DNA from: Legionella sp.
Lineage (GTDB): Bacteria; Pseudomonadota; Gammaproteobacteria; Legionellales; Legionellaceae
DNA: 52,302 bases
Direction of reading: 5' to 3'
Assembly: GCA_002786205.1 (NCBI GenBank)
Contig: PEQM01000038.1
Location: 1-52,302 of the forward strand
Part shown: positions 1 through 52,302 of the stretch, in pieces
How the letters are laid out: each line of letters starts with the position of its first letter
How positions within the stretch are numbered: position 1 is the stretch's first letter
Program-made: the position numbers and the translations under genes
Notes under the pieces: generated by a model
Told to the model about the DNA's origin: nothing
Databases searched by the model: none
The model's input: the letters and a program-made list of their open reading frames with translations, nothing else

Positions 1-92
1 TGAAAAACTCATAACTGGGGTTAATTTAGACAAATAAGCACAGCTAAGGAAGCGTTCTCTTCCCATTCTTAAAATTAGACGCCTATCAATAA

Positions 93-145
93 GGGCCTGC
101 ATGTTTTTCATTAAGATGAATCATTTTCTACTTTGGTGCAGGCCC
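93..145. repeat. Inverted repeat with 9-bp perfect arms, in the non-coding left edge
   Basis: GGGCCTGCA at 93-101 pairs exactly with TGCAGGCCC at 137-145 around a 35-base AT-rich loop. No T-tract follows, so a simple intrinsic terminator is unlikely. It could be the 3' hairpin of an upstream gene or a small repeat element. The rest of 1-287 holds no gene I can support; the last part should carry the promoter of the gene starting at 288, but I see no clear -35/-10 pair. Confidence 0.5.
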
Positions 146-287
146 CATAAGACCCACCTTATTTAACCATACTCATTAGGGCGAATAAATCGGGTAAAAA
201 TGAATCGCCTCAAGAACTGACTATCAAACCATCAACATAGTCTATAATTAAACAACAAGGATTATTATCCATATAAACGGGCACCTC

Positions 288-1997
288 ATGACTACATTAG
301 ATAAATATGAGGCAAGGATTGACAGTGGAATCTATGGAGAAGACATTGCTCAATTGGTTACGCAAAATGAAATAAATATCGCCCATCATATTAATAGCTA
401 TAATAATAAACCGAGTGAGTTACCACTAAAGTCTCTAAGTCAATCAGACTACCCGCAACTTAAATCAACGAATCTCGCCGAGCAATCCACTTTACTTTAT
501 GGCACTTTATTAAATGGCATCACGTCAACAGCTGATTGTTGGCGTACTACTGCGGATAGCACTGCCAGAGCGCCCCTTGAGAAAATGCAAGAGCATTTTA
601 AACAGTTGTATTCCGCGCCTAGACAAGATACCAAAATCCACATCAATGGATTATTTGATCATTTGAATAGCTGGCTGCAGCTACCCCATAATGATCCAGT
701 CAATCAAGCACAAGCCATATCCTTTTGTCGTTCTATGCATACTATACTGGGAATCATCCGTATTCAGCTTGAACAATCAACAAAATCTTGGCTAATTCAG
801 GTTGCTATACAAACAATGACGGGTTTAAATATAAAGGAATCTTTAGCCAAAATAGACAACTTGCTAATAGCAATAAATGATAAACATACCAGTTTGACAA
901 CCATGGCAACAGCTGACCAAGAGCAGGTAATTGAGCCAAATAAGCAACCGATACAGGAAGGTCAGCCTCTTTCTTCATTACAGGACATTCTAAATGAACA
1001 ATTTTCAGACTTAATAAAAACTCAGAAAGAAACTCAACTTATCACTTTAGAGACAACGTTAACAGAAACATGCTCGAACTTAGATAGCTTAATTAAACTG
1101 CGAACAAAAAAAGTCACACTAGACAAGGAGATCCAAAGTGCATCTTTTGAGTTAGAACAGAAAAGGGGCCAATTAAAAACATTATTAAATAATAAATCAA
1201 ATGAATTACCGCAAAGCCCTCAAAAATTAGAACCCCAAAAAGATAAGTCTTTTATGAAAGAAATAGCTAAGACTATAAAAGTGCTGTTTAGAAAAACCAC
1301 CGAAAAGCAAACTCATTCCAGTTTACCCATTATCGAATCGATGGCTCCTGTGAGAGAGGAAAAGAATTTCATCACAGATATAGGCGGTCTTAAACAAGAA
1401 ATTTCGAGTAAGGAAAACTATATCGTGCAATTACAAGAAAACGCCAAGGGTCTAGAGAATGACATTACCCTGACAGAAAAAAAAATTACCCAAGATACCC
1501 ATACCATAGCGAGAACATCAACTGATACGCTGCAAGACATCTTGGAGACTACTCAAAAAACTAAAGACGTAGTGACAAGCTACAATCAACTGTCTCAAAA
1601 AATAGATGAGCTTGATGAGATGAGCTCCTCTGTAACTAAAATCATACAAAAGCATAATACGTGGCATGTAAAACTATCTAATTTTATGGCAAAAATATCC
1701 TCTTTATTTTTAACAAAAACAGCTAAAACAATCAATGAGGCTTATTCTCTGCAACAAGAAATATCTCAAGCCCTCAAGCAATGCACCCAGGAGCTGGAAT
1801 CTTTTAACCAACAAACTCATCTATTAAAAACTAGACCCCAATCAGTAAAAGCATCATCATCTGATTCAACAACTGATTCAATAACACACTTTAAAGAAAT
1901 TAAAGAACAATTTGAGAACATGAAAATTAATAAACTTGCACCAAAGGCTGTTGATTTAACGGTGTTTCCTGAATCATCATCATCTAAACTAAATTAG
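288..1997 (+). CDS. Coiled-coil protein of unknown function, candidate Dot/Icm effector
   Basis: I do not recognise a family for this 569-residue protein. It is hydrophilic, has no signal peptide and no clear membrane segment, and is rich in Q, K, E, S and T. Long helical stretches with heptad-like spacing run from about residue 235 to 300, 360 to 405 and 415 to 510, so coiled coils are likely. The C-terminus is polar and serine-rich (FPESSSSKLN) after an E/K-rich helix, which fits the loose pattern of Dot/Icm C-terminal secretion signals. The start at 288 has only a weak ribosome site (GGGC upstream). It stands alone, about 300 bases before a U-box gene on the same strand. The effector role is inference from architecture and neighbourhood only. 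Confidence 0.75.
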   Translation: MTTLDKYEARIDSGIYGEDIAQLVTQNEINIAHHINSYNNKPSELPLKSLSQSDYPQLKSTNLAEQSTLLYGTLLNGITSTADCWRTTADSTARAPLEKMQEHFKQLYSAPRQDTKIHINGLFDHLNSWLQLPHNDPVNQAQAISFCRSMHTILGIIRIQLEQSTKSWLIQVAIQTMTGLNIKESLAKIDNLLIAINDKHTSLTTMATADQEQVIEPNKQPIQEGQPLSSLQDILNEQFSDLIKTQKETQLITLETTLTETCSNLDSLIKLRTKKVTLDKEIQSASFELEQKRGQLKTLLNNKSNELPQSPQKLEPQKDKSFMKEIAKTIKVLFRKTTEKQTHSSLPIIESMAPVREEKNFITDIGGLKQEISSKENYIVQLQENAKGLENDITLTEKKITQDTHTIARTSTDTLQDILETTQKTKDVVTSYNQLSQKIDELDEMSSSVTKIIQKHNTWHVKLSNFMAKISSLFLTKTAKTINEAYSLQQEISQALKQCTQELESFNQQTHLLKTRPQSVKASSSDSTTDSITHFKEIKEQFENMKINKLAPKAVDLTVFPESSSSKLN

Positions 1998-2241
1998 CAC
2001 AAATAGTATGTAATTTACCAAAGTCTTGCACTAAATTTCATTTTATTCGACATAGAATACTGATGTCCTCATTCTAATCCTTTAAATAAGTCATACCTAT
2101 TGTATTGATTACCCCCGGACTCTTAGAGACCATCATTAAGCTATTGTATTTATAAGACAAGACACTGCAGTTAACCTCTTGCATTCATTACCGGTAGTTC
2201 AACTGAGCGTCTTGCGCCCCCGCTTAATCATCAGGCAGCAA

Positions 2242-2270
2242 TTGCAGTCTTATAACTTGCTTGTTATGCT
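2242..2270 (+). promoter_or_regulatory. Possible sigma-70 type promoter of the U-box gene
   Basis: TTGCAG at 2242-2247 and TATGCT at 2265-2270 are separated by 17 bases and lie 30 bases upstream of the start at 2300. Both hexamers are only partial matches to consensus. The preceding part of the 1998-2299 spacer shows no other feature I can support. Confidence 0.35.
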
Positions 2271-2299
2271 AGCGTCATTTTCTTCATCGCAGAGGCTCT

Positions 2300-3463
2300 A
2301 TGCCATGGAATAAAAACGCCATCATCTCAACAGATAATGGTTTGGAATATCAAATTTTTAAGTACACTTGCAATCATCCTGCAACAAGCATTACCGAAAT
2401 ATCGATTAATGGATACCAAGGGAAACATTATCAAATCAGTGTGAAAGCAGCGAGTAGCTCTAATCATGATACCCTTAAAAATACATTACAAAATACAGGG
2501 TTTCTTCTAGCCAATAGCGATAATGACAAAGTGATTGTGTCTTCTTCTGACCCTCTTGTGCTTTGTTATTTTTTATTTACCCTACAACAAATAGAACACT
2601 CACTAAACGAGGTTATCCCAACACTATCTCATGACATGAGATTGCCAGCCTGTCAGCAGCCCTTTAGCATGCCTGAATGGAATAGAATTGGTTTATTTAC
2701 ACAAACCATCGCCCCTCATAATCCAGAGTCTCCTGTTAGTATTAATCGACGGGTATTGTATCAGTCCATGAAAAATCAACAGACCCTCATCAGTGAATTT
2801 TTACTCTATAGCATGACCAATGGACTGTATAAATTTGAATTCAAACTCAACACGCCAAATAACGCATTCCTGTCTTCACTCTTTACATCTAACCATAGCG
2901 AAATGACTGAAAAGGCCATTGCATTAAAAAACGCATTCCAACAAAATGGCTTGCCTGTACAAAGAAACAATCTATCCAATAGTTTTCATCTGTTATTTAG
3001 TACTGATAGGATCAAAGAATTTGAACGATTACTTACTTTAATCGGCAGATTTAGCCCTCAATTTAAAGCGATGCTCCCGTCATTTATCCAGCATATCAAG
3101 CCCATATTACACAGGTCGCATCAGCAACGCTTAGAAGAGCTAGGCTTTAACGAGAAAGAATTGTCTTTGGCAGACAAAGCGCTTTATGATACCTATTGTT
3201 GTGCTCTAAGTTACGACCTGATGACACATCCTGTTTTTGATCCTAGAACCCCTCATTATCATTTTGAGCGCAGCTGGATAATAGAAGCGCTCAAACGCAA
3301 ACCAATGCACCCTTATACGCGCCAACCGTTAACTGTAGAACAATTGCAACTAAACAGTACATTGAAAAAAGCAATAGATGATTTTGTGGAGAAACTAATT
3401 TCTTCATACGGCTTATCGCAAAATGAGCATTATGTCACCGAACAAAGAACCCCAACAATCTAA
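2300..3463 (+). CDS. U-box domain protein, probable secreted E3 ubiquitin ligase
   Basis: The protein has 387 residues. Residues about 297-367 read as a U-box: the core ALSYDLMTHPVFDP, then FERSWIIEALKR, then PYTRQPLTVEQLQLNSTLKK, in the same order and spacing as CHIP-type U-boxes (SxELMxxPV, xxxWL, TRxPL, NxxLKxxI). U-boxes recruit E2 enzymes and are a eukaryotic fold that Legionella uses in effectors such as LubX and GobX. The first 290 residues match nothing I know and may bind the target or localise the protein. There is no signal peptide, as expected for a Dot/Icm substrate. AGAGG lies four bases before the ATG. A bidirectional terminator follows. It could be a LubX paralogue, but the single C-terminal U-box differs from LubX's two. 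Confidence 0.85.
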   Translation: MPWNKNAIISTDNGLEYQIFKYTCNHPATSITEISINGYQGKHYQISVKAASSSNHDTLKNTLQNTGFLLANSDNDKVIVSSSDPLVLCYFLFTLQQIEHSLNEVIPTLSHDMRLPACQQPFSMPEWNRIGLFTQTIAPHNPESPVSINRRVLYQSMKNQQTLISEFLLYSMTNGLYKFEFKLNTPNNAFLSSLFTSNHSEMTEKAIALKNAFQQNGLPVQRNNLSNSFHLLFSTDRIKEFERLLTLIGRFSPQFKAMLPSFIQHIKPILHRSHQQRLEELGFNEKELSLADKALYDTYCCALSYDLMTHPVFDPRTPHYHFERSWIIEALKRKPMHPYTRQPLTVEQLQLNSTLKKAIDDFVEKLISSYGLSQNEHYVTEQRTPTI

Positions 3464-3464
3464 G

Positions 3465-3494
3465 GCGCTGGAGACCAATGGTCAACACGCTCTA
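3465..3494. repeat. Dispersed 30-bp repeat, copy 1
   Basis: GCGCTGGAGACCAATGGTCA and the following ACACGCTCTA match the segment at 51881-51910 in 27 of 30 positions by eye. It lies directly behind the stop codon of the U-box gene. No function is known to me. Confidence 0.55.
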
Positions 3495-3518
3495 GGATCA
3501 TCAATTTATTTTCCCCAT

Positions 3519-3548
3519 AAAAAAAGAGCCTCATTGGGCTCTTTTTTA
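3519..3548. terminator. Bidirectional intrinsic terminator
   Basis: The stem AGAGCC (3525-3530) and GGCTCT (3537-3542) encloses TCATTG. It is flanked by an A-run on the left and a T-run on the right, so it can end the U-box transcript from the left and the fis transcript from the right. Confidence 0.85.
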
Positions 3549-3562
3549 TTTTATTTAATCAA

Positions 3563-3844
3563 TTAATCTCTTGTGCCTACGTATTTGTCATCGAAATAAC
3601 GTCTGAGCTTAGTCCTTAATGTCCCACGACTAATTCCAAGCATGATTGCTGCTCTGGACTGATTGTACTTGCAATGTTCCATTACTGCGCGAAATAGAGG
3701 GGTTTCGATTTCTTCAAGCACAAATTGGTATAAGTCAACAGGATCAGTTCCCTTAAGCTCAGAAAAATATTTTTGTACGGAATGGGTTACGCTTTCGGCT
3801 AGTGAGGCAGTGGTTTGCGCTGCATCATTACTGATTGTTGTCAT
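3563..3844 (-). CDS. fis: Fis family DNA-binding regulator
   Basis: This 93-residue protein has the Fis layout: a variable N-terminus, a dimerisation helix region (DLYQFVLEEIETPLFRAVME), and a C-terminal helix-turn-helix (NQSRAAIMLGISRGTLRTKL) that is almost canonical. Fis is a nucleoid-associated dimer that bends DNA. Legionella has several Fis paralogues, and two were reported to repress effector genes directly; the position near letE and pdxH suggests the one called Fis1 in L. pneumophila, which is inference. AAGGAGG stands 10 bases before the ATG. The gene is a single unit between a terminator and the DUF945 gene, unlike the dusB-fis operon of enterobacteria. Confidence 0.92.
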   Translation of the reverse strand: MTTISNDAAQTTASLAESVTHSVQKYFSELKGTDPVDLYQFVLEEIETPLFRAVMEHCKYNQSRAAIMLGISRGTLRTKLRRYFDDKYVGTRD

Positions 3845-3991
3845 TGTGTTTAGCTCCTCCTTAAAAAAACAGTATCTTACCGAATTGATCTTTTTCTGAC
3901 AAGGGTAGAAAGTAAAAAACTCTATTAAAATTCAATGAAATAATCTATTTCCATGCACAAATCAGAGGAATAAATAAAAACATTTGATAGG

Positions 3992-4024
3992 GTCTGAAAG
4001 AAGAAAAAATTTCCTCTTCCAGAC
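3992..4024 (-). terminator. Probable terminator of the DUF945 gene
   Basis: GTCTGAAAGAAGAAA (3992-4006) pairs with TTTCCTCTTCCAGAC (4010-4024) at 13 of 15 positions. On the minus strand it comes just after the stop codon and is followed shortly by a T-rich stretch. Confidence 0.45.
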
Positions 4025-4031
4025 GATTGAG

Positions 4032-5474
4032 TTAAAACATCAACATAGAAGGATCAAACGAATGACCATTGATGGTTAATTGCCCTTGTAGCAGCGATAA
4101 TTCGATAACATAATCGGTTCCTGATGCAACTAAAAGGCCTTTTTGCAACATGGTATTCACTTGTTTTTCGGCTTGCATTACCGCCAATTGCTGATTAGTT
4201 AATGCAGGCGTATTAGCCGTATTCAACTGCTGCATCAAGGCTTGTTGCATCTCAGGTTGTTTGCTTAATTGTTGTAATATAGACTGCTGTAGTAGCTGTT
4301 TAATTAATACAATCGGTGCTTTAAGCTGAGCATGACCTTGAACTTTTTGCATCAATTCAAAAGGATTGGCACTGTCATTTTTAGGGATAGTTAGTAATAA
4401 ATTACCGTCAACCAAACCTTCTGGAAACTTGAATTGACATTTTTTAATTTCCAGCTCAGCCCCTTTATTAAATAATTTGGGCAACTCAGGTAACATGGCT
4501 ATCATTGCCTGCTGACGTTCTTCATCGGTGCCATTTTGCATTTGATTGGATTGCTGATTAATTTGTGCCAATACATCTGCATCCAAATTTCTTAATGCGA
4601 TTTCAAACTCACCCGGACCATAGGTTTTTTTATCTGCTAATACCGAGTCAACCGCTAACGTAAACTGCGTATGAAATAAGTTGTCATCAATATCGCTATC
4701 AGAAACCAAAGTCAGCTTTTTGACACCCAGTAAGGTTTCTGTTTTTTCCATCACAGTAAAAGCAGGCAACTCAAAATGCACGCGCCCCAAATAAAGGCCA
4801 TTTTTTGCTTCATGCATATTATAATGAGCAGTCACCTTATCTAATTCTGCTTTGATGTTGTCTTTAAAGAAATTAATGCCATTGATAACGATTTGGCCAT
4901 CCATTTGCTCTTTGCTGTTAGACAAATTCATCGAGGTCTTAAAACCTTCCCAGGTTACAGTGCCTGAACCGTCTTTCCCTACTAATTTAAACTCAGGAAT
5001 AGCAAGCTCTATCGTACTTTTTAACCAGTAATTGATGAAAATACTGATATCAAACTGGGGTTTTATCGAATCACTGGCAAACTGCTCATCAAATTGTTTG
5101 TAATACTGCTCTGGTAAAGCAATCGTGCTTTCAGCATAGCCCATGCCAAACTTTAAGGTATGATGACAATAAATCACCGGACCATGACAAATAGTTATCG
5201 GGGTAATGAGCTCATGATCTTGAGCTGCAATGGTTTGTGTATTTCCATTGTCGTCGGTAACAATGCGTTCAGCAACATGCAAACGCCATTTAATGTCTGC
5301 GTGAGAAGAAAACCAGCCTCTATCGTAATGTTCTACTTGTGCCAATAAGCCATTCGTTTGATTGATTACTGCGATGTTCCGTTTAATGGTCCTTTCCGTA
5401 AGAAAACCCATGCCATAATATCCGCCAAGGATTAAAACGGCCAGGATAAGTATTAATCCTGTAAGTTTTTTCAT
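4032..5474 (-). CDS. DUF945 / YdgA-like inner-membrane-anchored periplasmic protein
   Basis: An N-terminal hydrophobic segment (LTGLILILAVLILGGYYGMG) is followed by a pattern typical of DUF945 proteins (related to E. coli YdgA): NQTNGLLAQVEHYDRGWFSS, where VxxYxRGWFxS is the family hallmark. The remainder is beta-rich, with a Q-rich region near residues 400-440. The molecular role of the family is not established. Two adjacent ATG codons are possible starts; the one at 5474 has GGAGG five bases upstream and is preferred over 5477 and over a TTG at 5486. The gene is monocistronic by spacing. Confidence 0.85.
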   Translation of the reverse strand: MKKLTGLILILAVLILGGYYGMGFLTERTIKRNIAVINQTNGLLAQVEHYDRGWFSSHADIKWRLHVAERIVTDDNGNTQTIAAQDHELITPITICHGPVIYCHHTLKFGMGYAESTIALPEQYYKQFDEQFASDSIKPQFDISIFINYWLKSTIELAIPEFKLVGKDGSGTVTWEGFKTSMNLSNSKEQMDGQIVINGINFFKDNIKAELDKVTAHYNMHEAKNGLYLGRVHFELPAFTVMEKTETLLGVKKLTLVSDSDIDDNLFHTQFTLAVDSVLADKKTYGPGEFEIALRNLDADVLAQINQQSNQMQNGTDEERQQAMIAMLPELPKLFNKGAELEIKKCQFKFPEGLVDGNLLLTIPKNDSANPFELMQKVQGHAQLKAPIVLIKQLLQQSILQQLSKQPEMQQALMQQLNTANTPALTNQQLAVMQAEKQVNTMLQKGLLVASGTDYVIELSLLQGQLTINGHSFDPSMLMF

Positions 5475-5660
5475 CATTACCTCCAAGTTATTAGTATGAT
5501 GCGCCTTTTTCTAGAACGCAGCAAACAAAGTATAGCAGGAAATGAAATAAGAGCGACATACTTCTGTGATGAAGACGAGAAGAGAATACGCCTCCATCAC
5601 ACTGAAAAATAAAGAAATCTATAACAGAGAGCCCCTGAGAGGCATCGATGAGTAGTTCAT

Positions 5661-5686
5661 GGCTATTCAATCTATTATGAATAAGC
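5661..5686 (-). terminator. Hairpin behind the MFS gene
   Basis: GGCTATTCA (5661-5669) and TGAATAAGCC (5677-5686) form a stem with one bulged base, just downstream of the MFS stop codon. No T-tract follows, so termination is uncertain. Confidence 0.3.
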
Positions 5687-5707
5687 CAACTTGGGCCTAA
5701 GAACTGG

Positions 5708-7021
5708 TTATTTCTCTGTTTTGATATCCCCTAAAGACAAAGGCTTGCAATAGGTTTCCTTGATTGTAAAAGCCAAGAAAAGAGCAACCAAAGAGCACAA
5801 TGGCAATATTTTTAAACCCGCCTGAAAATCGCTGAGCAATAAACTGTCTACATGATAAGCTCTAACACCAGAGACCAAGTCCACCATGCGTCCTACAAAA
5901 GGCTGCAACAAGGCACCGATAAAAATAGAGGTCATATTGGTGAACGCAATAGATGTGCCTATCACATGACGCTGATGCAATTCAGTCGATACTGCATACG
6001 CTATAGCCACACCCGTATTGGTTAAACCAAAAACAAAAAAGATAACATAGGCCAAATTCCTATCCAGATTGGGTAGAAAAACAAACAAAGACGTCAGGAA
6101 CAAACCGCAAACAGCAGAGAGAATCATAATCGGTTTACGTCGCCCTATTTTATCGGATAACCAACCAGACAAAGGACCGCTGATTCCCCAGCCGATAAAA
6201 ATCAGTCCTGTTGCAAAAGCGGCAGCATGAGCATCCAAGCCCCGCCCAAACTGTAGGTATGCGGGTCCTATTGCTTCGCCAATCACCGCAGTTGGACCAA
6301 ATAAAAAACCTGCATACAAGGCATTTAACCAGGTTTGACGACAAGAAAGAACAATCTTTAAGCTTTGTAATATGGTAACTGATTTTTTTGTAATGGTTTC
6401 TTTTTGGATGGCATCAGGCTTGTCCTGAATGAATTGATTCAACAGACCAGCCAAAACAATAAACAGCGCGGCCATAATAAACATGCTATAACGCCAGCCG
6501 ACTGTACTTACTAAAAAGGAGACAGGAGCCTCTCCAGCAGCAGCACCAAGCATGCCCAAAGACTGAGTTAACCCGGACAACAATCCGAGCATAGTGGGAG
6601 GAAACCAGGAGGTAGCCAGACGTAAAGAACAAACAAAAGCAAAGGCTGCGCTAAAACCGATTAACATACGCCCTGCTGATGCAGTAAACAACCCATTAGC
6701 CATGCCAAACACACAGCAACCAAATGCGGTGATTAAAGACATGATGGTTAATAACCAGCGCACACTCAATCTATCCACCGTTAAACCAACGGGAATTTGC
6801 ATCAAAATGTAAGGCATATAAAAAGAAGCAGTCAAAATACCAAATCCAGCCTCATTGATGCCAAAATCTTTTTGTAGGTATTGATGCATCACTCCCGGCG
6901 CTACACGGGCCAAATAATCAGAAAAATAAAAAGCCGCCGCCAGTCCCCACACCAACCACGCACAAGCCATATAACTTTTACGTGCCACACTTTGTTCTGT
7001 CACTGTATTGAATGTATTCAT
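5708..7021 (-). CDS. Major facilitator superfamily transporter
   Basis: The 437-residue protein has about twelve hydrophobic segments arranged as two six-helix halves with a polar loop near residues 205-225. The loop after helix 2 carries VGLTVDRLSVRWLL, the MFS motif A (G-x3-D-R-x-G/S-R-R); the second half has GWLSDKIGRRKPIM, the same motif repeated. It should act in the inner membrane as a proton-coupled or facilitated transporter. The substrate cannot be read from sequence. It is related in style to the many Legionella MFS carriers for amino acids, organic acids or siderophores. It diverges from the SseB-like gene with about 170 bases between. Confidence 0.88.
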   Translation of the reverse strand: MNTFNTVTEQSVARKSYMACAWLVWGLAAAFYFSDYLARVAPGVMHQYLQKDFGINEAGFGILTASFYMPYILMQIPVGLTVDRLSVRWLLTIMSLITAFGCCVFGMANGLFTASAGRMLIGFSAAFAFVCSLRLATSWFPPTMLGLLSGLTQSLGMLGAAAGEAPVSFLVSTVGWRYSMFIMAALFIVLAGLLNQFIQDKPDAIQKETITKKSVTILQSLKIVLSCRQTWLNALYAGFLFGPTAVIGEAIGPAYLQFGRGLDAHAAAFATGLIFIGWGISGPLSGWLSDKIGRRKPIMILSAVCGLFLTSLFVFLPNLDRNLAYVIFFVFGLTNTGVAIAYAVSTELHQRHVIGTSIAFTNMTSIFIGALLQPFVGRMVDLVSGVRAYHVDSLLLSDFQAGLKILPLCSLVALFLAFTIKETYCKPLSLGDIKTEK

Positions 7022-7195
7022 AAACTCTCTACGGGTTATAATTTCTTATGCATAATGAAAAAACTGTTTTCATGCATTAAATATCCTATACAGTATTTAT
7101 CATAGATGGGCTTAATAAATCTACCCCTGTCTATTTTAAATCATTAGCCATCTTGCTCTGGCTTGGTTATAATAGTTGGTTTGAGTCGAGTAATC

Positions 7196-7588
7196 ATGAC
7201 TAGTTTAGATGATGCAATAAAAGCAGCGTTTGCGGCTGAAGGAAATTTAAAAGAAGCCAATAAAGCCTACCTGGAATTTATAAAAGCCAATTTTATTATC
7301 CCTATAGAACGACCCCTAGAAGAAACAGATGAACCCAAGGTGTTGTTTTTTCAGGAAAAAAACAAAGCTTTTTTACCTGTATTTACTGACCCCGCTTATT
7401 TGAATGCATGGGCCAAAGAAATCGAGAACAGCATTCATATCCTAAAACTTAGCGGCGTTGATTTGCTAAAAGGCATCGGCGATGAGACTACTGTTTGCTT
7501 AAACATAGGCACATCCGTCTATAAAGAATTCAACCCTTCCGAAATTGCCCGTATGCGATCGATGGTATTAAAGTTTTTCAATAACTAA
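7196..7588 (+). CDS. SseB-like N-terminal domain protein
   Basis: This 130-residue protein starts MTSLDDAIKAAFAAEG; the ATG at 7196 is preferred over a TTG at 7163. The middle contains FLPVFTDPAYLNAWAKE, which resembles the conserved 'LPVFTS...L..W' core of SseB N-terminal domain proteins. SseB in E. coli enhances serine sensitivity by an unclear mechanism; the same domain recurs in small bacterial proteins of unknown role. No signal peptide or membrane segment is present. It is a single gene, convergent with letE. The ribosome site is poor (GAG upstream). The family assignment is moderately sure, the function unknown. Confidence 0.75.
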   Translation: MTSLDDAIKAAFAAEGNLKEANKAYLEFIKANFIIPIERPLEETDEPKVLFFQEKNKAFLPVFTDPAYLNAWAKEIENSIHILKLSGVDLLKGIGDETTVCLNIGTSVYKEFNPSEIARMRSMVLKFFNN

Positions 7589-7644
7589 AGCAAAACACAC
7601 TGAAGAGACAGCCCTAAGAAGCGCTCTTCAGTCTAGCTCTTTTT

Positions 7645-8013
7645 TCATGCAACCAACTCTAATAATTGATAACCCACAATGGCTGAAGCGGCAATCGCGC
7701 CACTGATTTCAAAAAAGAAAGAAAGTACACTTCTTTTTTGATATTGATGCTCATTTGCTGCTTTTTCTTTATTTAACTCTTGATGCGCTTCTTGAGCATC
7801 TAAAGAGAACAATGGCGCTTCATTATAAAACCCTGCCCACCAACCTTCCGACCATAGCTCCGCTTCATAACTTCCTGCGCTGAAAGGATTTTCTTCCTCT
7901 GAAACTTCAGACAATGCACACTCATATCCAAATAAATAGCATTCTTCGTCGCTTGGATGTTCAATATTAAACTGTAGTTTTAAATCGGGCAACATGGTGG
8001 TTGTACTGTTCAT
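7645..8013 (-). CDS. letE: LetE-like transmission trait enhancer protein
   Basis: This is a 122-residue protein with an acidic N-terminal half and a hydrophobic helix near the C-terminus (FFFEISGAIAASAIVGYQLL). The central part, FGYECALSEVSEEENPFSAG followed by EAELWSEGWWAGFY, has the look of a ribosome modulation factor motif (GYxxG ... CP ... WxxGW). I assign LetE from recollection of its size, this W-rich motif and its place next to pdxH in Legionella. LetE promotes expression of traits needed for transmission in L. pneumophila; its biochemical role is not settled. A 400-base AT-rich leader with an inverted repeat lies upstream. Start ATG at 8013 follows AGAGGATAAC. Confidence 0.72.
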   Translation of the reverse strand: MNSTTTMLPDLKLQFNIEHPSDEECYLFGYECALSEVSEEENPFSAGSYEAELWSEGWWAGFYNEAPLFSLDAQEAHQELNKEKAANEHQYQKRSVLSFFFEISGAIAASAIVGYQLLELVA

Positions 8014-8099
8014 TTTGTTATCCTCTATTATGGATCCAGAATTAACTGCTTTTGCTGTCCTTTATTCAATCTTTACTCCGGTAACTAATTAAAACATCG

Positions 8100-8136
8100 T
8101 GCAAAAACAACGCCTTTTGTTTTGTATTTTTGCACT
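8100..8136. promoter_or_regulatory. Perfect 9-bp inverted repeat upstream of letE
   Basis: GTGCAAAAA (8100-8108) pairs with TTTTTGCAC (8128-8136) over a 19-base spacer. It sits 87-123 bases before the letE start, between a possible promoter and the gene. It could be an operator or an mRNA leader hairpin. Confidence 0.45.
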
Positions 8137-8176
8137 TAAAGCTATTTTACAACTTTTTCATTTTCATATCGGTTAA

Positions 8177-8204
8177 AATTTAAATATTTACACTTTTTTG
8201 ACAA
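8177..8204 (-). promoter_or_regulatory. Possible letE promoter
   Basis: On the minus strand TTGTCA (8204-8199) and TAAATT (8182-8177) are 16 bases apart in a very AT-rich stretch. The -35 box matches five of six consensus bases, the -10 box four of six. The remaining part of the 8014-8420 spacer holds no gene I can support. Confidence 0.35.
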
Positions 8205-8420
8205 TTTATTCACCGGTTTTCAATCCACTAATATAGATAATGCAATTACCAGGCCAATTTATTCTTCTCACCTGAAAAAATTTCATTTTTATTCGTAACT
8301 GATTGATTTTTAATAATTAGTTGGCTTTGCTTTTATTCTTGAAGGATGGAAGATCATCTGTATTTTATCCGCATAGAAAAGGATAAGACCTCTTGTTAGT
8401 CTCTGTTGCACAACCAACGC

Positions 8421-9071
8421 TTACGGTGCCAGTCGATAATGATTCCATTCCTCTTCTTGCCGGCAATAGGCAATTCTATCATGTAAGCGATTATTTCTGC
8501 CTTGCCAAAACTCTATATAAACTGGAGTTAGCTGATACCCCCCCCAATAGTCAGGGCGCGCAATCGCATCGGCGGCCGTAGTTTGACTGACTTGATTAAA
8601 TGCCTGTTCTAAAAATTCGCGATCAGGTATTCTTTGGCTTTGAGAAGAAACAATGGCCCCTATTTGGCTGGCAATGGGACGAGAATGAAAATATTGATCA
8701 GAGCAGGCGGAAGCGCTTTTTTGCACGAAGCCTTTAATCCGCACTTGTCGTGATAAAATGGGCCAATAAAAATTTAATGCCGCATGCGGATTTACTTTAA
8801 GTTGCTCACCTTTTTCACTTAGATAATTGGTGTAAAAAGTAAACAATCCCTCTTCTATTCCTTTTAGCAATACTACCCTGGAATCAGGATGCCCATTCTT
8901 ATCTACCGTAGACAAGACCATCGCGGTAGCATCAATGGATTCGTCCATATTAACAATGTCAGCGAGCCATTGATTAAATAATGGCAATGGATTGTTGGGT
9001 AAGTTCTGCTCACTCAGGATGAGCTCTCCATACTCTCGTCTGATATCAGCAAGGGTTTTAAGATTTTCCAT
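8421..9071 (-). CDS. pdxH: Pyridoxamine 5'-phosphate oxidase
   Basis: It oxidises pyridoxamine or pyridoxine 5'-phosphate to pyridoxal 5'-phosphate with FMN and O2, the last step of vitamin B6 salvage and synthesis. The 216-residue length is typical of the family. Family signatures are visible: the FMN-binding segment SRVVLLKGIEEGLFTFYTNY, the SEKGEQLKVNPHAALNFYWP region, RQVRIKGFV, SRPIASQIGA, and the C-terminal substrate-binding YIEFWQGRNNRLHDR. The start has GGAGAG on the minus strand just upstream. It is transcribed alone, codirectional with letE. Confidence 0.97.
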   Translation of the reverse strand: MENLKTLADIRREYGELILSEQNLPNNPLPLFNQWLADIVNMDESIDATAMVLSTVDKNGHPDSRVVLLKGIEEGLFTFYTNYLSEKGEQLKVNPHAALNFYWPILSRQVRIKGFVQKSASACSDQYFHSRPIASQIGAIVSSQSQRIPDREFLEQAFNQVSQTTAADAIARPDYWGGYQLTPVYIEFWQGRNNRLHDRIAYCRQEEEWNHYRLAP

Positions 9072-9255
9072 GAGACTCTCCTTTGAAACAGAAATGAATT
9101 TTTGCTGAAGGTGGTCAACTCAAAAGAGAGATTCAGTCCGCAGATTAATGCAGCGTTATAAACAGTTTGTTGTCTCTAAAGGACAACAAAGATAATGCAT
9201 ATACGATACTTCAATCCACGAGCACACTGAAAAATTTAGGTAACTGTTTACCCCA

Positions 9256-9357
9256 TTCACCAAAAAACCCTATTCGGTACATTTTGAGCGTTCTGATCGC
9301 TCAAAATGCACGCAAAGCTGACTTTTCCCCTAAAGCATGCCAAAGGTGATGAATAGA
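9256..9357. repeat. Dispersed intergenic element, copy 1, with internal hairpin
   Basis: The ends match a second element at 36344-36426: the first 16 bases (TTCACCAAAAAACCCT) differ at two positions, and the last 27 (9331-9357, TAAAGCATGCCAAAGG onward) also differ at two. The ends form an approximate TTCACC...GGTGAA inverted pair. Inside lies a perfect 11-bp hairpin, CATTTTGAGCG (9280-9290) and CGCTCAAAATG (9298-9308). It occupies most of the 307-base pdxH-sucD spacer, which holds no gene I can support. Confidence 0.65.
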
Positions 9358-9378
9358 TACAAGCTTACCTAAACATCA

Positions 9379-10254
9379 TTACCAGCCGGTGACTTCCGCA
9401 ATGGCATCACCTAAATCAGCAGGTGATTGGACAGTTTTTACTCCTGCAGCAGCCAAAGCAGCGTATTTTTCAGCAGCAGTACCTTTACCACCGGCAATAA
9501 TCGCACCAGCATGTCCCATACGCTTACCTTCTGGTGCAGTAACTCCGGCAATGTAAGAAACCACAGGTTTTTTAACATGTGTTTTAATGTATTCCGCAGC
9601 CTCTTCTTCAGCAGAGCCACCAATTTCACCAACCATAATAATAGCTTCTGTTTGAGGATCATTTTCAAACAAGGCCAGTGCGTCTATAAAATTAGTACCA
9701 GGAATAGGATCACCACCAATACCAATGCAAGTACTTTGACCAAAGCCTTTATCTGTAGTCTGCTTCACGGCTTCATAAGTTAAAGTTCCTGAACGCGAGA
9801 CTATACCCACTTTACCGGGCAAATGAATAGAACCGGGCATAATGCCTATTTTACATTCGCCGGGAGTAATAATTCCTGGGCAATTAGGACCGATTAAACG
9901 GGCATTGGTATTGTTTTCCAGATAGACTTTGACTTGTAACATGTCTAAGACCGGAACCCCTTCCGTAATGCATACTATTAATTGGATTCCTGCATCAGCT
10001 GCCTCAAGAATAGAATCCTTACAAAAAGCGGCAGGTACGTAAATAACACTGGCTTCTGCACCTGTTTCCTCTACGGCTTCCTTCATGGTATTGAAAACGG
10101 GTAAACCTAAATGCATTTGACCGCCCTTTCCTGGGGTCACACCGCCTACCATCTGAGTTCCATAAGCAATGGCTTGCTCTGAATGATACGTCCCTTGTTT
10201 ACCGGTAAATCCTTGACACAATACTTTAGTCTGCTTGTTAACTAATACACTCAT
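9379..10254 (-). CDS. sucD: Succinyl-CoA ligase, alpha subunit
   Basis: With SucC this converts succinyl-CoA, phosphate and nucleoside diphosphate to succinate, CoA and NTP. The 291-residue protein shows the Rossmann CoA-binding N-terminus ([20 protein letters not shown]), the [13 protein letters not shown] segment, and the phosphorylated histidine in [10 protein letters not shown] (His248). The ATG at 10254 is preferred to an in-frame TTG at 10266 because alpha subunits begin MSVLVNKxTKV and GAGG lies upstream. It is 62 bases behind sucC and so in its operon, and it ends the TCA-cycle block. Confidence 0.97.
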
Positions 10255-10316
10255 TGATAACCTCAAAATTTAAATCAGACCCGATAGCACTGGCTACCCA
10301 GGTCTGCTGGTTCATA

Positions 10317-11477
10317 TTAAGCAACGGCTGCCACAATTTTTTTAGCCGCGTCAGTTAAGCTGTTTGCAGCTATCACATTCAAGTCGCTTTTATTTAAAAT
10401 GTCTGCCCCTAAAGATGCATTATTACCTTCCAGTCTGACGACAACAGGCACTTTGACATCCACTTCTTTCACTGCAGCTAAAATACCATCGGCAATCAAA
10501 TCACATCGGACTATACCGCCAAAAATATTCACTAAAATGCCTTTAACTTTTTCATCTGACAGAATAATTTTTAAGGCTTCACTCACACGCTCTTTAGTAG
10601 CACCGCCACCCACATCCAAAAAGTTCGCCGGCTCACCACCATGTAGTTTAATCACGTCCATAGTAGCCATTGCCAATCCAGCACCGTTTACCATACAACC
10701 AATACTGCCATCTAAAGGAATATAATTTAATTCCCAATCACTGGCTCTGTTCTCACGGGCATCTTCTTGTGAAGTGTCTCGCATATTTTTTAACATGGGA
10801 TGACGATATAAGGCATTACTGTCTATACTGACTTTTCCATCCAGACAAAGAAGCTCGCCTGTTTTAGTGACCACCAGCGGATTGATTTCTAACAAACTCA
10901 AATCGAGCTCAACAAACATTTTACCCAGGTTAATCATTAAATGAATAAAAGATTTCATTTGTTTTTCAGACAAACCTAATTTAAATGCGGTGTCACGGCA
11001 TTGAAAAGGCATTACACCGACTAAAGGATCCATAGTGATTTTAAAAATCTTTTCCGGGGTTTCTGCGGCCACTTTTTCAATTTCAACACCACCCTCGGTA
11101 GAAGCCATAATCACTACGCGACGACTGGCGCGGTCAACTACGGCACCAAGGTACAGTTCTCTGTCGATATCACAAGGCTCTTCTACTAATACAGCATTAA
11201 CGGGTTGACCTTTTGCATCAGTTTGATAAGTGACTAAATGGGTGCCTAATAGCGATTTAGTATAGGCAGCAAGTTCATCTTTTGATGAAACTACTTTGAC
11301 GCCGCCTGCCTTTCCTCGTCCGCCAGCATGGACTTGTGCTTTGACTACCCATTTATTAGTAGATAAGCGCGAAGCAACCTGAAGTGCATCTTCTACATTG
11401 TATGCAACCTCTCCTTGTGGGACAGGCAAATTATAACGGGAAAACACTTGCTTGGCTTGGTATTCATGTAAATTCAT
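10317..11477 (-). CDS. sucC: Succinyl-CoA ligase, beta subunit
   Basis: This is the nucleotide-binding beta subunit, 386 residues, beginning [15 protein letters not shown] as expected. The ATP-grasp fold shows in [17 protein letters not shown] (nucleotide binding loop) and [20 protein letters not shown] (metal site). The C-terminal CoA-ligase domain contains [15 protein letters not shown] and the conserved [11 protein letters not shown] phosphate-binding loop. GAAGG precedes the start. A perfect inverted repeat separates it from sucB, so sucCD may be transcribed partly on its own. Confidence 0.97.
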
Positions 11478-11535
11478 TATGGGTACCTTCTAAAAAGCAC
11501 AATAAATTAAAATCATTGCGCTGTTACATATTCTT

Positions 11536-11629
11536 GTAATTATTCACCTCGTTTATCAGTAAGCTACCAAGACCAACCAAAAACCATCCTAAATCTTTTT
11601 AAGCGAAGCAGACTCAGGTGAATAATTAC
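11536..11629. repeat. Perfect 14-bp inverted repeat spanning the sucB-sucC spacer
   Basis: GTAATTATTCACCT (11536-11549) and AGGTGAATAATTAC (11616-11629) are exact reverse complements enclosing 66 bases. The structure fills most of the 160-base gap between sucB and sucC. It could be a miniature transposable element with terminal inverted repeats or an mRNA structure that sets the sucAB to sucCD ratio. The ends share the TTCACC/GGTGAA core with the elements at 9256 and 36344, which may be coincidence. Confidence 0.75.
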
Positions 11630-11637
11630 CTTTTCTT

Positions 11638-12828
11638 TTAAATATTCAGCAAAAGACGGGCTGGATCTTCTAACAGCTCTTTAACGCTGACTAAGAACTG
11701 AACGGAATCTTTTCCATCTATCAATCGATGATCATAAGAAAGCGCCAGATACATCATCGGACGAATAACAATTTGTCCTTTTTCCACCACTGGCCTGTCT
11801 TCTATTTTATGCATACCCAAAATGCCCGTTTGTGGTGCATTAATAATAGGAGTAGACAATAAAGAGCCAAAAACACCACCATTGGTGATAGTAAACGTAC
11901 CACCTTGCATTTCTTCCATAGACAATTTGCCAGCACGAGCTTTACCAGCATAATCGTTAATCGAGGATTCTATTTCAGCCATATTCATTTGATCTGCGTC
12001 TCTTAGAACAGGTACGACCAATCCTCTTTCCGTTGAAACAGCAATCCCTATATCATAAAAACCATGATATACAATATCTTGACCATCAATAGAAGCATTT
12101 ACAGCAGGAAAGCGCTTTAAAGACTCAATCACTGCTTTGGTGAAAAAGGACATAAAGCCCAGTTTAACGCCATGCTTTTTCTCAAATTGATCTTTATATT
12201 GAGCACGCAAATCCATCACTGCTTTTAAATTGACTTCATTAAATGTAGTCAGCATGGCTGAATTGTGCTGGGCTTGTAACAGGCGCTCGGCAACTTTTGC
12301 TCTCAACCGAGTCATCGGTACCCGTTTTTCTTCACGAAGACCCATCGCAGAAAACGACTGCTCTTTCTTTTCTGCTACAGCCGGCTGCGCTCTGTTGGTT
12401 TCGATATATGAAAGTACATCTTCTTTGGTAATACGGCCATCTTTACCGGAACCGGTAATTTGACTTGCTTGCAAGTCATGCTCAGCCATCATTCGTCTTA
12501 CCGCCGGGCCAGTGGATTCCTCTCCCGCTGCAGCAGTTATTTTTTCAGGTTCAATCACTGCGGAATCAGCCTGTGGTTGTGCTGCGCTGCTGACTTCGCT
12601 AATTTGAGCTAATAACTGTCCTGAACTGACCGTAGCACCGGACTGAAATAAAATTTCAGTTAAAATTCCATCGGCAGGAGCTGGCACCTCCAAAACTACT
12701 TTATCCGTTTCTAAATCCACTAAGTTTTCGTCACGCGCTACCTTATCGCCTACTTTTTTATGCCAGGCGGCAACCGTTGCATCCGCTACTGACTCTGGCA
12801 AAACAGGAACTTTGACTTCAATAGACAT
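11638..12828 (-). CDS. sucB: Dihydrolipoyllysine succinyltransferase, E2 of 2-oxoglutarate dehydrogenase
   Basis: E2 transfers the succinyl group from lipoate to CoA. The 396-residue protein has one lipoyl domain with the attachment lysine in [14 protein letters not shown] (Lys43), a linker rich in A, Q and P, a peripheral subunit-binding domain at about 105-142 ([20 protein letters not shown]), and the catalytic domain ending with [15 protein letters not shown], where His367 and Asp371 are the active-site pair. It starts 24 bases behind sucA, so the two are co-transcribed. No E3 (lpd) gene is in this block. Confidence 0.97.
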
Positions 12829-12852
12829 GGTTATACCTTCTTGTAGTATTAA

Positions 12853-15669
12853 TTAATTTTTTGTACCTAACAATGCTTGCTCAACCAAAGCATGTTGCTG
12901 TTGGGCATGCAATGCAGCACTACCTACTGCTGGCGCTGCAGCTTGTTCTCTGCCAGCATAAACCAAATACTGATCATCATTAAGACAATCTTTCATATTG
13001 TGTTGAGATGAAAACCACACGCCTTGGTTTTTAGGCTCTTCCTGACACCAGACTATTTCTTTGGCTTGTGGGTATTTACTCAACTCAGCCATTAAGGCCT
13101 TTTTAGGGAAAGGATACAATTGTTCAATGCGTACAATAGCCACATGATTCAATGCCTGATCACGGCGCATTTGTAACAAATCGTAATAGACTTTACCACA
13201 ACATAAAACCACTTTAGTTACTTGCTCTTCTGGCAAGACATCAATTTCAGGAATGACCGTATGAAATTTTCCACAAGTCAAATCTTCCAAAGGCGAAACA
13301 GCCAGCTTATGACGAAGTAAACTTTTAGGCGTCATCACAATCAAAGGCTTACGAAAATCTCTAATCACCTGACGACGTAACAGATGAAAGATCTGAGCCG
13401 GTGTTGTTGGCGTACAAACCTGAATATTATGCTGTGCACACAATTGCATGTAGCGCTCTAACCGAGCAGAAGAATGCTCAGGTCCCTGACCTTCATAGCC
13501 ATGCGGTAACAACATCACCAAACCACACAAACGCCCCCATTTTTGTTCACCTGAACTAATAAACTGATCGATGACCACTTGGGCACCATTAGCAAAATCG
13601 CCAAATTGAGCTTCCCAAAGCACTAAAGAATGTGGCGCAGAAGAGGCATAACCATATTCAAATGCCAATACCGCTTCTTCAGACAATACGGAGTCAATGA
13701 CCGTAAAAGTATGACCTGGAACCTCAGAAAGTTGTTCTAAAGGCACATAGGTTTCGCCATTTTCTACATCATGTAATACTGCATGACGATGGGCAAAAGT
13801 ACCTCGACCACAATCTTGTCCAGACAACCGCACGCCATATCCTTCATGTAACAAACTGGCATAAGCCATGGTTTCTGCATAGCCCCAATTCATAGGAATT
13901 TCACCTTGCGTCATTTTTTCACGCTCGGTCATCAAGCGTTGAACTACAGGGTGAAGATGGAAGCCTGGGGGTAATTCGTGCAGCTTTTTCGCCAATAAGT
14001 CCACATCCGCTTTACTGATGGTGGTATCGGCTTTGTCTGTCCATTTGCCATTGATGTAAGGCGACCAGTTCACATTGGATTTGCCATCAAAATAGCCATG
14101 AACCAACTCTACGACTGTTTTGCCCTCATCCAAACACGCTCTGTATTGTTCTACCATCTGTTCGGCATCTGTTTTAGACAACAGATTTTTTGCTACCAGT
14201 TGTTCTGCATACAATTCTCTCAATGGCTTCATTGATTTGATTTTTTTATACATGGTCGGTTGGGTCACCGCAGGCTCATCCGCTTCATTGTGGCCATTAC
14301 GACGGTAACAAACCAAATCAATAACTACATCACGCTTGAATTTCATTCTGAAATCAAATGCAATTTGTGTCGCAAACACAACCGCCTCAGGATCATCACC
14401 ATTAACATGCAGCACAGGTGCCTGTACCATTTTTGCAACATCAGTACAGTAAAGTGTCGATCTCGAATCCATAGGATTACTGGTAGTAAATCCGATTTGA
14501 TTATTAATCACTATATGAATAGTACCGCCTGTTGAATAACCTCGGGCTTGGGAAAAGTTGAACGTTTCCATCACCACACCTTGACCGGCAAAAGCGGCAT
14601 CGCCATGAATAATAACCGGCACAACACTGTTCTTCTGCGCCAAATCATTGCGTCGCTCCAATCGGGAACGAGCGGATCCTTCAACTACTGGTGCAATAAT
14701 TTCCAGATGAGACGGGTTAAATGCCAAAGCCACGTGCACTACGGCACCTGATGGTGTCTGAATATCAGAAGAAAAGCCGAGGTGATACTTCACGTCACCT
14801 GTTCTGTCATATTTTACTTTGCCTTCAAACTCCTGAAACAAATCGCCTGGATTTTTGCCTAATACGTTAACTAGCACATTAAGCCGTCCTCGGTGGGCCA
14901 TACCAACAACCACATCGTTCACACCATCTTGACCTGCGCAATGGATAAGTTCTTTCATCATCGGAATGAGGGAATCACCACCTTCTAGTGAGAATCGTTT
15001 TTGCCCTACATACCGAGTGCCTAAATAACGCTCCAAGCCATCTGCGGCGATAAGATCTTTTAATATGTTTAATTTTTTGTCTGTGTTAAATTGTGGCCGT
15101 CCTAGAGTACGCTCCATGCGTTGCTGGAACCACTCTCTTTCATCATGGTGAGCAATATGCATGTACTCTATGCCAATACTGCCACAATAAGTGTCTCGTA
15201 ATGACTGGTAAATGGTACCCAAGGGCATTTCTGCGCCATTAAAATAAGTTCCTGAAACAAAGGGACGATTTTTATCGACCTGGAGCAAATTATGCTTCGC
15301 CAAATCCAGGGCAGGAACTTGTGCTGGCGGAGTCAATCCTAGAGGATCCAAGTGTGCTGCCAAATGCCCAAGAGATCTAAAATCATGCACCAGACTGGCT
15401 ACTTGATATTGCAAGCTATTGTCTGCCAACTGAGGCGTTGATACTCGCTTTTTATCTGCATGATGTAAAAAATAATCGCGCACTTCTCTATGCGATTGAT
15501 CTTTGCTGACGCCATGAACCAAAGGCAAAGCTGCAAAAATTTTTTGCCAATCAGCCGATACCGAATTAGGGTCAGTTAAATAATCCTCATACAGACTATC
15601 TACGTAGGCCATACTCCCTCCTGATAGATAGGAAGAAGCCCATTCGTTTTGCAGATCAGAACTGCTCAT
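12853..15669 (-). CDS. sucA: 2-oxoglutarate dehydrogenase E1 component
   Basis: The thiamine-diphosphate E1 decarboxylates 2-oxoglutarate and loads the lipoyl group of SucB. The 938-residue protein has the N-terminal E2-binding segment (SSYLSGGSMAYVDSLYEDYL), the MAHRGRLNVLVNVLGKNP motif, HGDAAFAGQGVVMETFNFSQ and the ThDP/Mg motif around GTIHIVINNQIGFTTSNPMD, and the C-terminal transketolase-like part (HGYEGQGPEHSSARLERYMQ). The ATG at 15669 follows GGAG by seven bases and matches the family start; an upstream ATG at 15699 lacks a ribosome site. It follows sdhB after 230 bases, room for its own promoter. Confidence 0.96.
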   Translation of the reverse strand: MSSSDLQNEWASSYLSGGSMAYVDSLYEDYLTDPNSVSADWQKIFAALPLVHGVSKDQSHREVRDYFLHHADKKRVSTPQLADNSLQYQVASLVHDFRSLGHLAAHLDPLGLTPPAQVPALDLAKHNLLQVDKNRPFVSGTYFNGAEMPLGTIYQSLRDTYCGSIGIEYMHIAHHDEREWFQQRMERTLGRPQFNTDKKLNILKDLIAADGLERYLGTRYVGQKRFSLEGGDSLIPMMKELIHCAGQDGVNDVVVGMAHRGRLNVLVNVLGKNPGDLFQEFEGKVKYDRTGDVKYHLGFSSDIQTPSGAVVHVALAFNPSHLEIIAPVVEGSARSRLERRNDLAQKNSVVPVIIHGDAAFAGQGVVMETFNFSQARGYSTGGTIHIVINNQIGFTTSNPMDSRSTLYCTDVAKMVQAPVLHVNGDDPEAVVFATQIAFDFRMKFKRDVVIDLVCYRRNGHNEADEPAVTQPTMYKKIKSMKPLRELYAEQLVAKNLLSKTDAEQMVEQYRACLDEGKTVVELVHGYFDGKSNVNWSPYINGKWTDKADTTISKADVDLLAKKLHELPPGFHLHPVVQRLMTEREKMTQGEIPMNWGYAETMAYASLLHEGYGVRLSGQDCGRGTFAHRHAVLHDVENGETYVPLEQLSEVPGHTFTVIDSVLSEEAVLAFEYGYASSAPHSLVLWEAQFGDFANGAQVVIDQFISSGEQKWGRLCGLVMLLPHGYEGQGPEHSSARLERYMQLCAQHNIQVCTPTTPAQIFHLLRRQVIRDFRKPLIVMTPKSLLRHKLAVSPLEDLTCGKFHTVIPEIDVLPEEQVTKVVLCCGKVYYDLLQMRRDQALNHVAIVRIEQLYPFPKKALMAELSKYPQAKEIVWCQEEPKNQGVWFSSQHNMKDCLNDDQYLVYAGREQAAAPAVGSAALHAQQQHALVEQALLGTKN

Positions 15670-15899
15670 ATTTACTCCAAAAGATTTAATCGATGTCATA
15701 GCTTGTGCAAAAAAAATACCAGGACATGCTTGTGTTTCTATACTTTACTTTATGCCGAATAAGAAGTCACTACTACGCTCTTTAATGCCCAAAAACCGCT
15801 TAGTCAAAGCTTTAAACCATACCTGCCTTGACAACAATTGGCTCTATGGACGTATGCGTCTAATACGATAGCGCATATCGCCCACAAGACTTTGAGAAA

Positions 15900-16622
15900 T
15901 CAGGTTTCACTAGAGAGCATTTGCTTGCGAATTTTAGCGATGGCTTCCGTTGGATTCAATCCTTTCGGGCAGACATTGGCGCAATTCATAATGGTGCGGC
16001 AACGAAACACACTAAAGGGATCTTGTAACTTGCTTAAGCGATGATCGGTAGCCTTGTCTCTGCTGTCAGCTAAAAAACGTCGTGCTTGCAGCAAACCTGC
16101 AGGCCCCACAAATTTTTCTGGATTCCACCAAAAAGAAGGACAGGAACTGGTGCAACAAGCACATAAAATACACTCGTATAGACCATCTAATTGAGCCCGT
16201 TCTGCTGGAGATTGCAGCCGCTCTTTTGCTGGTGCAGTTTCCTCATTTTGCAAATAGGGTTCTACTCGCTCATATTGCTGATAAAATTGACTCATATCCA
16301 CTGCCAAATCACGAATGACAGGAAAACCAGGTAAAGGACGAACCACTATTTTGTTCGTGTTTAATTGGGATAAATGCGTTATGCAAGCCAAGCCATTTGT
16401 CCCATTAATATTCATACCATCAGAACCGCAAACGCCCTCACGGCAAGAACGTCTGTAAGTCAAAGAAGAATCTTGCTCTGCTTTTAAACGCTCAAGCAAA
16501 GTCAGCAGCATAGGGTCACTTTTTGCTGGCACTTCTAATTGATAGTCTTTCATATATGGCTTCTCGTCTACCTCAGGATTATAGCGGTAGATAGACAGGG
16601 TTAGCATTCTAGTGTCTGCCAT
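15900..16622 (-). CDS. sdhB: Succinate dehydrogenase iron-sulfur subunit
   Basis: This 240-residue subunit passes electrons from SdhA flavin to quinone through three Fe-S clusters. The cysteine patterns are all present: SCREGVCGSDGMNING with a later LACIT for the 2Fe-2S cluster, CILCACCTSSCP for the 4Fe-4S cluster, and CRTIMNCANVCPKGLNP for the 3Fe-4S cluster. The gene follows sdhA with a 12-base gap in the sdhCDAB operon. The protein is peripheral on the cytoplasmic face of the inner membrane. Confidence 0.97.
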   Translation of the reverse strand: MADTRMLTLSIYRYNPEVDEKPYMKDYQLEVPAKSDPMLLTLLERLKAEQDSSLTYRRSCREGVCGSDGMNINGTNGLACITHLSQLNTNKIVVRPLPGFPVIRDLAVDMSQFYQQYERVEPYLQNEETAPAKERLQSPAERAQLDGLYECILCACCTSSCPSFWWNPEKFVGPAGLLQARRFLADSRDKATDHRLSKLQDPFSVFRCRTIMNCANVCPKGLNPTEAIAKIRKQMLSSET

Positions 16623-16634
16623 GAGTAATTCCTC

Positions 16635-18404
16635 TTAGTAAACGCGTTCTTTAGGCTCAAATGCCTCTACGTATTTGGGTGATTTATTGACCGGACGATA
16701 ATCTATTGCATCGTCTTGTTCAAAATATAAAGTATGCTTAATCCAATTGGCATCATCACGTTTAGGATAATCTTCACGGCTATGCGCACCACGGCTTTCA
16801 GTGCGAGCCAAAGCCGATACGGCTGTTGCATAAGCAGTCGCCATCAAATTATCCAACTCCAGTGCGCTGACTCGGTCTGTGTTAAAAATTTTGCTCTTGT
16901 CTGACAAACGCGCGTGTTTTAGACGCTCTCGCAATGCATCCAAACGCTTTAACCCAGATGCCATGACATCTCCGGTACGGAATACACCAAAATCCTCTTG
17001 CATTACTTTTTGCATTTCTTCACGGATCATTACTGGATTCTCGCCTTCATTGGAAGATTCCCAACGCTGATAACGGCTTAGCGATGCAGCTAAATCATCA
17101 TCACTGACGTAAGACAGATCAGGCAGTTCATTGGCCTGCCAGAGTTCTTCAACATGCAGCCCTGTTGCACGTCCAAATACCACCAGATCCAGCAAAGAAT
17201 TGCCGCCTAAGCGATTTGCTCCATGTACAGACACACAAGCACACTCTCCTACAGCATAAACACCAGGAACAACCTGTTCCTCACCATTGACACGAGTGAT
17301 AACCTGACCATGCATATTGGTTGGAATACCGCCCATACTGTAGTGGCAGGTAGGGACTACAGGGATAGGCTCTACTATGGGATCTACCCCAGCAAATTTA
17401 ATAGAAAGCTCTCGGATACCAGGCAATCGGGATTTAATTAAGTCCGCCCCCAAATGATCCAGTTTTAACTTAACGTAATCAACACCTTGTGGGTCAAAGC
17501 CCTTTCCAGCCCGCATTTCCAGAGCCATAGCGCGTGCTACTACATCGCGAGAGGCTAAATCTTTTACTCGAGGCGCGTAACGCTCCATAAAGCGTTCACC
17601 ATCTCTATTAATGAGATAGCCTCCTTCTCCACGTGAACCTTCGGTCACTAAAGTGCCTGCTCCGACAATACCGGTAGGGTGAAATTGCCACATTTCCATG
17701 TCTTGTAGTGGTAATCCTGCACGCAAAGCCATACCAAAGCCATCACCTGTATTAATAAAGGCATTAGTAGTCGATTGATAGATACGACCAGCGCCACCGG
17801 TTGCCAGAATGCATACTCTTGACTGGAAAAAAACCACTTCCCCAGACTCGATATTCATTGCAGTCACACCAGCAATATGTCCTTGTCCATCCTTCACAAA
17901 ATCCAAGGCATACCATTCACTGAATACATGGGTTTTTGCTTTTAAATTTTGTTGGTATAAGGTATGCAACAAAGCATGCCCTGTTCTGTCTGCGGCAGCA
18001 CAGGTACGTGCTGCTTGTTCGCCACCAAAATTTTTAGACTGACCACCAAATTGGCGTTGATAAATTTTACCATTATCCATACGCGAAAAAGGCAATCCCA
18101 TATGCTCTAATTCATAAACGGCTTCCGGTCCCGTTTTACACAGATATTCGATACAATCCTGGTCGCCGATGTAATCAGCGCCTTTAACGGTATCATACAT
18201 ATGCCAACGCCAATCATCTGTGTCTGCATTACCTAATGCGGCAGTGATTCCGCCTTGAGCAGAAACAGTATGAGAACGAGTAGGAAATACCTTGGATAAC
18301 AAAGCCACTTTCAAACCCGAATTAGCCATTTGTAATGCTGCTCTCATTCCTGCGCCGCCAGCACCTATAATTACTGCATCAAAACTATTACGTGCAATCG
18401 CCAT
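16635..18404 (-). CDS. sdhA: Succinate dehydrogenase flavoprotein subunit
   Basis: It oxidises succinate to fumarate with covalently bound FAD. The start at 18404 ([14 protein letters not shown]) gives 589 residues, the usual length; ATG codons further upstream would overlap sdhD. A GGGGGC ribosome site ends eight bases before it. Visible motifs are the dinucleotide fold [15 protein letters not shown], the FAD-linked histidine in [12 protein letters not shown] (His45), the MWQFHPTGI substrate site, and [12 protein letters not shown] near the second active histidine. Two bases separate it from the sdhD stop. Confidence 0.97.
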
Positions 18405-18406
18405 GC

Positions 18407-18754
18407 TTATTGCCCCCATACAATCATTAAGCCCCAGATCAATTGCGCCAGGAGCCAAAAACCTATTACCACCTGTGCAGATACCCTGACACAAGTACAT
18501 TTAATATAATCTGTAGTAACTGTCCAAAGCCCTACCCAAGCATGAAATAATAAGGCTAACAAGCCGATGCTTGTTGCAATCTGCATTACTGGATGAGCAA
18601 ACAAATCATGCCACTGGTTATAATTTAAATCAGGATGCCCTAATAAAAAAACCAAAAGAAATACCGCGTATACGGCAAAATAAACTGCCGTTATCCTTTG
18701 AATTAACCAATCTTTTAAGCCGTTCCCAGTCAAACTGGTGACATTAGTTACCAT
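18407..18754 (-). CDS. sdhD: Succinate dehydrogenase membrane anchor subunit
   Basis: This 115-residue hydrophobic protein has three membrane segments and holds the heme b and quinone site together with SdhC. The family pattern [16 protein letters not shown] is present near the N-terminus, and [20 protein letters not shown] contains the heme-ligand histidine and the conserved TDYIK. The ATG at 18754 follows AGGAG at good spacing and overlaps the sdhC stop by seven bases, indicating translational coupling. Confidence 0.94.
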
Positions 18755-19122
18755 AGCCAAACTCCTAGTAGAAGTGTTGAAATGACAGCCAGCGCAATCA
18801 CTAAAGCCGCTGAACGCCGACCCGCACACAAGGACTCACCATAGCCAAGATCCATAATGACATGCCGTATTCCAGCCAAGGTATGGTAAATAAATGCAGT
18901 GCCGAAAGCCCAAATCAAAATTTGAAAAAGAGGAACGGACAGATCTGCTTTTACTTGTAAAAATGCAGCCTCTGAGTGCAAGGATTGCCCCCAAAAATAT
19001 AAAATGAATGGTAATAATAAAAATAATACAATACCCGAAATTCTGTGAAATATAGACGCAATAGCCATCACAGGAAATTTCAAAGTCCCTAAATCAAGAT
19101 TAACTGGTCTTTTCTTGTTCAC
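18748..19122 (-). CDS. sdhC: Succinate dehydrogenase cytochrome b556 subunit
   Basis: The first gene of sdhCDAB encodes a 124-residue, three-helix anchor protein. KKRPVNLDLGTLKFPVMAIA and SIFHRISGIVLF are the family signature, and FIYHTLAGIRHVIMDLGYG carries the heme-ligand histidine. It starts with GTG at 19122, preceded by GGGAGA. The promoter should lie in 19123-19330, where I see no clear consensus pair. A 6-bp hairpin CAACTG/CAGTTG is present at 19244-19260. Confidence 0.95.
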   Translation of the reverse strand: MNKKRPVNLDLGTLKFPVMAIASIFHRISGIVLFLLLPFILYFWGQSLHSEAAFLQVKADLSVPLFQILIWAFGTAFIYHTLAGIRHVIMDLGYGESLCAGRRSAALVIALAVISTLLLGVWLW

Positions 19123-19330
19123 TATGGGTGTCTCCCTCTAGTTAAATTCTATAAATACTTCCAGATTGATTACCAATCATGGTGTGCATTTTAATAGCCT
19201 GTTGAATCAATTAATTACTAGCCACACTAAAAACTGAAGTACCCAACTGATTTGCAGTTGCGAAGTATATCATTCTGTTTTTATCACGCAAAGTTCCAAA
19301 GCAAATAAAGCAGCGAATACAGCTCATTAC

Positions 19331-19960
19331 TTACTTTTGCTTGATACCGCTGCCAGGAGAGTCATATTGATTCCTATAAGGTGTTCGGGGGGCCTCTGTA
19401 GGGTAGCCGTATCCTTTATCTGAAATGCACTTGACATTTTTCAAATAAGAATTACCCCAGTTATTGACTTCATCCGGATCAAAATTAGTAACTACTACGT
19501 TATAATTTAAGTTAATGATGGATTCAAATGCCTTTCTTTGTGCTAATAGATGTCCACTCAAGGCAACCTGCACTTCCTCCGCCGGATCAATGCCTCCGCT
19601 TTTCAAACGCTCCACCAGTAAAAAAACCATTTTTTCTATCGTATAGAACAGTTTGCACATGGATTTGCCTGCACTGATGAATTGTGCGCTTTTTGAAGTG
19701 GACAGACTGTCACCTGTATCATGAATAGAATAGACAAATTCTTTTTCATTATTTGCAAGTTGTTCTGCTTCATGCACCAATCCAGGAAGGATGGTTTCTA
19801 TATGTGGCGACAAAACATACAGGTGAAAATCAGCCCAATTCCACCACAGTTGATATACCCGCTCCGCCAAAACGACAGGATTATTAAACTCCTCATCCAA
19901 ATCAGTCAATACCTCTGCTGATTCCATGTCTGTATTTGGCGTCATTTCATTCTCAGACAT
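19331..19960 (-). CDS. lvgA: LvgA-like Dot/Icm adaptor protein
   Basis: This protein has 209 residues and an acidic N-terminal region (NTDMESAEVLTDLDEEF), helical content throughout, and no signal peptide. I assign LvgA from its length, the position next to the sdh operon, and recollection of the protein; I recognise no catalytic motif. LvgA pairs with the chaperone IcmS and the coupling complex to present a subset of effectors to the Dot/Icm channel. A run of six G lies five bases before the ATG at 19960, which is preferred over the GTG at 19963. The C-terminal tail is basic and disordered-looking (TPYRNQYDSPGSGIKQK). Alternative: an unrelated Legionella-specific protein. Confidence 0.75.
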   Translation of the reverse strand: MSENEMTPNTDMESAEVLTDLDEEFNNPVVLAERVYQLWWNWADFHLYVLSPHIETILPGLVHEAEQLANNEKEFVYSIHDTGDSLSTSKSAQFISAGKSMCKLFYTIEKMVFLLVERLKSGGIDPAEEVQVALSGHLLAQRKAFESIINLNYNVVVTNFDPDEVNNWGNSYLKNVKCISDKGYGYPTEAPRTPYRNQYDSPGSGIKQK

Positions 19961-20228
19961 CACTACCCCCCAAAGACGTATGTCATAGTCAGCCTTACAA
20001 GACAGCGCCTGAATTTTAAGACATAACGCACTTTCTTTATGATGTATACCCCAAAAAAAACAGGGCGGTTAAGAAAAACCAGCACTATGCGAATTAACCA
20101 TCTAAAAAAACCAAAGCCCTTGCACTGGTTATTACTGCCTCTGCCATTGTTCAGTACGATCGTATTTTTTAAATTTTTGCTTCACATACACTTTACATAT
20201 TAGCTTATTTTTTACAGAAACCAAATTC
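19961..20228. other. Spacer between lvgA and feoC; possible rearrangement junction
   Basis: About 268 AT-rich bases without a gene I can support. It contains the lvgA ribosome site and should contain the lvgA promoter. It joins two gene blocks that, from memory of locus numbering, are distant in L. pneumophila. No repeat or insertion sequence is visible here. Confidence 0.4.
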
Positions 20229-20453
20229 TTACGATTTATCGGCCACATATTGATAATATTCCAATGGCTCTCGGCATTTAAAACAGGTGCTTTTGCAAGC
20301 AGCAAGTGATTGGTGTTTCTGAATCATTCCTTTTTTTTCCCATAAGCTCAGCATGGGTTGTAAGGCGGCGAAATCGATATGAAACTCACGCACTAGTTGC
20401 TGAACACTCACTGTCCGCTCTTTTTTTATATAATGGTATAAAGAAATCAGCAT
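20229..20453 (-). CDS. feoC: FeoC-like winged-helix protein
   Basis: This is a 74-residue protein with a winged-helix-like N-terminal half (LYHYIKKERTVSVQQLVREF) and a C-terminal cysteine cluster (CKSTCFKCREPLEYY). That is the FeoC layout; in enterobacteria the cysteines bind an Fe-S cluster and the protein stabilises FeoB. The ATG at 20453 follows AGGAAG and is one base behind the feoB stop, so it is translated with feoB. The cysteine spacing is shorter than in enterobacteria. Confidence 0.8.
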   Translation of the reverse strand: MLISLYHYIKKERTVSVQQLVREFHIDFAALQPMLSLWEKKGMIQKHQSLAACKSTCFKCREPLEYYQYVADKS

Positions 20454-20454
20454 G

Positions 20455-22665
20455 CTACTTCCTGCTCTTTTTAAAAAAAACAAACAACAGACTACTGCTT
20501 AACAGGCATGCCCCTAGCATTTCCTTTGCTGATAAAGAAGCTATTAGCTGAGGAAGATACATCGATGCCTGATAAAAAGTTACCGCCACGGTATAAGCAA
20601 TCAACAAAGACCAGACAACGGACAACCACATCATTTTTCTATTGGCTTCCTGTCTAATGACTGCCATCGTGGATACACAAGGAATATACAACAAGACAAA
20701 AAGCAAATACGCATAAGCCCCGGAAGCGCCATGAAAACGCTGTGCCATTATACCATAGGCCGAAGTATTCATTTCGCTCATTGCCGCGCTGGCAGCCACT
20801 GGATTTGCTATTGCTTCGCCTAAATGAGCCAAATTGTATGGGATAGACTGCAGTGCAGCCAATAGATTACCCCAAAAATCGAATGTCCCTGCCAGTTCAT
20901 TCCAATGGGCTGTTTGCACATACAGCGTATTTAAAGTGCCGATCACGACTTCTTTAGCCAACATGCCGGTGAGCAATCCAACCGTTGCCGGCCAATTATC
21001 CTGACTTATCCCCATCGGCGCAAAAAGAGGCGTTATACTTTGCCCCAGCCATGCTAATAACGAATGCGCATCAGCTTCATTTGTATTTAATCCGCCCTGT
21101 AGCGTTATGGCATTAAGTGCCCCTAATAACACGCAAACAGGAACAATCACCTTGCCTGCACGGACAATAAAAAATCGTAACCGCTGGACAGTTTCTTTCA
21201 TTAAGCGCTGTAACGAAGGTTTGTGGTACGCTGGCAGTTCCACAATTAAAGGCGATGCTTGCCCTTTTAAATAAAATCGCCTTAATAAAAAGCCCGTCAA
21301 AACAGCCATGAAGATTCCTATCAGATACAAGGAAAATACAACGGCTGAACCACCTGTAGGAAAAAACGCAGCGACAAAAACCGCATAGATAGCCAAACGC
21401 GCACTGCAAGACATAAAGGGACTCATCATCACCGTTAACAAACGATCTCGCTCCGAATCGAGGGTGCGCGCAGCCATAATGGCAGGCACATTACATCCAA
21501 AACCAACAATCATCGGTACAAAAGACTTCCCAGGCAGACCGAGAAACCTCATGGCTTTATCCACAATAAACGCAGCTCTTGCCATATAACCTGATGTTTC
21601 TAAAAGCGCCAAAAAGAAAAACATCCCGGCAATGACAGGGATAAAAGTGAACGTGGTATTCAAACCTTTGCCGACACCATAAGCAATGATAGCCACGACC
21701 CATTGCGGTGCATGCCATTGCGTTAATAACCAGGCACTGCCCTGAACAAACAAGGTATCAGTCACTTGATCGAAAAAATCCTGAAAAGCGCCGCCTACAT
21801 TAATGGCAAAAAAGAACATCAAGTACATCAGCCCTAAGAAAATGGGCAGCGCCCAAATACGATGTAATAATATTTTATCGGCCTTGGCAGTAAAATGATT
21901 GCTGGCATCGCTTTGTTTTTGCTGAACCTGACCTACGATCTCATGAATTTTTTGGTAACGTGCATCAGCCAAACCAATATCCAAATCAACCGCATCCATG
22001 GCGACATTAGAAATATCATACTCATTTAAGGCATTACTCTCCGCCAAACGCAAGGCCTGATAGGAGGCTTGCACCATAGAACAACCTTGGGTCATCAGTT
22101 GACTTTTTAGCAAGGCAATAACCTTTGCTAATGCAGGAGAAAGCGATAAATTCAATGGTGGTGGTGCAGCAGGTGGTGTTTTCAAACATTGTAATAAATC
22201 AGGCAAACCTAAAGCAGTATGTGCTTGCACAGGAATCACTGGGCAGTGGAGCTGCCTGGATAAAGCGTTCACATCGATAACTATACCCTGCTGCTTCGCC
22301 CTGTCCATCATATTCAAGACAAGAATTAATGGCTTGCCAAGCTCTAACAATTGACTGGTTAAATACAAATGACGTTCGAGATGACAGGCATCCACTACAT
22401 TCACAATGCAGCCATCATCTAAGCTCAGTAACACGTCTGTTGCGACCAATTCATCTTGACTTAGCTCCTGACGATTGGTTGATAGGGAATAAATTCCAGG
22501 TAAATCAGTAAGCGAAACGGCTGTTTTATCTAAGCTAATCCATCCCGTCTTTTGCTCAACAGTAACACCAGGCCAATTACCTACACGCTGATTGGAGCCC
22601 GTTAAGGCATTAAATAAAGTAGTCTTCCCGCAATTAGGATTACCAACCAACATAAAAGAAGTCAT
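20455..22665 (-). CDS. feoB: Ferrous iron transporter FeoB
   Basis: FeoB is the GTP-dependent inner-membrane Fe(II) permease. The 736-residue protein opens with the G1 loop GNPNCGKTTLFNALTG, then the G3 DLPGIYSL and G4 NMMD motifs, a helical GDI region (about 190-270), and a membrane part with two Gate regions, seen in GFGCNVPAIMAARTLDS and GMLAKEVVIGTLNTLY. The start at 22665 (MTSFMLVGNP) overlaps the feoA stop in ATGA, showing coupling; longer in-frame starts run into feoA. In L. pneumophila FeoB supports growth when iron is scarce. Confidence 0.97.
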   Translation of the reverse strand: MTSFMLVGNPNCGKTTLFNALTGSNQRVGNWPGVTVEQKTGWISLDKTAVSLTDLPGIYSLSTNRQELSQDELVATDVLLSLDDGCIVNVVDACHLERHLYLTSQLLELGKPLILVLNMMDRAKQQGIVIDVNALSRQLHCPVIPVQAHTALGLPDLLQCLKTPPAAPPPLNLSLSPALAKVIALLKSQLMTQGCSMVQASYQALRLAESNALNEYDISNVAMDAVDLDIGLADARYQKIHEIVGQVQQKQSDASNHFTAKADKILLHRIWALPIFLGLMYLMFFFAINVGGAFQDFFDQVTDTLFVQGSAWLLTQWHAPQWVVAIIAYGVGKGLNTTFTFIPVIAGMFFFLALLETSGYMARAAFIVDKAMRFLGLPGKSFVPMIVGFGCNVPAIMAARTLDSERDRLLTVMMSPFMSCSARLAIYAVFVAAFFPTGGSAVVFSLYLIGIFMAVLTGFLLRRFYLKGQASPLIVELPAYHKPSLQRLMKETVQRLRFFIVRAGKVIVPVCVLLGALNAITLQGGLNTNEADAHSLLAWLGQSITPLFAPMGISQDNWPATVGLLTGMLAKEVVIGTLNTLYVQTAHWNELAGTFDFWGNLLAALQSIPYNLAHLGEAIANPVAASAAMSEMNTSAYGIMAQRFHGASGAYAYLLFVLLYIPCVSTMAVIRQEANRKMMWLSVVWSLLIAYTVAVTFYQASMYLPQLIASLSAKEMLGACLLSSSLLFVFFKKSRK

Positions 22666-22892
22666 AAACGCTCCAAAACCAAATGCAGTGCTTCTTCTTT
22701 TCTTAATGTCAGTGAAGTGCCTCGTACCTCTATTTGCACAGGACAACCTAAAGGTGCCTTACGAATAAAGCGAAATGCCACACCTCGCGTTAGACCTAAA
22801 GACAACAACCGGCGTTTATAGGCAGGCTCAGTAACGCCAAAGTCCAACACGCGGACCTTATCTCCGGGGATCAAATCAATAATAGAAGCCAT
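22662..22892 (-). CDS. feoA: Ferrous iron transport protein FeoA
   Basis: This 76-residue SH3-like cytosolic partner of FeoB has the family pattern IPGDKVRVLDFG, RRLLSLGLTRGVAFRFIRKA and PLGCPVQIEVRGTSLTLRK. The ATG at 22892 gives the usual length; a TTG at 22913 would add seven residues. The ribosome site is weak for either. It is the first gene of feoABC, with a Fur-box-like palindrome in the 86-base gap behind zapE. Confidence 0.95.
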   Translation of the reverse strand: MASIIDLIPGDKVRVLDFGVTEPAYKRRLLSLGLTRGVAFRFIRKAPLGCPVQIEVRGTSLTLRKEEALHLVLERL

Positions 22893-22939
22893 AAGATCAA
22901 TGCCATTTATCAATAGAGGTTAATTCTAACACAATTGAA

Positions 22940-22958
22940 ATCGAGAATCATTCTCAAT
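22940..22958. promoter_or_regulatory. Fur box upstream of feoA
   Basis: GAGAATCATTCTC (22943-22955) is a perfect 6-1-6 palindrome and matches most of the 7-1-7 Fur consensus (TGATAATnATTATCA). It lies 51-63 bases before the feoA start, where the promoter should be. Iron-bound Fur would repress the operon. Confidence 0.75.
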
Positions 22959-22978
22959 AAGAAAAGAATTCTATAAAC

Positions 22979-24055
22979 TTATAGAATAGACAGCTTGCGT
23001 TTTGGATGCCGACTTAAGTAATCAACCGATTGCATTTCATTCAATCGACTTAGCGTTCTTTGAAATGTTGAATACATTTCTCCTTCCTTATACAAGTCAA
23101 TCAAAGGGCCTGCTGCTGATAAAATGACATGAATACCTCGGTCATACATCACATCGATAAAATAAATAAACATGATGGCTTGAGCGGTATGATGTGCGGT
23201 AAAACAAGGTACACCACTAACAAACACATGATCAAATCGATCAGCGAGTTCCAAATAATCCAATTGACTACGCGGAAAATGACACAGACGGTCAAAATCA
23301 AACCAAATGGCTTTATCTCCACACCTAAGGTAAGGAATCAGGCGACCTTGAACCATCAGCTCTTGATCGCGCTGACTCAATGGACTCAACGCATGAAATT
23401 GTTGATCCATTTTGACCGCCGTTGTTGCATTGAGCGGATACAAATAAGCATCTATCAAAGGCTTGCGGCCTAATCGATAATCTCTTTGTTCATTTAAGTG
23501 CAAAACAACACAGTGCTGATTAATCAAATCAATCGCGGGAATAAAACGAGCGCGCTGCACTCCTTTGGCATAGAGATCATCCGGTTTGGTATTGGAAGAA
23601 ATCACAAGCACCACCCCCTCTTTATGCAAAGCTTGTAATAACTCAGCCAAAATCATGGCATAAGCCACATCATCTACCAAGAATTCATCAAAACACAACA
23701 AACGCGTCTTTTTCGCTATCTCCCGGGCTATCTGACGCAAAGGGTCTTTTTGCCCCTGCAATTTCCTTAATTGCGCATCAACTTGCTGCATGAAATGATG
23801 AAAATGAAAACGTGATTTTTTCGATTCGGCAAGATGTTCATAAAATAAATCAATAAGATACGTCTTGCCCGCCCCCACTGGCCCATAAACATAGACACCC
23901 TTTATTTTTTTTTTACACCAGGGCAACCAGGATCTTGCCGTCTGCTCTAGCTCATCCGTCAATAATTGCAGTTGTTGAAGTACCTCTTGCTGTAACAAGT
24001 CCTCATTAATATCGCCGGCTGTCACTAAGGCCGCATACTGCTCAATAAGGGTCAT
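22979..24055 (-). CDS. zapE: ZapE / AFG1-like cell division ATPase
   Basis: This 358-residue P-loop protein has Walker A in YGPVGAGKTYLIDLFYEHL, Walker B in RLLCFDEFLVDDVAYAMILA, and a sensor-like VISSNTKPDDLYAKGVQR, all hallmarks of the AFG1/ZapE family. ZapE in E. coli associates with the FtsZ ring and is needed under low oxygen or heat. Its start overlaps the end of the upstream hydrolase gene in ATGA (24052-24055), so the two are translationally coupled. The next gene, feoA, has its own regulatory site. Confidence 0.93.
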   Translation of the reverse strand: MTLIEQYAALVTAGDINEDLLQQEVLQQLQLLTDELEQTARSWLPWCKKKIKGVYVYGPVGAGKTYLIDLFYEHLAESKKSRFHFHHFMQQVDAQLRKLQGQKDPLRQIAREIAKKTRLLCFDEFLVDDVAYAMILAELLQALHKEGVVLVISSNTKPDDLYAKGVQRARFIPAIDLINQHCVVLHLNEQRDYRLGRKPLIDAYLYPLNATTAVKMDQQFHALSPLSQRDQELMVQGRLIPYLRCGDKAIWFDFDRLCHFPRSQLDYLELADRFDHVFVSGVPCFTAHHTAQAIMFIYFIDVMYDRGIHVILSAAGPLIDLYKEGEMYSTFQRTLSRLNEMQSVDYLSRHPKRKLSIL

Positions 24056-24717
24056 ACAAGGCCTAAAGTTTGATTTAAATAATCAGTCAAGGCTGTTTTC
24101 AGTTCAATTAATTTGCCATGAAAAAAATGACTGGTTTGAGTGAAAGTAAGCAATAACACCGGGCCCGGCGCTTGCTTGACGAATTGCTCTACCAAATGAA
24201 AAGGAACCACTTCATCTTCATCGCCTTGCACAATCAGCCAGGAAGACAAATCTTGCTCTAATTCTTCATAATCGTAATGATGCACAGGAGGGGCTACTGT
24301 AATCAAAACAGCCTGAGGGCAACGGGAAGCGGCACGATAAGCCACATAAGAACCAAAAGAAAAGCCCGCAAAAATAAATTGTTTTTCTGGTTGCTGTTCT
24401 TGCCACTGCTGCATAAAAAGAGACAAATCATCACTTTCACCGAGTCCGGCATCATATACGCCTGCGGACTGACCAACACCGCGAAAATTAAAGCGCAAAG
24501 AAGGAATATTTAACTCTTTAAACACTCGCGCCATGGTAGTGACTACTTTATTATTCATAGTCCCCCCCTGTAAGGAATGAGGGTGTCCCAAAAGGGCAAC
24601 ATAAGATGGGCTAATCCCTTGCGGAACAGTCAGATGAGCTTCCACCACACCTGCATTACCTTCCAACAAAAGCGCATGCTCTCCGGGGATAGTTAAATAA
24701 TCAGTAAACTGCATCAT
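24052..24717 (-). CDS. Alpha/beta hydrolase, COG2945-like
   Basis: This is a 221-residue small alpha/beta hydrolase. The family pattern is clear: LLGHPHSLQGGTMNNKVV, then SLRFNFRGVGQSAG, the nucleophile elbow AGFSFGSYVA, the acid QGDEDEVVP and the histidine TSHFFHGKL. That is the full Ser-Asp-His triad arrangement. Substrate unknown. It is cytosolic, with no signal peptide. It precedes and overlaps zapE by four bases. A GAGAG ribosome site is adjacent to two tandem ATG codons (24717 and 24714), so the exact start is uncertain by one residue. Confidence 0.88.
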   Translation of the reverse strand: MMQFTDYLTIPGEHALLLEGNAGVVEAHLTVPQGISPSYVALLGHPHSLQGGTMNNKVVTTMARVFKELNIPSLRFNFRGVGQSAGVYDAGLGESDDLSLFMQQWQEQQPEKQFIFAGFSFGSYVAYRAASRCPQAVLITVAPPVHHYDYEELEQDLSSWLIVQGDEDEVVPFHLVEQFVKQAPGPVLLLTFTQTSHFFHGKLIELKTALTDYLNQTLGLV

Positions 24718-25006
24718 CTCTCTTCGCTGGCAAAAAGACGATGATAGCTTAGTTTTTCTTTCAGGAAAACAACCTGACCACCAAAAGGAATAAAGACTGC
24801 TTTTTACACGATACTATTCCGCCAGACGCTATTTGGTTATATTATATACCCGTGATACGCAGGCTAAGCAGGTATTTTAACCCTATAGACTCGTGTCATA
24901 ATCCGCTGAATAGAAAGTCAAATGAGCATAGACTATTCAACGAATACTGCAGCGCTGACTCAATAAAGCAGCGACTTGAACTATTATTTTTGGAGGACTT
25001 GATCTG
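24718..25006. other. Intergenic region between the hydrolase and panB genes
   Basis: About 290 bases between divergent genes. It should hold the promoters of the minus-strand hydrolase-zapE pair and of the panBC leader. I see an AT-rich stretch around 24835-24850 but no convincing promoter pair, and no repeat. Confidence 0.4.
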
Positions 25007-25114
25007 ATGAGACAGGTACCTAAAGTACGTTGTTATTCACTAGCAAATACACCAAGAGCCTCCTTGATTTTTTGGTCAGCTATTTCTACTGACCATCCTT
25101 GGAGCATGCTATGA
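25007..25114 (+). CDS. Small ORF overlapping the panB start, possible leader peptide
   Basis: An ATG at 25007 is preceded by GGAGG ten bases upstream and opens a 35-codon frame, MRQVPKVRCYSLANTPRASL onward. It ends at TGA 25112-25114, inside the panB start codon context ATGA. The geometry is that of translational coupling: ribosomes ending here can restart on panB, which also has its own GGAG inside the small frame. The peptide resembles nothing I know. It may be a real micro-protein, a regulatory leader, or a chance frame. Confidence 0.5.
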   Translation: MRQVPKVRCYSLANTPRASLIFWSAISTDHPWSML

Positions 25115-25899
25115 AAATTCATGAATTTAAAAGAAAAAAACAGCAAAAAGAAAAAATCACCATGGTCACCTGCTATGATTACCCTTCTGCCTGCATTGTG
25201 GCAGAATCTGATCTGCATTGTATTTTGGTTGGCGATTCCGTAGCCATGGCTGTACATGGCCATAAAAACACCATCATGGCCACGATAGAGATGATGGAAC
25301 TGCATACGCAAGCCGTAGCGCGTGGTATTGGATCTCAATTTTTAGTAACCGATTTGCCTTTTTTGAGCCATAAAATCTCACTAGAACAAACCATGAGGGA
25401 TATCAAAAGACTGATGCAAGCAGGAGCGCATGCCATTAAAATAGAAGGTGCCGATAAAGACACCTGTCAAACGATAAGTCATGTAGTGCAAGCAGGCGTT
25501 CCGGTCATGGGGCATATTGGTCTGACTCCCCAATCCATTCATCAATTAGGCGGTCATAAAATACAAGGTAAAGAACAAACTCAAGCTCAACAACTCATAG
25601 AACAGGCACAGCAATTAGAAGCGGCAGGCTGCTTTGCATTAGTCATCGAATGTGTGCCGCAAGGGTTGGCCCAACAAATTACCGAAGTATTGACCATTCC
25701 TACTATCGGGATAGGCGCAGGTACCAACACCGATGGACAAGTCTTGGTATGGCATGACCTGCTGGGTTTGCAAGACCACTTCAATCCTAAGTTTTTAAAA
25801 CGTTTTGCTTGGGGGAAACCGGTATTACTTGAAGGATTAAATAATTATTCGACTCAAGTAACGCAAGGGATTTTCCCCAGTCATGAACATGCCTTTTAA
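25111..25899 (+). CDS. panB: 3-methyl-2-oxobutanoate hydroxymethyltransferase
   Basis: PanB makes ketopantoate from 2-oxoisovalerate and methylene-tetrahydrofolate, the first committed step to pantothenate and CoA. The 262-residue protein shows [18 protein letters not shown], the metal and substrate site [32 protein letters not shown] and the catalytic-glutamate segment [15 protein letters not shown], then [20 protein letters not shown]. The ATG at 25111 is seven bases behind GGAG; a TTG at 25099 is not needed. panC follows after 11 bases, so panBC is an operon. Confidence 0.96.
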
Positions 25900-25910
25900 G
25901 CGAGCTTTTT

Positions 25911-26690
25911 ATGGAAATTTTTAATTCCCTTACTGCCTGGCGTCATGCCAGGGCTGCTTTTTCTACAAAAAAAACAATAGGCTTTGCGCCCACTATGGGT
26001 AATTTGCATGATGGGCATGCCTCCTTAATGCGTGCCAGCCGAGCAGAAAATGACTATACAGTGACCAGTTTGTTTGTAAACCCCACTCAGTTTAATAACC
26101 CTGACGATTTTACTCATTATCCCAGAACCCTTGATGCAGACTTGGCATTACTAGAAGCCTTGGGTGTCGATTTTTGTATACTGCCGACACAAGAGGCACT
26201 TTATCCTGATGCATATAACTATCAAGTCAGTGAGCATAAGCTCTCCACTATAATGGAAGGCGCGCACAGACCTGGGCATTTTAATGGGGTATTAACCGTA
26301 GTCATGAAACTATTACAGTTGGTCAAACCCACTCGTGCCTATTTTGGCGAGAAAGACTATCAGCAATACCTGTTAATCAAGGCCATGACCGAGTCTTTTT
26401 TTCTAGATACCGCAATAAAAGCCTGTCCCACTGTACGTGAAAGCAGTGGCCTTGCTTACAGCTCGCGCAACAATCGCCTCAATAAAGAACAAAAACAACA
26501 GGCAGAAACATTTGCCCAATTGTTTCATCAGCCAAGCCTGCCCATAAACGAATTGGTGAACCAGTTACAAGGCCAAGGGATAACTGTAGATTATATAGAA
26601 GACTATCAAAACCGCCGTTTTGCAGCAGTGCATATTGGCGACATTCGCTTAATTGATAATTATGCCTTGTGCAATGAAGCGGCTAGCTAA
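25911..26690 (+). CDS. panC: Pantothenate synthetase
   Basis: PanC joins pantoate and beta-alanine using ATP. The 259-residue protein, shorter than the E. coli enzyme by about 25 residues at the C-terminal domain, retains the nucleotidyltransferase motifs: [19 protein letters not shown] (HIGH-like), [39 protein letters not shown] and the KMSKS-equivalent AYSSRNNRL. It is the second gene of panBC. No panD is present here. Confidence 0.95.
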
Positions 26691-26710
26691 CAGCCGCTCC
26701 TGACTTGGGA

Positions 26711-27430
26711 TTATGCTGGGGCAAACAGTTCTTGTAAAAAATGGCTCATCGCAAACCATGAGCGCTGCGCAGCCAATGCATCATACATTAAGCCCGATGC
26801 TTTATCATGAGCCTCAGGATTAGTAAAAGCATGTTGTACCTGACCATACATCTGCATTTGCCAATCTACTTTTAAGAAGTTCATCTCATCACAAAAAGAA
26901 TGGACTTGTTGTGGCGACACCATAGGGTCATCATAACCATGCAAGGCTAGAATTTTTGCGGTTACGGGAGGCTGCTCCAGCCCTTCGGGCTTATTTAATA
27001 TGCCATGAAAACTCACAGCGCCTTTAATGTTTGCACCACTGCGTGCCAAATCCAAAGCACACAATCCACCAAAACAAAAACCAATAATGGCGATGTTATT
27101 GCTGTCTACTTGAGGCAACAGACAAACCTCATCATAAACTGCTTGCAGGCTATTTCGTAACAAAGCCCGGTCCTCAAGAAAAGGCGTCATTAATGCTTTT
27201 TTTTCTTCAACGCTAATGCCTATCTGACCTTGGCCATAAAGATCTATAGCAAAGCCCACATAACCCATTTGCGCTAAAAGACGGGCTTTTTCTTTAACCA
27301 GCGGCCCTCGACCCGACCAATCGTGAGCAATCAATACGGCCGGTTTTTTATAAGCGGTATTTTCTTCATAGGCCAAAAAACCATGACAGGTCTTGTTGTT
27401 TGCATGATAAATATAATCTGCTGCTTGCAT
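26711..27430 (-). CDS. Dienelactone hydrolase family protein
   Basis: This 239-residue alpha/beta hydrolase has a cysteine nucleophile in IIGFCFGGLCALDLARSG, the acid residue in LHGYDDPMVSP and the histidine in QVQHAFTNPEAHD, the Cys-Asp-His triad of dienelactone hydrolases. The N-terminal part has the typical AVLIAHDWSGRGPLVKEKA. It is cytosolic. In organisms without chloroaromatic degradation such proteins are general esterases or lactonases, so the substrate is open. It ends 20 bases from panC, convergent, and lies 34 bases behind the cytochrome gene on its strand. Confidence 0.9.
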   Translation of the reverse strand: MQAADYIYHANNKTCHGFLAYEENTAYKKPAVLIAHDWSGRGPLVKEKARLLAQMGYVGFAIDLYGQGQIGISVEEKKALMTPFLEDRALLRNSLQAVYDEVCLLPQVDSNNIAIIGFCFGGLCALDLARSGANIKGAVSFHGILNKPEGLEQPPVTAKILALHGYDDPMVSPQQVHSFCDEMNFLKVDWQMQMYGQVQHAFTNPEAHDKASGLMYDALAAQRSWFAMSHFLQELFAPA

Positions 27431-27464
27431 GATATAAAAGCTCCTCTTGTAATCAAACCAATCC

Positions 27465-28304
27465 TTAAGTATGCGGTTTTACCATCCAGTCCAAATAATA
27501 AATTAAATCGTCCAAATCAGCTTCGCTTAAACCGATATAACTAGAACCACTCATCCGAGAGTTAGGAAAGTTTCGCACCGATTGCGGATCACGAATAAAC
27601 TGTTTCAATTGCTTTCTATCAGGATAGTAATCAAAAATTGTTTTGGGATAAATCAAATCAGGCCCGATAGTCGCTTTACCTATTTGCTTGATCGTGTGAC
27701 ACGAGGAACAATGGCTGACATACGTGGCATAACCATTCAATACTCTTTTTTTAATTGTCGCAGGCAAATGAGCAGGTTGCGAAATAACGATGGAATCATC
27801 GACCCGATCATGTTCTATAATTTTAACAACACTCCAGGCCCAATATTCATCCGATATAGAAGCGCGTTCAGGATAAGTCCAGATCACCGCGTAAGGACCT
27901 GCGGTAGTATTGGTATGATTAAATAAAACTGGCCATTTCTTATCAGGCTCAATTGCCAAATAAGCTACTGAACCTTTTTTCTTGCAGTTTAAAATCTTGC
28001 TTGCAGGAATTAAAACAGAAAAATGGTCTGCAGCAATAAATTCCAGAAAATGCGCGGGATTAATACGATATGGCTTTAGTAAATCACAAAGCCTCACACT
28101 GGTATACATCATTTTAGTGCCAGGATAGGCTCTGTTGTAGTCCATTTCTATCTGTGTTAACGGGAAATGACGCAATTGCTGCGTACTGAATGTCACTGAT
28201 TTTTTTTGGCTTATAATGGTTAATGTTGATGCAAAACCTGATTGGCAAAAACCAAGCTGAAACAGTACAAACCATGCGGCAATCAAGCCTGATAGTAAAC
28301 TCAT
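27465..28304 (-). CDS. Exported cytochrome c protein with an N-terminal domain
   Basis: This 279-residue protein has a Sec signal peptide (cleavage likely near FAS-TL, residue 26). Residues about 45-165 form a domain reminiscent of molybdopterin oxidoreductase-like folds (TSVRLCDLLKPYRI), though this is tentative. The C-terminal part is a class I cytochrome c: heme site CSSCH at 199-203, then GPDL, and the axial methionine in MSGSSYIGLSEADLDDLIYY (Met251). It should act in the periplasm as an electron carrier or oxidase component. AGGA precedes the start. The neighbour on its strand is a hydrolase with no obvious link. Confidence 0.85.
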   Translation of the reverse strand: MSLLSGLIAAWFVLFQLGFCQSGFASTLTIISQKKSVTFSTQQLRHFPLTQIEMDYNRAYPGTKMMYTSVRLCDLLKPYRINPAHFLEFIAADHFSVLIPASKILNCKKKGSVAYLAIEPDKKWPVLFNHTNTTAGPYAVIWTYPERASISDEYWAWSVVKIIEHDRVDDSIVISQPAHLPATIKKRVLNGYATYVSHCSSCHTIKQIGKATIGPDLIYPKTIFDYYPDRKQLKQFIRDPQSVRNFPNSRMSGSSYIGLSEADLDDLIYYLDWMVKPHT

Positions 28305-28478
28305 GAAATCCTTTTCTCGTCATTACAGCCAGCCCAAAACATGGACTACTGCAAACAGATAGTCGATCAAAAGATATCCTATCCTAAAGACTGTGTCCAT
28401 GTATTTTGTTGAACAACCCATCCTGCAAGTAGCTACAGAATAGTCTATGCTTAAAGAAAACAATAAGGAGTTCTCATC

Positions 28479-29342
28479 ATGATGACCAACTCTAATTATG
28501 CCTTAAAAGACATCTTGCATGCTCAGTTGTGTTACCAGTTGTTTATTACCCCCATCCATTTGCCCTTGGAAAAAAAATACCGACATTTTGCGCGCATGGC
28601 CTGTGAATTCATTGAAGCAAAACGCAGTCATCTCATCTATGAAGATGAGCCTCGCCATTATGTATTACATCATTTCATGCCCTCGAAAAAAAACAATGGC
28701 AAAAAAATATTAATTACTCATGGCTGGTTATCACGCGCAGCTTATATGGTCAGATTAATTCATGCGCTGTATAAAGAAGGTTATGAAATTTATGCCCTTG
28801 ATTTTCCCGCTCATGGCGAGGCGAAGGGTTATCAACTGCCGTGGACAGATGCCACCGCGGTTATTCATCATGCACTCAATAATCATGGGCCTTTTTATGC
28901 CGCTATAGGACATTCTTTTGGTGGTTCCATGCTACTCAACACGCTCAATTTAGCGGGTCAAATACCACAATGGGAACTTAAAAATCCAATAGAAAAAGCC
29001 ATCCTGATTGCATCGCCAACTCAAATGCGAAGTCCTGTTAACCATCTGGCAAGAAAATTTAAATTGTCTGGGCATGGCTATTTGTATTTAAGACACCTGT
29101 TCCGAGAGCAAACAGAAATCGACCCCTCTTTGGTACGATTACGCCATTTCACAACCAAAGAAGCCCAGGTGAATTTCTTGTGCATTCATGGCACAGATGA
29201 CCGCTCCATATCCCCTAAGGAGTCTATTGATTTTTGCAAAGAATACAAACAAGCCAATTTGTGTTTACTACAAGACGCCAATCACATCAGCGTCTTAATG
29301 GACAAACGTGTAGAACATGAAGCATGCCGCTTTTTGCTTTAG
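28479..29342 (+). CDS. Alpha/beta hydrolase
   Basis: This is a 287-residue serine hydrolase of the alpha/beta fold: oxyanion loop ILITHGWLSRAAYMVRLIHA, strand-loop YALDFPAHGEAKG, nucleophile elbow AIGHSFGGSMLLNT, acid CIHGTDDRSISP and catalytic histidine in DANHISVL. There is no signal peptide. A clear AAGGAG lies nine bases before the ATG. Substrate unknown; it may be a lipase/esterase or thioesterase-like enzyme. It is convergent with rpoH with only 15 bases between the stops. Confidence 0.9.
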   Translation: MMTNSNYALKDILHAQLCYQLFITPIHLPLEKKYRHFARMACEFIEAKRSHLIYEDEPRHYVLHHFMPSKKNNGKKILITHGWLSRAAYMVRLIHALYKEGYEIYALDFPAHGEAKGYQLPWTDATAVIHHALNNHGPFYAAIGHSFGGSMLLNTLNLAGQIPQWELKNPIEKAILIASPTQMRSPVNHLARKFKLSGHGYLYLRHLFREQTEIDPSLVRLRHFTTKEAQVNFLCIHGTDDRSISPKESIDFCKEYKQANLCLLQDANHISVLMDKRVEHEACRFLL

Positions 29343-29357
29343 GCCAGACTAAAACGC

Positions 29358-30215
29358 CTAACTCGCTTCCATGTACTGGCGTAATTTTTTCATGGCATTT
29401 TTCTCAAGCTGCCTTACACGCTCTGCAGATACTCCATACTTCTCAGCCAAATCATGCAGGGTTAATTTATTATCAGCCAGCCAGCGCTGCTGTAAAATAT
29501 CCTGACTGCGTGCATCTAACTGCGCCATCGCATGGATTAGTTGCTCTCGCTCTTTGCCTTCGGCATTTTCATTTTCCAAAGCCAAAGCAGGATCATCATT
29601 TGCATTAAATAAAAAGCGTTCTGGCGCCTTATAACCGTCATCACTGTCATCCGCATCGGACAAGTCAAATGAAGAGTCCATGACATTAAGACGTTGCTCC
29701 ATGATCAATACTTCTTCTCGGCTTACGCCCAAATCTTCTGCAACGGCATCTACTTCTTCAGCCGTAAACCAACCCAACCGGTTTTTCATTTGTCTTAAAT
29801 TAAAAAACAATTTCCGCTGCGCTTTGGTTGTAGCAACCTTGACTATGCGCCAGTTGCGCAAGACAAATTCATGAATTTCTGCCTTAATCCAATGTACTGC
29901 AAAAGAAACCAACCGCACACCCATTTTAGGGTCGAAACGTTTGACGGCTTTCATCAAGCCAATGCTTCCTTCCTGGATCAAATCATTTAAAGGCAAGCCA
30001 TAACCCAAATAACCACGAGCCACTCGCACCACATAGCGTAAATGAGCAAGAACCAACTGCCTGGCCGCTTCTATATCACCATCAGAATGAAACCGTTGTG
30101 CATAAGCCACTTCTTCCTCTAAAGTGAGCATGGGAATCTGATTGACACGATGAATATAAGAATCGAGACTGCCTACGGGCAAATGCATTGCAGCAAGTTG
30201 CAATTGTTGACTCAT
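29358..30215 (-). CDS. rpoH: RNA polymerase sigma-32 factor
   Basis: This 285-residue heat-shock sigma factor has region 1.2/2.1 [13 protein letters not shown], region 2 [20 protein letters not shown] and [17 protein letters not shown], the RpoH box [12 protein letters not shown] that marks sigma-32, and the region 4 helix-turn-helix [24 protein letters not shown] lies before the ATG. It follows ftsX after about 135 bases, as in the ftsYEX-rpoH arrangement of E. coli. RpoH drives chaperone and protease genes. Confidence 0.97.
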
Positions 30216-30349
30216 ACTACTTCCTCCACCAAACTATGCGTTAAACATAAGAATAACAGTTTTAGGTTCTATATCCCTGACCGGTCAAAGACCAAGAGCG
30301 CGAAAGGGATTGAGTAAATCAAAGAGGGACTTTGCATTATTTGAATAAG

Positions 30350-31276
30350 TTACAGCTCGGGCTCAATAGACGCTAACTGCTTTCTCACTGACAAATAAGC
30401 CCCCAACCATCCTATTATAGTAACAAAAACCAAGAGGAGCAAGGTCTGCTTTAAAGACAATCCACTAATAGACAAGGCCATTGAGTAAAGAACCAATAAT
30501 GGATTGAAAGCCCAACTCACCAGATAAATAAACATATAGACCAGTAAGAGAGCCAACACGCCACCCAAAATACCATAAAAAACACCTGAATATAAAAATG
30601 GGCGAGCAACAAATGCATCAGTCGCTCCGACCCATTTTAAAACCTGAATTTCATCCTGTCGGCTTTGAATGGCAAATCGCAATGCATTGTTGATAATCAA
30701 GATCACCACCATCGCCAACACCACCCCCAAAAGCAGAGTCAACTGATCGACAAAGTGTAACAAAGCATGCCATCGTTCAATCCATGCTCTGTCTGCACTG
30801 ACTTTATCCACGTCGTTGATCGTATTTAATGCTTGCATTAACGATTCAAAATGGTCTGGCTCCTTGCTTTCAATAGGCGTGATTTCTATCAAGGCCGGGA
30901 TAGGATTTTCAGGCAACAAAGTCACTACCTCTTGCATGCCTTCTTGCGCTGTCAACTCAGCTAAGCCCTCCATTGCGGTTATTAGATGCGCTTGCGCAAC
31001 CCCAGGCGTTTCTTTCACCCTTTTAAATACTGCGTCGACCTGGTCATCACTTAAAGCAGGCTGTAAGTAAAGCACTATCTGATTATTGTTTTTCCAGGAA
31101 TGGGTCCATTGACTCATATTGTTAGAAAAAACCCACAATAAGGCAGGCAAAGCCAAAGCCATGGCAATAACAGACAAGGTCATTAAAGCCGAAGCGGGGT
31201 GACGCCCTAACAAACCCAAACCAGAACGGAATGCCTGTAAATGCAAGACCTTATGACGTTGGATGACGCTTAGCAT
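30350..31276 (-). CDS. ftsX: Cell division ABC transporter permease FtsX
   Basis: This 308-residue protein with four membrane segments pairs with FtsE to control septal peptidoglycan hydrolases. Helix 1 is at about 30-55; the periplasmic domain at about 60-170 contains NQIVLYLQPALSDDQVDAVF; and FAIQSRQDEIQVLKWVGATD is the conserved cytoplasmic loop before FVARPFLYSGVFYGILGG. The start overlaps the ftsE stop by seven bases, with a strong GGAGGGGG site. It is the last gene of ftsYEX. Confidence 0.95.
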   Translation of the reverse strand: MLSVIQRHKVLHLQAFRSGLGLLGRHPASALMTLSVIAMALALPALLWVFSNNMSQWTHSWKNNNQIVLYLQPALSDDQVDAVFKRVKETPGVAQAHLITAMEGLAELTAQEGMQEVVTLLPENPIPALIEITPIESKEPDHFESLMQALNTINDVDKVSADRAWIERWHALLHFVDQLTLLLGVVLAMVVILIINNALRFAIQSRQDEIQVLKWVGATDAFVARPFLYSGVFYGILGGVLALLLVYMFIYLVSWAFNPLLVLYSMALSISGLSLKQTLLLLVFVTIIGWLGAYLSVRKQLASIEPEL

Positions 31277-31923
31277 AAAGCCCCCTCCTTTAACATCATA
31301 ATGCGGTATTTCATTCTTGCTATCAAAGCCAAATCATGAGTAGCAATCAAGACACTCATTCCTGTTTGATTAAGTTGTTCAAATAAAGCCATTATCTCTA
31401 CCGCAAGCTTGGGATCTAAATTTCCTGTAGGCTCATCGGCTAACAACAAGCGCGGTTTATGGACCACCGCTCTCGCCAATCCAACACGTTGTTGCTCTCC
31501 TCCTGACAAGTACAAAGGCCATTGCTTTTCTTTATGCAGTAATCCCACCATATCCAAAGCAGCATGAACACGTTTTGTAATGAGCGAAGAGGGCATCCCC
31601 TGAATCTGTAAGGGCAGGGCTACATTAGCAAAAACACTTCGGTCGGGTAGCAAACACGGGGTTTGCAACGTCACTCCCAGCTGACTTCTGTATGCAGCGA
31701 TGTCCTTCCTTTTTAACTGATTTAAACGAATACCATGGGCTATAATTTGTCCAGAGGTAGGACGTTCCAGCAAGGCAAGAAGTTTCAAAACAGTACTTTT
31801 CCCAGCGCCTGAATGCCCCGTTAAAAAAGCCATTTCACCTGCTTGCAAAGAAAAGTTAAGCTGGCTCAGTGCTTGAAAACTTCCAGGATAACGCTTACTT
31901 ACTTGATCAAATACGATCGTCAT
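31270..31923 (-). CDS. ftsE: Cell division ATP-binding protein FtsE
   Basis: This ABC ATPase of the divisome has 217 residues from the ATG at 31923; upstream in-frame starts lie inside ftsY. Walker A is GHSGAGKSTVLKLL, the signature is YLSGGEQQRVGLARAVVHKP, and Walker B is LLLADEPTGNLDPKL followed by ATHDLALI. The start overlaps the end of ftsY by 17 bases, so ftsY, ftsE and ftsX form a coupled operon. Confidence 0.96.
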   Translation of the reverse strand: MTIVFDQVSKRYPGSFQALSQLNFSLQAGEMAFLTGHSGAGKSTVLKLLALLERPTSGQIIAHGIRLNQLKRKDIAAYRSQLGVTLQTPCLLPDRSVFANVALPLQIQGMPSSLITKRVHAALDMVGLLHKEKQWPLYLSGGEQQRVGLARAVVHKPRLLLADEPTGNLDPKLAVEIMALFEQLNQTGMSVLIATHDLALIARMKYRIMMLKEGALC

Positions 31924-33013
31924 GAAATAGTGCATCCACAAATTGTGCCGCATCAAAGGGCATTAAGTTTTCAATCCCTTCCCCTACCCCCAGATAACGA
32001 AAAGGAATATGTAATTCATTGGCTATGGCAAACAAGATACCGCCTTTGGCCGTACCATCCAGCTTTGTCATCGTAATGCCATTGATTTCTATTGCCTCAT
32101 GAAATTGCCTGGCCTGCACTAAGGCATTTTGTCCTATACTGGCATCTAAAACCAACATGGTTTCATGAGGGGCTTGACCATCTAGTTTTTGCAACACGCG
32201 TTTTACTTTTTTCAATTCATCCATTAAATGATGCTGAGTATGCAAGCGGCCTGCGGTATCCGCAATGAGTACATCTATTTTCCGTGCTTTTGCTGCTTGC
32301 AAGGCATCAAAAATCACGGAAGCACTGTCTGCTCCGGTATGCTGCGCAATAACGGGAATGTTGTTACGCTCCCCCCATACTTGCAATTGCTCTACCGCTG
32401 CCGCTCGAAACGTATCACCAGCAGCCAACATGACTTTCTTACCTTCTTGTTGTAATTGCTTGGCTAACTTTCCGATGGTTGTTGTTTTTCCTGCCCCATT
32501 GATACCGACCATTAACAAAACAAAAGGCGCCTCATTGGGGGTCGTAAATTGTAAAGCGGAGGACGGACCTAATATCTCGAGCAATTGGTTTTTTAAGGCT
32601 TGATAAACGGCATCGCCGTCGGTAAGCTGCTTGCGAGCCAATCCTTGGGTAAGCTGTTGTAACACCCGGTCTGTGGTTGCCATCCCTAAATCGGCGCTAA
32701 CCAACAGGGTTTCCAACTCCTCCAACAGTTGCGGGTTTATCTCTTTTTTTCCTAACAACAACCGCCCGATACCATCCCCTAATTGATTACGGGTTTTGGT
32801 TAAACTTTTTTTAAATCGAGAAAAAAAACCCTCTTTTAATGCAGGGGTTGGTTCTGCAAGACTGGCTACTTCCTCGACCGATGTCACATCGCCTGTTAAG
32901 CCTTCAACTGGTTCTATTCCCGACACCGGCTCCTTGTTTTCAATCGGCAAAGGGGATTGTTGGGTAGCAGGCTCGGAAGAAGCAACTTGATTTCGTTTAA
33001 ACCATTTAATCAT
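31907..33013 (-). CDS. ftsY: Signal recognition particle receptor FtsY
   Basis: FtsY is the GTPase docking SRP-bound ribosomes at the inner membrane. The 368-residue protein has a short basic start (MIKWFKRNQ), an acidic proline-rich region (about 10-75), the N domain (SRFKKSLTKTRNQLGDGIGR) and the G domain with GINGAGKTTTIGKLAKQL, LAAGDTFRAAAVEQL, DTAGRLHTQ and TKLDGTAKGG. The ATG at 33013 gives a family-like N-terminus; a TTG at 33025 is less likely. The gene diverges from the M16 pair. Confidence 0.97.
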   Translation of the reverse strand: MIKWFKRNQVASSEPATQQSPLPIENKEPVSGIEPVEGLTGDVTSVEEVASLAEPTPALKEGFFSRFKKSLTKTRNQLGDGIGRLLLGKKEINPQLLEELETLLVSADLGMATTDRVLQQLTQGLARKQLTDGDAVYQALKNQLLEILGPSSALQFTTPNEAPFVLLMVGINGAGKTTTIGKLAKQLQQEGKKVMLAAGDTFRAAAVEQLQVWGERNNIPVIAQHTGADSASVIFDALQAAKARKIDVLIADTAGRLHTQHHLMDELKKVKRVLQKLDGQAPHETMLVLDASIGQNALVQARQFHEAIEINGITMTKLDGTAKGGILFAIANELHIPFRYLGVGEGIENLMPFDAAQFVDALFHDDRI

Positions 33014-33137
33014 TTTAGTGTACAAATCCTAAGAAATATGTAACCATTCACTACATTTTGAATGCTTTTTTAATGAGCACGGTGAAGAGTTACAGCAAAT
33101 ATTAAATTCTATCACCTTTTAACCTTGAGGTTAACTT

Positions 33138-34442
33138 GTGTACAAAATACTCTTTAGCGTCTTTATACTCTGCTCTTGCCAGGCTTTTAGTCAAGTACAA
33201 GAATTCAAGCTTGATAATGGACTAAAAATCCTGATAAAGGAAGACCATCGCGCACCAATTGCTGTCTCCATGATCTGGTACAATGTAGGCTCAGCAGATG
33301 AGCCAGGTGGTATGACAGGTGTCTCTCACGCCATAGAGCATATGATGTTTAAAGGAACAACTCAATTCCCCTTAGGTGTTTTTTCTAAGACCATTGCCTC
33401 CTTAGGCGGACAAGAAAACGCCATCACCAGTCATGATTATACGATGTACTTTGAAAAAGTAGCCGCCAATCAGCTGGAAACCTGTTTTGCTTTGGAAGCA
33501 GACCGAATGAATCATTTGCTCTTGGATGCCGATGAATTTGCCAAAGAAATCAAAGTCATTCAGGAAGAACGCCGCTTACGTACTGACGACAACCCTCAGG
33601 CTCTAACTTTTGAGCGTTTCCTGGCAACAGCCCATCTGGCTTCTGCTTATAATCATCCCGTCATCGGCTGGACAAGCGATCTGAAAAATATGACGGTGAC
33701 AGACCTGAAACACTGGTATCAACGCTATTATGCCCCGAATAATGCCACCCTTGTGGTAGTCGGAGATGTACAAGCAGAACAGGTTTTGGCTCTTGCCAAA
33801 AAATACTTCGCTGTCTTACCGCAAAAAAAACTGCCCGTACGAAAAACACAACAAGAGCCCCCTCTTTTAGGCCCTAAAAAAGTCGTGATACACCGCAAAG
33901 GCACACTGCCTTTATTATTAATTGGATATACCGTCCCAGCCGTTAACACGGCCAAAATAGCCTGGGAACCCTACGCATTGGAATTGATTGCCGGATTACT
34001 CGATGCCGGTAACAGCGCTCGATTGACTAAACATTTAATCCGTCAACAAGGACTTGCCAGCGCCACAGACACGTACTACAACCTGTATTCACGTTATCAA
34101 ACACAATTCATTGTTTATGGCACCCCCAATTCACAACATACTTTAAAAGAATTACAATCGGGATTGCTACACGAATTAGACGAATTAAAAAAACAGCCCG
34201 TTAGCCTCACTGAATTACAGCGCATAAAAAATCAGATCATTGCGCAAAAAACTTTTGAACAAGACTCTATATTTGATCAGGCAATGGCACTTGGGTTATT
34301 GGAAACTATTGGTTTAGGCTGGCAACGCCAAAGCGAATATAATGAGGCCATTCAAAAAATTACGCCTCAGCAGATACAGGCGGTGGCGCAACATTATTTT
34401 CGCAAAAACAACAGAACCATCGCTGAATTAAATGCTTTATGA
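33138..34442 (+). CDS. M16 family zinc metallopeptidase, catalytic partner
   Basis: This is a 434-residue exported peptidase of the insulinase/pitrilysin family. It begins with GTG (GAGG seven bases upstream) and a hydrophobic signal sequence ending near SQVQEF. The inverted zinc motif HxxEH is intact in VSHAIEHMMFKGT (His64, Glu67, His68), and the distal acidic helix reads EFAKEIKVIQEERR. The second M16 repeat is the C-terminal half. It pairs with the following gene, which lacks the zinc site, the usual two-subunit arrangement. It probably degrades peptides in the periplasm. LCSC in the signal could also be a lipobox. Confidence 0.93.
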   Translation: MYKILFSVFILCSCQAFSQVQEFKLDNGLKILIKEDHRAPIAVSMIWYNVGSADEPGGMTGVSHAIEHMMFKGTTQFPLGVFSKTIASLGGQENAITSHDYTMYFEKVAANQLETCFALEADRMNHLLLDADEFAKEIKVIQEERRLRTDDNPQALTFERFLATAHLASAYNHPVIGWTSDLKNMTVTDLKHWYQRYYAPNNATLVVVGDVQAEQVLALAKKYFAVLPQKKLPVRKTQQEPPLLGPKKVVIHRKGTLPLLLIGYTVPAVNTAKIAWEPYALELIAGLLDAGNSARLTKHLIRQQGLASATDTYYNLYSRYQTQFIVYGTPNSQHTLKELQSGLLHELDELKKQPVSLTELQRIKNQIIAQKTFEQDSIFDQAMALGLLETIGLGWQRQSEYNEAIQKITPQQIQAVAQHYFRKNNRTIAELNAL

Positions 34443-35761
34443 GATTTTATATGATAAAACGACATCCTCTTTTATGCTTCATGGCCACATTACTCTTTTT
34501 TTGCCATTCAAGTGTTGCCAACACCTTTAAAACAGAACAATGGGTAACTCACAATGGCGCTAGAGTGATTTTCTATCAGGCCATGGAAGTACCTATGCTC
34601 GATATCAGTTTGGCTTTTGCTGCAGGCTCTGCTTATGATGGCAAAAGCTATGGCCTAAGCGCCCTGACTACTCAATTGCTTAACGATGGCTCGGCAGGTG
34701 TGAATGCCAGCACCATTGCTGAAACACTGGCCGATACTGGGGCTCAATTTGATGTCACCACCAATAAAGACATGGCCATTTTAAGCTTAAGAACCATCAC
34801 TCAAAAAGCAGTTCTAAACAAAGCAATGGCTTTATTTTCCCAAATCATTAGTCAACCTAATTTCTCACAAGACGCGGTAGACCACGAGAAAAAACAACTC
34901 CTGATGGCCATTGAGCAAAGGAATAATACGCCTAATGAACTGGCTACTACCTTATTTTTCCAATCTCTCTATGGAAACCATCCCTATGCACATCCTGCCA
35001 CTGGCTCGAAAGAAAGCCTCAATGCCATCAAGCAAAAACAGATCACGCAGTTCTATCAACGCTATTTTGTTGGCAATAACGCCGTTTTGGTTTTTGTAGG
35101 AGCGATAGACAGCCTCACCGCCCATCAATTAGCAGAGCAACTCACCCAGGCATTACCCAAAGGCGAGCAAGCTCCCCCGTTGATGAAAGCAGAACCTTTA
35201 AGCAAAGCACAACACCACCACCAGGACTTCCCTTCTACTCAAACGATAATCCGTCTGGGACAACTGGGCATTGATCACCACAACCCGCACTATTTTCCTC
35301 TGGTCATGGGCAATTACATCTTGGGCGGTAGTGGCTTAGTCTCCAGGCTCGCCGTGGAATTACGTGAAAAAAGAGGCCTCACCTATAGCGTAGACAGCCA
35401 GTTAATTCCCATGCCAGGCCCGGGTCCTTTTTTCATTAGTTTAGCCACTAAAAAAGGACAAACTCAGGAAGCTATCCAGCTAGCAGAGAACATACTACAA
35501 AATTTTATTGCTCATGGCCCCAGTGAACAGGAGCTATTGGCAGCAAAACGCTATCTAACCGGCAGTTTTCCTTTGTCTTTATCCAGCAATAAGGCCATAG
35601 CCAGTTTACTGTTACGCATGACATTTTATCGACTCCCTGATGATTTTTTGTCTACTTACATCACTCGGATTAATCAGGTAACAGCAGAAGACATTCGCTT
35701 GGCTTTCCAACAAGAAATTAACCCCCATGCTTTGCAATGGCTAACCGTAGGACCATCTTGA
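34439..35761 (+). CDS. M16 family peptidase-like protein, non-catalytic partner
   Basis: This 440-residue protein shares the M16 fold (AAGSAYDGKSYGLSALTTQL aligns with the zinc region of its neighbour) but has no HxxEH. The C-terminal half keeps the R/Y substrate-binding pattern VELREKRGLTYSVDSQLIPM. An N-terminal signal sequence (LLCFMATLLFFCHSSVA) exports it. The start overlaps the previous stop in ATGA; a second ATG at 34451 is also possible. Together the two should form a heterodimeric periplasmic peptidase. Confidence 0.92.
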   Translation: MRFYMIKRHPLLCFMATLLFFCHSSVANTFKTEQWVTHNGARVIFYQAMEVPMLDISLAFAAGSAYDGKSYGLSALTTQLLNDGSAGVNASTIAETLADTGAQFDVTTNKDMAILSLRTITQKAVLNKAMALFSQIISQPNFSQDAVDHEKKQLLMAIEQRNNTPNELATTLFFQSLYGNHPYAHPATGSKESLNAIKQKQITQFYQRYFVGNNAVLVFVGAIDSLTAHQLAEQLTQALPKGEQAPPLMKAEPLSKAQHHHQDFPSTQTIIRLGQLGIDHHNPHYFPLVMGNYILGGSGLVSRLAVELREKRGLTYSVDSQLIPMPGPGPFFISLATKKGQTQEAIQLAENILQNFIAHGPSEQELLAAKRYLTGSFPLSLSSNKAIASLLLRMTFYRLPDDFLSTYITRINQVTAEDIRLAFQQEINPHALQWLTVGPS

Positions 35762-36324
35762 AACAAGAAATTAGAATCATAGGCGGTTTGTACCGCGGTA
35801 AAAAAATCACCTTTCCAAACAGTGAAGGACTAAGACCGACAGCTGACAGGGTAAAGGAAACTTTATTTAACTGGCTCATGCATGACATTAAAGAAGCCCG
35901 TTGCCTTGATGCCTTTGCCGGCAGTGGTGCGCTTGGTTTTGAGGCCTTTTCTCGTGGTGCCGCCTGCGTCGATTTAATAGAGCAATCCCCTCTTGTTTAT
36001 AAGCACTTGCATCAAATCATCAGTCAATTTAACACACCAAAACTTCAGCTTGTTAACGCCGACTCTTTGGTTTATTTGCAACAAACAAAAAAACAATATG
36101 ATGTAATTTTTCTAGACCCCCCTTTTGCCCAAGACTATATTCCTCGGTGTCTGGCATCCATTATTAGGCAGCAAGTGCTGGTAAAAGGCGGGTTAATTTA
36201 TATTGAGTCACCTCATATCCTGACCTTGGATGACAAGCAATGGGAGCTCATGAAGCTTAAAAAAGCAGGACAGGTCTTTTATGGCCTTTATCAATATACA
36301 GGCCCAAATACTTTTCCTATTTAA
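35758..36324 (+). CDS. rsmD: 16S rRNA (guanine(966)-N(2))-methyltransferase
   Basis: RsmD uses SAM to methylate G966 in the small subunit. The family N-terminus IRIIGGLYRGKKITFPNSEG and GLRPTADRVKETLFNWL are present. The SAM site is CLDAFAGSGALGFEAFSRGA and the catalytic DPPF is in YDVIFLDPPFAQ. I place the start at a TTG (35758) because TAGGA lies seven bases upstream and the codon overlaps the preceding stop in TTGA; an ATG at 35737 without a ribosome site would add seven residues. It is translationally coupled to the M16 pair. Confidence 0.93.
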   Translation: MKQEIRIIGGLYRGKKITFPNSEGLRPTADRVKETLFNWLMHDIKEARCLDAFAGSGALGFEAFSRGAACVDLIEQSPLVYKHLHQIISQFNTPKLQLVNADSLVYLQQTKKQYDVIFLDPPFAQDYIPRCLASIIRQQVLVKGGLIYIESPHILTLDDKQWELMKLKKAGQVFYGLYQYTGPNTFPI

Positions 36325-36343
36325 TTTGTAACGAGGGGCCACG

Positions 36344-36426
36344 TTCACCGAAAAGCCCTGATTGGTGTTTTTTTGCGACCAGACAGCTCATCCTGCGCTT
36401 AAAGCATGCAAAAGGTGGTGAATAGA
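36344..36426. repeat. Dispersed intergenic element, copy 2
   Basis: It matches the ends of the element at 9256-9357: TTCACCGAAAAGCCCT at the left and the 27 bases from 36400 (TAAAGCATGCAAAAGG onward) at the right, each with two differences. The middle is different and shorter. The ends TTCACC (36344-36349) and GGTGAA (36417-36422) are inverted repeats. Confidence 0.65.
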
Positions 36427-36443
36427 CCCTTTCGTGTTAAAGC

Positions 36444-36468
36444 GAGTAGACCTTATACAGGTCTACTC
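36444..36468 (+). terminator. Hairpin between rsmD and the large TPR gene
   Basis: GAGTAGACC (36444-36452) and GGTCTACTC (36460-36468) form a perfect 9-bp stem around TTATACA. The loop includes the stop codon of the minus-strand gene. Only a short T stretch follows on the plus strand, so it may be a weak terminator for rsmD. Confidence 0.4.
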
Positions 36469-39400
36469 TTTACAAAAACACTGCTGTTGTCTGAAGTTGC
36501 AACAGGAGTCGTCTTTTCTGGCTTGAAAAGTGCCAGATCCAAGGCATCAATCAATGCATTCGAGCGACGATGACATTTAGTTATCACATCAGGATGAGCA
36601 CCTATTGATTGCAAAGGATGCAATAAAGAAGACTCTATTTTTTTATCCCCTTTAAAATCAAAGCCATCTTCTGTATCAGTCTGCAATAGCCAAGTATCCA
36701 GTGACTCTCTTGGCGATGAAGCAGTAACCAAACCGGCTAATTTATTGCGTAAAGGACTTTCTGCCGGGATGAACTCCAGACATTGATGCCAATATTCTTG
36801 TACTCGCTTAAGATCTTTGATTTTTATACTATAGGTAATGGCTTTAAAGTATACTTCGCTATAACCTGGATATTCCGATAACAAATAATCAAAACAATGC
36901 AATGCCTTTTCTTGTTCATCCATCATGGCATAAGTCACCGCCAAATGTTTTAAAATCAATTTATTGCGATAATAATCCGGATACGATGTTAATAAAGTAA
37001 TGGCCTCTTGATAACGATTTAATGCGCGATAACATAAAACACGTTGCACATAAGTAAATAATGATTTGCCCGCAGCTTGATGCATTAAATCTAATTGCAA
37101 CAACGCCTGCTCATACTCTTTATCGTGCATTAAAAGCAACACTTTTAATCGCAAGTATCCTGTTGTTTTTTCTTCATGCTGCCCCATACGAGTGTAAAAT
37201 TTGTCTTTATTTTCCCCCGTAAATTGAGCACTGAAAACATAGCATTGCCATAAAGATTTCAACCAACCCAAATGAGAAAAATCAGCCAGTGCCGCTTCAT
37301 AACAGCCTATAGCCTGACTATAATGCTGTTGCATAAAATGCCATTTACCCCGCAGTGCGTTGGTTTTTGCTTCCGATGGCAACTGGGCAATTAATTCGTA
37401 GGCTTGCGTGAATTGATTGTTTTGCATATAACAATGAGCCAAGGCATGCAAAACCTGAATTCGCTCCCTCGCCGATAAAGAATTGGCTAATAATGCAGCA
37501 TAAATGGTCTGCGCTTGTTCAACATGCGCAGGAGTACCCAATTGTTGATGGCAATAGGCCATGTTCATCCGGGTCAAACGCCACTCAGCACCCATTCGCT
37601 CCAAGTGCGCTACATGTTGATACGCCTTTAATGCATCCTGATATTGTCCTAATGCCTTGCAACAAGCAGCCCAAGCCAAATACAGCGCCTTTTCTTGTTG
37701 ACCAGGAAAAGTACTCAACGTCTTCGGTAGCCAGACCAAAACCTCGTCATAATGCTCTAACTTAACCAGGCATCTGATTTTCATTAAATACCATTCTATA
37801 TTTTTCGCAGGCGCATGTAACCAGCGATTGACTTGCTCCAAGTCATCGAAAGATCCACTCTCTAGCATTTGTCGGGCCCGAGTCATCTCCAAATGAGAGA
37901 CTTGAATTTCCTTACTTTGTCGCTCTTGCTCTAATATGGCTTGTTCACAAGAATGTCTTATGTCAATGAATTGTTCTGTAGCCAAAATCCCGTCTTTCAA
38001 TAATCGAGTCCAGCGGCGAATGAACAGTTTTACCGACAATTGCTTTTGCAATGCGTCATTAATTAATTGAAAAAACAGCTGATATTCTTGCCATAAAGCA
38101 TCCAGGACAGCGGCACTATTAACAAAATCCGTAGTATTTTTTACAGGCTCAGACTGCAATACCTCAGCAAAGGCTTGAGCTATTTTACGCCAATACAAAG
38201 GATATTCTTGGCCCGTCACCTCATTCACTATTCTTTGATAAACAGCTTGCCATGTCCTGTAGTTGGCTTTATTGCTCAATACCACGGTTTGTCCAGCTTC
38301 TACTAAAAAGGCTTCATCTAGCTGTTGCGTTAACAACTGTAATAAATCCACATCAAGCGCAATCAGCTCATGATGTTGCCGACAAAGATGAATGAAATCT
38401 GCATAAACCACTCGTTTATCAGCCGCAGACATCCCTACAAAATGTTGTAGCAACAAATAAAGCTGCGGTGCAGTTCGCAAAGGAGACAGGACTAACTCAT
38501 GTAAAAGAAAATGATAATCGTCGATGGAATACTCTTTCGCCTGCGCCAAAATAGCGGCCAAACTATCAAACAAGAGGTCTTTACCTTGCAACAACTCCGT
38601 CGCATAAGCAGTATAATAGGCTTTGATTTCTGATAAACTGATGTTTACTTTATTGCCGGCCAACAAAGTAAACCACTTTTGCACGACCTCATCTTGCTGT
38701 GTTTTGTCTAGGTCATTTTTTTCTTTCAATATCGACTGCGCCAAAGTACAGAGCGTTTTCAGCACCCCATTGCTTAAACTATTTTTATGCTGAAATAAAA
38801 CAGAGAACAGCTGATAACTGTATAGCGCACGCTGACGTAGGGAAATCGGCACTATCTCTATATTCTTTTTACTCAAAAAGCGTTCTATATGATTAAATGA
38901 AAGCAACAAGCCAAGACATTGCTCTTCCGACAACACGCGTCCTTGTTTAACTGAGTCAAAAGTTTTTGCCAATGCAGCATAAAAACTGAGCAATGAATTA
39001 CAAGCAAGAGTCAGGTGTCTACCAGACTCATCCGCATTGGTCATTTTAATAATATTTTTTATACTTTGTTCCAAAAAAGCAAAATCAGGATATTTGGTCG
39101 TTGCGATGTAACACAAACCCAAGATCTCTGTTTCTAATAAATGCACCCCACGCTGTCTTGTCTGCTCTAAAAACTCGATGACGGCAGTCAGACGCTTAAG
39201 GTCAGGCCTAACACGACAGACAGTCATGTACAGATCATTCATCATATGGTGCGTATCACGCTCAATCCTTTCATAGTCAGCACTGCTTAACGAAGCATCC
39301 CTTGAGCGTTCTGCTGATTTCAATTTTTTAAACAACTCCTGCGCCAAAGCAAGCTCTGTTTCTAATTGAGGATACTGAGCAAGACTTTCTGCCGAAGAAG

Positions 39401-39830
39401 TAATATGCAACGCCAAAAAAGCAAAACCATTAACCAGCGCGATAAGATCAGCACCAATATCATTCAATGCATTAACGAAAGGAACCAGATCTCGAAAAAA
39501 ATAGGGCCGTCTTTTTAATAAAACAAAGGGATCGCCACCTTGTTGTAGCACACAGGCCGAATACAGCTCAATAACATGTTGGTAAATCGCCCTTAATCGG
39601 TGTACAGAAGGACCTAACTGTGCGGGATTTCTAATCAGTGCAAGATGCTCTGGCGCCTGAACTAATTCTTTGACTTTCAATACTTGGGCGTACAACGACG
39701 GACTTTCCAAGAGTCCAGCCCCTCTTTGGCTCAAAGCAAACAAGGCATCAAAATCTTGCTGATACCGTTCAACATAACGCGCTGCTTCTGATTGAGGTTT
39801 TGCTTTTTTCTGCTTGTTTCCTGATGGCAT
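36453..39830 (-). CDS. Giant helical-repeat (TPR-type) protein of unknown function
   Basis: The protein has 1125 residues from the ATG at 39830, with a basic start (MPSGNKQKKAKPQSEAARYV) and no signal peptide or membrane segment. The first two thirds are alpha-helical without a motif I recognise. The C-terminal third (about 690-1060) reads as tandem TPRs, for example LAWAACCKALGQYQDALKAY, YIQ-like turns and YFKAITYSIKIKDLKRVQEY. It likely serves as a cytosolic scaffold. It is transcribed away from dotDCB with 192 bases between. The ribosome site is weak (TTGAG). A role in effector traffic or host interaction is possible but unsupported. Confidence 0.85.
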   Translation of the reverse strand: MPSGNKQKKAKPQSEAARYVERYQQDFDALFALSQRGAGLLESPSLYAQVLKVKELVQAPEHLALIRNPAQLGPSVHRLRAIYQHVIELYSACVLQQGGDPFVLLKRRPYFFRDLVPFVNALNDIGADLIALVNGFAFLALHITSSAESLAQYPQLETELALAQELFKKLKSAERSRDASLSSADYERIERDTHHMMNDLYMTVCRVRPDLKRLTAVIEFLEQTRQRGVHLLETEILGLCYIATTKYPDFAFLEQSIKNIIKMTNADESGRHLTLACNSLLSFYAALAKTFDSVKQGRVLSEEQCLGLLLSFNHIERFLSKKNIEIVPISLRQRALYSYQLFSVLFQHKNSLSNGVLKTLCTLAQSILKEKNDLDKTQQDEVVQKWFTLLAGNKVNISLSEIKAYYTAYATELLQGKDLLFDSLAAILAQAKEYSIDDYHFLLHELVLSPLRTAPQLYLLLQHFVGMSAADKRVVYADFIHLCRQHHELIALDVDLLQLLTQQLDEAFLVEAGQTVVLSNKANYRTWQAVYQRIVNEVTGQEYPLYWRKIAQAFAEVLQSEPVKNTTDFVNSAAVLDALWQEYQLFFQLINDALQKQLSVKLFIRRWTRLLKDGILATEQFIDIRHSCEQAILEQERQSKEIQVSHLEMTRARQMLESGSFDDLEQVNRWLHAPAKNIEWYLMKIRCLVKLEHYDEVLVWLPKTLSTFPGQQEKALYLAWAACCKALGQYQDALKAYQHVAHLERMGAEWRLTRMNMAYCHQQLGTPAHVEQAQTIYAALLANSLSARERIQVLHALAHCYMQNNQFTQAYELIAQLPSEAKTNALRGKWHFMQQHYSQAIGCYEAALADFSHLGWLKSLWQCYVFSAQFTGENKDKFYTRMGQHEEKTTGYLRLKVLLLMHDKEYEQALLQLDLMHQAAGKSLFTYVQRVLCYRALNRYQEAITLLTSYPDYYRNKLILKHLAVTYAMMDEQEKALHCFDYLLSEYPGYSEVYFKAITYSIKIKDLKRVQEYWHQCLEFIPAESPLRNKLAGLVTASSPRESLDTWLLQTDTEDGFDFKGDKKIESSLLHPLQSIGAHPDVITKCHRRSNALIDALDLALFKPEKTTPVATSDNSSVFVKSRPV

Positions 39831-39884
39831 TATGGTGATCTCAAAAGCGCATACCATATCACAAAATGAAGAAATAACAAGCAC

Positions 39885-39905
39885 AAAGGGCTTTTTTTGC
39901 CCTTT
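39885..39905. repeat. Stem-loop in the TPR-dotD spacer
   Basis: AAAGGGC (39885-39891) and GCCCTTT (39899-39905) flank seven T. It lies 117 bases before dotD, upstream of its likely promoter, and may insulate the two divergent genes. Confidence 0.4.
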
Positions 39906-39956
39906 AGTTTCAATTAAAAAGACACCCTCCTTTATCGGGACAAGACAAACTATGAC

Positions 39957-39985
39957 TTGACAAGGAACCGTGCTCCTGTTTCAAT
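39957..39985 (+). promoter_or_regulatory. Predicted promoter of dotDCB
   Basis: A perfect -35 hexamer TTGACA (39957-39962) is followed after 17 bases by TTCAAT (39980-39985, four of six consensus bases). The predicted transcript would begin about 30 bases before the dotD start. Confidence 0.6.
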
Positions 39986-40022
39986 CATACAGAATTGCTC
40001 CATTATCTTTTAAGTATCTTGA

Positions 40023-40505
40023 ATGAACACTAAAATTGTCATTATATGTCTTTTTTCTGCGCTGATTACAGGATGCCACGCGACCTTTAAAAAACCACCT
40101 ATGAATAATCCCAGCGATGATGCCTCTATCAAATTGGCTGAAGCAGCTGTCTCTGTTAGCGATTCGATGCTTGAAATGGCAAAAATAGAAAAAGTGATCA
40201 CCCCGCCGGGGAAAGACAATACGCTGACCATACCTAACGCATACAATTTACAAGTTCGTGCCAGTGTAGACTGGTCGGGTCCTATTGAAGAATTAACTGA
40301 GCGAATAGCCAAAGCAGCGCATTATAAAATGCGTGTTTTAGGTACTCAGCCTGCGATTCCTGTTCTTATCAGTTTAAGTATTAAAGATGACAGTTTGGCT
40401 GAAATTTTACGAAACATTGATTATCAGGCAGGAAAAAAAGCGGATATTCACGTTTATCCTAATAGCCAAATCGTTGAGCTGCGCTATGCTAAAACTTACT
40501 CCTAA
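40023..40505 (+). CDS. dotD: Dot/Icm outer-membrane lipoprotein DotD
   Basis: DotD is a 160-residue lipoprotein of the type IVB core complex that helps place DotH in the outer membrane. The signal ends with the lipobox LITGC (Cys18), and the C-terminal half (QVRASVDWSGPIEELTERIA through ADIHVYPNSQIVELRYA) is the N0-like secretin-type domain known for DotD. It is the first gene of dotDCB with a good promoter just upstream. The length matches the L. pneumophila protein closely. The ribosome site before ATG is poor. Confidence 0.95.
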   Translation: MNTKIVIICLFSALITGCHATFKKPPMNNPSDDASIKLAEAAVSVSDSMLEMAKIEKVITPPGKDNTLTIPNAYNLQVRASVDWSGPIEELTERIAKAAHYKMRVLGTQPAIPVLISLSIKDDSLAEILRNIDYQAGKKADIHVYPNSQIVELRYAKTYS

Positions 40506-41397
40506 TCTCCTGGCCTTGTCTTTTTCTTTTCTTTTAGTAAGCTGCGCTTCAAAAGGAAATATAGGCGATACTGATTCTTTAGCCGGCATTCAATCGATGT
40601 CCAGCCCTAAATACAGTCGCCAAAAAAAGCAAAAAGTCAGTAAAATTAGAGAAATGGCACTAAAAGAAACGGCTTTAAGCTTGGGCGCACAGTCTGGTCT
40701 GGCCTGGCGTGCAAAAATTATAGATGAAGCATTGGTAAAGCAAACACGCAATCTCGATACCATTTACGATTTTAATGCCTTGGTATTAGAACATAATGTA
40801 CTGCCGCCAGTTCTATTAGAAGGACGTCATACATTAAACCTTGCCGACACACAAAGCATTCGTGTTTCTGACCGCACGTATAAAGTAGCCAAGCAAGCAC
40901 GATTTATTACCACACCGCCAACCTGGCGTCAGTATTTGTGGATGGACTATACCAAACCGGAAGCCCCCAATCTGTTTCTGTTACCAAAAAATAAAATAGA
41001 AAAAGAAATCTGGTGTATTTATACGGCAAAAGGCTGGAAAAATGGTGTAGAGCAGGCTAATACTATATTGGAAGAAAGCCAGGCACGTCTTAAAGAAGAT
41101 TTTTCCGGTATGATTTTATATAGAAAATTACTGGCCATGAATATGGTCTCACCACCTTATGTCTCTCATACCGATTTAGGCGTCACCGGTGATGAATCTG
41201 AAATACGTATTGATGATCGTGTATTACGCATTACCGCCTTGCCTGCTCTTAATACCAACAGCGACCAATGGAGAGCGGCCGTTGCAAAGGATGAAAACGC
41301 TTTAGAACAATTAAGCCATATGGAAAAAGTAGCCAATCAATCACAAATTGTTATCACCAACAAAATATGGCAGCCTGTTATCACGCCAGTTAACTAA
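40486..41397 (+). CDS. dotC: Dot/Icm lipoprotein DotC
   Basis: DotC, 303 residues, is the second lipoprotein of the core complex; with DotD it targets DotH to the outer membrane. The signal sequence ends with the lipobox LLVSC (Cys20). Family-like segments include GAQSGLAWRAKIIDEALVKQ, NVLPPVLLEGRHTLNLADTQ and TPPTWRQYLWMDY. The ATG at 40486 overlaps the end of dotD by 20 bases; longer frames running further into dotD are not real starts. dotB follows after 12 bases. Confidence 0.95.
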   Translation: MLKLTPNLLALSFSFLLVSCASKGNIGDTDSLAGIQSMSSPKYSRQKKQKVSKIREMALKETALSLGAQSGLAWRAKIIDEALVKQTRNLDTIYDFNALVLEHNVLPPVLLEGRHTLNLADTQSIRVSDRTYKVAKQARFITTPPTWRQYLWMDYTKPEAPNLFLLPKNKIEKEIWCIYTAKGWKNGVEQANTILEESQARLKEDFSGMILYRKLLAMNMVSPPYVSHTDLGVTGDESEIRIDDRVLRITALPALNTNSDQWRAAVAKDENALEQLSHMEKVANQSQIVITNKIWQPVITPVN

Positions 41398-41409
41398 TAT
41401 GGTTTTAAA

Positions 41410-42540
41410 ATGACAAATATTTGCTTAATGCCTGATGAACCCACTCGATTTACGCCAGCTTTTATGGAAAAAATGTTGGAACATGCACAGCAACTGGATG
41501 CCTCAGACATCACCATACAAACGGGAGAACCTATTTATGCCGAAGTGTATGGCAGGCTGCTTAAAATCACTAATCGGCGTTTATCCAATACGGAATTGGG
41601 TGATTTAATTAATGCCATCTACGGCCCTAATGCCACCACTCAATTACTTTCCGGGCATGACATTGATACCCATTATGAATTTCGCCCTAACCGTGGCGTC
41701 CGCTTTCGCTATCGAGTCAATGGTACCGCATGCCTGGTCGAAGGACATGATGCCATTCAAATCACTTTAAGAACGATACCGACCACACCACCTCAACTGA
41801 GTACCATGAACCTGCCAGACAATGTACTGGAAGCCATCTCGCCTCAAGAAGGCATCGTTTTTATTACTGGAGCCACCGGCTCTGGCAAATCCACGCTGCT
41901 GGCATCGATCATTCGTGAATTAATAGAAAAAGAAGACTCTAATAGAAAAGTGCTAACCTATGAAGCACCTATTGAATTCGTTTATGATGAAATTGAAACC
42001 ATTTCTTCGGTAGTAAGCCAGTCTGAAATCCCTCGCCATTTACCTAATTTTGCTGATGGTGTGCGTAATGCGCTAAGAAGAAAGCCCCGCTTGATTATGG
42101 TGGGTGAGTGCCGTGATGCCGAGACCATTAGCGCGGCACTCGAAGCCGCCCTGACAGGTCACCCGGTATACACTACCTTACACACATCTGGTGTGGCTGA
42201 AACCATGCGACGTCTGGTCACCTCTTTCACCGGAGAAGAACGATTGGGGCGTACAGTTGATATTTTAGAAACCATCCGCCTTTGCATTTGGCAAAAATTA
42301 GTTCCTACCGTCGATGAAAAACGGGTGGCCCTAAGAGAATATCTGGTTTTTAATGAAGAAGTTCGCGATATTTTACTTGAAAGCGATCCGAATGAAATAA
42401 CCACGACGACCCGTAAACTAGTCCGTCAGCGAGGCCAGCTGATGACACAGGATGCAAAAATAAAATTTGAGCAAGGCATTATTAGCGAGCGCGTCTATAA
42501 ATTAATTATTGCTGGCGCAAAGGAATACCAACAAACCTAG
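41410..42540 (+). CDS. dotB: Dot/Icm secretion ATPase DotB
   Basis: DotB is the hexameric cytoplasmic AAA+ ATPase of the PilT/VirB11 type that powers the Dot/Icm channel. The 376-residue protein has Walker A GATGSGKST (154-162), the Asp box in VLTYEAPIEFVYDE, Walker B RLIMVGECRD (227-236, Glu233) and the His box HPVYTTLHTSGVAETMRRL. The N-terminal domain is PAS-like as in PilT. It closes the dotDCB operon. A hairpin about 50 bases downstream may end the transcript. Confidence 0.97.
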   Translation: MTNICLMPDEPTRFTPAFMEKMLEHAQQLDASDITIQTGEPIYAEVYGRLLKITNRRLSNTELGDLINAIYGPNATTQLLSGHDIDTHYEFRPNRGVRFRYRVNGTACLVEGHDAIQITLRTIPTTPPQLSTMNLPDNVLEAISPQEGIVFITGATGSGKSTLLASIIRELIEKEDSNRKVLTYEAPIEFVYDEIETISSVVSQSEIPRHLPNFADGVRNALRRKPRLIMVGECRDAETISAALEAALTGHPVYTTLHTSGVAETMRRLVTSFTGEERLGRTVDILETIRLCIWQKLVPTVDEKRVALREYLVFNEEVRDILLESDPNEITTTTRKLVRQRGQLMTQDAKIKFEQGIISERVYKLIIAGAKEYQQT

Positions 42541-42588
42541 CCCCCCCTCTATAATAGACATTCCTAAAAATTCAAGCAGCGTGCTTTA

Positions 42589-42617
42589 GCCAGAGCGTAT
42601 CCCCAAAGCGCTCTGGC
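42589..42617 (+). terminator. Hairpin downstream of dotB
   Basis: GCCAGAGCG (42589-42597) and CGCTCTGGC (42609-42617) form a perfect 9-bp stem. There is no T-tract, so it may be a Rho-assisted or processing structure. A smaller stem CATGACA/TGTCATG follows at 42673-42694. Confidence 0.45.
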
Positions 42618-42775
42618 ATGATTGATGAGGTATTTAGAATACGATCATTTAAATATCTGTAATAACTCTACACATGACAAAAAAACCTGTCATGTACAGA
42701 GCTGTAATAATGCAATCTATTTACATCATGTAACAATGTTATTATGCTGAAGCTTTATATTTTAAGGATTCAAGG

Positions 42776-43510
42776 ATGAAGCTTAAGTTATTATTCCTCA
42801 GTTTATTATCTATTCCTAGCTATGCCGGCACGATGGGCGATATACAAAAACCAGGTATTCTGTATGTAGCAACGTTTAGTATAGGTCCTACTTGGGCAAC
42901 ACCAGGACAGCAGCAAACTTTAAGCTTAACCCCAGAAATTGAAAAAACCTATACCGCTTACAAGCCGAGCAATACCTTAGCTGATGGCGAAGTATTTTTG
43001 GGCATTAAAAAAGATTTACCTTACAATCTGTTCACCCATGTAGGTATTGCAGGGGGATTAACCAGTCAGGCTGGACTTTCTGGCCAAGTTTGGGATGATG
43101 CAGACCCAAGTTTTAACAATTACATCTATGGTTATCATATTCAACAGGGACATGTGGCATTAAAAGCTAAAGTATTTAAAGATTTTCATTACAGCCTATT
43201 ACCTTGGGTTAGTGGGAGTGTCGGTGTTGGTTTTAATCGTGCCCATGGCTTTTATAATCAAGCCTTAATTTTTGAGGCTATACCGCAAAATAATTTCGGC
43301 GATCATACACAAACGAGTTTTACCTACACCGTCGGTGCTGGCCTGCAAACCATCATTAATTCAAATTGGCAGGCTGGTATTGGTTATGAGTTTGCGGATT
43401 GGGGGCAAAGTCATTTGAATCCAGCACTCGGTCAAACTCAAGGCACGGGCTTAAGTCTCAGTCATTTATACACCAATGGATTGATGTTTAATCTTACTTA
43501 TATTTCATAA
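42776..43510 (+). CDS. Predicted outer-membrane beta-barrel protein
   Basis: This is a 244-residue protein with a Sec signal peptide (LKLLFLSLLSIPSYA, cleavage near residue 18). The mature part alternates aromatic and polar residues in amphipathic strands (VFLGIKKDLPYNLFTHVGIA; TYTVGAGLQTIINSNWQAGI), typical of small beta-barrels of the OMP_b-brl type. It ends NLTYIS rather than with the usual aromatic residue. AAGGA lies seven bases before ATG. It begins a cluster of secreted proteins behind dotDCB. Function unknown. Confidence 0.8.
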   Translation: MKLKLLFLSLLSIPSYAGTMGDIQKPGILYVATFSIGPTWATPGQQQTLSLTPEIEKTYTAYKPSNTLADGEVFLGIKKDLPYNLFTHVGIAGGLTSQAGLSGQVWDDADPSFNNYIYGYHIQQGHVALKAKVFKDFHYSLLPWVSGSVGVGFNRAHGFYNQALIFEAIPQNNFGDHTQTSFTYTVGAGLQTIINSNWQAGIGYEFADWGQSHLNPALGQTQGTGLSLSHLYTNGLMFNLTYIS

Positions 43511-43515
43511 GGATA

Positions 43516-43876
43516 ATGATGATAAAAGGAATTTTAGTTTTAATGGGTTTCAGTGCTATCGCCTCTGCCGGAACTCCTGTATGTAGGTAATAATACCATT
43601 TCGATTTGCCCTTTTGAGGCGGATGGTTCATTTGGGGTTTGTACAGCGTCAACTGACCTAAATTTTGATGGAATAGTTAGCACATGGCTCAGTTAAGGTG
43701 AAACAATCCAGAAGGCAATCAGGTATAGTAGTTCAAATGACGTGTTACAGTAAAAAAGGAGCCCTTATTTTATTTTGGCCGTGAGTAGTAATAGAACTTT
43801 CACGAGCATAACCTTTGATGGAAAGCTTCCGTATAACAAAGCTAATGAGTCATTTATAATTTATAACAACCTATAA
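43516..43876 (+). pseudogene. Frameshifted remnant of a secreted beta-propeller-like protein
   Basis: A good start (TAAGGATAATG) opens with a signal peptide, MMIKGILVLMGFSAIASAG, and stops at the TAA at 43588. One base over, the frame continues LLYVGNNTISICPFEADGSF and GVCTASTDLNFDGIVSTWLS before another stop. The pattern 'YVGN..TI..CP...DGSFG.CT' is typical of repeats in secreted beta-propeller proteins. Further shifted pieces such as FILAVSSNRTFTSITFDGKL and YNKANESFIIYNN reach 43876. No intact frame is possible without several corrections, so the gene is dead or the assembly is faulty. The whole 43511-43968 gap is explained this way. Confidence 0.65.
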
Positions 43877-43968
43877 GCAGGCAAAATTTACCGGCAAGAT
43901 AAAAAAGTCTATTGTAAAAAAATAAAAATTCGTCATCATAGTCGCACGCAATAAAAATACATAAGGAT

Positions 43969-44748
43969 ATGTCCGTGCGAAATCATCGTTCTATTCATGC
44001 CATACATCCGTTCACTATGGCATGCAGCGCTCTGTTATTACTGTCTCTGTCTCCATCAAGCATGGCGGCTTCATACCAGGCCAGTGTCTACGGTGGCGGC
44101 ACCAGCACCACCTTTAACCATATAGGCCCGGTCACCTTCCTGGAAGAGACAGACACGCTTAACCCCACCAATACTCTGGCCACATCAGGAACCTGGGGAT
44201 TAGCTGCCGCTTTAAGAACCAATACCCTTCCTGAGGGCTTAAAAAAATGCATCGAAGAGGTGTCTTTTGGGCCTGAATTTTTCTATGTTAATGGCAATTC
44301 TACTGGCGATGTCTGGCAATACCAATTGCCAGAGATGAATAATTTGACTTATAAAATTTCTACTAGCAGCTACAGATTGTTAGCTACTAATGAAATTACC
44401 TTTAAACCCTTAGCGCCCAAGACCTTTCCTTTTTTTGCCTGGGGAATAGGATTTGCCGCCAATGAATCCTCTTATCAGGAATACCCCAGAGCCACATATG
44501 ATTCGCCCGGACTTAGTCTGGCGGCCAAAACCCAATATCAATTTGCCTATACTTTTGGTGGTGGCTTAAAAATTGATGTGTCTGACATCGCCCATACCAA
44601 TCATCCTGTTTTGCTTAGCTTTCGCTATTTGTATGCTCATCTGGGTTCTGCTGATGTGTCCAATCAATCCAGTACCGTGGTGACAACCCCTATTGAAGTT
44701 AATCTCTATACACAAACCTGGGTGGCTGGGCTAACTTATTTATTTTAA
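43969..44748 (+). CDS. Predicted outer-membrane beta-barrel protein
   Basis: This is a 259-residue protein with a long signal sequence (positively charged start, then MACSALLLLSLSPSSMAA) and a beta-barrel-like mature part ending in the aromatic TQTWVAGLTYLF, the classic outer-membrane C-terminal strand. Glycine-aromatic strand pairs (FPFFAWGIGFAANESSYQEY; QFAYTFGGGLKIDVSD) repeat. The ATG at 43969 is close to AAGGA; a GTG at 43975 has better spacing and may be the true start. It is 19 bases before the thaumatin-like gene and so probably in its operon. Confidence 0.8.
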   Translation: MSVRNHRSIHAIHPFTMACSALLLLSLSPSSMAASYQASVYGGGTSTTFNHIGPVTFLEETDTLNPTNTLATSGTWGLAAALRTNTLPEGLKKCIEEVSFGPEFFYVNGNSTGDVWQYQLPEMNNLTYKISTSSYRLLATNEITFKPLAPKTFPFFAWGIGFAANESSYQEYPRATYDSPGLSLAAKTQYQFAYTFGGGLKIDVSDIAHTNHPVLLSFRYLYAHLGSADVSNQSSTVVTTPIEVNLYTQTWVAGLTYLF

Positions 44749-44770
44749 TTTTTTGTAAGGATACTTCTTG

Positions 44771-46675
44771 ATGAAGCGTTTATTATTTTGTTTACTCGTT
44801 TTGCTCATACCCATCAGTTTTTTCCAGACAATCCATGCGGCAACGAACCCTTTTAGTATTGCACAAGGCACACCAGTACAAGCTATGGTGGCAGGCAGTT
44901 CTCAAGGCGTTCATTTTATCATCAGTAGCGCAGCACCTAAAAATACGCCGGTCGTAGTCACCTGTAGTTTCATTCCTGATGATCCCAGCGCACTGCAATA
45001 CTCCTTTAATAATGCAGGATGCGTTGCAGGGGTCGGTGTTTATAATGGTAATCCAGTAGACACTTTAGTCAGCTTTACTATTCCTGGCAATATAACAAGC
45101 ACTCAAAAAGGCAAATTAATCTTCAGGCAAACCAATGGCCGAGGCTATTCAACGACCATTCCTGTTAGCATAGCGGTTAAAGCCAACTCGCAACGGACTA
45201 TTACCGTTACCAATTATTGCACCAGGCCTAATGGGGCAGGAAAAAGCACAGGTAATGATATTGTGCTGGGTATTATTTCTTCTGCAACCCCGGCCAAAAA
45301 CCAATATACCTCTTATACATCATGCAGCAGTAATGCGGATTGCAGTATTTTTACCATTTACTCTACCTGTGTAGGTCTTGCCGCTGACGGCTCTTGTCCT
45401 GGTGGAAACTGTTATTGTGGCGGCGGAGCCTGCTCAAGAGACAGTGATTGTGTGAATTCACATTCCGGCACTTGTCAAAAAAATGCCTGTACTTATTGTG
45501 CAACAGACAGCAACTGTATGACCGGCTCATCTTGTAATACAACAGCCAACCTATGCTATTTTTCTTTCCCCACTCCCAGCAAATACCAGCTGAATGCCTA
45601 TACTTTTGGAGGCAGAGCTGATTCAGCCACCATTACCTTACCAGACCATACAGCCGCTACGGGCTTTACTCAAGTATTCAATGGCCGCATTAGCCCCAGG
45701 GTAGGCTGTACTCTCACTAATAGCGAATACTCCGATTGTAATGTCGCCGATTGTGGTACAACCACAGGCTCTGGTGCTTGCAACTTTGCCCGCAACGCCT
45801 TTGCCTCTCCTTATCCATTGGCTGAGTTTACCCTTATTGGCACAACACCGGACACCTATGATCTGTCCTTAGAAAGTGGGGCGACTGTTGCCATGTCCAT
45901 GTATCCTACTCCCGGCAGTGCCGCCTCACCCAATGCCTACGGTAATCCTTATATTTGTGGTCTGCCAGGGGCGACAGTGGAGGTGCAAACCAACAGTGGA
46001 CAACAAAACATCGGTAAAAGTACCTGGGCATTTAATCTGCCATCGTACTTAAATTCCCCGGTCTACCAATTACGCTGGGTAGATACAAGTAACGGAACAT
46101 CGTGTAGCAGCGATGCAACTTGTCAAAGTATAGACTCCTCCTACTATTGTGGCCTGACTAAAGCCAATGAAACAGGTGGAGGCACTACTACCTGTGGCAA
46201 ACCCCTGGGCTATTGGACTTTTGATCAGATTTGCACAGACAAGAGTACCTTTACTTTCAAAAATGCAAACAACGACACCATTGCTTCTTGTGGCACAGAT
46301 TATGGCTCTAATACCTACGCCGACTTACTGGCCTGCTCAGGGGCTGCGGCTGCCAGCTGCTATAATGAAGGCAGCAGTAATGCGGTTTGTGGCGGCTGTG
46401 CGAATTGGCAAGATTACAACATCATCGTCCCTACCAGTAAGTATATTGTTCCTCAATGCTCATACCCTAATACCTACTGGGTGGGTTCAAGCAAATTTGA
46501 TGCCCCCGGAGTATTACCTTTTGTGACCTGGCTAAAACAAGCCTGCACCAGCTGCTATGCTTATCCCTACGATGATAAAAGTTCGACCTTCACCTGTCCT
46601 GGCAATACAGGACAAAGTGCTGTGAACTATAACATCGATCTTTGTCCTGAAAACAAAGGCTTAACACCCGCTTAA
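44771..46675 (+). CDS. Secreted thaumatin-like domain protein with a cysteine-rich insert
   Basis: This protein has 634 residues from the ATG at 44771 (a TTG at 44768 is possible). A Sec signal peptide (LLFCLLVLLIPISFFQTIHA) leads. Residues about 26-140 look like an Ig-type beta domain. About 185-270 is very cysteine-rich (ADGSCPGGNCYCGGGACSRD; CTYCATDSNCMTGSSCN). The rest reads as thaumatin: FNGRISPRVGC, AEFTLIGTTPDTYDLSLESG and, near the end, CYAYPYDDKSSTFTC and VNYNIDLCPENKG, the thaumatin signature order with its acidic cleft residues. Thaumatins are chiefly plant and animal proteins, some with glucanase or membrane activity. Over 30 cysteines imply periplasmic or extracellular disulfides. 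Confidence 0.85.
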   Translation: MKRLLFCLLVLLIPISFFQTIHAATNPFSIAQGTPVQAMVAGSSQGVHFIISSAAPKNTPVVVTCSFIPDDPSALQYSFNNAGCVAGVGVYNGNPVDTLVSFTIPGNITSTQKGKLIFRQTNGRGYSTTIPVSIAVKANSQRTITVTNYCTRPNGAGKSTGNDIVLGIISSATPAKNQYTSYTSCSSNADCSIFTIYSTCVGLAADGSCPGGNCYCGGGACSRDSDCVNSHSGTCQKNACTYCATDSNCMTGSSCNTTANLCYFSFPTPSKYQLNAYTFGGRADSATITLPDHTAATGFTQVFNGRISPRVGCTLTNSEYSDCNVADCGTTTGSGACNFARNAFASPYPLAEFTLIGTTPDTYDLSLESGATVAMSMYPTPGSAASPNAYGNPYICGLPGATVEVQTNSGQQNIGKSTWAFNLPSYLNSPVYQLRWVDTSNGTSCSSDATCQSIDSSYYCGLTKANETGGGTTTCGKPLGYWTFDQICTDKSTFTFKNANNDTIASCGTDYGSNTYADLLACSGAAAASCYNEGSSNAVCGGCANWQDYNIIVPTSKYIVPQCSYPNTYWVGSSKFDAPGVLPFVTWLKQACTSCYAYPYDDKSSTFTCPGNTGQSAVNYNIDLCPENKGLTPA

Positions 46676-46686
46676 GCCGCTTTGAT

Positions 46687-46723
46687 AAAAGGCACAACTC
46701 ATTTTGAGCCCGTTGTGCCTTTT
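46687..46723. terminator. Bidirectional intrinsic terminator
   Basis: AAAAGGCACAA (46687-46697) pairs perfectly with TTGTGCCTTTT (46713-46723). The A- and T-rich flanks allow termination of the thaumatin-like gene and of the converging gene at 46728. Confidence 0.85.
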
Positions 46724-46727
46724 GTTC

Positions 46728-48065
46728 TTATTCTCCTCTCCAATCCAAGGCAAAATATCCTGCTGTAGAAAAAGAAAGCCCTTCCTCTTCAACAGGTTCA
46801 GCTTCAGGATACGCTCTTTTGAATAAGCGGCATATTTTTCGCTGATCTTCTTCTTTAAAAAATGCAAGCACTTGCGTAGGAGCCAAAGGATAAAGCGTAC
46901 TGATCTCATCCGCTTGCCTTGACTCTTCGATGGCATGGTAGATGGCATCGAGTAAAGCATGCGCGGCCTTGATTTTTAGTTTTAATGGACTTTGTTCCGG
47001 CTGAAATAAAGTAAAGGGAAAGAACGACCAGCCCCCCATCTTCTCTTTGCTGGGCTGCGGCCTCTTTTCGATGACGGCAAACTGAGCATAACACTGCACA
47101 ACTGAATGAATCAGTGCCTGCTTTAATGCCTGCTGATCAGCTGCCACGGGGGCATTATGGAGCAGCCACTCCAGCTGTTGCAGGCAACTTACCACCTCTT
47201 TGGCTTCCTTGACATGACGAGTCTCCAAAAAAAATAAAGACGCCGTTTCTGCCGACAAAACCTCGCAAAGCTGTGGTGGAATAGTCCAAAAAACGCGCAC
47301 ACCTTCCTCACCGATTTTATTCCTATAACTTACTTTTTGGCCTGATTTTTTGACATGCGCATGCATGGGACCAGTGCTATGCAAATAAAAAATTTCATTC
47401 GGCCCGCTATAGCGAGGTACGGTAGGATGCTGACCGTTTTCAGTCAAAGAATGAATTTGCTCTACTGATAATACCGCATTTAAAGCCTTAATCACGGTTG
47501 ACTTGCAGGTATGAGCATCGCGAACATGTGGCCCCCAATAATCCAATCCAACCCTCAGCTCAAAAGGTTTTAATCTGGAAGGCCTGTTTTCCACTCGTGC
47601 TCGAGCCTGCTCTATACTGTATATCACACTGGAGAAAGACTCATAGGGATAACTTCTGACGGACGGCTGAGGGGTTAATTTTAAAAAATCAGCCGCCTCT
47701 TTAATCGCCTCATCTTCTTGCTCGGCCAGGTCGTTCATGTATCGCGTAAAGGAATCAAATTGCTCGCTGGTTAATTCAAATGTTTTTCCATGCAAGCCAA
47801 CCCCTCGGTCTAAATAGCGTGTTTCTTCATGACGCCATTTGCCATGATTGCCAATAAAATCTACATCAACACGCACACTGGATTTTAATTTTTTCCACCA
47901 GGACTCCGGATGGTCGGTTGAAGGAACCCCATAAAACCCCCAGGAATCAACCACTTCCAATTTCTGTAATGACTCATCTAATTTTGATAAAAGAATGCAA
48001 CTATGCCATAACCAATTGGATTCCAACTGCGTATCCATAGAGCAAAAAGTTACTGTGTATTTCAT
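46728..48065 (-). CDS. Unknown cytosolic-type protein, candidate effector
   Basis: I do not recognise this 445-residue protein. It has no signal peptide or membrane segment. The N-terminal part includes WGFYGVPSTDHPESWWKKLK and a conserved-looking LRVGLDYWGPHVRDAHTCKS; the centre carries IFYLHSTGPMHAHVKKSGQK; helices follow. The C-terminus has an acidic run, EAEPVEEEG, 15-23 residues from the end followed by small and hydrophobic residues, resembling the E-block of Dot/Icm substrates. AAGGATAG precedes the ATG. It converges with the thaumatin-like gene. The effector role is inference. Confidence 0.75.
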   Translation of the reverse strand: MKYTVTFCSMDTQLESNWLWHSCILLSKLDESLQKLEVVDSWGFYGVPSTDHPESWWKKLKSSVRVDVDFIGNHGKWRHEETRYLDRGVGLHGKTFELTSEQFDSFTRYMNDLAEQEDEAIKEAADFLKLTPQPSVRSYPYESFSSVIYSIEQARARVENRPSRLKPFELRVGLDYWGPHVRDAHTCKSTVIKALNAVLSVEQIHSLTENGQHPTVPRYSGPNEIFYLHSTGPMHAHVKKSGQKVSYRNKIGEEGVRVFWTIPPQLCEVLSAETASLFFLETRHVKEAKEVVSCLQQLEWLLHNAPVAADQQALKQALIHSVVQCYAQFAVIEKRPQPSKEKMGGWSFFPFTLFQPEQSPLKLKIKAAHALLDAIYHAIEESRQADEISTLYPLAPTQVLAFFKEEDQRKICRLFKRAYPEAEPVEEEGLSFSTAGYFALDWRGE

Positions 48066-48169
48066 CAGCTATCCTTGTTAAGTTGGGTAATCTAACTTAT
48101 TCGGGATAAAGCAAGCTGTCAATCCAGAACATCTCATTGCCTGATAAAAAAGTAGCTTCACCAAAGGCA

Positions 48170-49069
48170 CTAATTTTTTACCTCGCTGCTGGCAATATTG
48201 GCGGTTATCATACTTTGTTGCAATTGTGATGCGATATCATTGGGTAACTGCGGCAATAAAATGGTACTCGATTTATTATTTGCCCCTATTTCTTTTAACG
48301 TATCGAAATATTGGGTAATTAATACCAGATTCATTATCTCAGCAGAACTTACCCCAGGTATCGATTTTTGAAAATCCTCGACGGAATGACTTAGCCCATC
48401 AATAATTGCTTTCCGCTGATTGGCTATCCCTTCACCTTGTAATTGCTTACTTTCAGCTTCCGCTTCCGCTCTTTTGACCATCAATATTTTTTCCGCTTCG
48501 CCTTTAGCCTGCGCTGCAACTTGTAGACGTTGTTGTTCATTAATCTCATTCATTGCATTTTTTACTTTAGCCTCTAGCTCAATATTGGTTACCAATGCTT
48601 TGACAATCTCAAAGCCGAAGTCTTTCATAGTGCCAGTTAAATGATTTTTAACGGCATTAGCAATGGTATCTTTCTTCTCAAAAATATCATCCAGGATCAT
48701 CGTTGGTGTTTCAGAGCGGACTAAATCAAGAACATAGGCTGTAATTTGCTGCGTGGGATCTTCCAGTTTATAGAATGCATCATAAATACCATCTTCTTTA
48801 ATGCGATATTGTACGGAAACTTGAATCTGAACAATAACATTGTCTTTTGTTTTTGTTTCAACCTTAACATCTAATTGTTGAATTCTTAACGATAATTTTC
48901 CTGAAATCCAATCAATAAAAGGTATTTTAAAATTAAGCCCTGCATGCGCAATAGCATGATATTTTCCTAAGCGCTCAATCAACGCCACCTCTTGCTGCTT
49001 GACAACAAAAAGGCCTGTTATGATAAAAATCAGCCAGATAATACCGATGGCCATGAACAGTTCAATCAT
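48170..49069 (-). CDS. SPFH/Band 7 (stomatin-prohibitin) domain protein
   Basis: This 299-residue protein has an N-terminal membrane anchor (LFMAIGIIWLIFIITGLFVV) followed by the SPFH domain: VKQQEVALIERLGKYHAIAH, PFIDWISGKLSLRIQQLDVK, TKDNVIVQIQVSVQYRIKE. A long coiled coil with EAEAESKQLQGEGIANQRKA, the family's characteristic helix, forms the C-terminal part. Such proteins assemble membrane microdomain scaffolds and often regulate AAA proteases. AAGGAGG precedes the ATG. It stands alone; the C-terminal tail resembles Hir-type stomatin paralogues. Confidence 0.93.
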   Translation of the reverse strand: MIELFMAIGIIWLIFIITGLFVVKQQEVALIERLGKYHAIAHAGLNFKIPFIDWISGKLSLRIQQLDVKVETKTKDNVIVQIQVSVQYRIKEDGIYDAFYKLEDPTQQITAYVLDLVRSETPTMILDDIFEKKDTIANAVKNHLTGTMKDFGFEIVKALVTNIELEAKVKNAMNEINEQQRLQVAAQAKGEAEKILMVKRAEAEAESKQLQGEGIANQRKAIIDGLSHSVEDFQKSIPGVSSAEIMNLVLITQYFDTLKEIGANNKSSTILLPQLPNDIASQLQQSMITANIASSEVKN

Positions 49070-49176
49070 GGTTTATATCCTCCTTATGGTTATCATTTAT
49101 TGCTCTGTGCAATATGATTTTTAGCTTTATAACTCTTGCATGCAACGTGATAAAAAATAGCCTCTATCCATAGGGC

Positions 49177-50301
49177 TCATCTACTTCTATATGCCTTATT
49201 CTGCGCTGTGCTTTGATTAATATTGCTTTGGTAAGCAGGGTAATTGCTAATGTTATTGAGATATTCCTCTTGTTGATTGAGAATTAACTCAATCCATCTG
49301 GCCTGATCTTGGGGAGGCGAGTCATTGACGCGTAAAATCGGCATGGAGTCGGTTTCCCTGTTTTTTAAGATACTTTCGTCAGTCTGCCATGAAAACAAGC
49401 AAGCCCCCGTTGATGGATGAAAAGGGTTTAATTCAATGACGATCACCCTATCGCCAATCAGGGCAAGATCAAGAATGTAATTGTCCAATTTGATTAAAGG
49501 ACTTAGCTCTTCAGCAAAATTTTTTAAGCGCTTGACTATTTTCTTTTGTAGCTCGGTGTCATTGTAAGATGGATAATGGCAATAGGTATTATATTGTGAA
49601 ATGGCAGTGACTTTATTTTGATAAACAAAAAGCCGAAACTCATGTTCTTGCCTCAGTTCAGCTTCCCATTCCCTAAGAATAATGGCAGTGGACCACTGGT
49701 CTTCTTCACTTGCAGAGCAACGAATGGCTTCCAGCAAATCGGTATACACTCTTTCACTGGTTAAGATAAGATTAAATATTTCTTGAGTAGTACGGCAGTT
49801 TAAGTTTTTCATCTGCAGATCGGTTAACCCAATGAGTTGTTCATTCAATGACGTATTTTTTTGTACAATATCTTGATAAGCCTGGAAACCGGCTGTATTT
49901 AAATCACGTATGGCAATGCCATCTTTGGGAGATCGGTTTGACATGCGAATAAAAACTTCTTTTCCGTGAAAGTCCTCTTCAAGAATAGAGGCAAGGGTAT
50001 TTTCCATCTCCGCAATAATGAGCCGGTCTTGTCTGGTGAGGGTATTTGCATGACCAATCATTACTTCACGGTAGTAATGTGTAAACGCGATGGCTGTTTC
50101 TTTGTCTATGGCAATAATACGGCTCGTGAATGTATAAGGTTCTAATTTTTTGTACCACTGCTCAAAATCATAGGCATGGTGAATTTTTTTCTTATCTAGC
50201 GAATGAGCGAAAAGAGGGGATTGCATTTCGGGATTTAAATTAGATAACACGGTGCTTTGTTCCGCTTTTTTTCGTGCAAAGAAATCAAAAAATTTTAGCA
50301 T
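49177..50301 (-). CDS. CDC123/D123-like ATP-grasp protein, candidate effector
   Basis: This protein has 374 residues from the ATG at 50301 (a TTG at 50310 is less likely). The D123 pattern is visible: VFIRMSNRSPKDGIA (cf. S/SPKD in CDC123), LRQEHEFRLFVYQNKVTAIS, YNTYCHYPSY, then the metal and ATP site region YILDLALIGDRVIVIELNPF followed by TGACLFSW. In eukaryotes CDC123 is an ATP-grasp protein needed for eIF2 assembly; bacterial copies are rare and Legionella is known to carry some. No signal peptide. A role on host translation is inference. It is monocistronic by spacing. Confidence 0.82.
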   Translation of the reverse strand: MLKFFDFFARKKAEQSTVLSNLNPEMQSPLFAHSLDKKKIHHAYDFEQWYKKLEPYTFTSRIIAIDKETAIAFTHYYREVMIGHANTLTRQDRLIIAEMENTLASILEEDFHGKEVFIRMSNRSPKDGIAIRDLNTAGFQAYQDIVQKNTSLNEQLIGLTDLQMKNLNCRTTQEIFNLILTSERVYTDLLEAIRCSASEEDQWSTAIILREWEAELRQEHEFRLFVYQNKVTAISQYNTYCHYPSYNDTELQKKIVKRLKNFAEELSPLIKLDNYILDLALIGDRVIVIELNPFHPSTGACLFSWQTDESILKNRETDSMPILRVNDSPPQDQARWIELILNQQEEYLNNISNYPAYQSNINQSTAQNKAYRSR

Positions 50302-50421
50302 GGCATCCAACTTTTTTTAAAAATAGTACTGTATATTATAACAGAACTTATGCATCATGAATTCAAGACCTCATTATCGTACAGGGCAACCGCGTCTAAC
50401 TGCTTATTGCTAACCCCAATC

Positions 50422-50510
50422 GGCTACGTACCGCGCTTTATGCGTAGAAGCTAATTTATCACTCGATACAAGATGGTATGGATACCGTGCATAAAGCACG
50501 GTACGTAGCC
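50422..50510. repeat. MITE-like palindromic element
   Basis: The 22-base arm at 50422-50443 (GGCTACGTACCGCGCTTTAT...) and the arm at 50489-50510 are reverse complements at 21 of 22 positions. The right arm also contains its own 8-bp hairpin, TACCGTGC/GCACGGTA, around ATAAA. It lies in the spacer between the CDC123-like and ChaN-like genes, 50302-50557, which otherwise holds no gene I can support. Confidence 0.75.
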
Positions 50511-50557
50511 AGAAAAAGAACATTTAGTGCTCAAAATTTAGATGCGTTTGCCCCGCA

Positions 50558-51553
50558 TTATCGTATGCTATTACTGACCGTATTTTCTTTGTTATCATTA
50601 GGAGTTAAGCTTGTGGCATCTATTTTAGATCGAAGGTGATTCGCACGCTGCTTGAATAGATTAAAAACGCCAAAAGGCTCACTGCTCTTATTTAGCGCTA
50701 CTGTTGCCTCTTTTTTAAATGCATATGGTGCATTTAGTTTTGCTGATATGGGCTCATAAAGAACGGCCCCGTCATTTTTGGGAGTATAGCTTTCATTCCT
50801 GGTTACTTTCAATGAGGTTACAAAGCAGCTGGATACGTTATTGCGAGGAAGGACACTTGAAACTTGAGTCATAATACCCTCATCCACGACAACATCAGGA
50901 CTCTTATTGTCTCTTGCTTTGGGAATATGCGCGGCACCACCACAAAAAACAACCAAGGTATCCGATGGGTATTTATTGACTAGACGCACAATTTTATTAG
51001 CAGCCACCCGATTGGTATCCTGAATCCTTGCATGACTTTCTCCATATCGACGATTTAAAAAATCTTTAAATCCTTCCTCATCATATGAATGGTCTTTTAA
51101 GGCAGCTAAAATATTATTCTCTTTTTGCGAATCAGGATTTCCTTGCTCATCCTGGAAAATTGATGGCATGTGCTGACGCGCCTCAACATACAGTTCCGCT
51201 TTCGTGCTTCCTTGAATAAATAGGCCAGGAGCTGACTCTTTATTTTCAAGCCCATGAACTATAGCCCCTGAATCTATCAAGTACAACAGCGCATCGCGAT
51301 CATGATCATTTTCTGCCAGCGTACTCCTAATCTTATCTGTAGAATAACTGGAGCTACGCCCAAATTCTTTTTTTTCCGGAAGATCTTCAGTGACAATGAC
51401 TATTTTTTTCCCGCCCGTACCATGCTCTTGTACTGCATGAGCCAGTGCAATAAGTGCGCTAGAATTGATATGATCTTCCCCAATTAACAAGACTTCTGTT
51501 TTAGAGCCAGCTGTATTTATCTTATTTCTAAAATAATCACCAAAGACAGACAT
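50558..51553 (-). CDS. TraB/ChaN/EreA-like domain protein, candidate effector
   Basis: This 331-residue protein begins with a strand and motif like the EreA/ChaN/TraB superfamily: KTEVLLIGEDHINSSA (GExH), KKIVIVTEDLPEKKEF, and later SDTLVVFCGGAAHIPKARD, where GxxH is the second conserved site. That fold is found in heme-binding ChaN, erythromycin esterases, TIKI proteases and toxins of the PMT type. The C-terminal 90 residues are polar and end VSNSIR without an E-block. No signal peptide. Function cannot be deduced; host-acting enzyme is one possibility. A 7-bp inverted repeat lies just upstream. Confidence 0.75.
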   Translation of the reverse strand: MSVFGDYFRNKINTAGSKTEVLLIGEDHINSSALIALAHAVQEHGTGGKKIVIVTEDLPEKKEFGRSSSYSTDKIRSTLAENDHDRDALLYLIDSGAIVHGLENKESAPGLFIQGSTKAELYVEARQHMPSIFQDEQGNPDSQKENNILAALKDHSYDEEGFKDFLNRRYGESHARIQDTNRVAANKIVRLVNKYPSDTLVVFCGGAAHIPKARDNKSPDVVVDEGIMTQVSSVLPRNNVSSCFVTSLKVTRNESYTPKNDGAVLYEPISAKLNAPYAFKKEATVALNKSSEPFGVFNLFKQRANHLRSKIDATSLTPNDNKENTVSNSIR

Positions 51554-51568
51554 TTTGATCTCAATTTA

Positions 51569-51594
51569 GGCATCTTTAATTAAGTATAGATGCC
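51569..51594. promoter_or_regulatory. Inverted repeat upstream of the ChaN-like gene
   Basis: GGCATCT (51569-51575) and AGATGCC (51588-51594) flank 12 AT-rich bases, 16-41 bases before the start at 51553. It may be an operator or a leader hairpin. Confidence 0.4.
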
Positions 51595-51880
51595 CACAAT
51601 CTGTTGTCAAAAAAAAGAACATTTGGCGCTAAAGATAAATCAATTGGTTTTTTTATTATTTAATGGTGATTTCATATTTCGACTTCCGCCATTTATACCT
51701 AATTCGTTCCGCCGGCATAGCACGCGTCTCGAAGGACTTTCTAGGCGAGTTGATTGGTCAAAGAATTACTTTTTTCTGAGCAGTTATCTAAATCAAGCTG
51801 ATTTTAAAATCGCTAGTATGAAGAAATTTGTGCTTAATTGAGCATTTTCCTGGATGCCTCTGACAAGCTGAATCACATAA
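51595..51880. other. Intergenic region without a convincing gene
   Basis: A plus-strand frame here lacks a ribosome site and any family resemblance, so I do not call it. The segment around 51708-51745, with CACGCGTCTCGAAGGA, has higher GC than its surroundings and may be a degraded repeat. Confidence 0.4.
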
Positions 51881-51910
51881 GCGCTGGGAACCAATGGTTA
51901 ACACGCTCTA
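51881..51910. repeat. Dispersed 30-bp repeat, copy 2
   Basis: GCGCTGGGAACCAATGGTTA and the following ACACGCTCTA correspond to 3465-3494 with three differences. Both copies lie in accessory DNA. Confidence 0.55.
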
Positions 51911-52102
51911 TTAAAGAAATAAATTATACAAGCAATCATTTTCCCTCCGATACAATCTCTGATTATTGTTTAGATGATTACCGCTATCTCTATTAAGGCG
52001 TGATTGAAGTTCGCGAATACGAACCTCCAACTTTTTCATCACAACAGTCAGTTCTTCGATAATTTGTAATAAAGCTTTCATTGTTACCGCAGATGTTTTC
52101 AT
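51911..52102 (-). CDS. Small coiled-coil hypothetical protein
   Basis: This 63-residue frame has a heptad-like helix, MKALLQIIEELTVVMKKLEV then RIRELQSRLNRD, followed by an Asn-rich tail. No ribosome site is evident for the first ATG (52102) or the ATG at 52081. It could be a remnant of a longer gene or a transposase fragment; I cannot tell. Confidence 0.35.
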   Translation of the reverse strand: MKTSAVTMKALLQIIEELTVVMKKLEVRIRELQSRLNRDSGNHLNNNQRLYRRENDCLYNLFL

Positions 52103-52178
52103 GCTGTTATTTGATAATAAATAATTGTTGCGTTTTTGAAATTATTTCTCTGTCCATGGAACAAAAAAAAACAGTCAT

Positions 52179-52194
52179 GCCCGCGCAGGCGGGC
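52179..52194. repeat. REP-like hairpin
   Basis: GCCCGC (52179-52184), GCAG, GCGGGC (52189-52194), preceded by GTCAT, is a compact GC-rich palindrome in an AT-rich setting. This type of 'GTCATGCCCGCGCAGGCGGGC' repeat is scattered in many proteobacterial genomes. Confidence 0.7.
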
Positions 52195-52203
52195 AACCAT
52201 CCA

Positions 52204-52302
52204 TCAAAATAATCCGATACCAAAATCAAGCCACTGTGGATTGTTTTGCTCGATAAGGTTTATTTTCCATTGTCGGTTCCCTTTCTTGATTCGTTTTTCT
52301 CT
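52204..52302 (-). CDS. GIY-YIG nuclease family protein, 3' end only
   Basis: Read from the window edge on the minus strand, the frame gives REKRIKKGNRQWKINLIEQN followed by NPQWLDFGIGLF and stop (52204-52206). This is the usual C-terminus of short single-domain GIY-YIG proteins (REKQIKKWxRxWKxxLIExxNPxWxDL). The GIY-YIG core and catalytic residues lie beyond the window. Such proteins belong to the UvrC/homing-endonuclease superfamily. The REP-like hairpin sits ten bases downstream of the stop. Confidence 0.85.
   Translation of the reverse strand, partial: REKRIKKGNRQWKINLIEQNNPQWLDFGIGLF

What the first reader, a model, noticed from the sequence alone, without database searches (positions are those of the whole stretch)
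44771..46675. Secreted thaumatin-like protein with a cysteine-rich module
The thaumatin pattern (GRISPRVGC ... EFTL ... YDLSL ... YAYPYDDKSSTFTC ... CP) is clear and rare in bacteria. It is interrupted by a large cysteine-rich insert and preceded by a beta domain, an architecture I do not know. Together with two beta-barrels it may be a surface or host-directed system.
Basis: partly seen in the sequence, partly recalled or inferred. Interest (0 to 1): 0.75.

Follow-up and report, generated by a model that had tools for sequence, protein, structure and literature searches.

The report
Outer-membrane barrel paired with thaumatin protein
A Legionella-type bacterium carries a secreted protein with the fold of plant antifungal thaumatins, its gene sitting right behind an outer-membrane barrel gene; the pairing is widespread in the group and the thaumatin part is sometimes replaced by a glucan-cutting type of enzyme, which suggests a two-gene device for holding sugar-acting proteins at the cell surface.

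The parts
44771..46675 (+). secreted thaumatin-like protein, 634 aa (stop included in end)
44771..44839 (+). signal peptide, about residues 1-23, no lipobox
   Evidence: read from the sequence; heuristic scans of my own; cleavage site is an estimate
44846..45184 (+). Ig-like N-terminal domain, residues 26-138
45194..46648 (+). thaumatin domain, residues 142-626, discontinuous
45323..45556 (+). Cys-rich insert, 14 Cys in residues 185-262
   Evidence: Cys positions; low model confidence 190-237
43969..44748 (+). OmpA-like outer-membrane beta-barrel, 259 aa, no SPOR domain; 22 bp before the thaumatin gene's ATG
   Evidence: 8 long strands, pLDDT 89.0; OmpA among the fold hits; adjacent homologue in 57 of 64 assessable loci
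43833..43860 (+). possible promoter upstream of the pair (10 of 12 matches)
   Evidence: consensus scan, 14 sites found against 10.2 (sd 2.9) expected, so weak

Best explanation
Genes 43969-44748 and 44771-46675 form an operon-like pair. The barrel sits in the outer membrane; the thaumatin-like protein crosses the inner membrane by Sec, forms its disulfides in the periplasm, reaches the surface (most simply by the type II system whose genes this genome has) and is held there by the barrel, probably through its N-terminal Ig-like domain. The thaumatin domain then acts on beta-1,3-glucan or a similar polysaccharide of eukaryotic prey, cysts, fungi or algae, by binding or weak cleavage. In related genomes the same barrel family is paired with a GH17-type protein or a third payload, so barrel plus Ig-domain would be a general display module with exchangeable heads. 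Shown: gene pair, folds, N-domain shared by LegT-type and GH17 payloads, different payloads behind one barrel family. Inferred: export route, physical contact, surface location, substrate, and that the window's own divergent N-domain plays the same part.
Against: LegT of L. pneumophila is marked as demonstrated to be secreted by Dot/Icm (table footnote of PMC4256840). Barrels are kept without a payload next to a truA-like gene in 8 genomes, at the place where L098 and L099 have the pair. 18 of 28 GH17 genes examined have no same-strand barrel directly upstream; 7 of 64 thaumatin loci have none. The window's own N-domain has no significant profile match to LegT-type or GH17 N-domains (hhalign probability 4.9 and 4.6), and its barrel lacks SPOR. 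Barrel correlations are low in absolute terms (Spearman 0.21 and 0.13; N-domain against thaumatin domain r 0.75). The lipobox contrast is between clades: 0 of 8 classifiable unpaired proteins inside the order have one. The cleft is incomplete. The two genes upstream of unpaired L082 are GH57 and alpha-amylase type, alpha-glucan and not beta-glucan enzymes. No contact was modelled. Barrel-family genes are common (135 of 143 genomes), so genome co-occurrence says little.
Confidence: 0.5

Rival explanations
1. It is a Dot/Icm effector like LegT, injected into the host cell; the barrel is a neighbour or an envelope helper.
For: NCBIfam names the related family 'Dot/Icm T4SS effector LegT' (90.9 bits here); PMC4256840 footnote marks lpg1328 as demonstrated Dot/Icm-secreted; dotD, dotC-type and dotB genes lie at 40023-42540.
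Against: Sec-type signal peptide and 37 Cys after it, unusual for a cytosol-injected protein (general knowledge); dotDCB was not next to the pair in the 8 loci read gene by gene; the conserved neighbour is an outer-membrane barrel.
Confidence: 0.2
2. It is a free type II exoprotein with antifungal or glucanase activity; the barrel is a co-inherited porin or adhesin with no physical link.
For: T2SS genes present; signal peptide; 7 of 64 assessable loci lack an adjacent barrel; barrels persist alone; low barrel-payload tree correlation.
Against: Pair kept with different neighbours in 8 of 8 loci read; same barrel family beside different payloads, two of which share the N-domain.
Confidence: 0.18
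3. The barrel is a dedicated exporter of the payload across the outer membrane (a two-partner route), not an anchor.
For: Gene order barrel then payload; different payloads with a shared N-domain that could be an export tag.
Against: Eight-stranded OmpA-like barrels are not known to pass proteins (recalled); no POTRA or TPR family is among the Pfam matches of the barrels.
Confidence: 0.1

Closest known systems
LegT (lpg1328), NCBIfam NF045527, Legionella thaumatin protein
   Same: N-terminal signal and Ig-like part, C-terminal thaumatin domain; LegT equivalogs of L. norrlandica and L. feeleii (1463.6 and 1440.2 bits) also follow a barrel gene.
   Different: The window protein scores 90.9 bits against 1200; one short N-domain of a divergent type, a large Cys-rich insert, and a barrel without SPOR.
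Plant thaumatin-like proteins (PR-5; Pru av 2, zeamatin, osmotin)
   Different: Two of the five cleft residues replaced, large insert, extra N-domain, outer-membrane partner.
GH64 laminaripentaose-producing beta-1,3-glucanase (5h9y)
   Different: 14% identity; catalytic activity not testable here.
LecB held at the Pseudomonas surface by OprF (PMC3466170, abstract seen)
   Same: A sugar-binding protein held by an outer-membrane protein (OprF is OmpA-like, recalled).
   Different: The abstract describes no adjacent gene pair; unrelated lectin fold (recalled); no payload exchange known to me.

Membership tests
Thaumatin family PF00314 | profile score over the curated cut-off | tested here: met
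   56.4 bits against 27.4
Thaumatin family PF00314 | thaumatin fold | tested here: met
Plant-type PR-5 protein with acidic cleft | all five REDDD residues | tested here: not met
   R306, E352, D364 kept; S369 and S594 in place of Asp; in the 30 aligned proteins, window included: R 2, E 30, first D 27, second D 5, third D 0 (which residues make REDDD is recalled)
LegT equivalog NF045527 | score over 1200 bits | tested here: not met
   90.9 bits: a relative, not LegT itself
Dot/Icm effector | translocation into host cells by Dot/Icm | not testable with these tools
   only a literature statement on LegT
Type II secretion substrate | Sec signal and T2SS-dependent release | not testable with these tools
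   signal-like N-terminus and GspD/GspE present; dependence untested
Outer membrane beta-barrel PF13505 (43969-44748) | profile score over the curated cut-off | tested here: not met
   23.3 bits against 28.7; 27 of 29 aligned barrels match at E up to 0.001
OmpA-like 8-stranded barrel (43969-44748) | eight-strand transmembrane barrel | tested here: met
   predicted model: 8 long strands, pLDDT 89.0; OmpA, NspA and OmpX among Foldseek hits

The most novel reading that the evidence does not exclude
A new kind of two-gene surface display system of Legionellales: an OmpA-like barrel, often fused to a peptidoglycan-binding SPOR domain, holds secreted proteins by an Ig-like N-terminal domain, and the exposed head is exchanged in evolution among thaumatin, GH17 and a third, perhaps GH64-like domain, all aimed at beta-1,3-glucans of eukaryotic hosts or prey. 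LegT would then be a surface glucan-binding protein rather than, or besides, an injected effector.
Probability: 0.4. Interest if true: 0.8.

Novelty: new variant of a known kind. Interest (0 to 1): 0.6.

Why it matters
Thaumatin proteins in Legionella are listed as eukaryotic-like effectors of unknown function (PMC4256840 table). The barrel partner, the N-domain shared with GH17-type proteins and the change of payload behind one barrel family give a concrete, testable alternative: surface-held glucan-directed proteins for contact with amoebal cysts, fungi or algae. It also raises the question whether LegT acts in the host cytosol.

Tried and rejected
Linkage to Dot/Icm as the meaning of the locus: not taken as a rule, since dotDCB did not appear beside the pair in the 8 loci read gene by gene; the other loci were not checked for it. 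Second barrel 42776-43510 as partner: rejected; no PDB sequence match at E up to 10. Fold likeness of the partner barrel to porins of the Legionella Dot/Icm machine (9nh2, 9nh1): these chains are not among the 7 sequence matches of the profile search, so not used. Genome-level co-occurrence of barrel and thaumatin: uninformative, barrel family in 135 of 143 genomes. Paper search for those porins: 0 papers.

Third payload (sets A4, A6): no Pfam match under E 0.05 in the 8 proteins scanned, no NCBIfam match beyond one chance row at E 0.16, no PDB match better than E 1.3. Profile comparison with the thaumatin set: N-domain only, probability 93, E 3e-7; C-part, 61 columns, probability 53, E 1.4e-4. 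'GH64-like' is therefore only a suggestion. The GH17 N-domain HMM misses 18 of 65 paired thaumatin proteins, the window among them. DNA repeats in the insert: none.

My first signal-peptide rule marked 2 of 65 paired proteins (L114, L186) as lipoproteins; the second rule, which also asks for a polar stretch after the Cys, marked none. Both are home-made. In 'unpaired' includes proteins at contig ends. Before the counts I dropped ORFs under 200 aa, identical copies, L190 and L194 (copies of split genes), and the second piece of the split genes in L118 and L126.

Paper searches (LegT, thaumatin with Legionella, lpg1327, lpg1328, SPOR with Legionella and beta-barrel, GH17 with Legionella and others) listed no paper that I recognised as describing the pair; I saw listings, starts of abstracts and passages only, and the library is open-access only.

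Full report

How rare it is. PF00314 matches 73 of 143 genomes of the order, 7 of 369 genomes drawn from the class, 3 of the 7 being of this family, and 0 of 14 control genomes. Thaumatin in Legionella is in print: PMC4256840 (passages and part 1 of section 17 seen) and PMC2824747 (one passage) list lpg1328/legT, and NCBIfam has a LegT model. The window protein is a distant relative of it (90.9 bits against 1200).

The partner. In 8 of 8 relatives read gene by gene the gene directly upstream is a homologue of the window barrel 43969-44748, while dotDCB and the pair's direct neighbours are not shared. The few other matches there were to window genes further off: ABC-type ORFs in three loci, one ORF at 19331-19963, one at 5708-7021, and in L080 a 30%-identical match to 49177-50310 some 6 kb upstream of its pair. 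I then examined 67 thaumatin loci of the order, the window and 66 others, of 73 matching genomes. Not examined: G017 and G086 (fragments), G038 and G087 (not fetched; one search shows a barrel match upstream on the same contigs), G095 and G100 (only a divergent paralogue). With the barrel HMM, 57 have a same-strand barrel directly upstream, 7 do not, 3 lie at contig ends. In a scan of named genomes (67 loci), 43 further thaumatin genes gave 8 pairs, 28 without and 7 at ends; the 8 are in bins labelled Gammaproteobacteria (7) and Coxiellaceae (1). One of the 28 (L146) has a convergent barrel. Over all 65 pairs the median gap is 23 bp, range -109 to 306.

The barrel. Model: eight long strands, pLDDT 89.0, fold hits to OmpA, NspA and OmpX type barrels. 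Of 29 barrels scanned (28 thaumatin-paired and the window's second barrel), 27 match OMP_b-brl and 12 carry SPOR at E up to 0.001. SPOR binds peptidoglycan (recalled). The window's own barrel has no SPOR.

Other payloads. Barrels without a thaumatin neighbour led to other proteins. One, behind the barrel of L214, has a GH17-like C-part: a 9-sequence profile hits 6fcg, a GH17 enzyme, at E 7.8e-6; 2 of 9 members match PF00332 at E up to 1, best 3.4e-8. Searching with it matched 53 of 143 genomes: by my count of the listed rows 39 through the GH17 part and 14 through the N-part only, mostly in thaumatin genes. I examined 28 of these 39; the 11 left out match only from about residue 155 on, so they seem to lack the N-domain. 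Of the 28, 10 have the barrel directly upstream on the same strand and one (L267) has it divergent. LegT-type and GH17 N-domains are homologous: hhalign E 8.5e-38 (the LegT-type set was picked by the GH17 HMM), direct hits down to E 3.7e-18, and one barrel-paired GH17 protein hits the LegT model at positions 3-114, E 7.6e-13. A third payload stands 8-58 bp behind a barrel in 4 loci; SPOR was confirmed in the 2 of those 4 barrels that I scanned. In a tree of 99 barrels the GH17-paired ones need 3 changes and lie among thaumatin-paired ones, and the window-type thaumatin-paired ones need 1-2, so the partner seems to have been exchanged at least once.

Role of the N-domain. An HMM from GH17 payload N-domains hits 47 of 65 paired, 5 of 35 unpaired and 0 of 10 contig-end thaumatin proteins. 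Fifteen of the 18 paired misses are what I call the window type; the name was given by that miss, but their barrels also cluster in the tree. The window-type N-domain is Ig-like in the model and has no significant profile link to the LegT type. Barrel distances follow N-domain distances slightly better than thaumatin-domain distances (0.42 against 0.31), both far below the 0.75 between the two domains of one gene. This is modest evidence, from 40 LegT-type pairs and not from the window type.

Anchor logic. A lipobox was seen in 0 of 63 paired and 15 of 40 other proteins with a recognised signal. The contrast is between clades, since none of the 8 classifiable unpaired proteins inside the order has one; the Fisher value printed in that call ignores kinship. 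A precedent for a lectin held by an outer-membrane protein is LecB and OprF (PMC3466170, abstract). A passage of PMC12239567 says that some T2SS substrates are linked to the outer surface; its main text mentions neither thaumatin nor LegT.

Verdict. Fold and family: near certain. Conserved barrel pair: well supported. Surface display with exchangeable glucan-directed heads: the best reading, about even odds. The reported Dot/Icm secretion of LegT is the strongest contrary fact and was not tested here.

Noticed in passing
window 43517-43591: A 24-codon ORF with a signal-peptide look, then a stop, lies between the two barrels (read by eye); it may be a decayed gene remnant.
   Followed up: no
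L078 5994-8168 (G000:C12): A second, divergent thaumatin protein of the same genome (724 aa; PF00314 40.3 bits over model positions 151-209), with no barrel-HMM hit in its 16 kb locus.
   Followed up: partly
L220-L227; L098, L099: Barrel kept without payload next to a truA-like gene (named by eye) in 8 genomes, at the place where two others have barrel plus thaumatin gene: payload loss or later gain.
   Followed up: partly
L209 4714-5130; L210: Behind the SPOR-type barrels of L209 and L210 only short frames with a LegT-type N-domain match remain (138 aa; open frames of 205 and 139 aa).
   Followed up: no
L118 5981-8031; L126 5846-8181: Thaumatin gene split into two ORFs in two genomes.
   Followed up: no
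window 43969-44748: Barrel model resembles by fold the porins solved in place around the Legionella Dot/Icm machine (9nh2, 9nh1), which are not among the sequence matches.
   Followed up: partly
[quoted passage not shown] whether it is the barrel was not checked.
   Followed up: no
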